A stretch of DNA of 64,000 nucleotides from Cynocephalus volans (lineage: Eukaryota > Chordata > Mammalia > Dermoptera > Cynocephalidae), in NCBI RefSeq assembly GCF_027409185.1, contig NC_084463.1, positions 50,152,907 to 50,216,906 on the forward strand, in the 5' to 3' direction. The notes beneath the pieces were generated by a model, which was given only the letters and a program-made list of their open reading frames with translations, had not been told where the DNA came from and did not search any database. This document shows, piece after piece, positions 1 to 64,000 of the stretch; the stretch's first letter is position 1, and the number at the start of each line of letters is the position of its first letter. A program made the position numbers and the translations under genes.

Positions 1-390
1 GACTTACAGCCACTGTAACAACAGGTGATAAATTGTGGGTAAGTGACTAGACAAAGGGAAGCAGAGGAGGTCTGGGCTTCTTGCTGGTAAATTGTGGTAA
101 GGCAAATACATAAGGAAACATAACAGATAAGGGTCATTTAACAAGACAGATTTACACAGATCCACCTCAGTGCTGTCTCTGTCTTTGGTGATAGGATTGT
201 TCTCATGTGGGAGAGGGGGACACCTTCACAAGGAGGAATTTCCATTCTCCTTTTAGGAAGACAGAGGGAAGGCAGAGAGTTCTTCCTGTGTCTGCTTTTT
301 CTCAGCTTCCTCCAGGTCACAATAATCTTAATGTCAAAGTGGCATATTCTAGGGTGACGTATTCCGATCTCCTCCAGAGGTTATTGTTGA
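1..390 (-). repeat. Old ERV LTR fragment, family not named
   Basis: This stretch matches, with clear divergence, segments at 3690-4080 and 18020-18430. The three share a TGGTGATAGGA-like block, a 'gagaggggga' block and an 'AAAGTGGCATATTCTAGGGTG' type block in the same order. The sequence is not coding. I read it as an old LTR of one ERV family lying on the minus strand. The family name would need RepeatMasker. Confidence 0.4.
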
Positions 391-674
391 AGATCAACCA
401 AGACAAACACGAGTTAAAGGTGGCAAAGGCAGATGTCACGTGGGTCTACTGCAATAGGGGAAAGAAGCCACCGTGTAGGACTGAGCTCGATTCTGAATAT
501 AGCAGGGTCCACAGGGGGTTCACAGCCAACGAACACAGTGAGGCGGTAAGTGCATGGGACATTACTGAGAGGAGACATCAAGGGTAGGGGGCTTCTTGCT
601 AAACTCACCAAACAGACTTCTTGTGAAGGACAGAACACAGACTTAAAAATCAAAGGTGAGGGATGAGGATTGGT
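391..674. other. Unassigned intergenic sequence
   Basis: No gene, structured RNA or recognisable repeat was seen here. Short open frames on both strands show no family resemblance. Confidence 0.5.
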
Positions 675-1066
675 ATATTAGTCCATTTTCTGTTGCTTAT
701 AACAGAGTCCCTGAAACTGGGTAATTTATAGAGAAATATAATTTATTTCTTAGATTTCGGGAAGTTGGGAAGTCCACGGTCCAGAGGGCGCCTCTGGTGA
801 GGGCCTTCTTCTGGGTAGGGAGTCTCTGCAGGGTCCTAGATGGTGCAGGAAATCATGTGGTGAGAATGGCCTGAGCAAGAGAGCTGAACTTCTCCTTACA
901 AAGCCATCAGAACCATGCCCATTAAAACATCGGCACGTTACTCGACAAATGGACCAGTCCATTCAGAGGGCACTGTCCTCATTGCCCCTTAAAAGCCCCA
1001 CCTTTTACCACCACATTGGGGGTTAAGTTCCAACTTGAGCTTGGGGGGACATTCAAACCACAGCAC
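675..1066 (-). repeat. MaLR-type LTR (MLT1/MST-like), minus strand
   Basis: The stretch opens with the reverse complement of the MaLR 3' end (TATTAGTCCATTTTCTGTTG) and a 'CTGAAACTGGGTAATTTATA' block. It then has the 'GGGAAGTCCACGG' block and ends in GGGGGGACATTCAAACCACAGCA, the reverse complement of the MaLR 5' end. This is a non-coding, ancient solo LTR of the non-autonomous ERVL-MaLR class. Confidence 0.8.
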
Positions 1067-1494
1067 CCTGATGAGATGTCAAGGGTGGGGGGCTCTCTCT
1101 AAACTGACCTAGCGGGACTTTTTGCTAAGACTGTGCTAGGCTGGATGAAGACAGGGTCCAAGGCTGAGGCCTCATGGAAAAGAGGGCCCAGAGGCACCTG
1201 ACTGAAATTTGGTCAAGGGGTAAGTCTGTGTCATTATTAAAGCTTTGATTTGCTCTAAGACTTATGGAATGCCACAAGTTGTTGCCCCCTCACCATCTGG
1301 TTTGTGGGAGCTGAGGGGTGTTTGCACATTTTATAGTGACATTGGCTGGGAGAACAGTCGGCATTCCTGTAAACCTTAAAGACAGTATTGTATGGAATAA
1401 AATATAGGGAACACTGAAGGGCATTTGATATCAGTTTTTGATATCAGATCCATAGTGCTGTGTGGTGCTGGTGTGGGAAGGTACCTGCTATGGG
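1067..1494. other. Unassigned intergenic sequence between two MaLR LTRs
   Basis: No coding signal was recognised. It separates a minus-strand and a plus-strand MaLR LTR. Confidence 0.45.
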
Positions 1495-1898
1495 TCAAAT
1501 GTGTTCCCCCAAAGTTCGTGTGCTGGAAACTTGACCCCCACTTTAACAGTATTAAGAGGGTGGGAAATCCTATTATGGTACTTGAAAGGTGGGGCCTTTG
1601 AGAGGTGATTGGATCATGAGGACTACACCCTCAAGAATGGATTCATCCATTCATGGAGTAATGGGTTACCATGGGTGTAGACTGATGGCTTTCTAAGAAG
1701 GGGGCTGTTCTTACCTGTGACACCCTACATCACCAGAGGACCCTGTGGAGAGTCCCCACCAAGAAGGCCGTCACCACATGCACCTCCTGGACTGTGGACT
1801 TCCCAGCCTCCAAAACTGTAAGAAATAAATTCCGTTTCTTTATAAATGATCTAGTATCAGGTATTCCATTATAAGCTACAGAAAACAGACTAATACAG
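1495..1898 (+). repeat. MaLR-type LTR, plus strand
   Basis: It begins with the MaLR-like 'GTGTTCCCCCAAAGTTCGTG' block, contains 'GAGAGGTGATTGGATCATGAG', and ends with 'AACTGTAAGAAATAAATTCC' (polyadenylation signal) and 'CAGACTAATACAG'. It is non-coding. Confidence 0.8.
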
Positions 1899-3534
1899 GA
1901 CTCTGGCATTACAGGGCCTGCCCAACTTGTTCTGTCACTGCTAGAGTGAGCAGGACTAAAGCCACCTAAAACTAGGGACCTAAAACTACATGCGCTGTAG
2001 GCAAATTTTAAAAGGACAGTTTTCTTCTTGGCGTGTATTTCTGAGTTCCTTCATTTACCATGGTTATTTGATATTTTAAACCTTGATATGGGGCAAGATG
2101 ACATTATTTACAGAAACGTGAAATTCTTTTCCAGACAGCCTGAAGCTGCAGACTTGCCAGGACGCACACACTATCCAGACCCTGAGATAACCACAAGGAT
2201 GGGAGCAGAAACCAGGCGGAGTCTTGGTGAGACCTTGCACCCGGCTCCTTGAACGGAGCCCCCACAGCTCGTGTCCCCCTCCATCCTGCTTTTCATTTCC
2301 CATGCTCCCTTCCCTCAATCCCCTCTTAAAAAACCCCTCAGTAAATACGAGTCTGGCCTTTCTCCTTCAGGTTTATTGGAGAGATGGTTAGCCTGACATC
2401 TCTCCTCAGGACACTGGTATTTCTGAATAAAAGCTGACTTCCATCTTTACCACCATTTGACTTTTGAGTGGCTTGTTTTTGAAAAGGAGCAGGCAGCCGG
2501 ACCCATGCATGCCTGGTAACAACATGACCCTGGTGATTGGCACCCACCTCCTAGTGAGTGCGATGCATGCCCACCTTCCCAGGAATCTGGTGGAAATTAT
2601 ATTATGTCTGGTGTCTGCAGCCCAGAATTTTCCAGCCCTTTTGAAGTAACATGGAGCATGTCCTTGACTTCTTCTATCAGATGGAGATCTTCAGATATCT
2701 GGTTCCTACTTTATCAACCCCACACCTTCTCGCAAACCTTGCTCCCTGACCACCAGGTTGTCTCTTCTTTAGCCTTAATATCTTCATGCCTGCCACAATT
2801 TCTTACAGGATCTGGTTTCCAGACTTTTTGCTAACTAATGTGATTATTTTTCTCTGTAGTCAAAATAGAGCCTGTGCTGTATCTGTCAGGGTTTTGTTGC
2901 AGTAACAGACAACCCTGCATCCTGGAGGCTCACCATAGCAAGGTTATTTCTCACACTTACAACATGTACATCACGGGCTTTGTAGGGGAGGGGGAAAATA
3001 TCCTATACACTCTTAGATTCGGTGACTGGGGACTGCAAATTAAACTGACAAAAGACAGATTAACAGGAGAAAAGACATACATGTTTCATCTTTTTAAAAA
3101 AAATTTACATATGATAACTAAAAAATCTGCTGTGACCAGGTCAGCTAAATTATAGTGCCTTGGGGGATCTGGGATAAGTCAGCAATCATGTCCACCTGTC
3201 CTGGAAAACATTATCATAACACCATTTTACTTAGAAGCAGGTATAATGGCACCAGGAAGCCATACAATAACCTAGAATAATCCTCGTGACCTTCATCCTG
3301 GATCCCTGCATGTAGGTTGTAACTTAGTAACAATCCCAAATCTATATGTAATGTACAACAAATAGAAAGGTTGATGAAGAGATGAGGTGGGACTGTCTTC
3401 TCTCACTGTCCTTTGACCCTTCCTCCTTCTTGTGGTTATAAATGCTAAGTTCTGCTGGTTCTCTTTGGAACTCATTTCTCAGGGTGACCTGACTATGCAT
3501 TTCCCTGGTTGCAATTGTCATATTAGCTCAATAA
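1899..3534. other. Unassigned sequence with scattered repeat remnants
   Basis: No gene was recognised. At 3040-3100 a block reading 'GACAGATTAACAGGAGAAAAG' is the reverse complement of a motif near 16530-16560 and recurs at 18030-18060. It is therefore a piece of the same old LTR family, interrupted here. Confidence 0.45.
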
Positions 3535-3645
3535 ATTTTTTTTTTTTTTTTTTTTGTGGCTGTTTGCCAGTATGGGGATCTGAACCCTTGACCTTGGTGT
3601 TATCAACAGCCCCCCACCCCCGCAAGTGAGCTAACTGGCCACACT
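3535..3645 (-). repeat. tRNA-Ile-like SINE, minus strand
   Basis: A T-run (the reversed A-tail) is followed by 'GGGGATCTGAACCCTTGACC', 'TTGGTGTTATCAACAG' and 'GTGAGCTAACTGGCCA'. The reverse complement has the tRNA-like B box (GGTTCAGATCC) and a 'GGCCAGTTAGCTCAC' head. It is a dispersed SINE, not a tRNA gene. Confidence 0.75.
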
Positions 3646-3689
3646 GGCTTAATAAATGCTATGCTTTTAATGTTTGGCCTCAGTTTCTT

Positions 3690-4080
3690 TTAGGTCAACA
3701 CATATATGGGAGCTTCACATAAGAGAACTGAAAACCTAAAGAGGCAGTTAGACCCAGGGGCTTCTATACCATTTTCACAAAGAGCAATAAATTGTGGAGA
3801 AGTGACTAGGGAATGTATGGGGGAAACTCGTGGTAGACAGACTCACCTCTGGTGATGAATCGATCTCCTCTTCCTGGTACAGGAGAGGGGGCATCTGTAC
3901 AAATGGAAATTTCCTTTACAAAATTTAAATTTATACCCTGATTTTAGGCAGAAAGGGGGAGGGCAGGAAACTCCTTATGTGTTTGCTGTTTCTCAGTGGC
4001 CCTCACTCAAAATAATCAATATATGAAAGTGGCATATTTTAGGGTGGCATGTCCTGATCCATTCAGCCTCCTGGGGGTTT
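3690..4080 (-). repeat. Old ERV LTR fragment, same family as 1-390
   Basis: It shares block order with 1-390 ('ATAAATTGTGGAGAAGTGAC', 'CTCTGGTGATGAATCG', 'GAGAGGGGGCATC', 'GGCATATTTTAGGGTGGCAT'). It is non-coding. Confidence 0.45.
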
Positions 4081-4184
4081 CATGTGACACATGATCACTC
4101 AGGAGGCCAGTTCATGGCCTCCACCATCTGGAATGCTTCAGTGATAGGGTTTGGGACACACTATCCCAAATACACATCTTTGGC

Positions 4185-4680
4185 ATAAGGATTATTTTAA
4201 GCTGATTATTTGAGGAAATAGCCAACACAGAAGAAACCCTAAAAAGAGAGTAGAAGTTACCCTTTTGTAAGGGAAATTTACATGTATAATGAAAGTCTCC
4301 ATCTGTAAGAATGGCTCTCTCTTAGCACCAGGAAGAAGGTGACTAACTCACTAGAGACTCTTAGTGAAAACAGCACTGACTGAGCTCTGCATAATGTTCC
4401 TTACCTGTGTTTAAGGTGCTTTTCCTGGCCACCTATCCAGAACTAGTCTCCCCTTTCTTGGTTCAGAGAAAGATGGTTATGTAAGTCTGAAGTCAGAGCC
4501 ACTTCTTGGAGATTTACTCTTGGAGATTTTCCTGAGCATCTCCCATGTGTACAAAGAGGTATGTGTGTTATTAAACTTCTGTTTTGCTCTTGTTAGTCTG
4601 TCTTGTGCCACAGGTAGGCATAGCTGAGAATTATGAAGGGTCTGGAGAAAATTATTTTTCCTCCACTTGATATAAACATA
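4185..4680 (+). repeat. Old ERV LTR, plus strand, family not named
   Basis: It shares its start ('GGATTATTTTAAGCTGA') and its end ('CTTCTGTTTTGCTCTTGTTAG', then 'ATTATTTTTCC') with copies at 16185-16625 and 26885-27420. The three similar starts and ends define a single repeat family. It stands head-to-tail inverted relative to the fragment at 3690-4080. Confidence 0.5.
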
Positions 4681-5404
4681 TTTTTTTCTTTTTTTAAATT
4701 TCCTTTTCTTTTCTTTTTTAAATTTTAAAATCATCCTTATTTTTTACTTTTTTATTTCTTGTGGTTTTTTTCCTTTTTTCCCTATTTATTTATTCGACCC
4801 TCCATGTACTGGTGCCTTTTGAACCTGAGCAATAGGGCTCTGTGGTGATATTTAATGGCATCTGCTCGATCTTGCTATGAACCTAAAACTGCTCTTAAAA
4901 AATAAAGTCTGTAAATTTTTTTTTCTGGTTTGGGAGCCCCACAGACAGTGCATCAGGGAAGGGGAGCCCACAGCAGGGCCTTCCTGGAGGGTCCTGTTGG
5001 GGCTGAGGGTGAGGCTGGTGTGTGGTGAGGGTATGGAACTTTCATAGCTAGAACTGTCCATTGACTGGAGCACAGCAGGAAGCTTCTAGAAAGAATCCTG
5101 GAACCCTCCTGTTGGCCTCACCCTCTGACCCTTCTTAAGGGACAGCTCATGGTGACCAGCCAGTCCCCACCATCCCAACCCCAGCCACAGGCTTCCCACT
5201 GGGCATGAGCCGCTCCACTCCCCATGGCCATCCTGTGGTCTTTGCATGAGATGCAGGTGGACACCTGCCCTGAGCTGGGCCACAAGCCCTTGGGCCTGAT
5301 AGATAATGTCAGTGCCCAGATCAGAGGGTGGTCACAGAACATCATAATCTAATGAACACACTTGTCTGGTGACTGGCACAAGGTGGGTCCCTGTGTTCAC
5401 TATC
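4681..5404. other. T-rich tract and unassigned sequence
   Basis: 4680-4790 is T-rich low-complexity DNA. 4920-5390 is non-repetitive by eye and carries only short open frames of no recognised family. Confidence 0.45.
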
Positions 5405-5790
5405 TGTGGTGGGCTGAATTTTGTCCCCTCCAAATTCATATGTTGAAGTCCTAACACCCAGGACCTCAGAATGTGGCTGTATTTGGAGAAAGGGCCTTTA
5501 AAGAGGTGATTAAGATAAAAGGAGGTCATATGGGTGGGTATTAATCCCATAGGACTGACGTCCTATAAGGAGATTAGGACATAGACAAGCACAGAGGAAT
5601 CACCATGTGAGGACACAGGGAGAAGACACTGTCTACAAGCCAAGCAGAGAGGTCTTAGGAGACACCAACCCTGCCTACACTTGGATCTCAGACTTCCAGA
5701 TTCCAGGACTGAGAGACAATGAGTTTCTGTTGTTTAAGCCATCCAGTCTGCAGTATTTTCTTATGGCCACATGAGCAAATGAATGTACGG
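5405..5790 (+). repeat. MLT1-type LTR, plus strand
   Basis: It shows the canonical MLT1 order: 'GGTGGGCTGAATTTTGTCCCC', 'CATATGTTGAAGTCCTAACA', 'GTGGCTGTATTTGGAGA', then 'TTTCTGTTGTTTAAGCCATC' at the 3' end. It is non-coding. Confidence 0.85.
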
Positions 5791-6576
5791 TCATTACAAT
5801 TAAAATCAGCATGTAGTATTTCTTTTCCTCCCAGGTTTTGGATTTCAGGAGCAAAGAGCATTTCTTGACTGTTGCTCTGGCGGATGAAGCTGGGAAGGGT
5901 GAGAAGGCTACAGAACTGTTGTTTGTGGTGTTTATCGTGTGTGGAGAAAGCCAGATGAATACAGTGGGGGCTGAAAAGAACAGAGGTGGGAGACAAAAAG
6001 ACGGATTAGTCTGGCACTGGGGCCACAATCTTATTGGAACCTGGGGCCCCTGCTTTGTGAGATGTCCTAGTAATAAACATGCCATATGCTTGAAACCAGA
6101 TTGAATTGTCATTTCTGTTGCTTGTAACCAAGAGTTCTAAGAAACAGAACACAACCTTTAATGTAATAGACAGTGGCTGGATCAGTTTATTCTAATAACT
6201 GCAGAAGATAAAGGACTTTAAATGAATGCATTCTAATTCTAGCACACATGGTGAGTCCCAGTGGCCAGTGCCCAGGGTTGTCCCATCAGAGGAAGGGCAG
6301 CAGCTGTGCTAGGGGTCCACTCTGACCTCAGGTACATCTGTGCCTATTGCGCAAATATAACAAAAAACAAAATCTCTCCCCAACCCAGAAAACCCCTCCA
6401 CAGAGGGAGAAGAGAAAGAAAACCATTTTCTTTTTGAGTAAGCATTAAACCAGAACATCATGCGCATCACAGGCAACTCACTAAGAGACTGAAAAGATGA
6501 ACAGCAACCTCACCCTTTCATCAAGTTGAGTGGATACCACCCATTCAGTACTTCAGGGAGGTTTTGCAATTCAGAG
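5791..6576. other. Pre-integration flank left of the provirus
   Basis: This is single-copy-looking DNA with short open frames on both strands (around 5840-6100) that resemble nothing known. It ends in the CCAG that the provirus duplicated. Confidence 0.5.
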
Positions 6577-6580
6577 CCAG
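6577..6580 (+). other. Target-site duplication (left), CCAG
   Basis: CCAG directly precedes the 5' LTR and recurs immediately after the 3' LTR at 15326-15329. Four-base duplications are typical of gammaretroviral integrase. Confidence 0.93.
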
Positions 6581-6791
6581 TGAAGAAAGAACTTTTTAAG
6601 CTAGCCGTAGTAACGCCATTTTGCAAGGCACAAAACATTACCCTGGTTAAAAGTCCCTAGCATAGGAAAAGTACAGCCTGAGGTTGAGACCAGATAACGA
6701 ACAGGATATCTGTGGTTATGCACCTGGGCCCCGGCCCGAGGCAAAGGGCGGATAGTTCCCAGAAATAGACAAGTCAGTTAAAGTTTCAAGA

Positions 6792-6945
6792 GTGCCCCTC
6801 AGCTGTTTCAAGGACTCCCAACAGTTTCCAGGGTGCCCCTCAGCTGTTTCAAGGACTCCCAACAGTTTCCAGGGTGCCCCTCAGCTGTTTCAAGGACTCC
6901 CACCAGTTTCCAGGGTGCCCCTCAGCTGTTTCAAGGACTCCCACA
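6792..6945 (+). repeat. U3 enhancer array, four 41-bp units
   Basis: Units begin GTGCCCCTCAGCTGTTTCAA at 6792, 6833, 6874 and 6915, exactly 41 bp apart. The last is cut short near 6945. Units 1 and 2 are the same; the third differs by one base (CCAACAG to CCACCAG). The CAGCTG E-box is repeated four times. Direct repeats of U3 enhancers are common in exogenous and recently active gammaretroviruses. The same array recurs in the 3' LTR at 14873-15026. Confidence 0.93.
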
Positions 6946-6967
6946 TAACCGAAGCTCACCCCAGGCC

Positions 6968-7063
6968 TTATTTGAACTGACCAATTAAACTCGCTTCTCG
7001 CTTCTGTACCCGCGCTTATTTGAACTGACCAATTAAACTCGCTTCTCGCTTCTGTACCCGCGC
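6968..7063 (+). repeat. U3 promoter-proximal duplication, two 48-bp units
   Basis: Two perfect 48-bp copies, 6968-7015 and 7016-7063, each contain GACCAATTAAAC (a CCAAT box) and end GTACCCGCGC. They lie just upstream of the TATA box, so the CCAAT box is doubled. The duplication also occurs in the 3' LTR. Confidence 0.93.
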
Positions 7064-7070
7064 TTTTTGC

Positions 7071-7077
7071 TATAAAA
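7071..7077 (+). promoter_or_regulatory. Proviral TATA box
   Basis: TATAAAA sits about 30 bp upstream of the inferred R start (GCGCCAGTC at 7101), with CCAAT boxes in the duplicated units just before it. Confidence 0.9.
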
Positions 7078-7147
7078 AGGACCCAGGAGCTTCACTCGGC
7101 GCGCCAGTCTTCCAAAAGACTGTGTCGCCCGGGTACCCGTGTGTTCA

Positions 7148-7153
7148 AATAAA
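7148..7153 (+). terminator. LTR polyadenylation signal
   Basis: AATAAA within CAAATAAACCTCTTGCTGTTTGCA, the standard gammaretroviral R-region context. The likely cleavage site is the CA at about 7169. The copy in the 3' LTR (about 15229-15234) is the one that would end viral transcripts. Confidence 0.88.
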
Positions 7154-7246
7154 CCTCTTGCTGTTTGCATCCGTCTTCGTGGTCTCGCTGTTCCTTGGGA
7201 GGGTCTCCCTGAACTGACTGACTACCCACTTTGGGAGTCTTTCATT

Positions 7247-7264
7247 TGGGGGCTCGTCCGGGAT
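7247..7264 (+). other. Primer binding site for tRNA-Pro
   Basis: The 18 bases TGGGGGCTCGTCCGGGAT follow the 5' LTR after two T residues. This is the established complement of the tRNA-Pro 3' end used by MLV, GALV and KoRV to start minus-strand DNA synthesis. Confidence 0.95.
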
Positions 7265-7526
7265 CGGAGACCCCCACCCAGGGACCACCGACCCACCAAC
7301 GGGAGGTAAGCTGGCCAGCAGTCGTTCTGTGTCTCGTTTCTGTGTCTCGTTTCTGTGTCTAATCCTGTGACTCTGACTGTCTTTCTGAGTGCGCGCATTT
7401 TGGTTTCAGTTTGTTCCGGGTTAGTCGCTCTGGGAGCGAAGTGCGGGTAGCGAACAGACGTGTTCGGGGGCTCGCCACCCGGCAATCCTGGGAGACGTCC
7501 CAGGATCAGGGGAGGACCAGGGACGC
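7265..7526 (+). promoter_or_regulatory. Retroviral leader with splice donor
   Basis: This is the untranslated leader between the primer site and the gag extension. A splice donor consensus GGAG/GTAAGC lies at 7305/7306 and would give the spliced env mRNA. At 7325-7355 a 13-bp unit (TTCTGTGTCTCGT) is repeated two to three times. The packaging signal is expected downstream of the donor by analogy with MLV, but I cannot fold it here. Confidence 0.75.
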
Positions 7527-9275
7527 CTGGTGGACCCCTTGGCAGAGGATTATTGTGTTTTGGTCTCACCGCGTCTCGGGAGGCGCGCTCTGCCATCGGA
7601 CTCTTTCTTCTATTTCTACGGCACTCGGTCTCGTCGCCGTTTCTGGTTTCTTTTTGTCTTAGTTGTGATAGGTCTTTGCGTCGTCGTTCCCCTATTGGAA
7701 ATTTTCGAGATGGGGCAAGGTGCCCTTACGCCTCTCTCCCTTACTCTAGATCATTGGAAAGATGTCAAAGCCAGGGCTCACAATCTGTCCATGGAGATCA
7801 AAAAAGGAAAATGGCAGACTTTCTGTTCGTCTGAGTGGCCCACATTCGGCGTAGGTTGGCCGCCAGAGGGAACCTTTGACCTTTCTGTCATTTTTGCAGT
7901 TAAAAAGATTGTTTTTCAGGAGACCGGAGGACACCCGGACCAGGTTGCCTATGTCGTGGTATGGCAAGACCTCGCCCAGAATCCCCCTCCCTGGGTGCCA
8001 CCCTCCAGCAAAGTCGCTGTTGTTTCGGGATCAGAAAATACTCAAAGGCCACCTACAAGGAAGCCTTCCGCCCCTCCCCAACCCCCCGTCCTCCCGACAC
8101 CAGATGACCTATTTTCTCTCTCTGAACCCCCACCTTACCCGGCGGCTCCGCTGCCCCCTCTGGCCCCTCAGGGAAACAGATCGGCACCAGGCCGAGCGCC
8201 CGGTGATCCTAGCCCTGAGGGACCGGCTGCGGGGACTAGGAGCCGCCAACCTCGCAGTCCGAGAGACGGCTCCGGTCCTGACTCCACCGTAGCTTTGCCC
8301 CTCCGAGCCATAGGGCCCCCAGCTGAGCCAAATGGCTTGGTCCCTTTGCAGTATTGGCCTTTTTCCTCAGCAGATCTTTACAATTGGAAGTCTAACCATC
8401 CTTCTTTTTCTGAAAAACCAGCAGGTCTCACGGGACTTCTTGAGTCCCTTATGTTCTCTCACCAGCCCACTTGGGACGATTGCCAACAGCTACTCCAGAT
8501 CCTCTTCACCACTGAAGAGCGAGAAAGGATTCTTCTGGAGGCCCGCAAGAACGTTCTCGGGGATAACGGGGCCCCTACACAACTCGAGAACCTCATTAAT
8601 GAGGCTTTCCCCCTCAATCGACCTCAATGGGATTACAACACGGCCGAAGGTAGGGAGCGTCTTCTGGTCTACCGCCGGACTCTAGTGGCAGGTCTCAAAG
8701 GGGCAGCCCGGCGCCCCACCAATTTGGCCAAGGTAAGAGAGGTCTTGCAGGGACCGGCAGAACCCCCTTCGGTTTTCTTAGAACGCCTAATGGAGGCCTA
8801 TAGAAGGTACACTCCGTTTGAACCCTCTTCTGAGGGGCAGCAGGCTGCGGTCACAATGGCCTTCATCGGCCAGTCAGCCCCAGACATTAAAAAAAGGTTA
8901 CAAAGACTAGAGGGGCTCCAAGACCTTTCCTTACAAGACTTAGTAAAGGAGGCAGAAAAGGTGTACCACAAGAGAGAAACAGAAGAAGAAAGACAGGAAA
9001 GAGAAAAAAAAGAGACAGAAGAGAGAGAGAGGCGGCGTGATAAACGCCAAGAAAAAAATTTAACTAGGATTTTGGCCGCAGTGGTAGGTGAAAGAGGGTC
9101 TAGAGATAGGCAGACAGGGAACCTGAGCAACCGGGCAAAGAAAACACCTAGGGATGGAAGACCCCCTCTAGACAAAGACCAATGCGCGTACTGTAAAGAG
9201 AAGGGTCACTGGGCAAGAGAATGTCCCCGGAAAAAGAACATCAGAGAAGCCAAGGTTCTATCCCTAGATGACTAG
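7527..9275 (+). CDS. Probable glycoGag (N-terminally extended Gag)
   Basis: The gag frame stays open upstream of the gag ATG. A CTG at 7527-7529 in frame, followed by G, is the likely non-AUG start, as in MLV. The 61 extra codons from the CTG include Arg-rich residues, then a strongly hydrophobic run ([16 protein letters not shown]) shortly before the gag Met. That run suits a signal-anchor putting the protein into the ER membrane as a type II protein. GlycoGag in MLV aids particle release and counters host restriction. The role here is inferred from position and topology only. The CTG start is not proven; an in-frame GTG follows directly. Confidence 0.55.
7710..9275 (+). CDS. gag: Gag polyprotein
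   Basis: An intact 521-residue Gag ending in TAG at 9273. Matrix: begins MGQG with Gly2 available for myristoylation. p12-like region: carries PSAP (119-122, TSG101-type late domain) and PPPY (140-143, NEDD4-type late domain). Capsid: about 195-460, with the major homology region near 348-367 and a highly charged, coiled-coil-like segment at 420-450. Nucleocapsid: one CCHC zinc knuckle (C492, C495, H500, C505) among basic residues. The ATG at 7710 is chosen because MGQ is the gammaretroviral matrix start. It assembles particles at the plasma membrane and packages the RNA. No lesion is seen. Confidence 0.96.
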
Positions 9276-9330
9276 GGGAGTCGGGGTTCGGACCCCCTCC
9301 CCGAACCTAGGGTAACATTGACAGTGGAGG
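9273..9330 (+). promoter_or_regulatory. Amber readthrough site between gag and pol
   Basis: The gag stop TAG is followed by GGG and a GC-rich stretch with complementary GGTTCGG and CCGAACC segments able to pair. pol continues in the same frame. Gammaretroviruses read through this UAG at a few percent, driven by a downstream pseudoknot, to make Gag-Pol. The pairing here is inferred by eye, not folded. Confidence 0.8.
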
Positions 9331-12300
9331 GGACCCCCATCGAGTTTCTGGTCGATACCGGGGCTGAACATTCGGTGCTGACCCAACCCATGGGGAAGGT
9401 AGGGTCCAGGCGGACAGTCGTAGTAGGAGCGACCGGCAGCAAAGTCTACCCCTGGACCACTCAGAGACTTTTAAGGGTCGGACATAGGCAAGTGACCCAT
9501 TCCTTTTTGGTCATACCTGAGTGCCCTGCTCCTCTGTTGGGCCGGGACATCCTGACCAAACTAAAGGCTCAAATCCAGTTTTCCACAGAGGGCCCACAAG
9601 TAACATGGGGAGATCACTCTACCATGTGCCTGGTCCTAAACCTAGAAGAAGAATACCGGCTGTATGAAAAGCCGGCCTCTCCCTCCATCGACCCATCCTG
9701 GCTCCAACTTTTTCCCACCGTATGGGCAGAAAAGACAGGTATGGGACTGGCCAATAACGTCCCACCAGTAGTAGTAGAGCTGAAATCAGGTGCCTCACCG
9801 GTGGCCGTCCGACAGTATCCAATGACTAAAGAAGCCCGGGAAGGCATCAGACCCCACATCCAAAGGTTCTTAGACCTAGGGGTCTTAGTGCCCTGCCAAT
9901 CGCCCTGGAACACCCCTCTGCTACCAGTAAAAAAGCCAGGGACCAATGACTATCGGCCAGTCCAAGACTTGAGAGAAATTAACAAAAGGGTGCAAGACAT
10001 TCATCCCACGGTCCCAAATCCATACAGCCTCCTGAGTTCCCTTCCGCCTAGTCACACTTGGTACTCAGTCCTGGATCTCAAGGATGCCTTTTTTTGCCTC
10101 AGACTACACCCCAACAGCCAGCCACTGTTCGCGTTCGAGTGGAGAGACCCAGAAAAAGGTAACACAGGTCAGCTGACCTGGACACGGCTGCCACAGGGGT
10201 TCAAAAATTCTCCCACTCTCTTCGACGAGGCCCTCCACCGAGATCTAGCTCCTTTTAGGGCTCTCAACCCCCAGGTCATATTACTCCAATATGTGGACGA
10301 CCTCCTAGTGGCAGCTCCCACATATGAAGGCTGCAAAAGAGGGACACAAAAGCTCTTGCAGGAACTGAGTAAGTTGGGGTACCGGGTATCAGCTAAAAAG
10401 GCCCAGTTATGCCAGAAAGAGGTCACCTATTTGGGGTACCTGCTCAAAGGGGGAAAAAGATGGCTGACCCCGGCCCGGAAAGCTACAGTTATGAAGATCC
10501 CTACTCCCACAACCCCCAGGCAGGTCCGCGAATTTCTGGGTACTGCCGGATTCTGCAGGCTCTGGATTCCTGGGTTTGCTTCCCTGGCTGCACCCTTGTA
10601 CCCCCTGACAAGGGAAAACATTCCTTTTACCTGGACTGAGGAGCATCAAAAGGCTTTTGACCACATAAAAAAAGCCTTGCTGTCTGCCCCCGCCTTGGCT
10701 CTCCCAGACCTCACCAAATCATTTACTCTGTACGTAGATGAAAGAGCCGGTGTAGCCCGAGGAGTGCTTACTCAGACCCTAGGACCATGGCGACGGCCAG
10801 TAGCTTATCTATCAAAAAAACTGGATCCAGTGGCCAGTGGGTGGCCAACCTGCCTAAAAGCGGTTGCTGCAGTGGCACTCCTCCTCAAAGACGCTGATAA
10901 GTTAACCTTGGGGCAAAATGTGACTGTGATTGCTTCCCACAGCCTCGAAAGTATCGTGCGGCAGCCCCCCAATCGGTGGATGACCAATGCCAGAATGACT
11001 CATTACCAGAGTTTGCTGCTAAACGAAAGAATATCTTTCGCGCCCCCTGCTGTCCTGAACCCAGCTACCCTACTACCAGTCGAGTCAGAATCCACCCCAG
11101 TACACCAATGCTCAGAAATCCTTGCTGAAGAAGCTGGGACTCGACGGGACCTGAAGGACCAGCCATTGCCCGGAGTGCCTGCCTGGTATACAGACGGTAG
11201 CAGCTTCATTGCGGAAGGTAAGAAGAAAGCAGGGGCCGCCATCGTAGATGGCAAACGGACGGTATGGGCAAGCAGCCTGCCAGAAGGGACATCAGCCCAG
11301 AAGGCCGAGCTAATAGCCTTGACGCAGGCATTACGCCTAGCCGAAGGAAAAAACATCAACATCTACACGGACAGCAGGTATGCTTTTGCCACTGCTCACA
11401 TTCATGGGGCAATATATAAACAGAGGGGACTGCTCACTTCTGCTGGAAAAGACATTAAAAATAAACAAGAAATTCTGGCTCTGCTAGAGGCCATTTACCT
11501 CCCTAAGCAGGTCGCCATTATCCACTGCCCAGGCCACCAGAGAGGAAATAACCCTGTGGCGGCCGGGAACCGGAGGGCCGACGAGGCTGCAAAACAAGCC
11601 GCCCTGTCGGTCAAGGTGCTAACAAAAACTACAAAGCTTCAAGAGCCAATCGAGCCTGCTCAAGCTAGGACCAAGCCAAGAGAGCTCACTCCTGACCAGG
11701 GAAAAGAATTCATTCAGCGGTTACATCAGCTAACACACTTAGGACCAGAAAAGCTCCTTCAACTGGCAAGCCGCACCAGCCTCTCCATCCCGAACCTCCG
11801 GTCCACTGTTCAAGAAGTCGCCAATCGGTGTCCAGCTTGCGCCATGACTAATGCGGCTACCACCTACCGAGAGACCGGAAAAAGACAACGGGGAGATCGA
11901 CCCGGCGTATACTGGGAAGTAGACTTTACAGAGGTAAAGCCTGGCCGGTATAGAAACAAGTATCTGCTAGTATTTGTAGATACTTTCTCTGGATGGGTAG
12001 AAGCTTTTCCTACCAAAACGGAAACGGCCCTGACTGTATGTAAAAAGATACTAGAAGAAATCCTGCCCCGTTTCGGGATCCCTAAGGTGATCGGGTCAGA
12101 TAATGGCCCAGCCTTTGTTGCTCAGGTAAGCCAGGGACTAGCCACACAACTGGGGATAAATTGGAAATTACATTGTGCGTATAGGCCCCAGAGCTCAGGT
12201 CAAGTAGAGAGAATGAATAGAACCATCAAAGAGACCTTAACTAAATTGGCCTTAGAGACCGGTGGAAAAGACTGGGTGGCCCTCCTTCCCTTAGCGCTGT

Positions 12301-12773
12301 TCAGAGCCAGGAATACCCCTGGCCAGTTCGGTCTAACTCCCTATGAAATCCTCTACGGGGGACCCCCCCCCATACTTGAGTTGGGAGAAACACTGGGTCC
12401 CGATGATAATTTTCTCCCTGTCTTATTTACCCACTTAAAGGCTCTAGAAGTTGTGAAGACCCAGATTTGGGACCAGATCAAAGAGACATATCAGCCCGGT
12501 ACCATAGCTGTCCCCCACCCGTTCCAGGTCGGAGACCGAGTGCTGGTCAGACGCCATCGACCCAGCAACCTTGAGCCTCGGTGGAAAGGCCCGTATCTGG
12601 TATTGCTGACCACCCCGACCGCAGTAAAAGTTGATGGCATCGCTGCCTGGGTCCATGCTTCCCATCTCAAGCCTGCACCACCCCCGGCACCAAACGAGAC
12701 CTGGGAGCTGGAAAGGACTGATCATCCTCTTAAGCTGCGTATTCGGCGGCGGAAAAATGAGTCCACCGGGTAA
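9276..12773 (+). CDS. pol: Pro-Pol polyprotein (protease, RT, RNase H, integrase)
   Basis: 1165 codons, open from the amber codon to the stop at 12771, made only as Gag-Pol by readthrough. Protease: DTGA catalytic motif at 9354. Reverse transcriptase: YVDD at 10290-10301. RNase H: first Asp in YTDGSS at 11193, then Glu in KAELIAL, Asp in YTDSRYA and Asp in NRRADEA, so all four metal ligands are present. Integrase: HHCC zinc domain (LHQLTH, then CPAC), then the DDE triad at Asp 11922, Asp 12099 and Glu 12207. The 3' end overlaps the env signal-peptide frame, as usual in this genus. No frameshift or stop is seen, so it looks functional. Confidence 0.96.
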
Positions 12774-14618
12774 GAACCCCCACCGGCCTGTGATCCTCAC
12801 CTGGAAGGTACTGTCCCAAACTGGAGAAGTTGTCTGGACCAAACAGGCTACCCAGCCGCCTTGGACTTGGTGGCCCGATCTTAAACCTGATGTATGTGCC
12901 CTGGCGGCGGGTATTGAGACCTGGGATATCCCGGGATACATAGCATCGGGCTAGGCCCAGATCAGACCCCCTGATTCAGACTACACAAAAGCTTATAATC
13001 AGATCACCTGGGGGGTCCCAGGGTGCAGCTATCCCCGAGCTAGAAACAGGCTTGCCGCTTCCCCCTTCTACGTGTGCCCCCGGGATGGCCGGACCCTTTC
13101 AGAAGCTAGAAGGTGCGGAGGGCTGGAATCCCTATATTGCAAAGAATGGGGTTGTGAAACCACGGGGACAGTCTACTGGGGACCTAGTTCCTCATGGGAC
13201 CTCATAACTGTAGAACGTAACGATAGCAGTAAAAACTGTGACAACACCGGCTGGTGTAACCCCCTTAAAATAAAATTCACAGAGAAAGGAAAAAATTCCA
13301 GAGATTGGGCACAAGGAAGAACCTGGGGACTAAGGTTCTATTTGACGGGAAACGATCCAGGTGTACTGTTCACCATTCGCCTAGATATCACCAATATGCC
13401 AACTGTGGCAGTGGGCCCCGACCCCGTCCTTGCAGAACAGGGACCTCCTAGCAACAAGCTGTACCCAATGACTAGCAGGCAACCCCCCCCGCGGCACAAA
13501 GGAGCACTGCTACACAGAGCCTCCTATCACCAGGCACTCTACCCCCCACCACGGGTGACAGGCTCTTTGGTCTTGTACAGGGGGCCTTCCTAGCTCTAAA
13601 TGCCACCAACCCGAACGCCACAGAGCATTGCTGGCTCTGTCTGGCCATAAGCCCCCCCTACTATGAAGGAATAGCCTTTTTGGGAGAGGCCAATTATACC
13701 AGCGCCGAGAGTTGCCGTTGGGGGACCCAGGGAAAGCTTACTCTCACAGAGGTCACAGGACAAGGGTTATGTATAGGAACAATACCTTCTACCCATCAAC
13801 ATCTTTGCAACCAGACCCTATCCATCAATTCCTCCGGGGACCATCAGTACCTTCTCCCCTCCAACCATAGCTGGTGGGCTTGCAGCACCGGTCTCACCCC
13901 TTGCGTTTCCCTCTCAGTTTTTAATCAGTCTAAGGATTTCTGTGTCCAGGTTCAGCTGATTCCTCGCATCTATTACCATCCTGAAGAAACTTTGTTGCAG
14001 GCCTATGACAACCCTCATCCCAGGTTTAAGAGAGAACCTCTCACACTTACCCTAGCTGTCCTACTGGGAATTGTGGCAGGTATAGGTACCGGCTCGGCTG
14101 CTCTGATTAAAGGACCTATAGACCTCCAGCGGGGCCTAACCGAGCTCCAGACTGCCATGGACACTGACCTCCGGGCCCTCCAGGATTCAGTCAGCAAGTT
14201 AGAGGACTCATTGACTTCTCTATCTGAGGTAGTACTCCAAAATAGGCGAGGCCTTGACTTACTGTTTTTAAGAGAGGGAGGCCTCTGCGCGGCCCTCAGA
14301 GAGGAGTGCTGTTTTTATGTAGACCATTCAGGTGTGATACGAGACACCATGGCCAAACTCAAACAAAGACTAGATAAAAGACAGTTAGAGCGCCAAAAAG
14401 ATCAAAACTGGTTTGAAGGTTGGTTCAATAGCTCCCCTTGGTTCACTACCCTACTATCAACCATCGCCGGGCCCCTAGTACTCCTTCTTCTGTTGCTCAT
14501 TCTGGGGCCCTGTGTCATCAACAGGTTAGTCCAATTCATCAATGATAGAATAAGTACAATTAAAGTCCTGGTTCTTAGACAAAAATATCAGACTATAGAT
14601 AATGAAAATAACTTTTAA
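12634..14618 (+). pseudogene. env: Env glycoprotein gene, broken by a stop and a frameshift
   Basis: It starts inside pol at ATG 12634 or ATG 12655; a hydrophobic run (LIILLSCVF) gives the signal peptide. A splice acceptor candidate (CCTTCCCTTAG) ends at 12294. Surface subunit: a TAG at 12952-12954 stops the frame after about 100 codons. The frame then continues with a receptor-binding region that includes CETTG and ends at a TAG at 13591. Homology switches frame within the proline-rich region, most likely at the run of eight C at 13483-13490, a net loss of one base or gain of two. CWLC (disulfide isomerase-like) is at 13629. The furin-type site RFKR ends at 14033. The transmembrane subunit (194 residues) is intact, with fusion peptide, immunosuppressive region near 14235, CX6CC near 14286, Leu-rich anchor and cytoplasmic tail. 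No full-length Env can be made as read. Confidence 0.92.
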
Positions 14619-14645
14619 CTCCGCTCTAAGATTAGAGCTATCCAC

Positions 14646-14661
14646 AAAAGAAATGGGGGAA
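14646..14661 (+). other. Polypurine tract
   Basis: A purine run with a single T (AAAAGAAATGGGGGAA) directly abuts the 3' LTR TG at 14662. It primes plus-strand DNA synthesis. Confidence 0.92.
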
Positions 14662-15325
14662 TGAAGAAAGAACTTTTTAAGCTAGCCGTAGTAACGCCAT
14701 TTTGCAAGGCACAAAACATTACCCTGGTTAAAAGTCCCTAGCATAGGAAAAGTACAGCCTGAGGTTGAGACCAGATAACGAACAGGATATCTGTGGTTAT
14801 GCACCTGGGCCCCGGCCCGAGGCAAAGGGCGGATAGTTCCCAGAAATAGACAAGTCAGTTAAAGTTTCAAGAGTGCCCCTCAGCTGTTTCAAGGACTCCC
14901 AACAGTTTCCAGGGTGCCCCTCAGCTGTTTCAAGGACTCCCAACAGTTTCCAGGGTGCCCCTCAGCTGTTTCAAGGACTCCCACCAGTTTCCAGGGTGCC
15001 CCTCAGCTGTTTCAAGGACTCCCACATAACCGAAGCTCACCCCAGGCCTTATTTGAACTGACCAATTAAACTCGCTTCTCGCTTCTGTACCCGCGCTTAT
15101 TTGAACTGACCAATTAAACTCGCTTCTCGCTTCTGTACCCGCGCTTTTTGCTATAAAAAGGACCCAGGAGCTTCACTCGGCGCGCCAGTCTTCCAAAAGA
15201 CTGTGTCGCCCGGGTACCCGTGTGTTCAAATAAACCTCTTGCTGTTTGCATCCGTCTTCGTGGTCTCGCTGTTCCTTGGGAGGGTCTCCCTGAACTGACT
15301 GACTACCCACTTTGGGAGTCTTTCA
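14662..15325 (+). repeat. Provirus 3' LTR
   Basis: 664 bp, TG to CA, with no difference from the 5' LTR found on line-by-line reading. It includes the four 41-bp enhancer units (starts 14873, 14914, 14955, 14996) and the two 48-bp units. LTRs are equal at integration, so absence of differences means little time since insertion, or later gene conversion. Confidence 0.95.
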
Positions 15326-15329
15326 CCAG
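15326..15329 (+). other. Target-site duplication (right), CCAG
   Basis: This matches the CCAG at 6577-6580, so the provirus is a clean single integration and not a recombinant between two proviruses. Confidence 0.93.
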
Positions 15330-16184
15330 GTGACATCTGAAGTGAGGCCCATCTCCTTCCAGGCAGCTGGAAGATGGAGTGTTGTCATCACCTCTCGTAG
15401 AGTGACTGAGATGCAAAGGATTACTCAGAGCTCACGTATGCAGAGCACTGAGAGGCCTGAAGTGTCTGTCTGCAGGGAGAACTCCTTCAAGAGAGCAGGG
15501 TCCCAGGCACAGCACTGGGTCAGGTTTTCTCTCAGCTTTTATTGTACAGGCAAGAAAGTTTCAGAAGAAACACAGGGGGTTAATCAGTCATAGTGAAAAC
15601 AAACTGGCTACATGACAATCTTCATTAAAGCAGGTGTAACTTAAAATAGTTCAAGAAGTTTACCATCAAAAGGAGTAATAGAACTAAGCTATGTGACATA
15701 CAAAAACAATGAAATAATCACTATAGCAGTGCTTAGCTCCCTAAGAAACTCAAAGAAACAGCTGAGGGTAAGATGTGGAACATCCCCCAACCACTAACTA
15801 GCAGAATAGAATCGAAGGTTTTAGTTCACATACTTTCCCATTATTTAGGTTTAGCACCACCAAGGGCAACTGCCCCCAGAGCAATCACTTTTGCTGTGTT
15901 TCAATTCTCTTATCTACATTGAAGACTTCAGTCCTTTGAAAGTTTTTCTGGTTTTTCCCAATCTTAGCATTTCCATGTGTTTTTCTAAAGAGTTGGGCTA
16001 TGACTTAAACTACAGGACTTTAGTCCTGCTAAACTAAGGACTTTGGTCCTACTATGCTATAGGCTATGGCCCTGTGAAATACAAGTGTTTTATTAATGTC
16101 AGTGTCCTCCACAAGGTGCTGTCTTCCTCGATGATTATGAAGGAGATCAGAGTGTGCCATCCCAACATATGCTATGAGTACACA
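15330..16184. other. Right flank of provirus, unassigned
   Basis: No gene was recognised. A 93-codon open frame at 15312-15593 starts in the LTR edge and has no recognised family. The sequence after 15600 is A/T-rich and ordinary. Confidence 0.5.
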
Positions 16185-16625
16185 GGCACGGGGATTATTT
16201 TGAGCTGAAGACAATTGAAGAAACCTTCTTGGAGCTTCCTTTAACTAAAAGCAGAAACGTTGAGAAATGAGGACTGCCGGAAATCTCCTCTCTAGGGGAG
16301 TTCTTATGGCCACTCAGAAGATGGAAATTCTGCACCAAGAAGAGTCTGTACAAATAATCCTTGCTAAACAACCCTTGTCTCCTATGCATGCCCTAGTCAC
16401 CTTCCCATAATTCATCACCTGTTAAAAATGGTATCTGAGTGCCTGAGCCTAACAGCATCGTTGGTTTTTCCTTTTTCTCTGAAGCCTCCGTGCATGTAAA
16501 ATTAAAAACTTAAGATGAAAAGTGCATGCTTTTTCTCCTGTTAATCTGGCTTTTGTCAGTTTACTTTGTAGGCCCCAGTTACAAACCTAAGAAGGTAGAG
16601 GTTTTTTTCCCTTCTCTACAATTAC
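16185..16625 (+). repeat. Old ERV LTR, same family as 4185-4680
   Basis: It shares the start 'GGGATTATTTTGAGCTGAAG' and the end 'TTTCTCCTGTTAATCTGGCT' plus 'AAGGTAGAGG' with 26885-27420. It is non-coding and diverged. Confidence 0.55.
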
Positions 16626-16746
16626 ATTTCAGAAATAGCTCCAACTTCCTTCAGGATATATTCCTGAGGTGTCACACTGGCAAGAGGTTTGTTTAGCCAT
16701 TAACAAGATTTACATACATTTGAATTTGAAAAAGACAGAGAATGGG

Positions 16747-16835
16747 GCTACTGGTTAGCTCAGTTGGTTAGAGCACAGTGTTACAGTGCCAAGGTCAAGG
16801 GTTTTGATCCCAGTGGCAAAAGAAAAAAAGAGAAG
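16747..16835 (+). repeat. tRNA-Ile-like SINE, plus strand
   Basis: The head 'ACTGGTTAGCTCAGTTGGTT' and 'AGAGCACAGTGTTACAGTGC' lead to a B-box-like 'AAGGGTTTTGATCC' and an A-rich tail. This copy shows the tRNA-Ile resemblance best. It is a retroposed SINE, not a tRNA gene, since the acceptor-stem halves do not pair. Confidence 0.85.
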
Positions 16836-17669
16836 GACAGAGGATGAAGTTCTGAAAGAAAGGGTTATTTTGCCTTACACGGTCTCCGCCTGTTCCTCGT
16901 CCCCCCCCCCCACAGCAAAATGTGGATATTCAACAAATACTTGCTAAAATACTGCATCAGCCTAGGATTTCAGTATTAATGTTCTGTTAGGGACCCCTGG
17001 TTATTGGGCTGAGATGCTATCTTTCCTTTATGGTAAAACAATTGGAAACAGCCTTAATATCCTGAAAAGGAAACACTATAAAATCATTAAGGAGAATCAG
17101 AAAGCTCTTATGTATCCTGGTAAGCTGTTAGGTTTACTAAAAGACAGGTCAGACAACATATATGCACATTTCGGTAAAAAGTCATAATTAGATGGTTGTA
17201 TATGCACCTCTTGAAAAATATACAAGAAACTCCATCTGAAGGGAAAATTAAGGGCTGAGAAACCCCCTCCAATTGAAAAAGATTCAATTTTCACTATATA
17301 AACTCTTGAAATTCTTAAATCTTATACCATTTCTATAGATTGTCTTTTTAAAAATAAATAAAATTTTGAAGTGAAAATGTCAGCCATGTCAATTCGGAAA
17401 CCAAGTCTAAACAGTTACAAGGTGGCTGTCCCTTCACTGTGACGGTCAGTGGCACTCTTTCAGTGTGATGTTGCTCCCTCCAGCCCCCATGAAGTTATTA
17501 ACATTGCAGAGAAGACGAAAGAACCAGGCACTCCTGAAAAATAGTGTGCTCCATTGAACGGAAAGGAAGACGGGCCCCCGGAAACAGGACAGCAGGGTCA
17601 CGGCATCTGTGTTCAACCCTGACTCCTAGTCAGGAAAGTCCATTGTGTCGTGTAAAGACAAATCCAGAT
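16836..17669. other. Unassigned sequence
   Basis: No gene or clear repeat was recognised. It has a short C-run at about 16902-16911 and ordinary A/T-rich DNA. Confidence 0.45.
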
Positions 17670-18014
17670 TGTGACGGGCTGAATGTCTGTGTTCCCCTGA
17701 ATTCCCTATGTTGAAATCCTAACCCCAAGGTGATGGGGTTAGGAGCTGGGGCTATGGGAGGTGATTAGATCATGAGGTGGAGCCCTCATGAGTGGGATTA
17801 GTGCCCTAATGAAAGGGACCCTAGAAAGGGTCCTCACCCCTTCCACGATGTGAGGACACATGAAGAAGCTGCCATCTGTGAACCAGGAAATGACCTTGAG
17901 AAACTAAATCTGCTGGCACCCCATCTATGACTTCCAGCCTTCAGAACTGTGAGAAATAAATTTGTACTGTTTAAAAGCCACCCAGGCTATGGTATTTTGT
18001 TATAGCAACCTAAA
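17670..18014 (+). repeat. MLT1-type LTR, plus strand
   Basis: Contains 'GACGGGCTGAATGTCTGTG', 'TATGTTGAAATCCTAACCCC', 'GGAGGTGATTAGATCATGAG' and, near the end, 'GAACTGTGAGAAATAAATTT' with 'TATGGTATTTTGTTATAGCA'. It is an ancient solo LTR. Confidence 0.85.
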
Positions 18015-18017
18015 CAG

Positions 18018-18430
18018 AGTAAGACGACATAAGACAGATTAACAGGAGAAAAGCATACATGTTGCATTTTTATATGTACCAGGGCACCTTCACAGGAAAA
18101 TGAAGACCCCGAAAGTGGTTCGGCCTACGTGTTTACATACCAGGTTGAGCAGAGTAGTGACTTGTAAAAAAGTAACTAAATTATATGAGGCTAAATGAAG
18201 ATACATTTTAACAAGGTGTGTATTTTTCTCAGCCTCAAGTCCCCATCTCTGGTGATAAGAATCTTTCTTGTCTCCTGGTATAGGAGGGGCATGTTTCCCA
18301 TGGGAGTCACGTCCCCTGCTTTCAGGAAGGAAACAGAAGTGCCTTTTTAAGTGCCTTTAGCTCAAGGTAATCCACATGCCCACCTGGCATATTTGGGGTG
18401 GCGTATTCTTTCCTCTGATGCCCAGCCCTC
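18018..18430 (-). repeat. Old ERV LTR fragment, same family as 1-390
   Basis: It opens with 'AGACAGATTAACAGGAGAAA' (the reverse complement of the 16530 block). It then has 'CTCTGGTGATAAGAATC' and 'CATATTTGGGGTGGCGTATT', as in 1-390 and 3690-4080. Confidence 0.5.
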
Positions 18431-20265
18431 TTTTCCTTCCATTGTTTATTTTCAGGGTTTCCGCTGCATTCTGCTGGTAAACGCTCCACTCTGAGGCTGT
18501 CTCTGTAGCATTCAGGGGCTCAAAGAATTCAGTAAAAGGGGAACAAATGTCTACACTTCAGCTTACTATTCCCACGAGTAGGACCGGCAGGACAGCAACA
18601 AAGGCCCCAGTCCTAATTGTAATAGTTTCATATTTTTATAGAAATGATTCAAATTTTCCAGGTGAGACTAAATTGGTTCTCATGACAAACACTTGAAAGC
18701 AATTAACTTAAAAACATTCAAGCAATTGTTTCCTACCACAGAGGGCAGCGTTACTTGTTCTGTATTTAGAAGCTGTTTCCTGAGCGACCCCAGTTATATC
18801 ACTAGGGGGAGAACCCGAGCCTCTCCTCAGTGCTCTCTCCTCTTCCAGCTTTTCTCAAGTCATCTTCTCTCTGCACCACCAAGTTGGTGGCATGGTATCT
18901 GGAGAGTGAGAAGGCATCCCCATGGGGCCCAGTGGGTGCATCCCTGTCCTTGGCCACCCTGCCCAGTTCTCAGCACGCCTCTCCAGCTTTGGGTCCACAT
19001 GGTTTTGAGTCAAGGATTCACATGGGACCTGACATGCATGTTGCCTGCAAACCCCTGGACGCAAAACCCTTGCTGGGCTTTATCAGTCCTGCTGCGCTTC
19101 CTGGACAGGTCCATTTCTTTCTGCTCAGAATTAACACTGCCTAGTGCAGAGCTGTGCCCCTTCGGCACAGACAGTCCTGGGGATGTAACACAAATGTGTG
19201 TGTTGGAAAGGCTTCCTTGAGTACTATATTATTAGTCTGCTTCTGTTTATAACAGTCTCTGCGTACCGTTTTCTGGACAGTCCTTCAAGGATTTGTCATC
19301 AGCTTACTTACGTACATTCGAAAAGTGGAGATTTTAATTGTGTGCGTACTCATTTAGTTGCTATAGCGTTTGAATTGAGTCGGCAGGATATAGGCCGGGC
19401 TCAGAGGCTTCCAAATCCCACTATTGCATTCTGAGAGCCTCTTACTCACACCCCTTGCTATTCATAAGAGCACTTTTTACTATCATTGCTTCTACATGCA
19501 ATACAAGCCTCCTTCACTCAACTGTAAGCCCCTGGAAAACCGAGTGGCCAGTGACAGTAGGGAATGGATTTTACTCTGTGTTCCCAGCACCAGACAGTGC
19601 CTGGCTTCCATTAATTTAATAAAGCCTTTAGTGAATAATTGTAATTTGTACTCAAGAAAGAAAATTCTTACATCTGTATCCTTACAGCCATTCTCAAGCT
19701 ATCCCGACCTAAACGCCACTATTGGGTTCCTGGCTAACCAGCCTGCTGACAGGATTTCTCCTCAAATTGATTCCTCGCCCCTCATCCCCAGATTATCAGT
19801 CTACTTTGCAGGCCTGGGAAGCCTGTTTCAACGTGCCGGCATGTGGGCCATCCATGCCAGACACTGCTCAGGAAGTTAACTACCCGGGGTAGAGCAGCTC
19901 CTTCCACTTAGGCTGTTAACACGTGACTCTGGACTTTTGGCCTAACTGGAGATGAGGTGAGAACACACACGCCTCTAACCAGCCCCACAGCAGATGGGCC
20001 ACGTTAACAATGCGCCCACTCACTAGGCTTCCAACCTAATTGACACTAAGGGGAGTTAGCGCGCGCCTAACTAGGGTGCCGTCTGAACAGATGCTCCAGT
20101 TCGTGCAGACAACTAGCGGGGCTCGTAACCTAATGGGCATGGCTGAGTTACCGCAAACACCTCATTAGGTTTATTACCTACCTAATTGATAAGCGAACAG
20201 AGAGGACAGAACCGGCTCCGACCGCCGAAAGAAGCCCCCTGGATGCCCGGAAACCCGCTATGTTA
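18431..20265. other. Unassigned intergenic DNA upstream of the histone gene end
   Basis: Open frames at 18693-19220 and 19424-19879 look fortuitous: no start context, domain or codon pattern was recognised. 19900-20180 repeats short CCTAAC/CCTAAT-like motifs without a clear unit. No RNA gene was seen. Confidence 0.45.
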
Positions 20266-20268
20266 CAG

Positions 20269-20279
20269 CCACTTTCTGT
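20269..20279 (-). promoter_or_regulatory. Candidate histone downstream element
   Basis: On the minus strand the purine-rich ACAGAAAGTGG lies 12-22 bases after the histone stem-loop, where U7 snRNA pairs in replication-dependent histone pre-mRNAs. It is assigned by position and purine content. Confidence 0.55.
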
Positions 20280-20290
20280 ACCAAACGGGT

Positions 20291-20306
20291 GGCTCTGAAA
20301 AGAGCC
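20291..20306 (-). terminator. Histone 3' stem-loop
   Basis: On the minus strand this reads GGCTCTTTTCAGAGCC, a perfect match to the conserved 6-bp stem and 4-base loop bound by SLBP. It lies about 40 bases after the H3-like stop codon, the usual distance. It makes this a replication-dependent histone gene, or a recent derivative of one, and not a processed H3.3 copy. Confidence 0.95.
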
Positions 20307-20345
20307 TTTGGAATGACAGGACCTCAGGGCGATCGCCCGTGGAGC

Positions 20346-20738
20346 CTAGAAAGGCGTCCCGCGGAGGCGGCGGGCCAGCTGCATGTCTTTGGGCATGACG
20401 GTGACACGCTTGGCGTCCGCAAACAGCCCCACCAAGTAGGACTCGTAGGCCTCCTGGAGCGCCATCATGGCCGACATCTGAAAGCGCAGGTCTGTCTTGA
20501 AACCCTGCGCGACCTCTCGGATCAGCCTCTGGAATGGCAGTTTGCGGACCAGCAGGTCGCTGGATTTCTGGTAGCGGCGAATCTCGCGTAGCGCCACCGA
20601 GCCGGGCCGATAGCGGTACGGCTTCATCACACCGCCGGTGGCCGGTGCGCTCTTGCGGGCTACCTTCCCGGCCAGCTGTTTCCGCGGCGCCTTGCCGCCG
20701 CCGTTCGACTTCCGCGCCTTCTGCTTGGTGTGATCCAT
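20346..20738 (-). CDS. Divergent replication-type histone H3 variant
   Basis: An intact single-exon frame of 130 residues; canonical H3 has 135 after the Met. The ATG at 20738 is chosen because the N-terminus aligns there (MDHTKQ) and its context GTCATGG is strong. Kept: K4, K9, S10, K14, K18, K23, K27, K37, the helix 1-2 core ([19 protein letters not shown]) and K79. Changed: A1D, R2H, T6K, T11N, one extra Gly before K14, K36 to Met (codon 20625-20627), D77G, and a 7-residue loss between Asp106 and Ala114 that removes C110 and H113. Met90 and Ser87 suggest descent from H3.1/H3.2 and not H3.3. Promoter, stem-loop and open frame argue for a live gene. The loss at the H3-H3' contact argues for altered nucleosome behaviour or early decay. 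Germline expression is a guess. Confidence 0.85.
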
Positions 20739-20800
20739 GACCACGAGGGGACTCCCGCTGCCTCAGCTCCAACTGGCGCTGAGCGCCTCAGCGCTCTCGC

Positions 20801-20807
20801 TTTTATA
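20801..20807 (-). promoter_or_regulatory. TATA box of the H3-like gene
   Basis: On the minus strand TATAAAA lies 63 bases upstream of the ATG, which predicts a 5' UTR of about 30-40 bases, normal for replication-dependent histone genes. Confidence 0.85.
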
Positions 20808-20824
20808 GAGCCCGCAGCGCTCCC

Positions 20825-20881
20825 ATTGGTTGGCCGCCGCGTGGCGCGACGGCGGGCTATGCTCTGATTGGCTCTTGAGGC
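20825..20881 (-). promoter_or_regulatory. Two CCAAT boxes of the H3-like gene
   Basis: Reverse-strand CCAAT at 20825-20829 and 20877-20881 (AGCCAATCAGAGC) lie about 20 and 70 bases upstream of the TATA box. Paired CCAAT boxes (NF-Y sites) plus TATA are the usual H3 promoter layout. Confidence 0.8.
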
Positions 20882-21260
20882 GCTCATGCTGGGCGGCCTC
20901 TCTTTATATTCCCACCTCACAGTCCTGGCCACGACAGCCGGCACCTGCGTGTTGGGGGTTGTTCCGGGTAAGCCAGAGTGCTGGACGTCATCACTCGCTT
21001 GCAGGCTCCGTCATTTAGTCTCAGCGCTCCCCTTTCTCTCCCTCCTCTCCATGGCTGGAGCCTGTGAAGAACCCTCCAGAAGCTAGCACAACACATTCTA
21101 CCTTTGCGCACTGACAATGTTGAATTTTCCCCAGCAATGAGATCCTGAAAAACAGCCACAATTAAAAGAAACCCCCAGCCCCTTAAGACCTGCAGAGAAC
21201 CCCCTTCCCATATGGTCCAAAGGAGGCTCATTATGCTGAGGAGTTAAAAACATGCCTTTC
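20882..21260. other. GC-rich flank upstream of the H3-like gene
   Basis: No divergent histone gene was found on the plus strand here. Short open frames (20830-21230) match no family. Confidence 0.5.
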
Positions 21261-21261
21261 T

Positions 21262-21370
21262 GGGGTCCACGGTTTAACTCTGTTGGTTAGCACCTGGTGC
21301 TGGTAACACTAAGGTCTATGGGTTACAATCCCCATACTGGCCAGTTGCCAAATAAGTAAATAAAAATATG
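21262..21370 (+). repeat. tRNA-Ile-like SINE, plus strand
   Basis: Has 'CTGTTGGTTAGCACCTGGTG', 'AACACTAAGG', a B-box-like 'TGGGTTACAATCC', 'CATACTGGCCAGTTGCC' and an A-rich AAATAAGTAAATAAA tail. Confidence 0.75.
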
Positions 21371-21783
21371 CCTTTCTGGCATATTGACTATTTTGAGGTA
21401 GAGACACTTGAGCGTACACACGGCAGCACACGCACACCCAAAACAGCAGGTGCGTAAAGATCGCTTTGACTTTTGTGCTGTTTCTTAAGAGCAGGAGATG
21501 AAAGATGCTCTCCCTGTATTGGCAGGAAAGTTACATCGTTACCAGCAAGGACAGGAAGTTGCAGCCCAGGGAAATCTGTGCAAATCTCGTTAAACTAACC
21601 CTTAGTGACTAGGAAGACCTAGTCACTTTTACACAATTGCTCTTCTTTGTTCAACCTAGTTTATGAATACTTAGATCTAGTCACTTCTCACCCAGTTAAC
21701 CACCCTAGCCCAAGCCTCTTTGCCTTATCAAATTCCACAACTTACTACTGTTTGTCCACCTGCTCCTTTGGGTCTTCATTTCC

Positions 21784-22006
21784 TTATAAAGGCTCCTGTG
21801 ACATGTAAAATTCGTGAGTAACCGGCCTTCTTTCCGGGCAGGGAGTGCTTGTCAAATTGGTATTGGCATTCTGATTGGCTGACATCCCACAGGCGTTTTA
21901 TCCAATTAGAGAGCCGAACTGGCATCAGCTAATTTAAATGTGTGATTTCATCCAATCAGACGCTAGCTTTATCTAAGTCCTCATTTGAATATGAGCCATA
22001 TAAATA
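21784..22006. promoter_or_regulatory. H2A/H2B-like divergent promoter without a histone gene
   Basis: Five CCAAT boxes within 101 bp: reverse-strand at 21856, 21862 and 21874; forward at 21902 and 21952. Then an octamer-like ATTTGAAT (21983-21990, one base from the H2B octamer ATTTGCAT) and TATAAATA (21999-22006) facing right. A leftward-usable TATA (CTTTATAAGG on the minus strand) lies at 21784-21793. This is the layout of mammalian H2A-H2B bidirectional promoters. No H2A or H2B reading frame was seen on either side, so it is either a relic or drives something unrecognised, such as the 81-codon frame at 21985. Confidence 0.5.
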
Positions 22007-22239
22007 GGGCCATTTGTGCTAATAGCTTTTTCAAGTTAATTGCTATCTCCACCTGCAATATGTTTCTGCACCCGGGAAATGTGACTGTGAGTGTGGGCTG
22101 CTGTGCTTTCCCGGTAGTCCCCTTCAGCAAGGCACACAAGTCCTTTCACACTTGGAATCTCTCTGACTTCTGCTGCTGCGTCTTTCTTACTCCATCTGGA
22201 GAAAGTCCTTTGCTTTTCAGGTTCCTGTAATTAGACTGG

Positions 22240-23070
22240 GAAATCCAGGCTACTCTCTGTATGTTAAGGTCTGTAAACTTGATGACATCTGCAAAGTCCC
22301 ATTTGCTGTGTGACGTATTTACAGGTCCCAGAGACTAGAGCATAGACATGTGGTGGGGTTGGTGACGTATTTAGCTGTCATTACTGGAATTACTGGGGAT
22401 AGATAATAAAAACAAAGCTCGTACCTTCACAGGCGGGTTTATACGTCTTGATAGGATTTACGTCCTCGCCATGAGCACTGCACACATAGCTCAAAAAGGG
22501 ATGTAACTTCGCTGGAAGCGTTTTCAAGAACAATGTCACGATGAAACGGGGTGTGAGGGAGAACTCAATGCAGAAGTCGTCGGCGCTATTTTGTCTGAGT
22601 TTGTCAAGGGCAGGGATGTTTCCTTGTCCCCTCAGAGTGTGGTTGAATGAATGACTATGGAGCTATCGGAGACATAACAGATATTAGGGTTCTGTGTGGA
22701 TACAGCACGCCTTCTACAGCAGAACATGTCTGCTCTCAGTGAAAAGAAATGAAGACAATAATGAAATCACAGCCTCCTAGAGTGTATGTGAAACAGTCGA
22801 GGGAACTTCAAAAAGTTCATGGAAAGATTTATATTATCTTTCAATACGCATCTTTGAAGTACTCTCAGATGCATAGCCATGACTTAAACTATGACCATAT
22901 GACAGGGTCATGCCAAATAAGAAGGTGACCTCAAAGTCTTTGCAAACTGATTAAAAGGACCAAAAATAAAGTGCTAAATGAGTTATTTTTCTTAAAAATA
23001 TATGGAAAATTTCAAACATATAGAAAGATAGACAAAATGATGAAACAAACCAGCAAGTGTCAGCCTGAGA
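22240..23070. other. Unassigned sequence, one possible mariner fragment
   Basis: No gene was seen. 22800-22840 (CTTCAAAAAGTTCATGGAAA) resembles the terminus of a mariner-like DNA transposon. The rest is ordinary. Confidence 0.4.
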
Positions 23071-23077
23071 CCAATCT

Positions 23078-23186
23078 TGACTCGTTTATTTATTTATTTT
23101 GGGCACTGGCCAGCGAGGAGATCTGAACCCATGACCTTGGAGTTGTTAGCTCCACACTCTGACCAACTGAGCTAACTGGCCAGTCC
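23078..23186 (-). repeat. tRNA-Ile-like SINE, minus strand
   Basis: A T-rich start (TTTATTTATTTATTTT) leads to 'GGAGATCTGAACCCATGACC' and the end 'CAACTGAGCTAACTGGCCAG', the reverse complement of the SINE head. Confidence 0.85.
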
Positions 23187-23504
23187 TTGACTCATTGCTA
23201 CCTCTACCCTCCTCTCGATTATTTTGGAAAAAAATTCAAAAATTGGGTTATTTCACATGTAAATATTTCTCTGAGTTCTCAGGCCATCCAAGTCCACTGA
23301 AAGAATGTAGTTCAATATTTCAGAGGTATAATTAATGACATTCATCAACAAATGACAGATCCCGTCTTCTAGGTGTGCATCGGAAACAGTCTTTCTCCAA
23401 GAGTATACCACACAGAGTTTATGGTCATGTGGGTTTTCAAAATGGCAATAGCAGAGCAATTTTATGAGACCATTATCAGGAGCAAAGTGTTTTCTCAGAG
23501 CCAT

Positions 23505-23895
23505 GGTATATGAGTTTGCTGGGGCTGTCGTAACAAAGTACCGCGGATTGCGGGGTTAAACAACAGAAATTATTTCCTCACAGTTCTGAAGATTGGAGGT
23601 CCAAGATCCAGCTGTGGGCAGCTCTGGGACTGTCTGGGGCCTCTGTCCTCGGCTTGCAGAAGCATCTTCTCCTGTGTTTCTCACACTGTCTTCCCTCTGT
23701 GCAGGTCTCTGTGTCCAAATTCCCCTTTTTAGAAGGACACCATGTGTATTGGATTAGGGCCCATTCTAATGACCTCATTTTAACTTGATGACCTGTGTAA
23801 AGATCCTATCTCTATATAAAGTCACATTCTGAGGTGCTGGGTGTTAGGACTTCAACATATAAATTTTGGGGGGACACTTTTCAGCCCATAACACA
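23505..23895 (-). repeat. MLT1-type LTR, minus strand
   Basis: Begins 'GTTTGCTGGGGCTGTCGTAA', continues with a 'TTATTTCCTCACAGTTCTGA' block and ends 'TTTTGGGGGGACACTTTTCA' followed by GCCCATAACA, all reversed MLT1 landmarks. Confidence 0.85.
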
Positions 23896-24534
23896 TGGTC
23901 ACTATCGATAACATCTCATAGAACCACCACAAACAAAGCAAAACGGACCCTAAAATCAGAGCTTTCAAACAAAACCCCTCCTGGCCAGTTGCCTCAGATA
24001 TGCCCAGAGATTCCTCCCTCTTGCTGTTCCTGCCTGAGGCTGCGCCCACCCCTTGCCTTACTGACTTTCTTGAACAAATGGATTCTGGCAGAAGTGATGA
24101 CATTTCTGAGATTAGGTTATGTGGCTTCCCATCGTGGGCTTTCTCTCGCTCTCTCTGGGGAAGCTGGTGTCATGCTGTGGGCAGCTCAGAAGAGACGTCC
24201 ACATGAGTGAGTCCAGAAGCCAAAAGTCCCATCCAAGTGCTTGGGAGCAAATCTTGCCCAAGCCAGGTTTGAGATGACTCCAACCCTGGAGGCACCCTGA
24301 TCACAGCCTCCTGAGAGGCCACAGGACCCAGACACACTGCATTCAGATTCCTGCCTGTCAGACAGACACCGTGAGATAATAATGCATGTTGGTTGTTTGT
24401 GTTCAGCTGTTAAGATTGGGGGTAACTTCTTATGCAAATATTTCCTCCGTTCCAGACCAAGATTAGCCATACGATGGATCTCTGTTTAGCTAGAACCTTG
24501 GGTCATATTGTGTGATATGAAAATTCACCTTAAG
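23896..24534. other. Unassigned sequence
   Basis: Overlapping open frames on both strands (23866-24470) but no recognisable protein, domain or codon signal. Confidence 0.45.
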
Positions 24535-24875
24535 TAGCTGCCTTTATGCTGCTGTAACAGAATACAACAGACTGGGTGATTTATAAACAACAGAAATTTG
24601 TTTCTCACACAGTTCTGAGGCTGGGAAGTTTAAGATCAAAGTGCTGGCAGGTTCAGTGTTTGGTGAAGGCCTTCTCATACATGGTACTAAGTGTCCCTAC
24701 ATGGCAGAAGAGCAGAAGAGAATGAACCCACTCCTTCTAGCTCTTTTATGAGGTCCCTCGGTCCCTTGTCTTGTCCATGAGGGCTCTGCCCTTATGACTT
24801 ACCTCCTAAAGTCCCCACCTCTTAATACAATCAACATATGAATTTGGGGGGACATATTCAGACCATACCACTAGA
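24535..24875 (-). repeat. MaLR-type LTR, minus strand
   Basis: Has 'TGCTGCTGTAACAGAATACA', 'GACTGGGTGATTTATAAACA', 'TCTCACACAGTTCTGAGGCT' and the end 'TTTGGGGGGACATATTCAGA'. Confidence 0.82.
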
Positions 24876-24929
24876 CTTTGCTCTCTAAATCAAGTGGTTA
24901 AGCAGTGAAACCCAAATTTTCAAGCAGTT

Positions 24930-25038
24930 TGTTTGTTTTATTTATTTATGTTTTTGGTGGCTGGCTGGCACAGGGATCAAACCCAGGACCTTGGTGTTAG
25001 TAGAATGCTCTAACCAACTGAGCTAACCAGCCAGCCCC
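24930..25038 (-). repeat. tRNA-Ile-like SINE, minus strand
   Basis: A T-rich start, then 'GGGATCAAACCCAGGACC', 'TTGGTGTTAGTAGAATGC' and 'TCTAACCAACTGAGCTAACC'. The reverse complement has the full GGTTAGCTCAGTTGGTTAGA head. Confidence 0.85.
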
Positions 25039-25456
25039 AAGGAATTTTATACCCAGTGATTAGAAGAAAGTACATTGTATAATAGTTGGGATTTCATAAT
25101 AATGTCAGTTTTATTATCGACTCCTAAACAGCTCTAGTTTATCAGATCAGGGCCGTGGGTTCCTAAGTCAGGCAGCTTTTGGTGGTAGCTGCTGAGAAAC
25201 AAACAGTTCCACAGACACAAACAGGCACTTCCTGCCCATGGCCTGTGGGGGCTGCAGGGCTCTGGGCTCCGCTTGGCTGGATGTGTTTCCTGTGCCTTCT
25301 CATTCAGGGGCCCCAGATCTAGCAGTCGGTAAGTGGCACTCATCCCACAGGGATGAGGCAGGCAGTATTTGCTGGATGATATTAAATCTCAGAACATCCA
25401 ACTCTTTGCCACAGGAATGCACTACCGTTTTCTCCATTCCACACTGAATATACATT

Positions 25457-25573
25457 ACTTTTATTTTTATTTTATTTTGTGGGGGAGGTGGCTGGCCAGT
25501 ACAGGGATTGAACCCTGGATGTGAGTGTTATCAGCACCATGCTCTAACCAGATGAGCTACATGTCCAGCCCCA
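25457..25573 (-). repeat. tRNA-Ile-like SINE, minus strand
   Basis: A T-rich start, then 'AGGGATTGAACCCTGGATG', 'TTATCAGCACCATGCTC' and 'TAACCAGATGAGCTACATG'. Confidence 0.8.
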
Positions 25574-25627
25574 ATGTGCATTATTTTTGAAGGGTGGCCA
25601 AACACACCATCCTGAAATATGCCACGT

Positions 25628-26640
25628 CGGACTTCTGATCAAGATGGCAGAATAGATGGTCCCCAGTTTCACTCTCTCCCACAATCAACCAATTTACAAC
25701 TATTAGAAATCAATGACAGCCAAGCTGGGGCTGCTAGAGCTCAGGGGAATAGGAGGAGAGACCTATAGAGCCCATGAAGGCAGGAGTAGCCACGATGAGA
25801 GAAAGAAAGGATCACTCCAACTGTTTCAAGCCCCAGCCACTTCAGGTCTAAAGCTGGTGAGCACAGAGAGCAAGGGCTGGCAAAAGCCACAGCTGTGCCC
25901 TTCCCATGAAGTTGCCTGGAGGCAGCAGGGGAGAGGAGGGCATTGAAGGCCCCCAGGCCAGCAAGAACACTAAGGACTCACATAGGAGTGAAGAGCCACA
26001 ACAACTGAAAAAAAGAGCCACTCAGAGGCAGTGAGTCATTGCAAGGGACCAGTACATCGCCTGTTCCATGGGAAGAGTTTGGAGTTTGGGTGGTGGGGGA
26101 GACATGCACACCAGGGGAACATGCGGGCACAGCATGGACAGCTTATCTGCCCCCCAATCAGCACAGGACCACTCAGTGGTGACTGGTTAGGAATGTAGAA
26201 CTGCAGGGGGTGCAGTTTGATGAGAAGACTCAGGCCCAGACCAGAGTTTCTACAACCCAGGTGTATTAAACCTAGAAGGACTGGAAGCCCCTTTGGCTCC
26301 CAAGCTGGAGTCGGGGGAGGACCAAGGGCCTCTGTATCCAGCCCAGCATTGACCACCAAGCTGCTGCCAGAAGTGCCCCAGGCTCCCAGAGTTTGGGGAA
26401 GCCACACACTCCCAAATCCACATCCAGCCCAGCTATAACTGAGCCACTACTAGAAGCCCCCCGGGCTCCCCTGCATAATGTGGGGGTACCATGGACCTCA
26501 ATCACAACCCCCTGCCTCTTTCCTGTCTTCCATTCTATCCCATCCACCTTCCCCCAACTGTTCTGCAAAATCTTAGAATATCAAAAATAATAATAATAAT
26601 AAATTAATTAACAACAACAAAAAGTAACAGTAACCTAAAC
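25628..26640 (+). mobile_element. L1-5'UTR-like retroposon with short VNTR (copy 1)
   Basis: The start GGACTTCTGATCAAGATGGC resembles a mammalian L1 5' end (CCAAGATGG...GAATAG). The first ~640 bp align with the reverse complement of 63080-63760, for example 'GGGTGCAGTTTGATGAGAAG' in both. From about 26290 a GC-rich region has roughly two ~105-bp units. It ends after 'CTGTTCTGCAAAATC' in an A-rich AATAATAATAA tail. Both copies end at the equivalent point, so it behaves as a discrete element. Alternative: two fragments of one L1 5' UTR. Confidence 0.6.
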
Positions 26641-26789
26641 AATAACAATCAGTCCAAAATGGCCAATACTTGATTAATAACTGACAGCTTCTCTCATCTT
26701 TGCCCCCGCTTTCAACTTAGGACCAACCAAAGAAAGCCAAGTATGTGCCCCTAACCAGTCACATAAGATGCCTCACTTGTGCTTAGCTT

Positions 26790-26875
26790 GTGTCCGAGTC
26801 TGTTTTGTGCTGCTAGAACAGAATACCACAGACTGCGTAGATTATAATGAACAGAAATTTATTTTTTAAAAAAAA
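26790..26875 (-). repeat. MaLR LTR fragment, minus strand
   Basis: Only the 3' end is present (CTGTTTTGTGCTGCTAGAAC, then 'GAATACCACAGACTG' and 'GAACAGAAATTTATT'), cut off by the LTR that follows. Confidence 0.65.
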
Positions 26876-26884
26876 TCCACGTTG

Positions 26885-27420
26885 GCAGAAGGGTTAATTT
26901 TGAGCTGAAGGCAATTGAGAAGAAGATGCAAGAAAAGCTCTCTGTCCTCCCCCTACTTGCCGAAATGCAGGGCATAAATTTACAAAGGTGTCCCCCTCTC
27001 TTCTCTACCAGGCAGGACAAAAGTCATTCATCTGAGATGACTTTAGACCCTTATCAGCCAGAAGACAGCACCACAGGGATCCACATAACAAACTCACTAA
27101 CTGACCTGCTTCTACCACTAGTTCCCCACGTATTCGCCTTTCCACAATTTACCGCCCCAGAAGCTCAAAGTCAGCACAGCTTTTCCTTTGTCTCATCGCT
27201 TCTGTAAAAATGGATTGTCCTGCGTTGAAGATGCTGTATAAGCCAGAGATCTAACCACCTCTTCGAGAATTGCTCAGCTCCGGGCATCTCCCCTGTGTAC
27301 ATAAAATATGCATGTGAAGAGACTTCGGTTTTCCTCTTGTTAATCTGCCTTTTGTTACAAGGGTTCCCGGCTAAGAACCTGGAAAAGGTAGAGGGAACAT
27401 TATTTTTCTTCTGCTACACT
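26885..27420 (+). repeat. Old ERV LTR, same family as 16185-16625
   Basis: Start 'GGTTAATTTTGAGCTGAAGG', end 'TCCTCTTGTTAATCTGCCTT' with 'GGTAGAGGGAACATTATTTT', matching 4185-4680 and 16185-16625 in order. Confidence 0.55.
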
Positions 27421-28265
27421 CTCCTCCCAAGAAGGACAGCCAAAAGTCTCATGTCACAACAGCACCAGGCTTCAAGTCCAGGATCTGACCTTGACACTAA
27501 GATGACAAATTCCTTGTCCTCCTCTGCTCCCCAAGGAATGATGGAGAAGCAGAGTGGGACAATTTGGGAGCAACTACAGTTTGTGACAGACAGGAACGCA
27601 GAAAGCTGGCAGTCACTGGCCCACAGGGAATCTGGAAGTTTTCTGCAGGAATGCTGCTGGGTCCCCCACTGGGTCCCCCTTCTTGGTTAGGCAAAGGCTC
27701 TGCCCCTGGAACATTCCCTGACCATGGTTCTCCATGACTCCTGGGTGTGCCTTGGAAAGGTCTTTATCCAACACCCTCGGTCTCAGCTAAGGCGGGCTTT
27801 GGAGGATACGCTCTCCCCATGGGCCCAGCGGCTTTCTCCACCTGCTTCATGCTCATGGAAACTTGGTGGCTTCAAGGTCTTTTTCTATCTGTGGATCAAT
27901 CAGAGTCTCTTTTAGTCCAGGCTAGGAGGGTGCTTCTGCTCATGCAAAAATTTAGGAAGAATTGCATGCAATGCCAGCCAGCTCTGGTGCAGCAGCTCCC
28001 CACACTTGTTGAGAGCTGGGCCTCTCTCCTGCTCTCCGGATTCAATTACATGGACTTAGAGACTTCAGGTCTTCTTTAGCCAAGAGACTTTTTTATCTGG
28101 ACATTTCATTCCTGTGAAAACATTTATTGGGTGCCACATGATTCCAAGCAAACATTTGAACAGGGATGAAATAGCTGGACTGTGGACTTGGTTTCGGGTT
28201 TGAGACTTTTCTCAATAGTCACATCCTTGATTTGCAGATTGCTACAGCATCTTAATTTGTCCTGC
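27421..28265. other. Unassigned sequence
   Basis: Open frames up to 131 codons (27295-27690) begin inside the LTR and have no recognised family. No RNA gene was seen. Confidence 0.45.
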
Positions 28266-29410
28266 AATACCTGTGTGATGGTTGATTCTATGTGTCAACT
28301 TGGCCAGGCCATGGTGCCCAGCTATTTGGTCAAAAACCAGTCTAGTTATCTCTGTGAAGGTATGGACCAAATTTAAGGCTGTTGAGGGGCAAATAATTTT
28401 CCAGAGGTTTATTGAGAGCCAAATGTGAGGATCGACCTGGGAAATCAAACCAACAAAGTTGGGAAGTGTTCTGAAGTCTATTGAAACCTGAAGGATTTTA
28501 TGAAAAAGTTTGGAAAAGGGAGAGGGACTCCCCACACCAGAGTTGTCCCGTTTCATTGCTGGGTAAAATACGAAGCTATAACCCACAGATTACAGCACAT
28601 GAGCCAAAAATGTCTATGTGCAGGAGGGAGCATCTTTGTACAAGACAATACTTTGGCTAATCTTAAAGATAACTTGGTGGCTAACTCAGAGTTAGGTGGC
28701 TGTACGTTAATTGGTAGAGTACATCAATAATTTCAAGAACTTACATGAATTCTTTATTTAAGAACAGAAAATCTCAGCCAAGCTGTGAAGTCCTTTCAAG
28801 GCAATTGATTTTTTTTTTAGAACTGCTTGTGTAGCTGAGTCAGCTACAGGTCACCAAAGGTATATTTTTAGATGTGATTCACATTTACAATCAATAGACT
28901 TTGAGTCGAGCAGATTGCTCTCTGTAATGTGGGTGAGCCTTATCCAAACAGCTGAAGGCCTTGAGAGCCAAGACAGAGGATTCAATGTAGAAGAAACAAT
29001 TCTGCCTCCAGACAGTAAAGGTTAATTTTGGGTGTCAGCTTGACTGGGTTACAGGGTGACCAGATATGTGGTTAAACATTGTTCTGGGTGTGTCTGCGAG
29101 GGCATTTCTGGATGAGACTAACAATTGCATTGGTGGACTGAGAAAAGAAAATTGCCCTCCCTAATGTAGGTGAGCCTCGTCCAATCAGTTGAAGGTCTTA
29201 AGAGAAAATACTGGGGTCTCTGGAAAAAGAAGCCAGCAGATGGCCAGCCAGACAGCCAGACTTGAACTGCAGCATCAACCCTTACCAGAATTTCCGGCCT
29301 TCTGGCCAGAGATTTTGGATTTACCAGCCCCATGATTGTATGAGCCAATTTCTTAGAATAAATCTCTCTCTGTCTATCCTACTAGTTTTATTTGTCTGTA
29401 GAGCCCTGAC
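28266..29410 (+). repeat. Old repeat of the 'GTGTCAACTTG' family, two copies, one split
   Basis: 28266-28356 (GATTCTATGTGTCAACTTGG) continues at 28863-29010 (GAGCAGATTGCTCTC...GGGTGAGCCTTATCC) around an inserted LTR. A second copy at 29015-29410 has the same landmarks uninterrupted (GTCAGCTTGACTGGG, GGTGAGCCTCGTCCAATCAG, AATAAATCTCTC). I know this as a widespread placental repeat but do not name it with confidence. Confidence 0.6.
28363..28856 (-). mobile_element. Solo ERV LTR with 6-bp target duplication
   Basis: A 494-bp segment running TG to CA, flanked by AAGGTA at 28357-28362 and again at 28857-28862. It interrupts an older repeat whose halves continue on both sides. An AATAAA reads on the minus strand (CTCAATAAACCTC), so the LTR is in minus orientation. 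The 6-bp duplication suits class II (beta-like) ERVs. No second LTR or internal sequence is present, so it is a recombination-derived solo LTR. Confidence 0.8.
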
Positions 29411-30072
29411 TGAGAGGACCTGGAATCTGCATTTTCTCTTTTCTTCTTCCACACTAGTTGTTACAAGCCAAATTCTTTTCTGTGCTTATCATGTTTTTGT
29501 AATACCATATCACAAGCTACTAATAACATCCATTTATGCTGCGCTACTAACACTCTACAACCAGACTTCTCTGTTCAAAACCACAGTGCACTGGTGGCAT
29601 TTTCTGCCTTCTGGGTATTGCATGTGATGGTCTCACTGCACCACATGAATGTCTGGGTTTCCAGCCTGCCTTGAGTCTCCTGCCATAAGTTGTAGGAACC
29701 TGCTTCCCTACTAGTCATTTCTGTGTGATAACGCTGCATAAAAACAGCTCCAAACCCCAGTGACTTACAGCAGAGCCCGGGGTGTTTCCTGGGTCTATTG
29801 TCACAAAAACCACAAGCTGGGGTAGGGGAGAGTAGGGGGCTTACACCAACACACTTTTCTTCTCTCAAAGTTTTGGAGGCCAGAGGACTGAAATCAAAGT
29901 GTTGGCAGAGTGGGCCCTGGGTGAGAATGGCAGAAACTTTTGGCACAAATGACTCCATCCAAAGCCTATGCTCTAAAAGACTTGACCAAATTTTAGCATC
30001 CCTTTCCTAAGGCCTCATTCTTGGGATGGCCTTGTCCCCTTCTGAGTTCCTGTCTGAAAAAGCTCAGGCTAC
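29411..30072. other. Unassigned sequence with MaLR-like scraps
   Basis: 29726-29800 and 29870-29990 vaguely resemble reversed MaLR LTR ends (CTTACAGCAGAGCCCGG, AAAGTTTTGGAGGCCAGAGG). No gene was seen. Confidence 0.4.
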
Positions 30073-30435
30073 TGTCTTAGTCCATCTGGGGTGCTGTAAC
30101 AAAACACCATGAACTGGGTGGCTTATAAACCACAGACACTTATTTATCGCAGGTCTGGAGGCTGGGAGTCCATGATCAAGGCATGGCAGATTTAGCGTCT
30201 GGTGAGGATCCGTGTCCTGGCTCATAGGTGGCATCTTCTCACTCTGTCCTCACATGGTGGAAGGGGTGAGACAGCTTTCTGGGGTCCCTGCTATGAGGGC
30301 ACTAATCCCATTCATGAGACTCCATCCTCATGACCTAATCACCTCCTGGAGGCCCCACTTCCTAATCCCATCACACTGGAGGTTAGGATTTCAACATAGG
30401 AATCTGGGAGGACGCACACATTCAGGCCACAGCAG
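30073..30435 (-). repeat. MLT1/MaLR-type LTR, minus strand
   Basis: Starts 'TGTCTTAGTCCATCTGGGGT', has 'GAACTGGGTGGCTTATAAAC' and 'CCTCATGACCTAATCACCTC', ends 'GGAGGACGCACACATTCAGG'. Confidence 0.85.
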
Positions 30436-30915
30436 CTGCCAAAAGAATTTCCTGTTTATTCTAGCCAACACCTAAAGGTAGCCTCCTGACCTTCTTTCTC
30501 AGAGCATTCAGTTAAAAACTCCTACTACTGTGCATGCTTTCTCTGTTACTTTCAAACAAGGTGCTATGAAAACGATGGAGGGTCTCTCCTGCTCCATCGC
30601 CAGCCCCCCCTCTCTGACAGGAGGTGGGCTGAGAGCCGCCTACCCGTGAGTATTCTGCTCAGTTCTGTTCTCACAGTCACTGAGCGCAGGTATCCACGGC
30701 CCTGGATGCTGCTGTGAGACAGCTAAGAGACAGCTACAGGGCTTGTAGTAAGAGGGGACGGGTGGCAGGTCCCTGTCCTCAACCTGGCTAGGGGGTGCTG
30801 GGGAGATGCACTGTTTGGGTGCAGGTTACTGAGATGAAGCACAGGTGGGGGTGCAGGGAGAGCCCCCACGAGAGCTTGGCCTTCTGGGGGAACCAGAACA
30901 ATGCACCCCAGTATC
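30436..30915. other. Unassigned sequence
   Basis: No gene or clear repeat was seen. Confidence 0.45.
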
Positions 30916-32200
30916 AACTTTTTATAGTTTTTTAAAAAATAGACTAATTTTTAGAGCAGTTTTAGGTTCACAACAAATTTGAGCAGAAAGTGCAGAGATG
31001 TCCCATATTTCCCAACCCCCGACCACACACAGCCTGCCCCAGCATAAACTTCCCCACCAGAGCGGACATTACTTGCAGTGGGTGAGCCTGCATGGACACG
31101 TCCTCGTCACCCAGAGTCCACAGTTTACATCAGGGTTCACTCTCGGTGTGGCGCATTCTGTGGGTTTGGACCAATGTATAATGACATATCTATCATTATA
31201 GTGCCACACAGAGTATTTCACTGCCTAAAAGTCCTCTGTGTTCTGTCAATCCATCCCTCCCTCCCCAGAACCCCTGGTGTATTAGTCCATTTCTGTTCCT
31301 TAAAGAAAATATACAGAACTGGATAATTCAGAAAGAAAATATTTATTGCTTATAGTTTCTGAGGCTGGAAAGTCCACGGTCCAAGGAACACATCTGGTTG
31401 TGGTGAGAGTGACCCAGGGGTCTCACATTGCAAGATGGTGAGAGCAGAGTGAGAGCAAGAGAGAGACTAACCTCATGAACTCTCCTTTTAAAGCCCTCAG
31501 ACCCATGCCCCTGACCACCATTTTTAATCCATTTACTACTGCACAGCCCGACAATCCAATCACCTCTTCATGGCTCCACCTTTCAATTACAATAGGATTC
31601 CCCACTCTCTTAACAGTCACAGTGGGGGCCAAGTTTCTAATACATAAAACTTGGGGGACACAATTCAAGCTTCAGTGAGTTTTGGGGGACATAATTCAAT
31701 TCACTACACCCTGGCATCCACTGATCTTTTTACTGTCTCCATAGTTTTGCCTTTTCCATAATGTCATAGGGCTGCAATCCCACAGTATGTAACCTTTTCA
31801 GATTGGCCTTTTTTTTTTTCACTTGGTGATATGCATTTAAGTTCCCCCCCCCCCCCGACTTTTCAGGGCTTGATGGCTCATTTATTTTTAGAGCTGAGTA
31901 ATACTCCATTGTCCGGATGCACTGCAGTTCATCTGTCCATTCACCTACTGAAGGACATTGGCTTGCTTCCCAGTTTCATTATTCACAATTTTTATTTCTC
32001 AATGATGTCAAACTTACAGAGCATTTGCAAGAACAATACAGAGAAGTCTGTGCACCCTTCACCAGATTCACCACATTTTTGACATTTTGCTCATTAGTTG
32101 GCTCATTTCTCCCTCTCTGCTTACAGTCTATCTCCCAAGCATCCATTTATACCCATCCATACAAACACATGTGTATTTTGTTCCTGGACCATCTCAGAGT
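30916..32200 (-). repeat. Old L1 3' end, interrupted by a MaLR LTR
   Basis: 30916-31265 (TAGACTAATTTTTAGAGCAG, TTAGGTTCACAACAAATTTG) and 31710-32200 (GGATGCACTGCAGTTCATCT, CCCAGTTTCATTATTCACAA) read as minus-strand L1 3' sequence. A MaLR LTR sits at 31277-31700 between them (TATTAGTCCATTTCTGTTCC start; CTTGGGGGACACAATTCAAG end). Confidence 0.7.
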
Positions 32201-33650
32201 AGTCTGCAGACATTGTGCCCCCCAGCCCATGAATCCTGTAGCCTGTGTGTCCTAAGAGCAAAGAGGCCCTCTCACAAAATATTCTTGACTCTCCAGAACC
32301 CCCTCCCACTCCCTTCTCCAGGAGGCCCCTGTCCATGGAGTGGAGAATAGCTCTGCCTCTGATCGTCACTGTGGTGGAACTCCCAACCACCAGAGTGATC
32401 TGCCGGAAATGTCACAGGGAAAAGAATAAGAAACAGCTGGGAGAAGAGGAACAGAGGCGGTGAGCCAGCAGGGAGGAGGTCCAGCAATTCCACGGTGAGC
32501 AGAGAGCCCTGCCCCGCTCAAGCCCGGGACGCTGATGCGAAGCCCTGAGCAGACGCAGTAGGAATGGAGCGGCCAGTGGGGAATCCCAGCTCTGGAGCTG
32601 CCCGGTTTCAATCTGCCCGGTGGAAACCATCTGTCTGAGCTGCCCCTCAGTTATTCTTCACTACATGGTTCCCAGCGGGCTGGTTGGCCTCCCTCTTGGA
32701 AAGAGACAGATCTGAGCTTGATCCCTGAGGCTGGCGGGTACTGGCTGAGGGATCTGGGGGTGAGCCCCGAGTCAGCCTACCTGTTGGAGGTGATAGCACC
32801 ATCCTGATAGATTGCTGTAGTGACCGATTCAATAGTGTCCACCGCAACGCCTGGTGCGTGGGGAGGTTTGTTGTTGAGATCATTACCATCATCACCAATA
32901 CTGATTGTTTCATTCATTCGTTCACCCTACTTACTTCCTCATGGTTCATTTCAGCATCTGGGAACTTGTCCCTAGAGTTCTGGCCCCCGTGGCTGGTTAT
33001 CAAGGCTGCATTATGCAAGACTTAGGAAGGTTGAGGAGAGACTGAGGCCAATGGGTTATTCCATATACACAGCTGTCCTCAGGAATATGACTAGCTCCCT
33101 TACCAATGTACTGAGCATTAAAGAACATACATCTTCCTTATTTTACAGAGCAATTCTAAGAAAAGCTCAGTAAGTTCTTTTTTGACTTAGCTTTCCAGAA
33201 CTGGAGTTTGGCCCCATTTTGATAGGCTGAACCCCACAATTTCACATCTTTCTGTTTCCTCAAAGTTGGAGAGATAACAACCTAATGTATGGTGAGGGCC
33301 ACATTTGGAGTCTCAGAGCCTTTGCATCCCAGTCCACCCTAAGTTCCACCCCTGACCCAGCTCCCTATGGGCAAAGGGGACCAGAAGCATAGGCCTAGTT
33401 TCATCAAGCAGGGATGAAAGGATGCGGGCTTGCTCCTGAAATCAGAGCTGGTCTTGGGGGAAGGAAAGGGCAGAGAAGTCCTTCCTTCAATGGCATCTGG
33501 GCCTTGGTTTCTCTCCCTCATGCACTCTTTTCTGATGGAAATAAAAAAAGAGGCCCAGTGTTACTCAAGAGAATAGTGACAGAGGGATGGGCGAGGGCCA
33601 CCAAGAGGCAAATCCCGAGTGTCTCTGGCTTCAGTCTGCATTCTGATGTT
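32201..33650. other. Unassigned sequence
   Basis: Overlapping short open frames on both strands around 32245-32630 have no family resemblance. No histone, tRNA or small-RNA signal was seen. Confidence 0.45.
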
Positions 33651-33654
33651 GGTC

Positions 33655-34090
33655 CCTGCATGTGTGTCTGCACATGTGTGCATGAGTGTGTGCATACCTA
33701 TGTGTGTGATAAACATGAGTGCATGTGTGCACACGTGCATATGATCATATGTGTGCAAGTGCATGAGTGTGTGCATGTATATGTGTACACATGTGTCTGC
33801 ATGTGACTGCATGTGAGTGCGGGCATTTGTGTGAGTGTGTGCATTCATGTGTATGCAAGTGTGCATGCATATGTGTCCATGCATGCACCTAAGTGTGAGT
33901 GCATATACATGTGTTTATGTGTGTACATGCATGAGCATGTTCATGAATATGTGTGCACACATGCTTGTGTGCATTTGTGTGTGTGTGTGCATGGTCATGG
34001 GTGTGTGCACATGTGTGCACATTAATGTGTGTACATGTTCATGCATGTGTTCATGTGTGTGCATGTGCATGAGTGTGTGTGCATGATTTG
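33655..34090. repeat. Degenerate TG/CATG-rich tandem repeat
   Basis: About 430 bp of alternating GTGTGTGCATG/ATGTGTGTACATG-like units with no strict period. It yields overlapping fortuitous His/Cys/Met-rich open frames on both strands. Confidence 0.85.
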
Positions 34091-34643
34091 TGTTCCCATC
34101 TCCACAGAGCAGAAATGCTGTGTCAGATGCTGGTAAGCAACAGCCACGCCCTTGTAAAAGTCGTTTTAGCTGCCATGGGAGATTGTAGCTCCCTCTTTCA
34201 TATTTTCTGGCCCTGAAAGAGACAAGGTAGAGAGCCTGGGGCAGCAACTGTCTCACATGTGGGAGACACCAGGGGAGTTTGCTTTTGTAAGACAGGACAC
34301 AGGGGATGCTGTTACCATGTACAGCACAGATGTCAGTGGCTTTCTACCTCTAATCTGATTTCGTTAGTGGGGACTGTAGAGAAGAGATGCTGTGGAAAGA
34401 GAGAGCCCAGGACCAGGAGAGGCCAAACCAGCTGAGCACAGGACAGGGCCAATGGGAAGCCTTGGTAGGGACAGTGGGCAAAATCTGAATGAGGTCTGTA
34501 GATGATGTAATAGTTATTTAATAGTATCATATCACGTTAGCTTTCTGATTTTGGTGGTTTTACTATGGTTATGCAAGATGTTATCATATGCATATACTTT
34601 ATACTATTTTTTGCAACTTTTTCTGTCTGGAATAATTTTTTTT
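34091..34643. other. Unassigned sequence
   Basis: No gene or repeat was recognised. Confidence 0.45.
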
Positions 34644-34826
34644 AATGTGAATAAATTTTTTTTTTTAAAAAGATGACCAGTAAGGGGATCTTAACCCTTG
34701 ACTTGGTGTTGTCAGCACCACGATCTCCCGAGTGAGCGAACCGGCCATCCCTATATAGGATCCGAACTCTTGGCCTTGGTGTTATCAGCACCACACTCTC
34801 TCGAGGGAGCCACGGGCCATCCCTAA
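34644..34826 (-). repeat. Dimeric tRNA-like SINE, minus strand
   Basis: A T-run at 34650 is followed by two tandem tRNA-like units. Each has a 'GTCAGCACCAC' or 'ATCAGCACCAC' block and a GGATC B-box remnant, separated by CCATCCCTATATAGGATCC. Read on the minus strand the heads are GGCCCGTGGCTCCC and GGCCGGTTCGCTCACT. Dimeric tRNA-derived SINEs are known in colugos and in some bats. Confidence 0.8.
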
Positions 34827-36075
34827 TAAAATTGTTTTAATGATGAGTGAAATTTGAATGGAGGGAAACAGGAGGAGCCAGGATAATTCTTAGTGAGGAA
34901 AGAGGTGGCTGAGGGTTGGTGTATGGCCACAGGGAGATGGAACCTGAGTGAGCCCCATCCCCAAGGCTCAGACTCAGTGGAGAAGGGTCTGGATGGGCAG
35001 GAGGGGGAGAAATGCAGAAAGTAGCAGTGGAACTGTCTGCAAGAAACAAGGAAACAGGCTTTGCTGGAATTTGAATGGGATAAAGGGACATTTTGGTGGG
35101 AAGCTGGGGTTTTGATAGTAAGAGATCATGGATCCTATCAAGCCAATGGGGATGAGAGTTTAGGAAATAATGAATGATGAGAACAGCCAATCAGAGACTC
35201 AACTAAATAGCAGCACACAGGGCTTTATAACAGAGAAGAGTGGCCAGTGGCTCTAGTGCTGGTACCAGTTATTGGAAAGGTGGCTCCTGGAAAGCTGGGC
35301 ACCAGGCTGGTCCTGGCTGCATTTCATTTAGGAAGCTCGAGTGTAGACAGAGCTCTGCACCCAGGTCATGCCCTGTCAGGCTGGGAGCTCTGTGGCTGGA
35401 GGAAAGAAAGGGGAACCCAGGTGGGATGGTGGGTCAGAGAGTGCCATGGGATGGAAGAATGGGACACAGGACACGGGGCCGGGGCACACAAGAAGAAGAG
35501 AGAGAAGGGCTTCTCGCAGGTGTGCTCTGTCTTGAAAGACATTTGTCTCAGTGTCTGAGGCTTCCTCTTGGGGTTTTCCAGATGAAGCTGGCCAGTTGCT
35601 GACTCCAGAGCTGTGGGACAGCACCTGAATCAATGAACGTGCCATGCCCCGTGTCCCCCCATCAGTGCAGCCTCTCTCTCTGCCTCTGTATCTGTCTCTT
35701 TCAGTCTTTCTGACTTTGTCTCTGTCACTTCCTCTGTCTCTCTACCTCTGCCTTTCTTTCCCAGCTACTCCTCTGAGCTCCCTTCTGCCTCCTGCCACAG
35801 GACTGGGAACTGTCTCTGGCAGTCACAAGCAAGCTCCACAACCCCTTTGTGGTCCCCTCTGGTCTTCCAGGCTCTTCAGTACCTAGTCTATTCCCTCTGT
35901 CAAAGTGCTGGTGTGGTTACTGTCCTGATTGGACCCCGACTGATGCTGAGGGCAAACAGGAGTGCTGGGATCTTTGGCTTGGCCTCTGCATGGCCCTGCA
36001 CCAACCTGTCATGCTGAGGGAGGGAGAGAGAGGGATCTGAGGTAGACCAGATGTCTGAGTGGTTGCCAGGAGGGA
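34827..36075. other. Unassigned sequence
   Basis: Open frames of 100-120 codons at 34837-35602 lie on both strands and match nothing recognised. 35665-35765 is CT-rich low-complexity DNA. No gene was supported. Confidence 0.45.
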
Positions 36076-36079
36076 GAGG

Positions 36080-36200
36080 AGGAGGAGGAGGATGAAGGCT
36101 AGTTTTTATTGAGTCGCTATCTACAGGAAGTACATGTCTGACACTGGGCTGGATGTTTTACACATGCCTCCGAGTTCCTGTCACAAAATCACCCAATGGT
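36080..36200 (+). repeat. MIR fragment
   Basis: 'TTTTTATTGAGTCGCTATCT' and 'GACACTGGGCTGGATGTTTTA' match the MIR core layout. Confidence 0.55.
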
Positions 36201-36207
36201 GTACTTA

Positions 36208-36420
36208 TTACTAGTCTGCCTGGGCTGCCATAGCAAAGCACCACAGACTGTGGCTTTAACAACAGGAATCAATTTTCTCACCATTCTGGAGGCTGGAAGA
36301 TCAAGGTGTGGTCAGGGTTGGTCTCTCCTGAGGCCTCTCTCCTTGGCTTGCACATGCCATCTTTTCGTTGTGCCCTCACATGGTTATCTGTCATCTCATT
36401 GACCCTTTCTGATTTCTTGG
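36208..36420 (-). repeat. MLT1-type LTR fragment, minus strand
   Basis: 'AGTCTGCCTGGGCTGCCATA', 'AGCACCACAGACTG' and 'CTCACCATTCTGGAGGCTGG' are reversed MLT1 3'-end landmarks. The 5' half is missing. Confidence 0.75.
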
Positions 36421-36509
36421 CCTTTCAATCCCCTGCGATCAATTCCCTCTATTAAATTCCTGTGTTTAAAATGTCTAGAGTGGTTTCTGTTTTCCTGATT
36501 TGACATTGA

Positions 36510-37350
36510 TTGATACAGTCTCCCCATTTCTTGCTGCTATATGGGTATCTAACCTAGTGTGTTTAGTATCTATCCAGGGACATGAATGAATCCTTGTAAA
36601 ATATAGGTTTTTTTCTGTTGTGTTTTCAATTTACACAAATGCTATTGTGCTATATATCTCATTCTGTTTCTTCCCTTTTACACGAAATCATTTTATTAAG
36701 ATCCATTCATTTTGGTGTTCTATTTCTGGTTCCCTGTTTCTGATTACTGCATACTATTGCATGGTAGGCATCCACCTCATTCCATTTATCCTTTCCCCCA
36801 GAGATGGTCTCTGAGAGCATCACTAACTCCCTGCTACCATAAACAACACAAGTCTGACTTATGTGATATTTTCTATGGCATTTACCTCTGTAGTAAGGTC
36901 TGGTCAGACATCACATGCTTCTTCAGTTACATACATACAATATATTAAGGTTGCTCTCAGGAATGGCTGTACTTGTAGGGCTGGTGGTTTCCTATTCCTC
37001 ACATCCTCATCAGTATTTATTATCTGATGTTCTAATTTTTGCAGATTTAGTGAGTATAAATAAAATCTTGTCATTTTACTTTGCATTTCTTTATTAGTGA
37101 GATTGGCATCTCATTTGTGTACTTGTTAATTTTAAAATTTCCCCTGGATGGCTTGCCCACTTATAGCCTTTGACCATTTTTCTATAGGGTTTTTTCTTTT
37201 TTCCTAGTTGATCTACAGGAGTTCTTTGTCTATTCTATTTATCCCCATTAGTTTAAGGCATTGCAAATATCTTGTCTTCTTTTGTTGCCTTTCTTTAACC
37301 TCTATCTAATGTATCCTTTGTGGAACACAAAAATTTGTATATTATTGTAA
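36510..37350 (-). repeat. Old L1 3' fragment, minus strand
   Basis: 'CACGAAATCATTTTATTAAG' and 'AGTGAGATTGGCATCTCATT', with 'GTTGATCTACAGGAGTTCTT', are typical of reversed L1 3' sequence. It is diverged and has no intact frame. Confidence 0.6.
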
Positions 37351-37357
37351 AAATTAC

Positions 37358-37924
37358 TGTTGCTTTGCCTCCCACAGATTAGTCATCCCTATCCCCCTGG
37401 GTGATGGAGCCACCAAATATTACTCAAAGCCCATCTCTTCTGAGCAGTGAGAAGCCCCCAAAAGGGGTTAATCTCCCAGAACCCTCAAGATAGAGGCATT
37501 TCTTCCATTTGGGAAATTAATCACGAATTGGGGTTCTCTTCCCACATGTATTCTCCAGACCATGAAGTTCCAGGAAGAGAACATAGGTGGGGTTTTTTCT
37601 AAGTACAGTTTAGCAAGTTTAACAATAGAAGCTGGTAACATTCAGTAAGACAGGCAAGGTGACCGTCCATAATGCAGTTTGCAACAAAAGCTTGATTCTA
37701 GCAAACATTCTCTTCTTACAGCAATTTCTGGTATCTTTACATATCAATCAGTAACCTGGCTGTCTTTGAACCAGCAACCTTGCTGTGTTACAATTCTTTA
37801 TCTTACAACAGAGACTATATAGCCTGGGGAAAATTTCCTGTCCTTTGCAAGGTCAATATTTGAAACTGCAAGGCTTTGGAAAACCAGGCCTTGTGAAGTA
37901 CATTTGTTTTATGCCTACTTCACA
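37358..37924 (-). repeat. ERV LTR with polypurine tract, minus strand
   Basis: It runs TGTTGC to TTCACA on the plus strand and is bounded on its right by TCTCCCCCCATTTT. On the minus strand that is a polypurine tract (AAAATGGGGGGAGA) right before the LTR TG. It is therefore the 3' LTR of a minus-strand provirus whose internal remnant lies to the right (37925-38400 and 39760-40540), split by an L1. Confidence 0.6.
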
Positions 37925-38400
37925 TCTCCCCCCATTTTATTTATTTAAAAGAAAAAGAAAAATCTATAGATCAGGTTTTCACAGTTAAGACAAAAGCATT
38001 TAAAGGAAAGTTGGTATCATTTAGCATGGCACTTGCTTTTAATTTACTTCAGGTGAGGACTGATGATGTCATTGTCTCAGAGTGGCTGCATCGGCATCAT
38101 TCAAGGTGCTGTGAATTAGGTGTAATTACCACTTGTTGAAACCCCAGAATGGAATTTTGCTCCATATAATAGTTGATTCTGAGTCCAGAGAGTTTGTTAA
38201 TGTTCACCTGTCCAGGACATTACAGTTTTTAAAGCATCTAGTCTTTTGTAAAATTTTTGATCAATTACAAGTCTTTTGTTTAGGAACAGGATGTCTCATC
38301 CAAGTTACAAATACCCTCTTTAAGGCCAGGTAAATTTAGAAACTGCTTTTGCAGAAAAGACGTTATTTCCCACTTTATGATCAAGGCATGCCTCATAAAA
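37925..38400 (-). repeat. Probable ERV internal remnant
   Basis: It lies directly behind the polypurine tract of the preceding LTR. No intact frame was seen. Assignment is by position only. Confidence 0.35.
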
Positions 38401-38414
38401 GCATTGATGATCAA

Positions 38415-39750
38415 TATCTTGAACTAGACAAGGATGCCCACTCTCACCACTCCTATTCAACATAGTGTTGGAAGTACTAGCCAGAGCAATCAGAGAAGAG
38501 AAGGAAATAAAGGGCATCCAGACTGGAAAAGATGAAGTCAAACTGTCCCTGTTTGCAGATGACATGATCCTATATATCGAACAGCCTAAAACCTCAACAA
38601 AAAACCTCTTGAAATTGATAAATGATTTCCGCACAGTAGCAGGATACAAAATCAACACACAAAAATCAGTAGCATTTCTTTTCTCCAATAGTGAACATGC
38701 AGAACAAGAAATCAAGAAAGCCTGCCCATTTACGATACCCACCAAAAAAATAAAATACTTAGGAATTGAGTTAACCAAGGAGGTGAAAAATCTCTATAAT
38801 GAGAACTAAAAACCACTGCTGAGAGAAATTAGAGAGGATACAAGAAGATGGAAAGATATCCCATGCTCTTGGATTGGAAGAATCAACATAGTGAAAATGT
38901 CCATACTACCCAAAGTGATATACAAATTCAATGCAATCCCCATCAAAATTCCAAAGACATTTTTCTCAGAAATGGAAAAAACCATCTAGTCATTTATATG
39001 GAACAATAAAAGACCACGCATAGCCAAAGCAATGCTGAGCAAAAACAATAAAGCTGGAGGCATAACACTACCTGACTTTAAGCTATACTACAAAGCTATA
39101 ATAACCAAAACGGTATGGTACTGGCATAAAAACAGACACACTGACCAATGGAATAGAATAGAGAATCCAGAAATCAACCCACACATTTACTGCCATCTGA
39201 TCTTTGAAAAAGGCACCAAGCCTATTCACTGGGGAAGGGACTGCCTCTTTAGCAAATGGTGCTGGGAGAACTGGATATCCATATGAATGGATACTAGACC
39301 CATACCTCTCACGATATACTAAAATCAACTAAAAATGGATTAAGGATTTAAATATACACCCTGAAACAATAAAACTTCTTAAAGAAAACATAGGAGAAAC
39401 AGTTCAGGAAATAGGACTGGACACAGACTTCATGTGTACGACCCCAAAAGCACGAGCAACCAAAGGAAACATAAACAAATGGGATTATATCAAATTAAAA
39501 AGCTTCTGCACAGCAAAAGAAACAATTAACAGAGTTAAAAGACAACCAACAGAGTGGGAGAAAATATTTGCAAAATATACATCTGACAAAGGATTAATAT
39601 CCAGAATATATAAGGAACTCAAACAACTTTACAAGAAAAAAACAAGCAACCCAATTTAAAAATGGGCAAAAGAGATAAGTAGGCATTTCTCTAAGGAAGA
39701 TATACAAATGGCCAACAGACATATGAAAAAATGCTCAAGTAAAATAGGAA
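38415..39750 (+). mobile_element. Truncated L1, ORF2 part (copy 1)
   Basis: Begins inside ORF2 reverse transcriptase (GCCCACTCTCACCACTCC). A frame at 38465-38809 encodes the FADDMILYI catalytic box, and frames at 39032-39286 and 39432-39659 give later ORF2 pieces. The 5' part is missing, the frame is broken by stops, and the element ends without a poly-A tail, so it is inactive. It shares about 1.1 kb with copy 2. Confidence 0.9.
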
Positions 39751-40545
39751 AACATTTCAATACGAAGATTGATTACTAGGTTATATTCAGTTACAGGTAC
39801 CGAAGTAGGAGTAAAGTTCTAATACTTGTTAGTGAAAAGAACAAGGCTGTAAAAATTGTCTAATGGAAGACCAATTGGCATTACTTTTGATGGATCAAAG
39901 TTTGGGGCAAGAACATGAAGAAAAATGGCATGAAGATTTGGAGGACTTCTATTTTCTTTCCTGTTCACTCTTAACAAGTATAAAGGCAAACAGTAAAAAT
40001 GTTTTGAAAGCCACTTTCTCTAGGGAGGCACAATGTTTTTTATAATTCAGCTGATCTCACATTAACTTTGGGGCACTCTCCTTGAAAAACGGGAAGCTTA
40101 ACTCCCTGAAAAAACGAGGAACTCCCTGAAACAACTAGAAACTTCCCAGAAAGTGGTGCACTCCGCCTTGTGTCGGAAACAAACAAACAAAAACAATCCA
40201 CAGCCTGCCGAAACCTGTTTGTTAAGTAGGGAAGGAAAATGCAGTCAGCCAGACAGTCTAAACACAGGAAGGTTGGGCAGGAGATCAGATCCACGATCGG
40301 AAAGGGAGAAGAAACCGATAAGGCTACGGAAGAAAGCAGCGTCACTCACCAAAACTGGTTTCAGAGGTAAAGTGAGGAGGGTCAGGATGTTTATGATACG
40401 ATCACATTGTGCTGTTAAATCCTGGCACACACCACAGGAGCTGTGACTAAGAGGCACAATTTTAATACTAACTCGTAAGCGCCAATGTGGAACCTACTAA
40501 ATTGTGCTTAGGTGCAAAATGAAACACATTTAATTTAATTTTTTA
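39751..40545. other. Sequence between two L1 copies, possible ERV internal remnant
   Basis: No recognised protein. 'AACTCCCTGAAA' is repeated near 40100 and 40120. It may continue the minus-strand ERV behind the LTR at 37358-37924, interrupted by L1 copy 1. Confidence 0.35.
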
Positions 40546-42193
40546 AAAAAATCAGTAGCATTTCTATTCTCCAATAGGGAACATGCAGAAAGAGAAATCA
40601 AGAAAGCATGCCCATCTACAATAGCCACCAAAAAAATAAAATACTTAGGAATTGAGTTAACCAAGGATGTGAAAAATCTCTATAATGAGAACTACAAACC
40701 ACTGCTGAAATTAGAGAGGATACAAGAAGATGGAAAGATATCCCATGCTCTTGGATTGGAAGAATCAACATAGTGAAAATGTCCATACTACCCAAAGTGA
40801 TATACAAATTTAATGCAATCCCCATCAAAATTCCAATGACATTTTTCTCAGAAATGGAAAGAACTGTCCAGACATTTATATGGAATAACAAGAGACCACG
40901 CATAGCAAAAGCAACGCTGAGCAAAAAAAATAAACCTGGAGGCATAACACTACCTGAATTTAAACTATACTACAAAGCTATAATAACCAAAACAGTATGG
41001 TACTGGCATAAAAACAGACACACTGATCAATGGAATAGAATAGAGAATCCAGAAATCAACTCACACACCTACAGCCATCTGATCTTTGACAAAAGCACCA
41101 AGCCTATACACTGGAGAAGAGACTGCCTCTTTAGCAAATGCTGCTGGGAGAACTGGATATCAATATGCAGGAGAATGAAACTAGACCCATACCTTTCACC
41201 ATACACTAAAGTCAACTAAAAATGGATTAAGGATTTAAATATACACCCTGAAACAATAAAACTTCTTAAAGAAAACATAGGAGAAACAGTTCAGGAAATA
41301 GGACTGGACACAGACTTCATGTATACGACCCCAAAAGCACGAGCAACCAAAGGAAACATAAACAAATGGGATTATATCAAATTAAAAAGCTTCTGCACAG
41401 CAAAAGAAACAATTAACAGAGTCAAAAGACAACCAACAGAGTGGGAGAAAATATTTGCAAAATATACATCTGACAAAGGATTAATATCCAGAATATATAA
41501 GGAACTCAAACTACTTTACAAGAAAAAAACAAGCAACCCAATTAAAAAATGGACAAAAGGGTTAAGTAGGCATTTCTCTAAGGAAGATATACAAATGGCT
41601 AGCCCACATATGAAAAAATGCTCCACATCACTCAGCATCTGGGAAATGCAAATCAAAACTACACTGAGATACCATCTCACCCCAGTTAAGATGGCTAAAA
41701 TCCAAAAGACTCTGAACGATAAATGCTGGCGAGGTTGCGGAGAAAAAGGAACTCTCATACATTGTTGGTGGGACTGCAAAATGGTGCAGCCTCTATGGAA
41801 AATGGTATGGAGGTTCCTCAAACGATTGCAGATAGATCTACCATATGACCCAGCTATCCCACTGCTGGGAATATACCCAGAGGAATTGAAATCATCAAGT
41901 CTAAGGTATACCTGTTCCCCAATGTTCATCGCAGCACTCTTTACAATAGCCAAGAGTTGGAACCAGCCCAAATGTCCATCATCGGATGAGTGGATACGGA
42001 AAATGTGGTATATCTTCCCAATGGAATACTACTCAGCTCTAAAAATGAATGAAATACTGCCATTTGCAACAACATGGATGGACCTTGAGAGAATTATATT
42101 AAGTGAAACAAATGAGGCACAGAAAAATAAATACCACATGTTCTCACTTATTGGTGGGAGCTAAAAATAAATAAATAAATTCACACACACACA

Positions 42194-42237
<44 letters not shown>

Positions 42238-42460
42238 GGGGGGGGGGAAGACATAACAACTACAGTTCCTTGAAGTTGATATGACAAGCAAACAGAAAGG
42301 ACATTGTTGGGAGGGAGGGGGGATAGGGAGGAGGGAGGGAGGTTTCGGTAATGGGCCACAATAATCAACCACATTGTATATTGAGAAAATAAAATTAAAT
42401 TAATAAATGAGTAAATAAATAAATAGATAAATCTTCTATAGTCATAAAAATAAATAAAGA
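40546..42460 (+). mobile_element. 5'-truncated L1, ORF2 3' half and 3' UTR (copy 2)
   Basis: ORF2 frames at 40773-41219 and 41319-42164. The latter holds the C-terminal Cys-rich region ([14 protein letters not shown]) and ends in a MFSLIGGS C-terminus. Then come the 3' UTR with (CA)n, an A-run and a G-run (42181-42248), a purine-rich tract and an A/T-rich tail near 42370-42450. It is truncated and broken, hence inactive, but young-looking. Confidence 0.9.
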
Positions 42461-42515
42461 GCATGGTAAACTCAATTCTGTAAACAAGTCTAAAACATAA
42501 ATCAAAGGTAAGTGC

Positions 42516-42615
42516 TCAGGACAAGGAGTCATGTGACATGGGACTAATTTAGGGTCTGATTCACCATGTCACCTTGGCCAAGTCACCAAAACACATAAGC
42601 TTCAGATCTTTCACC
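42516..42615 (+). repeat. MIR-like block, partner of 43945-44045
   Basis: 'GACAAGGAGTCATGTGACAT' and 'CACCATGTCACCTTGGCCAA' match 43945-44045 in order. Both flank an old L1. Confidence 0.55.
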
Positions 42616-42639
42616 TGTGCTAAATGCAGACCTAAATGT

Positions 42640-43940
42640 AAGAGCTAAAGCCATAGAGCTTCTAGAAGAGAACACAAAAGAAAATCTTAGTGATACTGAA
42701 TTTGGCAAATATTTCTTACATCTGATACAAAAAGCGTAACTTATAAACTTAAAACTCATAACTTAACAAACCCAATACATTGAACTTTATCAAAATAAAA
42801 ACTTTTGCTTAAAAAACACTTACGAAATTGAAAGTGCATGCCACATATTGGAAGAATATTTTTGCAGAATGTATTTCTGATAAGAGACTTATGTCTAGTA
42901 TATACAAAGAACTCTGACAATTCAATGGTAAGGAGACAAACAACCCAATTAAAAAATGGGCAAAAGACTTGAACAGACATGTTACCTAAGAAGACATGTG
43001 GATGGCAAATAAGCACATGAAAAACTGCTCAACACCATTAGCAAAATGTACTAGGGAAATGCAGAGTACGGCCATAGTGAAATACTCTAGTCTCCCACTA
43101 AAAACCTAGGCTAAATATAAAAGATTGGCCAAATCAAGTGGTGGTTAGGATACGAAAGAATTAGAGCTCTCAGATACTGCTGTTGGGAATGTAAAATGGC
43201 ACAGCTGCTTTGCAAAACAGTTTGGCAGTTTATTTTTAAAAATTAAAGACATAGGCTGGCAGGTTGCTCAGTTTGTTAAAGTGCAATCTTGTAACACCAA
43301 GGAGAAGGGTTTGGATCCCCATATAGGCCAGCCACCAAAAAAACAAACAAACAAGATTAAAGAGATGCCTATCACATGAGCCTGTGATTCTCCTCCTAGG
43401 TACATACATAAGAGAAATAAAAGTATATGTTCAGACAAAGACTTGTATGACAATGTTTATAGCAACGTTATTTGTAATAGTCAAAAAACTGGAAACAACC
43501 CAAATGTCCCTCAACTGGGTGATTGGACAAAACATGGTTGTACAGCTATACAACAAAATACTACATAAAAATATAAAGGAATCAACTATTTAAACATGTA
43601 ACAGCATGGATGAATCTCAAAAGAATTAAGTTCAGTGAAAGAAGCCAGACAAAAATGAGTACATGTTATGTGATTCCATTTTTACAAAATTCTAGAATAT
43701 GCAAACTACAGTGACAAAAAATAGATCAGTGGTTGTCTAGAGACTCTGGGGACAGGGGACGGGGTGTAGGCAGGGAGGCAGAGATCACCAAGGGGCACAA
43801 GGAAACTTTTGGGAGTAATGGATGTGTTCGACTGCTTCACATGTGCATACACATATGTTACAATTCATCAAATTGTATATTTTAAATATGTGCAGTTTAT
43901 CATATGTCAATTATGCCTCAATAAGGCTGAAAACAAAAAA
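42640..43940 (+). repeat. Old L1 3' part with a SINE inside
   Basis: Degenerate ORF2 C-terminal sequence (AAGAGCTAAAGCCATAGAGC, AACCCAATTAAAAAATGGGC, GGAAACAACCCAAATGTCCC) ends in TATGCCTCAATAAGGCTG and an A-rich tail. A tRNA-like SINE (plus strand) is inserted at 43253-43360 (GGCTGGCAGGTTGCTCAGTT head, GGTTTGGATCC B box). Confidence 0.8.
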
Positions 43941-43944
43941 TGCT

Positions 43945-44045
43945 CCTGGCAAGGAGTCATATGACATGAGTTCTGGGCCCAAGTGGCCATGTCACCTTGA
44001 CCAAGTCACTCAACCACACAGGTCTCAGGTTTTTCTCCTGCACTC
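43945..44045 (+). repeat. MIR-like block, partner of 42516-42615
   Basis: 'CAAGGAGTCATATGACATGA' and 'GCCATGTCACCTTGACCAAG' match the block left of the L1. Confidence 0.55.
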
Positions 44046-45512
44046 TGGGAGCTTTGGATTAGAACAGGGGAAATAGATGCAGGTGCTCTCATGGGCAAGG
44101 AAGGAAATACAAATGAACGCCATAAGCCAGGCTCACTGTGGAGAGGGTAGGGATTGTGGCCACCTGGAGAGTGTATGTCCCTGTCCAGAGGTGGCAGCTG
44201 CCAATCACTCTCGGCCATTTGCTGCTTTAATGGAATGTGGGCAGCATTGCCAATGTTTAGATGTTTCAAAAGAAACCAGAAATTCGGATTTTTAAAATGC
44301 AATTTTCTTGTTATAAAATGCTGGTAATTAATTTTGAAAAGTTAAAACATTGTGTAGGTTAAACCCACACGTGTACAAACAGGACCCAGCCTGAGCCCCA
44401 CTAGTTAATGAACTCTGTGCTCAGTGATGCCTGGGGACACTCTGGCAATCCATGACCGAGGACCTCTTCTCAGTTTCCAGACCAAGTCACTTTCCTAATT
44501 CTTTCTTCCTATACTTCATCAAGAAAACATTTCTACTGATGCCAATTTGTGTCCTTCCGACTTTGCACCCACCATTTGACCTAAATAATGCCTTGCCTCT
44601 TGGTAGCCCTTGAATGCTCATTTCTTCAATTCATGGGGGAAAAGTTCTAGGTAATTTTACAGAGTTAGAAGAGGCTAGGATATTCCAAAAAGAATTGAAA
44701 ACAAGGATTTGAACAGATATTTGTACACCAGCATTGTAGCAGCATTATTCACAGTAACCAAAAGGTAGAAACAACCCGAATGAGCATTGACAGGTGAAAG
44801 GATAGATAAACCGCAGCTTCTGCCTTGTTTTGTTTTTATTCACTCTTGGTGTTTGTCTGGAATAACAAGTCCACTAAAATTCAGTGGCCTTGTTCATGTC
44901 GTTGGTTTATAACCACCACCTCACTGTTGGTCTGTTTAATGCGTCTACGTTATGACCCCTCTTTGCCTGACCTGGAATTTCCAGTAAAAGGAATCACACA
45001 GGGCACCAGCTCGCGCGTTTGACTCCTTCACTCGGCATCACACTTCTGAGAATCATGCATGTGCTGCCTGTCTGAATATCCGGTTCCATTTCATTGCTAT
45101 TAAGTTGACATAAAATTAACCTTCACAGCCTAGATCTCCCAGCCTCTGGGGGAGGGTAGGAACCTAACTTCCGTAAAAGCCTGTCCTGCCTGCCACCACC
45201 CCAGCAGTGCCACCAACTCTAAGTGTGCATCCCCTCATAGACCTGGGAGCAGATGGCTTTGGAACATAACACCTGGGGGTGGAATTGCTGGGTACTCGGG
45301 TCATTGTGTCCTTATTTTGACAAAGTCAGCCAGCTAGATGGTGCTGCAGAATGTCTGCTCCCTGCAATGGCACAGAAGGCTGCAGCGGGGAAGCTTTCTC
45401 ATCCCCACCTAACAGGTCAAGGCATTACTCTTGGCGACCAATTTCTGTTGCTCCAGAAAAACGAACGAGTTTGAGCCCCTCTTCCTAGGCTTCCAAGCCT
45501 TTTCGGCTCCTG
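44046..45512. other. Unassigned sequence with short old L1 pieces
   Basis: 44690-44820 (GCAGCATTATTCACAGTAAC) reads as plus-strand L1. 44820-45100 and 45245-45390 contain minus-strand L1-like pieces. No gene was seen. Confidence 0.45.
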
Positions 45513-45895
45513 CTATAGACTAAATGTTCATGCCCCTTCCCTCCCACATTTATATATTGAAATCCTAACCTGAAATGGGGTGGAATTGGAATTAGGGGTC
45601 TTTGGGGGTGACGGGGTGTAGCCCTTATGAACGGCATTAGTGCTCTTATAACAGGGACCCCGTGCGAGGCCACAGCTGGAAGAGGTGGTGTAGTTCAGTC
45701 TGAGTCCGGAGCCCAGAGAACCAAGAGTTCTGATGTTTGAGGGCAGGAAAAGATGCCCTCTATGCACCAGGAAACAGATCTTCACCAGAAACCAAATCTA
45801 CCACACCTTGATTTGGGACTTCCAGCCTCCAGGACTGTGAGGAATAAATTTGCTTATAAGGTATCCAGTCTATGGCATTTTGTTATACCAGCTCC
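45513..45895 (+). repeat. MLT1-type LTR, plus strand
   Basis: 'CTATAGACTAAATGTTCATG', 'ATATTGAAATCCTAACCTGA', end 'AGGACTGTGAGGAATAAATT' and 'TATGGCATTTTGTTATACCA'. Confidence 0.82.
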
Positions 45896-47127
45896 TTCTT
45901 CATACCTTTGCCCATTTTAGTTTTTCATTCCATTTGTTTTTTGCTCTTCTTGATCTGCAGGAATTCCTTGCATAGTCTAGGCATTAACCACATTGGTTTG
46001 GACACTGCAAATCTCCTCCAGTTCCATCTCTCTTTCTTAACTCTGGCTGTGAAACCTTTGGTTGAGTAGAAGCTGCACTATTTTTTGTTATAAACCTGAC
46101 CACCTCACCTGTGGAAACCACTAGACTCTCCAGGGGGGTGCCCGGCCTATGTCCTGGTGGCAAACGGGCTCTTCTGACAGCCTCGAAGTAAGGGTGGGGA
46201 CTGTCCTACCACCCACGCAGGCAGGTGGGCAGTGTGTCCACAGGTTCCCAGTTGGCCTCGCTCTCTCATGGAGTCGTGCACCACGTAGCAGCGTTTCAGT
46301 CACTGCGGACCTGCGTACACGGCAATGGTCCCATAAGGTGATAATGAAGCAGAAAGATTCCTATCACCTGGTGACGTCATGGCCACTGTAACATCGTAGT
46401 GCGATTATTCTTTTTTGTATGAACACACCATTGGTTACCTTCTCTTGACAGGAGGGTTGCAGATGCAAATGAGATGGAAGGTGTGCAAGATCTAGAAGGA
46501 CTGAATATATGTATATATATAAACACACGACTTGTGCTAGCAATAGGATAATAACTGCTCTATCAAACTCGTTACGGAATAAGTATTGAAAAATATTAAA
46601 TATGAGAATTTGATCAGTTTCCGGCTAAGAAACCTCTAATTTTTCAATCTGTCAGCCCCATGGCTACCCTCTAATGTCAGTGTCTGTGACAAATCTGAGC
46701 CATATAAGAGGAGGCACATTCTTGACCTACATAGCTAATGACTAAAAAAGCACTGAAAATACTGTATTTTTCCTGGTTTTGAATCCCTGGTACTTACTAA
46801 AGTGTTGAGTATTCTTTTTTTTTTTTTCTTTCAGATTACACTTTTCTGACACCAAGCAGTCTGTACAGTTTTAGAGAAGTCACAGGTCCTCACCTGCTCA
46901 CCACCATTTCTCTCCTCTGGCTGTCAGTCTGAATTATAAAAATGTGAACTTTCGGGGACATGCGTTTCTTTGGGATTAAATACGCATCTAGACCCCACGA
47001 CTCTGCGTCTAACTTAAAAATGTTTTCGGTCCTCCGCTGACATAGTTGCATTTAGTCATGAAGGGTTTGTTTGCCTGCACTGTCACTGTCTTATCTGAGA
47101 TCGGGTGACCCTCCTTTCATCCCCCAG
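45896..47127. other. Old L1 scrap and unassigned DNA upstream of the dynein pseudogene
   Basis: 45896-46080 is L1-like on the minus strand. I looked in 46100-47127 for the preceding dynein stalk exon and did not find it. Confidence 0.45.
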
Positions 47128-47331
47128 ACCATGGAGCCTTCCGACATCGCCACGGTCTGCACGCTGGGCCGAGCCCCTCACCTCGCCATGCGGGTCATGG
47201 CCTGTTTGCTGCTGCTGTTTTAGAGGAAAGTGAATGCGGTGAAAATTGACCTGGAAAAAAGTTGTATCATTTCTTCCTGGCAGGAATCTTTAAAACTGAT
47301 GACTGCAGGGAACTTCTTACAGAACTTGCAG
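47128..47331 (+). pseudogene. Dynein pseudogene exon A (microtubule-binding domain)
   Basis: 204 bp, 68 codons, acceptor CCCCCAG intact. The [20 protein letters not shown] part matches the start of the dynein microtubule-binding domain. A TAG at 47221-47223 replaces an expected Gln. The 5' splice site reads CAG/AT, so the donor GT is lost. Confidence 0.9.
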
Positions 47332-47389
47332 ATTGGTCGTTCAATAATGATGCACTAAAGGGGGGACTCAGTCCTGACTGAGGTATCTG

Positions 47390-48170
47390 AGTCCTTTAGT
47401 AGAATATACTGTTGATGGGTTTTTGGGTTGTTATTAATTTTTTGACTTTTATAAATAAAGCTGTGAATATTGGTGTATAGGTCGTTTGGTGGCTGTTTGT
47501 ATGCGTTTCTGTTGGCTGTATACTCAGAAGGGGAATATCTGGGTCTTAGGTAATACACATTTAATCAACTTTAGTAGATAATGCTGAAGAGTTTTCAGAA
47601 ATGGTTGTCAACGTACACACCCATCGGTGGCCTATAACTTGTTCCACATCTTCACCATTTTCTACTTTTAGCTATTCTGTTGGGTTTTTAGTAGTGTCTT
47701 ATTATTGTGGGTTTAATATGCATTCTCTGATGACTAAGGATTCTGCAAATCTTTTTATAGGTTTATCAACCTCTCGAGAATTCTTTTGTTAAGCGCCTGT
47801 TTGGGTCTCTTATCCATTAAAAACTTTTTTTTATTACTTTGTAGAATTCTTTATCCATAAAATATGACTAATTTAGTTTTTATGTGTTTGCAGATGTCTT
47901 CTGCCACTTTCTGGCTTAGTTCACTCATATTAATGGTGTCTTTTGATAAGCAGAAGTTCTTATGTTTAATGTAGTCCAATTTATTGATATTTTTCTTACT
48001 AATATTTTCTGCATTTTGTTTAGATCTTTGCTCACCTCTAAGGCAGAATAAATTCTGGGTTTTTTGTAGAAGTTTTATTGTTTTATCTTTCATATTTAGA
48101 TCTTGAGACAACCAATTGGAAATACCCAATTCACATTCATTTCCCAAGCTATAACTTTAGCACTATCTTT
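47390..48170 (-). repeat. Old L1 fragment in pseudogene intron, minus strand
   Basis: 'TAAATAAAGCTGTGAATATT', 'GTATACTCAGAAGGGGAATA' and later ORF2-like codons on the minus strand. Confidence 0.65.
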
Positions 48171-49332
48171 CATGCAATTTTCAGTTCAGCATTGCCCAAG
48201 TGGCTGCTGTGGCCAGAGCATCTTGTGAGGCACCTACAGCAGCTACACCCGTAAGGAGCTTATGAAACTAGTGGGCCCTACAGACTTGTCTCAGATAATT
48301 ATAACATGAGGCTCTGTGTCAATGGAATTGGACTTGAGTGGAAACCTGGCAAGTGACTCCAGGTTTCTGCTTTACCTTACCTGGTGGAAGAGCCATGCTC
48401 TTGGAAGCTCCATTGCTCCTTGTCTTTGTCTTTTCACCACCACCACCCTTCTGTTTCTCCCAGACATTCTTCTGGCTTCATTACTGTTCAAGTCTCATAA
48501 TAGAAATTTGCATTAAATGAGGTCTGAATAAGAGTGTGTTCTACTGTACATTTTGTGTGTTCCACAAAGTCTTGATTCACTGAATTATTTAGGTGCTATA
48601 TTTCTTTCTACTTGAAAAACATTTATCATCCACTTTTAGATGATCAAACACCACTTTTAGAAGTTCCAATTTCATCATTTGGCCAGTCTTCCCCTTCTCA
48701 TGCAAGAAGGCATCCTTAATTTATTTCTGCTACTATTTAAAAATTTTATCCCTCCAGAAGATCATAATTCTCTTATATTCTTGATAGTTGTATGCTTAAA
48801 CCTTAATTCATCACCCTCAAGGCTGAATGCCTCAGTTATTATCTTTACATTTCAGGTGAGAGCCTCTGTCTGAATGCATTAAGTATTTGGTTGCTGGTAA
48901 ATGCTAAATATATATGTCCTTGGGCTGAATATACCTGTACGTGTGTCTGTATTTCATTGCTGATTTTACAGGTTTGTAATTCATCTACTTAGAATTAATG
49001 AAAAAAAATTTTTCTTGCTTTGGAAATTCTAATAACTGTATTAGTGTTCATCAACTAAATAATTTACTTTTCCCTGGATCCCCGTATATTTATTTAGGGT
49101 TGGTAACACTTGTCTACAGAAGACAAAGTGTACTCTACCAGACTTTTTTGCTTTTCTCCTTACTGTGCTTTCATTTTCAGGACTTTTGCTTAATATCCTG
49201 AAATATTGACAAAATATGATACCGGTCATCCAATTTTGGTCATTCAACAGTTTCAAAGGCGTTGAGAGCATATGTGAGTATGGTTTTATAGAAAGAAGTG
49301 TTTTGACTTTATTTTATTCTTTTCTTTCACAG
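48171..49332. other. Intron A-B remainder
   Basis: Ordinary A/T-rich DNA. No further exon was recognised. Confidence 0.45.
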
Positions 49333-49512
49333 CAGTTTCCCAAAGATACAATCAAAGAAGAATTCATAGAACTTTTGAATCCTTACTTTGACATGGCAGA
49401 CTATAACATCGAAACTGCTAAATGCATGTGTGGGAACGTAGCCCATCTTTGTGTGCAGATGAAAGCCATGGCTTCCTTCTTTTCTGTAAACAAAGGAGCG
49501 CTGCCTCTGCAG
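49333..49512 (+). pseudogene. Dynein pseudogene exon B (end of MTBD, start of CC2)
   Basis: 180 bp, 60 open codons ([20 protein letters not shown] at the start), acceptor TTTCACAG, donor CAG/GTAAAC. The frame is intact. Conserved positions are partly eroded (for example CVQMKAM where the family has a Trp), which shows relaxed constraint. Confidence 0.92.
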
Positions 49513-52094
49513 GTAAACCTCCCAGGTAGAACTGGGAGAAATGCGCCTGGGAGGGGTCTCTAGGTCTACTGGTCTTATCTTTTCATAGCAGCACAGGAGC
49601 CTTTGGCCTCTAGTGTTATTATGTTTAGATCCCAGGGAGAGCAAGTATTAGAACTGCTGAGCTCAGGACTTTTCTTTCTTCTCTGTAATCCGACTCTAAT
49701 CAGGATCATAGGAGCCTTTAAGCACGGACTGGCTCTCTTTATAAGGATGCTAAGTCCACTGTGGGCTGCTGGATATTTTTCCTCCACAGTGTTAACAAGA
49801 AAAAAAAATGAAACAACAAAAATCATAGAAATTATAGCACCGACTCCCCTGATAACGTTCAAGATCTCCACCCAGGGAATCCTATGAGTGAGGCAGGGTC
49901 AAGACACAGAAAATGCCTACAGCTGGTCTTGGTTGTAAGGCATGACATAGTCCTTCTTCCCTCTCCTTTGTCTCTCGGGAAGGAAACAATATCATCTACT
50001 TGCTATTTAATCGACTTTTGAGACTATACCTATGTTTCCCTTTGAGTAATTGAATTTTTAAACTTTATTTGTATATATTCCCCTACCCTAAAAGAATACT
50101 GATGTCTGAAAAATTATATCTAATGGGTTGGTTGATTATTTTGCTTCTGTATAAGTCTAAGCTCTCTCAGGCATCAACTGAAATCCACTTGCACTTGTAA
50201 GCTACCCAAGAAACTTGAAAATCGTGATAAAAATAATGAAGAGGAACAGGAAAATAGACTTAGATTGAAAGTCCCATTTTATTTTCTAATTGTAACTGTA
50301 CCAGGACCACTTACTCAGTAATTGAGGCCCTCAGGATCCTAGGACAACTTCAAGGAACAAAGACTCATTCAATTTAGAGAATTTTAGGGCAAGTAATTGA
50401 TTTCATGTTGTCTGACATCATGGGCATTGGAACCACTGAAACTCCAGCATAGCTCAAAAATGAACATTCTGATACAGACTGAATTATACTACCATATCAC
50501 ATGAAAAGCACGGGGCATCCTTTGTGCATTTTTTCTGTGGATAAGCATACATAGTGTCTTAAAGGGAATTACATTTGAATTCATGATGTGTAGTTTTTGT
50601 ATTATTGTAGTTATTTTAAATATAGAGCTGAAATCTTAAACATGGACATTCTGAACAAGGTTTATGTAAAAACAGCGAAGTCCTTTCCCCTGTGTTCAAT
50701 ACTTTCTATATTTCAGCTTTACAGCCAGTCTTAGGACAGTCTAGAGCATACAGGAGGGAGCAAAGGGGGACCCTCTTCCTTCATCTTATAGCCTGTGCAT
50801 CTCTTTCTGGGAAGGCTGTCCTGGGAGTTCCCTCCTATATTCTTATGACCATCCAGCATCTTGGACCATTCAGCTTGTCAGGTCCCTCCTATGTCAGTCA
50901 GAAGAGTGCATTCAGTTACGTAGATCCTACCTGCTCACTTGCATGGGGAGGAAGTATAAGATGAAGGGAGTGAGGTTATCACTGGCTGATGCTGCTGAAT
51001 ATATTAATACATGCAGACCGAGGCCTCTAACTTCACTTACTCCTGGAGGGTCTTCGTTTGCAAGCTCCTGCCTCCTAAGTGAGGAGAAGGCACGGACACT
51101 CCCTAAACTCCAGGTGGAATCCCTTCTGCACTAGCTGCTAGTGGAGACACTGAGGCGCTGTCCTCTTTCCTCTCGCAGTCCCAGTAGAGGGGCCAAGTGG
51201 CTTCTACTAGTGAGCACATTTAAATAAATATTAATTACAACAACACCAATTTAGATTCTATTCAAGTTCATTATAATGCAATTTCTCCATGAAAACTCTG
51301 AAAATCAGTAAATATCTATCCATATTAACAGAATGTTTTAGAAAGTAGAGCCTTAAATATTGAACATGGATAATAACAACAACATCTATTATTTATTGAA
51401 CTCTCATGAGCCAGATACTAGGTTTGGGTTTTTACATGTTATCTTACTTAATCCTCACACAAAAAAATGCTAGGAGGTTTCAGTATTTTAATGGATAAAC
51501 TGAGGCTCACAGATTCTAAGGAAACTGCATAGAGTTCTAAGCTCCTAAGTTGAGCAATTGAGTTGGAATGATTTTGGTTAGCAAGTATTGAGAGCTTTAT
51601 TTTTTAAAAAATATTTTTTGAGAAGCAAAGTACTAGAAAATGTTCAAAATATTTGGGGCTGTCATAGTTTGACACTCGTGGGTCGCTCTAAGTTGTATGT
51701 TGACATTGTGGCCTTGCTTTTCTTCTGTGTTTGAGCCATGGCAATGGCTACAGTTTAAGCCAGTGCCAAGAAAGAAATGCTCCACAGTCAGATTCTTTAT
51801 AAATTATAACTTTTAAGCTATGCTTTGGCCTGTCTGGGTCTATGGGTCTAGTCAATTATCAAATGCTGACTTTTTCCTTAAAGATTTATTCTGCCAAAAT
51901 TTGAAAGCCTGAGGTTTTAAGATAAAAAAATAATTCATCCCTCCAAAAATTTTTAAGTAACCTTTTCTTCTCAAACACCTCACAAAGAATATGACTTTTA
52001 ACATTTGGTAGATTTAAAAGAGAGAAATTTTATTAAAATTTTTTAAAGGATCTAAATTCCAGTAAGCATGGACTATTTTCTATACACCTCATGT

Positions 52095-52915
52095 TTTGCT
52101 AATATTGCTTTTGATTATGTCTTTTTTTAAAAAAAAATTTATTTTGTCGATATACATTGTGGCTGATTATTGCTCCCCATCACTAAAACCTCCCTCCCTT
52201 CTCCCTCCCCCCTTCCCCCCCAACAATGTCCTTTCTGTTTGCTTGTCATATCAACTTCAAGTAATTGTGGTTGTTATATCTTCTTCCCCACCCCCCCGGT
52301 TTTGTGTGTGTGTGTGTGTGTGTGAATTTATATAATAATTTTTAGCTTCCACCAATAAGTGAGAACATGTGGTATTTCTCTTTCTGTGCCTGACTTGTTT
52401 CACTTAATATAATTCTCTCGAGGTCCATCCATGTTGTTGCAAATGGCAGTATTTCATTTGTTTTTATAGCTGAGTAGTATTCCATTGTGTAGATGTACCA
52501 CATTTTCCATATCCACTCTTCTGATGATGGACATTTGGGCTGGTTCCAACTCTTGGCTATTGTAAAGAGTGCTGCGATGAACATTGGGGAACAGGTATAC
52601 CTTCGACTTGATGATTTCCATTCCTCTGGGTATATTCCCAACAGTGGGATAGCTGGGTTGTATGGTAGATCTATCTGCAATTGTTTGAGGAACCTCCATA
52701 CCTTTTTCCATAGAGGCTGCACCATTTTGCAGTCCCACCAACAATGTATGAGAGTTCCTTTTTCTCCGCAACCTCGCCAGCATTTATCGTTCAGAGTCTT
52801 TTGGATTTTAGTCATCCTAACTGGGGTTAGATGGTATCTCAGTGTGGTTTTGATTTGCATTTACCAGATGCTGAGTGATGTTGAGCATTTTTTCATACGT
52901 CTGTTGGCCTGATTA
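52095..52915 (-). mobile_element. Truncated L1 3' end, minus strand
   Basis: Same subfamily as 40546-42460: the minus strand encodes 172 residues of ORF2 C-terminus ([20 protein letters not shown] onwards) ending MFSLIGGS, then the G-run and purine-rich 3' UTR. It begins inside ORF2 at about 52915. Confidence 0.88.
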
Positions 52916-53226
52916 TGTCTTTTGATACTATTTTAGTAGTTTCCTCAAAATGGATATTTTTAACTGGTCATAGCTCAAGGTATTAATACTGCTTTTCTGT
53001 AAGGCAAGAAATATACAAAAACTGCTGGAACAATGTCAAGACCACCACACACAAAACCTAGATCTTTACATTCGGTGAATAATTATGCTCCATCTTTTAT
53101 TATTCATCAACTGCGATGTGCCCTAATAGGTAGATAGTTCTAAATATTCAGTTTTTTTCTACAACTGTTAATATTACAATGTTCTGTAATTTGCCTATGT
53201 ACATTTAATAATACAGTGTTCTAATC

Positions 53227-53432
53227 TAGGGACAAGCAAACTATTGTCCATGGGGCAAATCTAACCCACCACTTGTGTTTGTGTGGCTTGTGAAATAAGA
53301 GTAGTCATTACATTTTTAAATGGTTTTTAAATAAGTACCTAAACAATAGCTTTGAGATTGCTACTTGGCATAAAAAACCTAAAACATTTATTGTCTGGCA
53401 TTTTATAGCAAAAATTTGCCGACCTCTGTTCT
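53227..53432. mobile_element. Non-autonomous hAT-like DNA transposon
   Basis: Imperfect terminal inverted repeats: CTAGGGACAAGCAAACT on the left and AATTTGCCGACCTCTGTTCT on the right (reverse complement AGAACAGAGGTCGGCAAATT). It resembles old Charlie-type elements of placental mammals. Confidence 0.55.
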
Positions 53433-53636
53433 AACAAACTATATTTTTCTCCTTATAAACATTTATGTCAAATTCACACTAAGACTTGATTTTGACTTAG
53501 AGCAATTTGAAAAGATTCTAGGGGTTGAACAAAGAAGAGGTGTAAACATGTGACAATGCTGGGTTCTCAGACTCTGAAATGCAGGATGTTTGGAGGTTTG
53601 CTGCCTGTCCCTTCACTCTGTGTGTGTCCCGTGCAG

Positions 53637-53774
53637 GCCAACTTCGTGGTGCAGGAGAATCACCACGTCCTGGCCATGCAGAATCTGCAGAAGGCCCAGG
53701 CTGAGCTGGACAACAAGGAGGCAGAGCTCAATGTGGTGCAGGCTGAGTACGAACAGGCCATGACTGAAAAGCAG
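53637..53774 (+). pseudogene. Dynein pseudogene exon C (stalk helix CC2)
   Basis: 138 bp, 46 open codons, acceptor CCCGTGCAG, donor CAG/GTACCA. The heptad-rich [20 protein letters not shown] is typical of the antiparallel stalk coiled coil. No lesion was seen inside this exon. Confidence 0.93.
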
Positions 53775-56700
53775 GTACCAGTCCTTCGTCATGGGAGGGA
53801 CTGTCACATACTACGTGGCTGCTGTAAGCCCTCATTCCTTTTCTAGTTTTCCTCTCCAGGGGTTTGGTTTCCAGGGGGGATTCACTGAATTTATATGTAG
53901 TACATACAGAGCACGCAGTCTCTCACTGAACCCCAGACATTTTTTCTAACAAACACCAGGGATCTTTGGTGAGATGCCAGCCTGGTCAGCTGGGATAGCA
54001 GTCAGTTCTGGAACATAGCCATTCTGAGTTTCCTTATTAACGGAGATGGTGATAATAACAGCATCTTTGGTGGGATTTTTTGTTATATTTTTCAAATCAT
54101 GTCCTCCTACTTTATCTTATTTAATCTTTATGCAATCTTGCAAGGAACGGTGGATATTTTTATTCTCATTTTAGGGAAAGGTACTGAGGGCCAGAGAGGA
54201 CAAGGGAATGAATCTGTCATAGGGCTGGTCAGTAGCACAGTCTGGTCAGACCTTGGTCTTCTGATGCTTAGTTCAGGCCTCTCTGCTGGATCAATGTGAC
54301 ATGGCTATATCCCAGTGATAGTGACCATCTACAGCCTTCTCAACCTGTGCATATTTTGCAGCTTCAGTGCTTTTAGAAATCTAGTTTCCTACATTTCTTT
54401 TCCACTAGCTCTTTATTTTATTCATACTAATTTCAGCTCCATCGAGACGTTCTTCCTTCTGGTAATCAAGACAGATTTAACATCAAGCTAATGTAGCTTA
54501 AGCTTCAGGATCTCTCACTTGCACAGGTCCGTATGAGTGTTGCAGTAACCGGGAGTTGTAGAATGTTCTATAGGCAGGGGAGGCAAGGTTGTGATCAGTA
54601 AGCATTTGTTATAAGTTAGCATCAGGTAAAATGCCTTCAGAAATCTCAGAGCAAAGGCACCTGAGTTTCTAAGTCACAGGCCTTGGTCATAACTTCTTTT
54701 CCTCTAAATGCATATCACTTTCATTTTTTATATTTATAAAAATTCTCTAATAATTCTTCTTAAGGTGGTTTCCCCAGATTATGTAAGGTTCTGGTTCTAC
54801 AAAATACATATCTGTCTCTGATAAATTCTGTTTTTGGTAAATAAGAGCTAGATTCACTCTACTCTTTCCTTGATAATTTAACGGAATTCACCTCTGCCCC
54901 AACCTTCACTTGGCCAGATTGAGATTCCTGTGCTGTTAGTCTCACAGGAGACCCAGTAAAGGAGTTTAGATAACATTAGGTTCCACTGAATGCATGAGAT
55001 ATGGTATTTTCTCTTGAAGGTAAGTCTCCTGAAAGCAAAGCAAGAGGATTTTAGAAGATTCAAAGGAACGATTATATAGCACCTATATGGGTTTGTATAT
55101 TTACACCCCAGACAATTCACTTATATAAGGAGAAAATTAACATTGCAGTTTGTTAGAGCCCACATTAGAAACTGTGAGGAAGGAGTGTTCATTTCTACCA
55201 TTTTGGATGCTCACTTGTACCAGGAAGCACTAATGAATACCATAAAAATATTTTACTTTCTCATTGTATTGTGTTTAAATTTTAACATTTTTCCATTAAC
55301 TTATTCAATAAGCATTTTTGTTTTTGAGCATCTGCTATTAGGTAAATAATCAGAGGACCACACAAGAATTGTGACTGTAAAACTATGGCTCTAACTTTAA
55401 GATTTGCGTTTCCACAAATGTCAAATTTCTTTAATTGAGAAAGAAAGAATCTGGCTATGAGCCCTCCTGCCCTCCCCCGTGACCTTGATCTTCAGTCATT
55501 TTTGCTGCTCTCCCACCTCCACAGGGCTCCATGAGGGTCCACGGGGCTGTGGGCCACCCAGGAGGCAGGCAAATGGCCTCTAGTCTCCAGCTCATCATGG
55601 TGCAGGCCTGCATGGCCCTTTAAAGGAGGGTGTGTCATGGCTGCTCTCTACATGGGACACAGGGTCTTTGCTCAGGGTCTAGCTTCTCTCGGCCTCCTGG
55701 AGAGCTAGTCTCCCATCTGGGTCCCATAAAAGAGCGAACCTTGGGAAGGCTGCTACTCAGACACTGAGTCGATTCTGTATACTCCTCCCCACCAGGCAGA
55801 GAGGACGATCTGCTTCTCTCTCTTGTACTCTCAGATATTTTCTCTTCTCTCTTCCCGCATATCCCAATCCCCAAAAGGAGCCTGGGCTTCCAGAAAACGA
55901 AAACCAGGAAGAGAGAGGCCTGGCCATTTTTTCATATGGCTGAATGGGAGTGGGGTGGAGAATTTAGGGAAAACAAATCAATATTAAAAGTCTCTTCTAA
56001 ATGAAAAATGTGTTTCTAATAAATGATGTAGAATCATACTTCCCAGCTGGCATCTTTCCTCCTGGGGATAAAAAACACGGTGTCATAGATGTGGAGGTGA
56101 GCCAGCCTCTCAATTTCTTTGCATTAACTGTAGGAGGAAGAGAAAGAGAAAGTAGACTATGACAGACAAATAAATATCTTGTTTTTGAAAAACACTGCAT
56201 TGTGTATTGTGTCTTAAACATAGAGAAACAGAACCATTTGTTTTTAAGAACTAAGCACTGAGCGGCGACACTATGCGAACATGCAGGTTAAAGGCCTTTT
56301 ACTGACTTGGAAAACAGCAGGAGTGGATCTGCTAAGTCAAGCATGGCTGAAATTTGTGCAGGAGCCTCAGAGCACCACAATCTAAGTTTTCACCCACAAT
56401 AAAATGAGGTGTGGAGTTAGATAAAGCAATGATGTTACCAGAACTTCAATATGAGAGATAATCCTAACTTTCAACTAAGGAGATGTATTTCTTTACATTT
56501 TTTTTGTGCTATGTGATATTAGCATGTATGCTTGTATTCTATTTCCATTTTTTTGGCTGGGAAATCATAAATGATGCAAATTTTCATTATCTCTCACAGT
56601 TATTAACATGTGAGGAGGGCCTATCTAACCACTTGGCTCAAGGCACTAGCTGGAGGGATCCACCCAAGTTCCGTGAATAGGACACAGAGATAGGAATGGG

Positions 56701-56862
56701 CTGACACAGACACAGGAAAATGGAATCTCAGGCTTTCTGAGAAATAAACAGCTCACCTGTCTCAGAAAGGCAGATAATGTATAATGTTTTAAAGCCATAT
56801 TTTTGAACCGGAACTTATGTTTATCTCAATAAAAGTTTTCTTCAGGTTACGGCCTTTTTTAG
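53775..56862. other. Intron C-D
   Basis: Includes a MIR-like stretch at about 54040-54250 (TTTAATCTTTATGCAATCTT, CATTTTAGGGAAAGGTACTG). No other exon was recognised. Confidence 0.5.
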
Positions 56863-57024
56863 ACCTTGCTTGAAGATGCAGAGCCGTGCAGACGCAAGAT
56901 GCAGATGCAAGATGCAGACGCAAGATGCAGACGGCAGCCACGCTGATCAGGGGCTTGGCAGGCGAGAAACAAAGAGGGAAAGAGCAAAGTAAGGAGTTTG
57001 CTGCACAAACTAAAAGACTCATAG
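56863..57024 (+). pseudogene. Dynein pseudogene exon D, 26-bp frameshifting insertion
   Basis: Opens with TLLEDAE in frame, then a 13-bp unit (A[C/T]GCAAGATGCAG) occurs three times at 56892-56930 where one is expected. The 26 extra bases shift the frame and bring a TGA within a few codons. After the array the second frame resumes ([16 protein letters not shown]...KRLIG). Donor ATAG/GTATGC is intact and the exon length minus 26 fits the next exon phase. Confidence 0.92.
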
Positions 57025-57627
57025 GTATGCAAATTCTTTTCCTAATCGGATTATGTGTTGACTCCGATAGGGAGTTAGCAAGCTCAAGCTTTCATTAAAA
57101 TAAAAAAAATACTTGATTATTTCAAATTCCTCTGTGTGTTTGTGTGCGTGTGTGTGTGCGTGTCTCTCCAGCCGTTTCAGAGGGATGGACATTGGTCTGG
57201 CATCTATGCTATCCTTATTAGATGTGTTAATGACCATTACATCTCTTATTATCAGGTTACTTTTGAATTCTTCCATGAGAATGGAGTGCATGGGTGTGTT
57301 GGTCAAGGTCACTTTGAATTGAAGTGTTGTCTTGAGGTTTTGCATCTCTTAAACTCAGAGGTCATCCTCTCACTTCCAACAAAAGTCAAAATAGTCCAAT
57401 GCTTGACTACTCGCAGTTATTACTTGGTAGGCCATGTGGACCTTGTTTAACAATGAATCAAACTACTGCTTATTCACCAAGGCACAGCAACATGTGATTA
57501 CAATTTGATTTTTGGAACTTGGTTTAAAAGAATGATTGTCTTTTTAATTTTTTTCATTTTTAATATGTTTCACAATTGCAAAGATGATCATAAAGTATTC
57601 CAGTGATGTTTGTATTTTCTGTTTTAG
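57025..57627. other. Intron D-E with a short TG repeat
   Basis: 57133-57166 is a (TG)n-like tract. The flanking ORFs are fortuitous. Confidence 0.5.
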
Positions 57628-57891
57628 GAGATGTATTGTTGGCTACGGCTTTTCTATCTTATTCTGGTCCATTTAAGCAAGAGTTTCATGATCTGCTGTT
57701 AAATGACTGGCAGAAGGAAATGAAAGCCTGGGAAATTCCATTTGGAAACAATCTAAATCTCAATGAGATGTTGATTGATGTTCCTACTATTAGTGAATGG
57801 AACCTCCAAGGTCTGCCAAATGATGACCTTTGCTAATGCCATATTTCATTGGCTTCAGATTCTATCCTGTTAAAGTCTAGGGCTCTGTTAG
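57628..57891 (+). pseudogene. Dynein pseudogene exon E (AAA5), 3' part decayed
   Basis: Acceptor GTTTTAG; the split Gly codon joins exon [17 protein letters not shown] is the AAA5 N-terminal hallmark. The frame is good to LPNDDL at 57830, then TAA at 57834-57836. The remaining 55 bases (to a possible donor TTAG/GTAAAC at 57891) look like a shortened, frameshifted remnant of the usual continuation. Confidence 0.85.
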
Positions 57892-58247
57892 GTAAACAGA
57901 GAAGGACAGAGCTGTATCACACTAAGTGTGCAGCACTTTATAAGAACACTTCCTAATTATTCCATTATTTGTCACAAAAATGGTGATAGTAAAGGAAGAG
58001 CAAAGCTGCCTCACAGAGCCTCTACATGCTTCCTGGTAAAAGAGAATAATAGTCTCTAAAGAAAAGAGTGGAAACAGTTTGAGCTTTCTGTACCATTTTA
58101 CCAAGTATGGGCTCCAAAGCCAGGGATCTCTAAAAATCTATTTGTCTCTAGCAATATAATGCTTTAGGCATGATTTAATGCCAGTTATCCCTGTGCATTG
58201 CATCATGATACTGTCTGTCAGGACTGACCTATTGACCGTGTTTCTAG
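57892..58247. other. Intron E-F
   Basis: No repeat or exon was recognised. Confidence 0.5.
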
Positions 58248-58403
58248 ATCACATCTCTAAATCACAAGTACTTCAGAAACCACCTGGAGGACAGCCTTTC
58301 TCTAGGAAGGCCCTTGCTTATTGAAGATGTTGGGGAAGAACTGGATCCAGCCCTGGACAATATTTTGGAAAGAAATCTCATTAAAACTGGGTCTACCTTT
58401 AAG
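58248..58403 (+). pseudogene. Dynein pseudogene exon F (AAA5)
   Basis: 156 bp, 52 open codons without an ATG near the start. Acceptor TTTCTAG, donor AAG/GTAGGT. The segment [20 protein letters not shown] is diagnostic of outer-arm dynein heavy chains. No lesion was seen. Confidence 0.93.
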
Positions 58404-59611
58404 GTAGGTTAAACATATTGATAACAATGTGCAGAACAATCACCGTGAGTCCAGGTAAACATGACATATGTGGAATTCTCTCAATAGGCAGCAACTTAAA
58501 TTTTAGTCAGTGGCAAGAGAAATTTGTTTTTCTCTTCTACACTTCCTGAGTTGGGATTAAAGTGTTCAAGAGCAATCCTTTTAGGAATATCTACTTGACC
58601 TTTGTAATGGAGAGTGTGTCTCCATTTTGATGTTTGACTCGCAGTGGATTGAATGGTTCCCCGAAGTCATTGAAGCTTAATACCCACTGTAATTGTTTAG
58701 GGTGGGAAATCCTATTATGGTAATTGAAAGGTGAAGCCTTGAAGAGGTGATTAGATTCTGAGGACCATGCCCTAATAATGGTGGTCTCAGGTGTGGTTCT
58801 GTGGGCTTTAAAAGGAGAGCACGTGAGAGTCTCTCTCTCTGCTCTGCCATTCTGCCACGTGAGACCCCTGTGTTACTGTCACCACCAAGGCCTTCACCAG
58901 ATGTGTTCCCTGGATTTTGGACTTCCCAGCCTCTGAAACTGTAAGCAATAAATTTGATTTTCTTGCAAATTACCCCATTTGGGTATTGTTATGGCTTCAG
59001 AAACAGACTAACACAACTCTTGACAGATTTTTGACCCCTCCACACCCCTCTCCCCTTCTGCTCCACATCTGCAAGCTGATAAGGAAACCTGGGCACTCTC
59101 CTTTGGCACTGGTCAGAAATCCAAACCACAGAAGTCCCTGTCCACACCCAGGTGTGGGAACACTCATCCCAGCCCCAGCCCCTAACCACCATGAAACCCT
59201 AAAGCAGCTGCCCCTCCATGCTCTTTCAAGCCATTTTTGGGTCCTGCTTGGGAGCCAGCTCTGATCTCCCCAGAAAACCTCATTACGCAAGTAATAAGCC
59301 TTTTCTTACCCTTTTGGGTACGTGTGGCATCATCTGTCTCGATCTCTGAGCCAAATTTTGGGTGAGGGATCCATCTTGCTTCTGTGGTATGATCACAACA
59401 TTTTGGAACTAAATTTTATATTTATGAAGTTCCTTTCTTCCTTCATTCCTGCAGTTTTGTGGTTTGAAACCCTGTGAATGCCTAATGACCATTTTTTTAG
59501 CATACAAATGACAGTTCCGTAACTGCTTAAAGCAATATTTGATTCTATGCAGAAAGGTCACGGTAAGATGTATCTCTGTTTTATCATTTTTACTTCCTTT
59601 TTATAAAAAAG
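58404..59611. other. Intron F-G with a MaLR LTR
   Basis: 58640-59012 is a plus-strand MaLR LTR (GTGGATTGAATGGTTCCCCG, GAGGTGATTAGATTCTGAGG, AACTGTAAGCAATAAATTTG). The rest has no recognised feature; the open frames at 58917-59290 are fortuitous. Confidence 0.65.
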
Positions 59612-59794
59612 GTGAAAGTTGGTGAAAAGGAAGTAGATGTTCCGAGTGGCTTCATGCTCTACATCACCACCAAACTGCCCAGTCCAGCCTACACCCCTGA
59701 AGTGAGTGCCCATACCTCCATCATTGACTTCACTGTCACCATGAAAGGTCTAGAAGATCAGTGACTGGGGAGAGTCGTTCTCACGGAGAAGCAG
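59612..59794 (+). pseudogene. Dynein pseudogene exon G (AAA5 end), premature TGA
   Basis: 183 bp, 61 codons, acceptor AAAAAAG, donor [20 protein letters not shown] is followed by TGA at 59762-59764 where a Leu is expected, then LGRVVLTEKQ in frame. No following exon was found before 64000. Confidence 0.93.
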
Positions 59795-62084
59795 GTGCGT
59801 GAAGGCTGCCGACCTCCTCTTCTGCGCTGCACTGAGATTCTTTCACTGATGAAAATGATATAATAAAAGTTGTCACAGGATTAAGTTTTCTCTCTTTCAT
59901 TCCCTTTTTAAATTAATTACCAAGTGTCTTCTTTTCACCTAAAGGAAATTACTAATCAATTATCTACCAATAAGTTTCATATTTTTCTCTAAGTTACACG
60001 TACCATTGATTGCTTTTATACAGACTGATGATGTAACCATGAGGATATCAGTCTCATTTTCAGCATCATTATTCTGGTCTTAAATTGCTTTATTTTTCTG
60101 ATAAGTTTGTCCTGTTATGAATTTTACTCACCTGTTGATTTGTTAGTTTTTCTTTCATTTGGTTCATTATTATGCTTTTAGAATATAAAATTAAAACTTT
60201 GTACTCAGATAACAAACAGCATTATCAATTCTTATTTTTTGTGATGGGAGTGATGTGAGAAGAAAGAAGTTTGTGACACTAGAGTTTCACGTGCACTTTC
60301 TACATATGCTCTGGATGCAAAGCTCCATGTCTGTATTCTCTACTTCTATTTTATGGGATAACAGCACTCAATGAAATATGGCCCAGAATTTATAAACTTC
60401 CTTCTTCTGAGTCAGTGTTTTCTCTACGGAGCATATGAGGCTTAAGCAAAGAAATGCAGAGGATTCTAATGGGGCTGCTATGGTGAAACTGCACGAACTC
60501 TTGAAGTTGCTATTGATTTTCTCCTGGGTTCAATAGCAATGAGTAGTTTAGTTTACTTTACGTCCCTTCTACGCTGACCTGAGGACTTAAGGGAAGACCA
60601 CTGGCAAATCTTTGGAATCCATCCCTCCTGTTATCTCTGCCTATTCTGTATGTTGTGTGATGCTTGCTCTTCTGATCCCTACCATGTGCCTATTTCCTAC
60701 CCTCCCCACCCCCTGCCCTGGGCTTCTTTCTTTCTGTCCCCCTTCCTTTTTCCTGAATCTTCTCTCTTTATTTTTAATTTTAGCATGTGAATCACAGGAT
60801 CATAAAGCTGGAAGTTGCATTAGGAGCATTGAATCCAGCTTCATAAATTCACATGGTTGATTGACCTCAGTATGGCAGATACTGATGCTATAGTTCCTAC
60901 CTCAGACTAGCTGTTTAACGACAGCCTTCAAAATATGTACTCGCTTATCCTTTGAGTCCTGAGTTAAATATTGGTGGACGTGGCTGAGGACATTTAGCGT
61001 TGCATACAATGACTTCAGAACAACCGAGATTCTTGGACAACAGCATGTAGCATTCGCCAAGTGCAATCCCTGAGAGTCTTCTGGGCCAGGATCCCATCCT
61101 GGGCTTTTTTTTTACCTGCAGCCTTGGTTCCAGGGAGATAATGGCCCTTGATGGCAGTTTGAATAATACCCCTGTCATTGGTTTTCTTATATTCAGTTGA
61201 GATGAATACAGTCTCCTTGGAACAAACAGATTGGCCTGACACTTTGGTTGCAACCAAAGGAAACAACAACAGCAAAAACAACATAGCACTGAGCCTTAAT
61301 TGTGGCAGGAGAGGTTCAAGCACTTTAAGCTCCTTTGAAAAGACTTTTAACAGCCTTGAAAAGCCAATACGGATCCAGAGCCAGCCGCCTTCTTACTTCC
61401 TGGGAAAATTGACTGTCTTGAGAAAATTACTCTTTTGCTATTGTCTCATTATCAGAATCTGTTCCAAGCTCACAGTAAATAATTCTCACAAAAAGTGTAG
61501 CCAGAATAACATGACACTCATTCTTTCATAATAACAGAGGGTCATCTTACCCTGAACCACATTGTAATACAACATCTGACTTCTCCCCCCAACACAGTGA
61601 AGTCTCATGATGCAAGAAATGATTTAAATGCTGAATTTAATTGTGATGGATTTTAAGTAGAATACTCTCTTCAAGAGGCGGAGGTTTTTGTTTGTTTGTT
61701 TGTTTTGTTTTTTTCCTGACAGGTACTCTTGCCTCTGTATTCCTGAATCTCCTCACATTGCTGAATCTTCTTAGCTTGGGTGGTGGAGAGAGGGCCTGAG
61801 TTAATATCTGGTGCTTTGGGGTCATTTCCTATAATCTAGTTATTCAATTGAAAAGAGTCCTATGTCTGTGCCTTATGGACACAGAGACATAACATTTTTT
61901 TTGAGTCCAAATTGCTCCTTTGATTTCAGTGACCATACAGTCTTTATGACTATAAGCACTTCTTGGGTGATTATAAATACAAAATATCAATATAAAATTT
62001 TATTGGGCCAAGGAGGGGTATTGGAAGCTAGGAGGATCCCACAGATAGGAGGTGACATTTTTGGATTTCACAATTTTCTGCTTC
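59795..62084. other. Intergenic or intronic DNA after the last dynein exon
   Basis: No further dynein exon was recognised. 61692-61712 is a short GTTT repeat. Open frames at 60945-61531 on both strands look fortuitous. Confidence 0.45.
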
Positions 62085-62099
62085 AAGGCAGTCATATTA
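62085..62099 (+). other. Probable target-site duplication (left) of the VNTR retroposon
   Basis: AAGGCAGTCATATTA matches 63762-63776 (AAGGCAATCATTTTA) with two differences, at the two ends of the retroposon. Confidence 0.55.
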
Positions 62100-63760
62100 T
62101 TTTTTTATTTAAAAAAAAGTTTTTTAAAAATTTCATTAATATTATTTTTTTACATTCTATCTATGATGTTGTTGCAGAGCAGCTGGGAGGGAGAGGGAGA
62201 GGGAAAAGGGGAAGGAAATGGGGTAGAGGGAGGAGGAAAGAGGAGGTAAGGGGGGGGGATTGAGGCCTGCAGCATCCTCCACGTACCCACAGGAGAGACT
62301 GGGGGGCTTCCAGCAGTAGCTTGGTTATTGCCGGGCTGGGTGCAGATGTCAAGAGGGTGTGGCAATAGCCCTCTCCCCCCACCACTCCAGCTCAGGAAAC
62401 TAGGGCCCTTCTTGCTGAAGCTTGCTGGTCATCACTGGGCTGGTTGAGCATGAGGGGGTGTGGTCGAGACCCTCAGTCCCCTACCACTCCGGCTCGCGAG
62501 AGCCCGGTGTGCCTCCTGCAGTGGCTTGGTGGTTGTCACTGCACTGGTTGCTCATGTGGGGGGGCGTGGACAAGGCCCTCAGCCCCTAGCTGCCCTGGCT
62601 TGGGTGAGGTTGGGGCACCTCCTGCAGCAGTTTGGTGGTCGTCGCTGGCATGGTTGCACTCGTCAGGGGTATGTGGCCTAGGCCATCGGTCCCCATCCTC
62701 AGGACTGGTTGTGGGTGTGGGGGGGCATGGCTGAGGTCTCTCGCTCTTCCCCCTTCCTGGCTTGTTAGCCCAGGGGACTTCTGATCCTTCTAGGTGTTAC
62801 AGGTGTTCTTTGGTGAAATGAGAACTTTACTGGTTATCAAATTTTGTCTCTGGTTGTGACAGAGACTTCGTTTTTTCTTTCAGTTCTGTGTTGGATTATT
62901 TGCTGTTCCCACCACTTAAACTCTGCACTGTAACTAATTTGTTGTCCTTTGCTTACTTCTAAAATGGGGGAACTTCCTCTGGGGACCAGAACTTGAGCTG
63001 TGTAGTTGAACTAAATTGCTACTTTGCTGCTGGTTCCCTAGGGAAGGCTTTTTGTGCAGCTCAGGTTTTAATAGTTGACTTTATAGGTACTTCCAGATCT
63101 GGTGAAATCTGATGCACCTGGATTGTGTAGAAACACTGGTCTGGGCCTGAGTCTTCTCATCAAACTGCACCCCTTGTAATTCTATATTTCTGACCAGTCT
63201 CCTCTGAGTGGTCCTGCACTGATTGGGGGGCAGATCAGCTGTCCTTGCTGTGCCCCAGTGTTCTCCCGGTGGGCCCATCTCCCCACTGCCTGTGCTCCAA
63301 ACACTTCACATGGGACGGGCCATGCTCTGGTCCCTTGCGATGACTCACTGGCCTCTGAGTGGCTCTGTCTTCTCATTTGTTGTGGCTTCTGGCTCCGATG
63401 TGGGTCCATGGGAACACTCTTGGAGGTACTGCTGGCCTGGGGGCCACCAAGGCCCTCTTCTCCCCTGCCGCTTCCAAGCAACTTCATCTGAAGGGCACAG
63501 CCGCTGCTTTTTGCTGCTTCTGCTCCATGTGCTCAGCAGCTCCAGCCTTAAAGCAGCCATGGCATGAAATGTTGGGAGTGGTTTTTTCTTTCATTGTGGC
63601 TTCTCCCACCTTCCTGCACTCTGTAGGTCTCTCCTACTCTTCCCCTGAGCTCTAGCAGTCCCAGCCTGGCTGTTGTTGCTTTTTAATAGTTTTAAATTGG
63701 TGCATTTGTGGGAGAGAATGACACTGGGGATGGTCTATTCCACCATCTTGGCCAGAAGCC
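62100..63760 (-). mobile_element. L1-5'UTR-like retroposon with GC-rich VNTR (copy 2)
   Basis: Read on the minus strand it starts GGCTTCTGGCCAAGATGGTG at 63760 (L1-like 5' end). A ~650-bp head shared with 25628-26290 follows, then a GC-rich tandem array (about 62300-62760), a CT-rich stretch (62170-62260) and an A-rich tail (62100-62155). A probable 15-bp target duplication flanks it. The order head-VNTR-tail recalls primate SVA or gibbon LAVA composites, though the parts are different. No protein is encoded. Alternative: an L1 RNA prematurely polyadenylated in its 5' UTR. Confidence 0.6.
62300..62760 (-). repeat. GC-rich VNTR, about four ~105-bp units
   Basis: On the plus strand units start near 62308 (TTCCAGCAGTAGCTTGGTTA), 62409 (TTCTTGCTGAAGCTTGCTGG), 62515 (TCCTGCAGTGGCTTGGTGG) and 62620 (TCCTGCAGCAGTTTGGTGG), spaced 101-106 bp. 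Units are diverged but keep GGTGGTTGTCACTG-like and GTGGGGGGGCGTGG-like blocks. Confidence 0.75.
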
Positions 63761-63761
63761 T

Positions 63762-64000
63762 AAGGCAATCATTTTAAATGCATGTGCTGTTCATGTTCAC
63801 AACAAGGATGTATTTAGTTGTTTACCTGATATACTTGTGAGTAGATTTAGATAGCCTGCTATTGTTATTAGAAGAGGATGTATCCAGACTATTTTGAACA
63901 GGCAGCAAACCCATAGGCCTCCAACAACTTTCCTTTATAGAAACCAAGTCTCTGAGGCTCATCCTCACCTTGATCCTAGAGAATAAGAAAGAAAGAAACT
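63762..64000. other. Right flank of the VNTR retroposon
   Basis: Starts with the probable target duplication (63762-63776). Otherwise unassigned. Confidence 0.5.

Follow-up and report, generated by a model that had tools for sequence, protein, structure and literature searches.

PMC11928578 (2025) reports 434 proviral sequences in the genome assembly of Cynocephalus volans, the Philippine flying lemur, and lists these endogenous retroviruses, called CynVolERVs, as 86 group A, 183 B1, 158 B2, and 5 C sequences. The groups are told apart by short motifs and deletions. PQPPVL occurs in every CynVolERV-B sequence except one, PPPY in 111 of the 158 B2 and in 35 B1 copies, and CETTG in all B2; group A has PRPPIY, and group C combines PQPPVL with TPPY. 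Most B1 copies, but not all, carry a deletion of 133 nt in the RNase H part of pol and another of 1,487 nt in env. According to the same source, heart RNA contained reads of all four groups, and its table scores 11 of 15 samples as positive. Within the literature collection searched, a full-text search for CynVolERV by name returned PMC11928578 alone.

The clade that holds the gibbon ape leukemia virus (GALV) and the koala retrovirus (KoRV) includes, in PMC11928578, the viruses of Syconycteris australis, Rhinolophus hipposideros, and Melomys burtoni. PMC11341202 adds that related endogenous retroviruses (ERVs) also exist in African rodents and describes a Mastomys WMV that is endogenous, with identical LTRs and a tRNA-Pro primer site.

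Here we analyzed a window of 64,000 nucleotides, the whole stretch of DNA considered, which contains a provirus that shares these three features with the Mastomys WMV. That element is an intact, single, unfixed copy with 96.9% identity to WMV, according to PMC11341202, whereas the env of our provirus is broken. The locus is very probably a member of CynVolERV-B2, a published C. volans group in the GALV/KoRV clade, and a recent germline insertion.

Structure of the provirus

The features of the provirus are collected in Table 1. The initial annotation had proposed its outer limits, two 664-bp LTRs without differences, a matching CCAG duplication, a tRNA-Pro primer site, a polypurine tract, and open gag and pro-pol with every catalytic residue. 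The limits proved exact, and the other elements were all recovered. The two LTRs were alike at 664 of 664 bases, the CCAG copies directly flank the provirus, and the polypurine tract is present with a single T inside. The primer site matched the tRNA-Pro motif at all 18 positions; none of 100 shuffled sequences matched it. By eye, the 5′ LTR also contains a TATA-like box at about 7072 to 7078 and AATAAA at 7148 to 7153. The LTR holds two tandem arrays (listed for the 5′ copy), and changes in their unit numbers could account for the CynVolERV LTR subgroups that have been distinguished by indels.

TABLE 1 Features of the provirus and its insertion site (positions in the window)
Feature	Position	Strand	Details	Basis
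Target-site duplication, 5′ copy	6577–6580	+	CCAG	Read from sequence
Full-length gammaretroviral provirus	6581–15325	+	gag, pro-pol, env between two LTRs	
5′ LTR	6581–7244	+	664 bp	LTR comparison
Tandem array inside LTR	6782–6943	+	41-bp unit, 4.0 copies	Repeat search
Tandem array inside LTR	6967–7069	+	48-bp unit, 2.2 copies	Repeat search
tRNA-Pro primer binding site	7247–7264	+		18/18 match
gag	7710–9275	+	521 codons and TAG; MA, CA, zinc knuckle; PQPPVL and PPPY motifs	ORF, Pfam
gag/pol readthrough pseudoknot GP_knot1	9273–9334	+		Rfam
pro-pol	9276–12773	+	Protease, RT, RNase H, integrase; in frame with gag	ORF, Pfam
env region, defective	12631–14618	+	CETTG at 13153–13167; SU end and TM open	ORFs, Pfam
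Polypurine tract	14646–14661	+	One T	By eye
3′ LTR	14662–15325	+	664 bp, sequence as 5′ LTR	LTR comparison
Target-site duplication, 3′ copy	15326–15329	+	CCAG	Read from sequence

The gag frame runs without interruption from its ATG to the TAG at 9273 to 9275, and the same frame continues open beyond this stop to the end of pro-pol. The stop coincides with the start of the readthrough pseudoknot, which scored 72.4 bits against an Rfam cutoff of 67.7. Pfam domains Gag_MA, Gag_p30, RVP, RVT_1, RNase_H, rve, MLVIN_C, and TLV_coat were present, together with the zinc knuckle. The translated pol contains the protease DTG and the RT YVDD, and the integrase D-D-E was found by alignment to the PFV integrase. 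All four RNase H acids, D-E-D-D, were located by alignment to 4hkq, which we take to be the XMRV enzyme and whose chain itself carries N at the third of these positions. The provirus thus has the LTRs, the tRNA-Pro site, the common gag and pol frame with a readthrough stop, and the 4-bp duplication of a gammaretrovirus. The gag frame is also open 5′ of the ATG, over 7425 to 7709, with three CTG codons and a hydrophobic stretch, as in a glycosylated-Gag leader.

Reverse transcription and integration are evident from this anatomy. A genomic RNA was reverse transcribed from a tRNA-Pro primer, and a gammaretroviral integrase inserted the product and left the 4-bp duplication.

A defective env

Of the open gag, pol, and env of a replication-competent provirus, the third is broken. 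A stop codon at 12952 to 12954 lies early in SU, in the frame that holds CETTG. A change of frame follows in mid-SU, where two open frames overlap at about 13476 to 13593, and the SU end and TM occupy a frame different from that of CETTG, open for 380 codons to the stop that closes the region. These two lesions together leave no continuous Env in the provirus. The initial annotation was silent on this defect; the provirus is an envelope-defective copy.

Age of the insertion

At 2.2 × 10−9 substitutions per site per year, the rate taken from PMC11928578, 2.92 differences between the LTRs are expected per million years. None was observed, so that, gene conversion aside, the upper 95% limit on the age is 1.03 million years and the insertion is younger than about 1 million years. 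The ratio of observed to expected CpG was 0.52 in the provirus versus 0.24 in the flanks; such a contrast fits a young insertion but could equally reflect viral composition. Gene conversion of the LTRs in an older provirus is a highly improbable alternative: PMC11928578 does warn of this bias on LTR ages, but gag and pro-pol remain open over 5 kb and CpG is retained, both of which agree with youth. The proposal of a very young germline insertion therefore holds, given the identity of the LTRs, the age bound, and the open gag-pol.

Relatives of the provirus

A protein search with Gag gave 439 matches, of which the best 120 were considered. Among these, four with an animal name reached at least 88% identity, and all four are predicted proteins of C. 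volans. The closest species-named Gag of this set is C. volans LOC134390667 (P0135), alike at 339 of 347 residues. The Gag of the Syconycteris australis gammaretrovirus was 84% identical over 521 residues; it has PRPPIY where the provirus has PQPPVL, and the provirus differs further by its defective env. In a tree of 27 rows that we picked from the matches, leaving the others aside, the provirus grouped with two C. volans rows (100/96), within a set of eight rows that includes the Syconycteris virus (100/98), with Mus caroli, PERV, and MLV rows apart. The Mus caroli endogenous protein (P0129), likewise a gammaretroviral Gag, was 73% identical and fell outside the ten-row group holding the provirus; we take it to be McERV, the outgroup of PMC11928578.

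The RT search gave 573 matches, the best 120 of which were considered, and a tree of 26 rows of our choice was built. The provirus fell in a clade of five rows (100/99), with PERV, MLV, and REV rows outside. Among its four companions, a 'Gammaretrovirus sp.' pol is 95% identical over 306 columns. Two proteins without names reach 93.5% and 90.6% over 371 residues, and one from C. volans reaches 90.8% over 238; no row of this clade is named as a GALV-group virus. The two nearest rows, the 'Gammaretrovirus sp.' pol and the unnamed protein at 93.5%, rank above the C. volans row, and neither is C. volans by name, which speaks against reading the host from RT.

These two rows, which carry no animal name, would fit a related, unpublished GALV-like ERV of another mammal, and PMC11341202 reports GALV/KoRV-related ERVs from rodents and bats. 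Such an origin is nonetheless very unlikely, considering the Gag matches of at least 88%, whose animal names are all C. volans among the best 120 of 439, and the statement of PMC11928578 that, among 31 Southeast Asian mammal assemblies, matches above 85% were confined to C. volans. C. volans as the likely host is deduced from viral proteins, the 10 flank frames tried having yielded no host gene.

The SU-end/TM piece of Env, compared with predicted viral structures, matched the Rhinolophus hipposideros gammaretrovirus at 80% and the Melomys burtoni retrovirus at 83% identity, followed by a deer ERV at 48% and FeLV at 42%. The structural model of the piece was poor (pLDDT 68.5, pTM 0.36), and only the identities were used; by these, TM resembles members of the GALV/KoRV clade rather than FeLV. 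The best match in a protein search with the Env piece was a pig protein at 62%. This search admitted only proteins of up to 1.75 times the query length, which puts full-length Env out of reach, so that the pig match is no evidence against kinship with GALV. Searches of viral contigs gave 6 pattern matches with the RT piece and 12 with the TM piece, none of them confirmed, in a set that possibly did not include records of the source genome.

GALV and KoRV themselves do not appear by name among the matches listed for Gag, RT, and Env. The kinship with them thus runs via the Syconycteris, Rhinolophus, and Melomys viruses. With this route, membership of the provirus in the GALV/KoRV clade is supported by the Gag and Env comparisons, and the GALV/KoRV-like label first given to it stands on the Gag identity and tree and on the two high Env identities.

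Probable assignment to CynVolERV-B2

The provirus has PQPPVL, PPPY, and CETTG and lacks deletions of the B1 type: its RNase H aligns without a gap of the 133-nt kind, and env keeps CETTG and TM. PQPPVL argues against group A, PPPY against group C, and the undeleted RNase H with CETTG and TM in env against B1, so that B2 remains. This probable assignment is one by motifs and lack of deletions. PMC11928578 describes in CynVolERV-B2 the same three motifs, no large pol or env deletion, and near-zero LTR divergence, all in common with the provirus.

The provirus is quite unlikely to belong to one of the other CynVolERV subgroups (A, B1, C) or to have arisen by recombination among them. Such an origin would accommodate LOC134390667, whose first 347 Gag residues are 97.7% alike and which shares PQPPVL, yet has TPPY where the provirus has PPPY, and it would draw on the 35 B1 copies with PPPY and the B1 copies without deletions in PMC11928578. 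However, the motifs given there for A and C are unlike those of the provirus, and most B1 copies have lost the RNase H and env segments that it retains.

With B2 as the preferred assignment, the initial view of a rare germline copy of the GALV/KoRV group needs revision: the group placing stands, but the family is published and numerous in its likely host, with 434 proviral sequences in PMC11928578. The further suggestion of a family with intact members agrees with that source, in which only nine B2 copies are apparently able to make particles. The B2 group is therefore not new, being published, large, and partly intact, and the provirus is most likely one of the copies described. With it, the insertion coordinates of one further locus are known exactly, so that colugos from islands where samples seemed virus-free could be genotyped for it.

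Possible spread without an envelope

The broken env agrees with the small number of particle-capable B2 copies in PMC11928578. As the two lesions lie beside LTRs with no differences, they may have been copied in; they would have been present already in the parent RNA or been made during the same copying. Judging from its intact LTRs, gag, and pro-pol, the provirus could give rise to particles with enzymes, without a full Env of its own. Its formation probably involved either intracellular retrotransposition or an Env supplied by another copy.

PMC11928578 proposes env-less superspreading for B1, and the provirus could represent a milder case of the same type. We tentatively suggest, as a reading with slightly less than an even chance of being correct, that the env lesions predate the insertion and that the provirus marks a young B2 sublineage, spreading in the colugo germline without its own Env and intermediate between the infectious groups and the B1 copies with a deleted env.

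Flanking sequence

Outside the provirus, none of the 10 flank open frames tried, from a list of 43 open frames, had a Pfam match. By eye, one of the 10, at 41319 to 42164, resembles LINE-1 ORF2. Repeat copies at 38661 to 42396 and 52135 to 52900, of 89 to 94% identity, include one that is LINE-1 ORF2-like by eye and suggest that a LINE-1 was active fairly recently in the host. Comparison of the window with itself gave 23 pairs, several of which fall inside an LTR or link the two LTRs; a swarm of young SINEs was not seen. A B1/Alu-like core had 9 matches versus 2.62 expected, a number reached in 0 of 100 shuffles; although formally an excess, the matches are taken as uninformative, each having two to three mismatches and four lying inside the provirus. 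On the minus strand, a histone 3′ stem-loop within 20263 to 20772 adjoins frame-disturbed, H3-like sequence (by eye), probably a histone pseudogene. Three weak tRNA matches of 35 to 36 bits on the same strand, at 23106 to 23182, 25493 to 25566, and 34674 to 34746, are possibly tRNA-derived SINEs.
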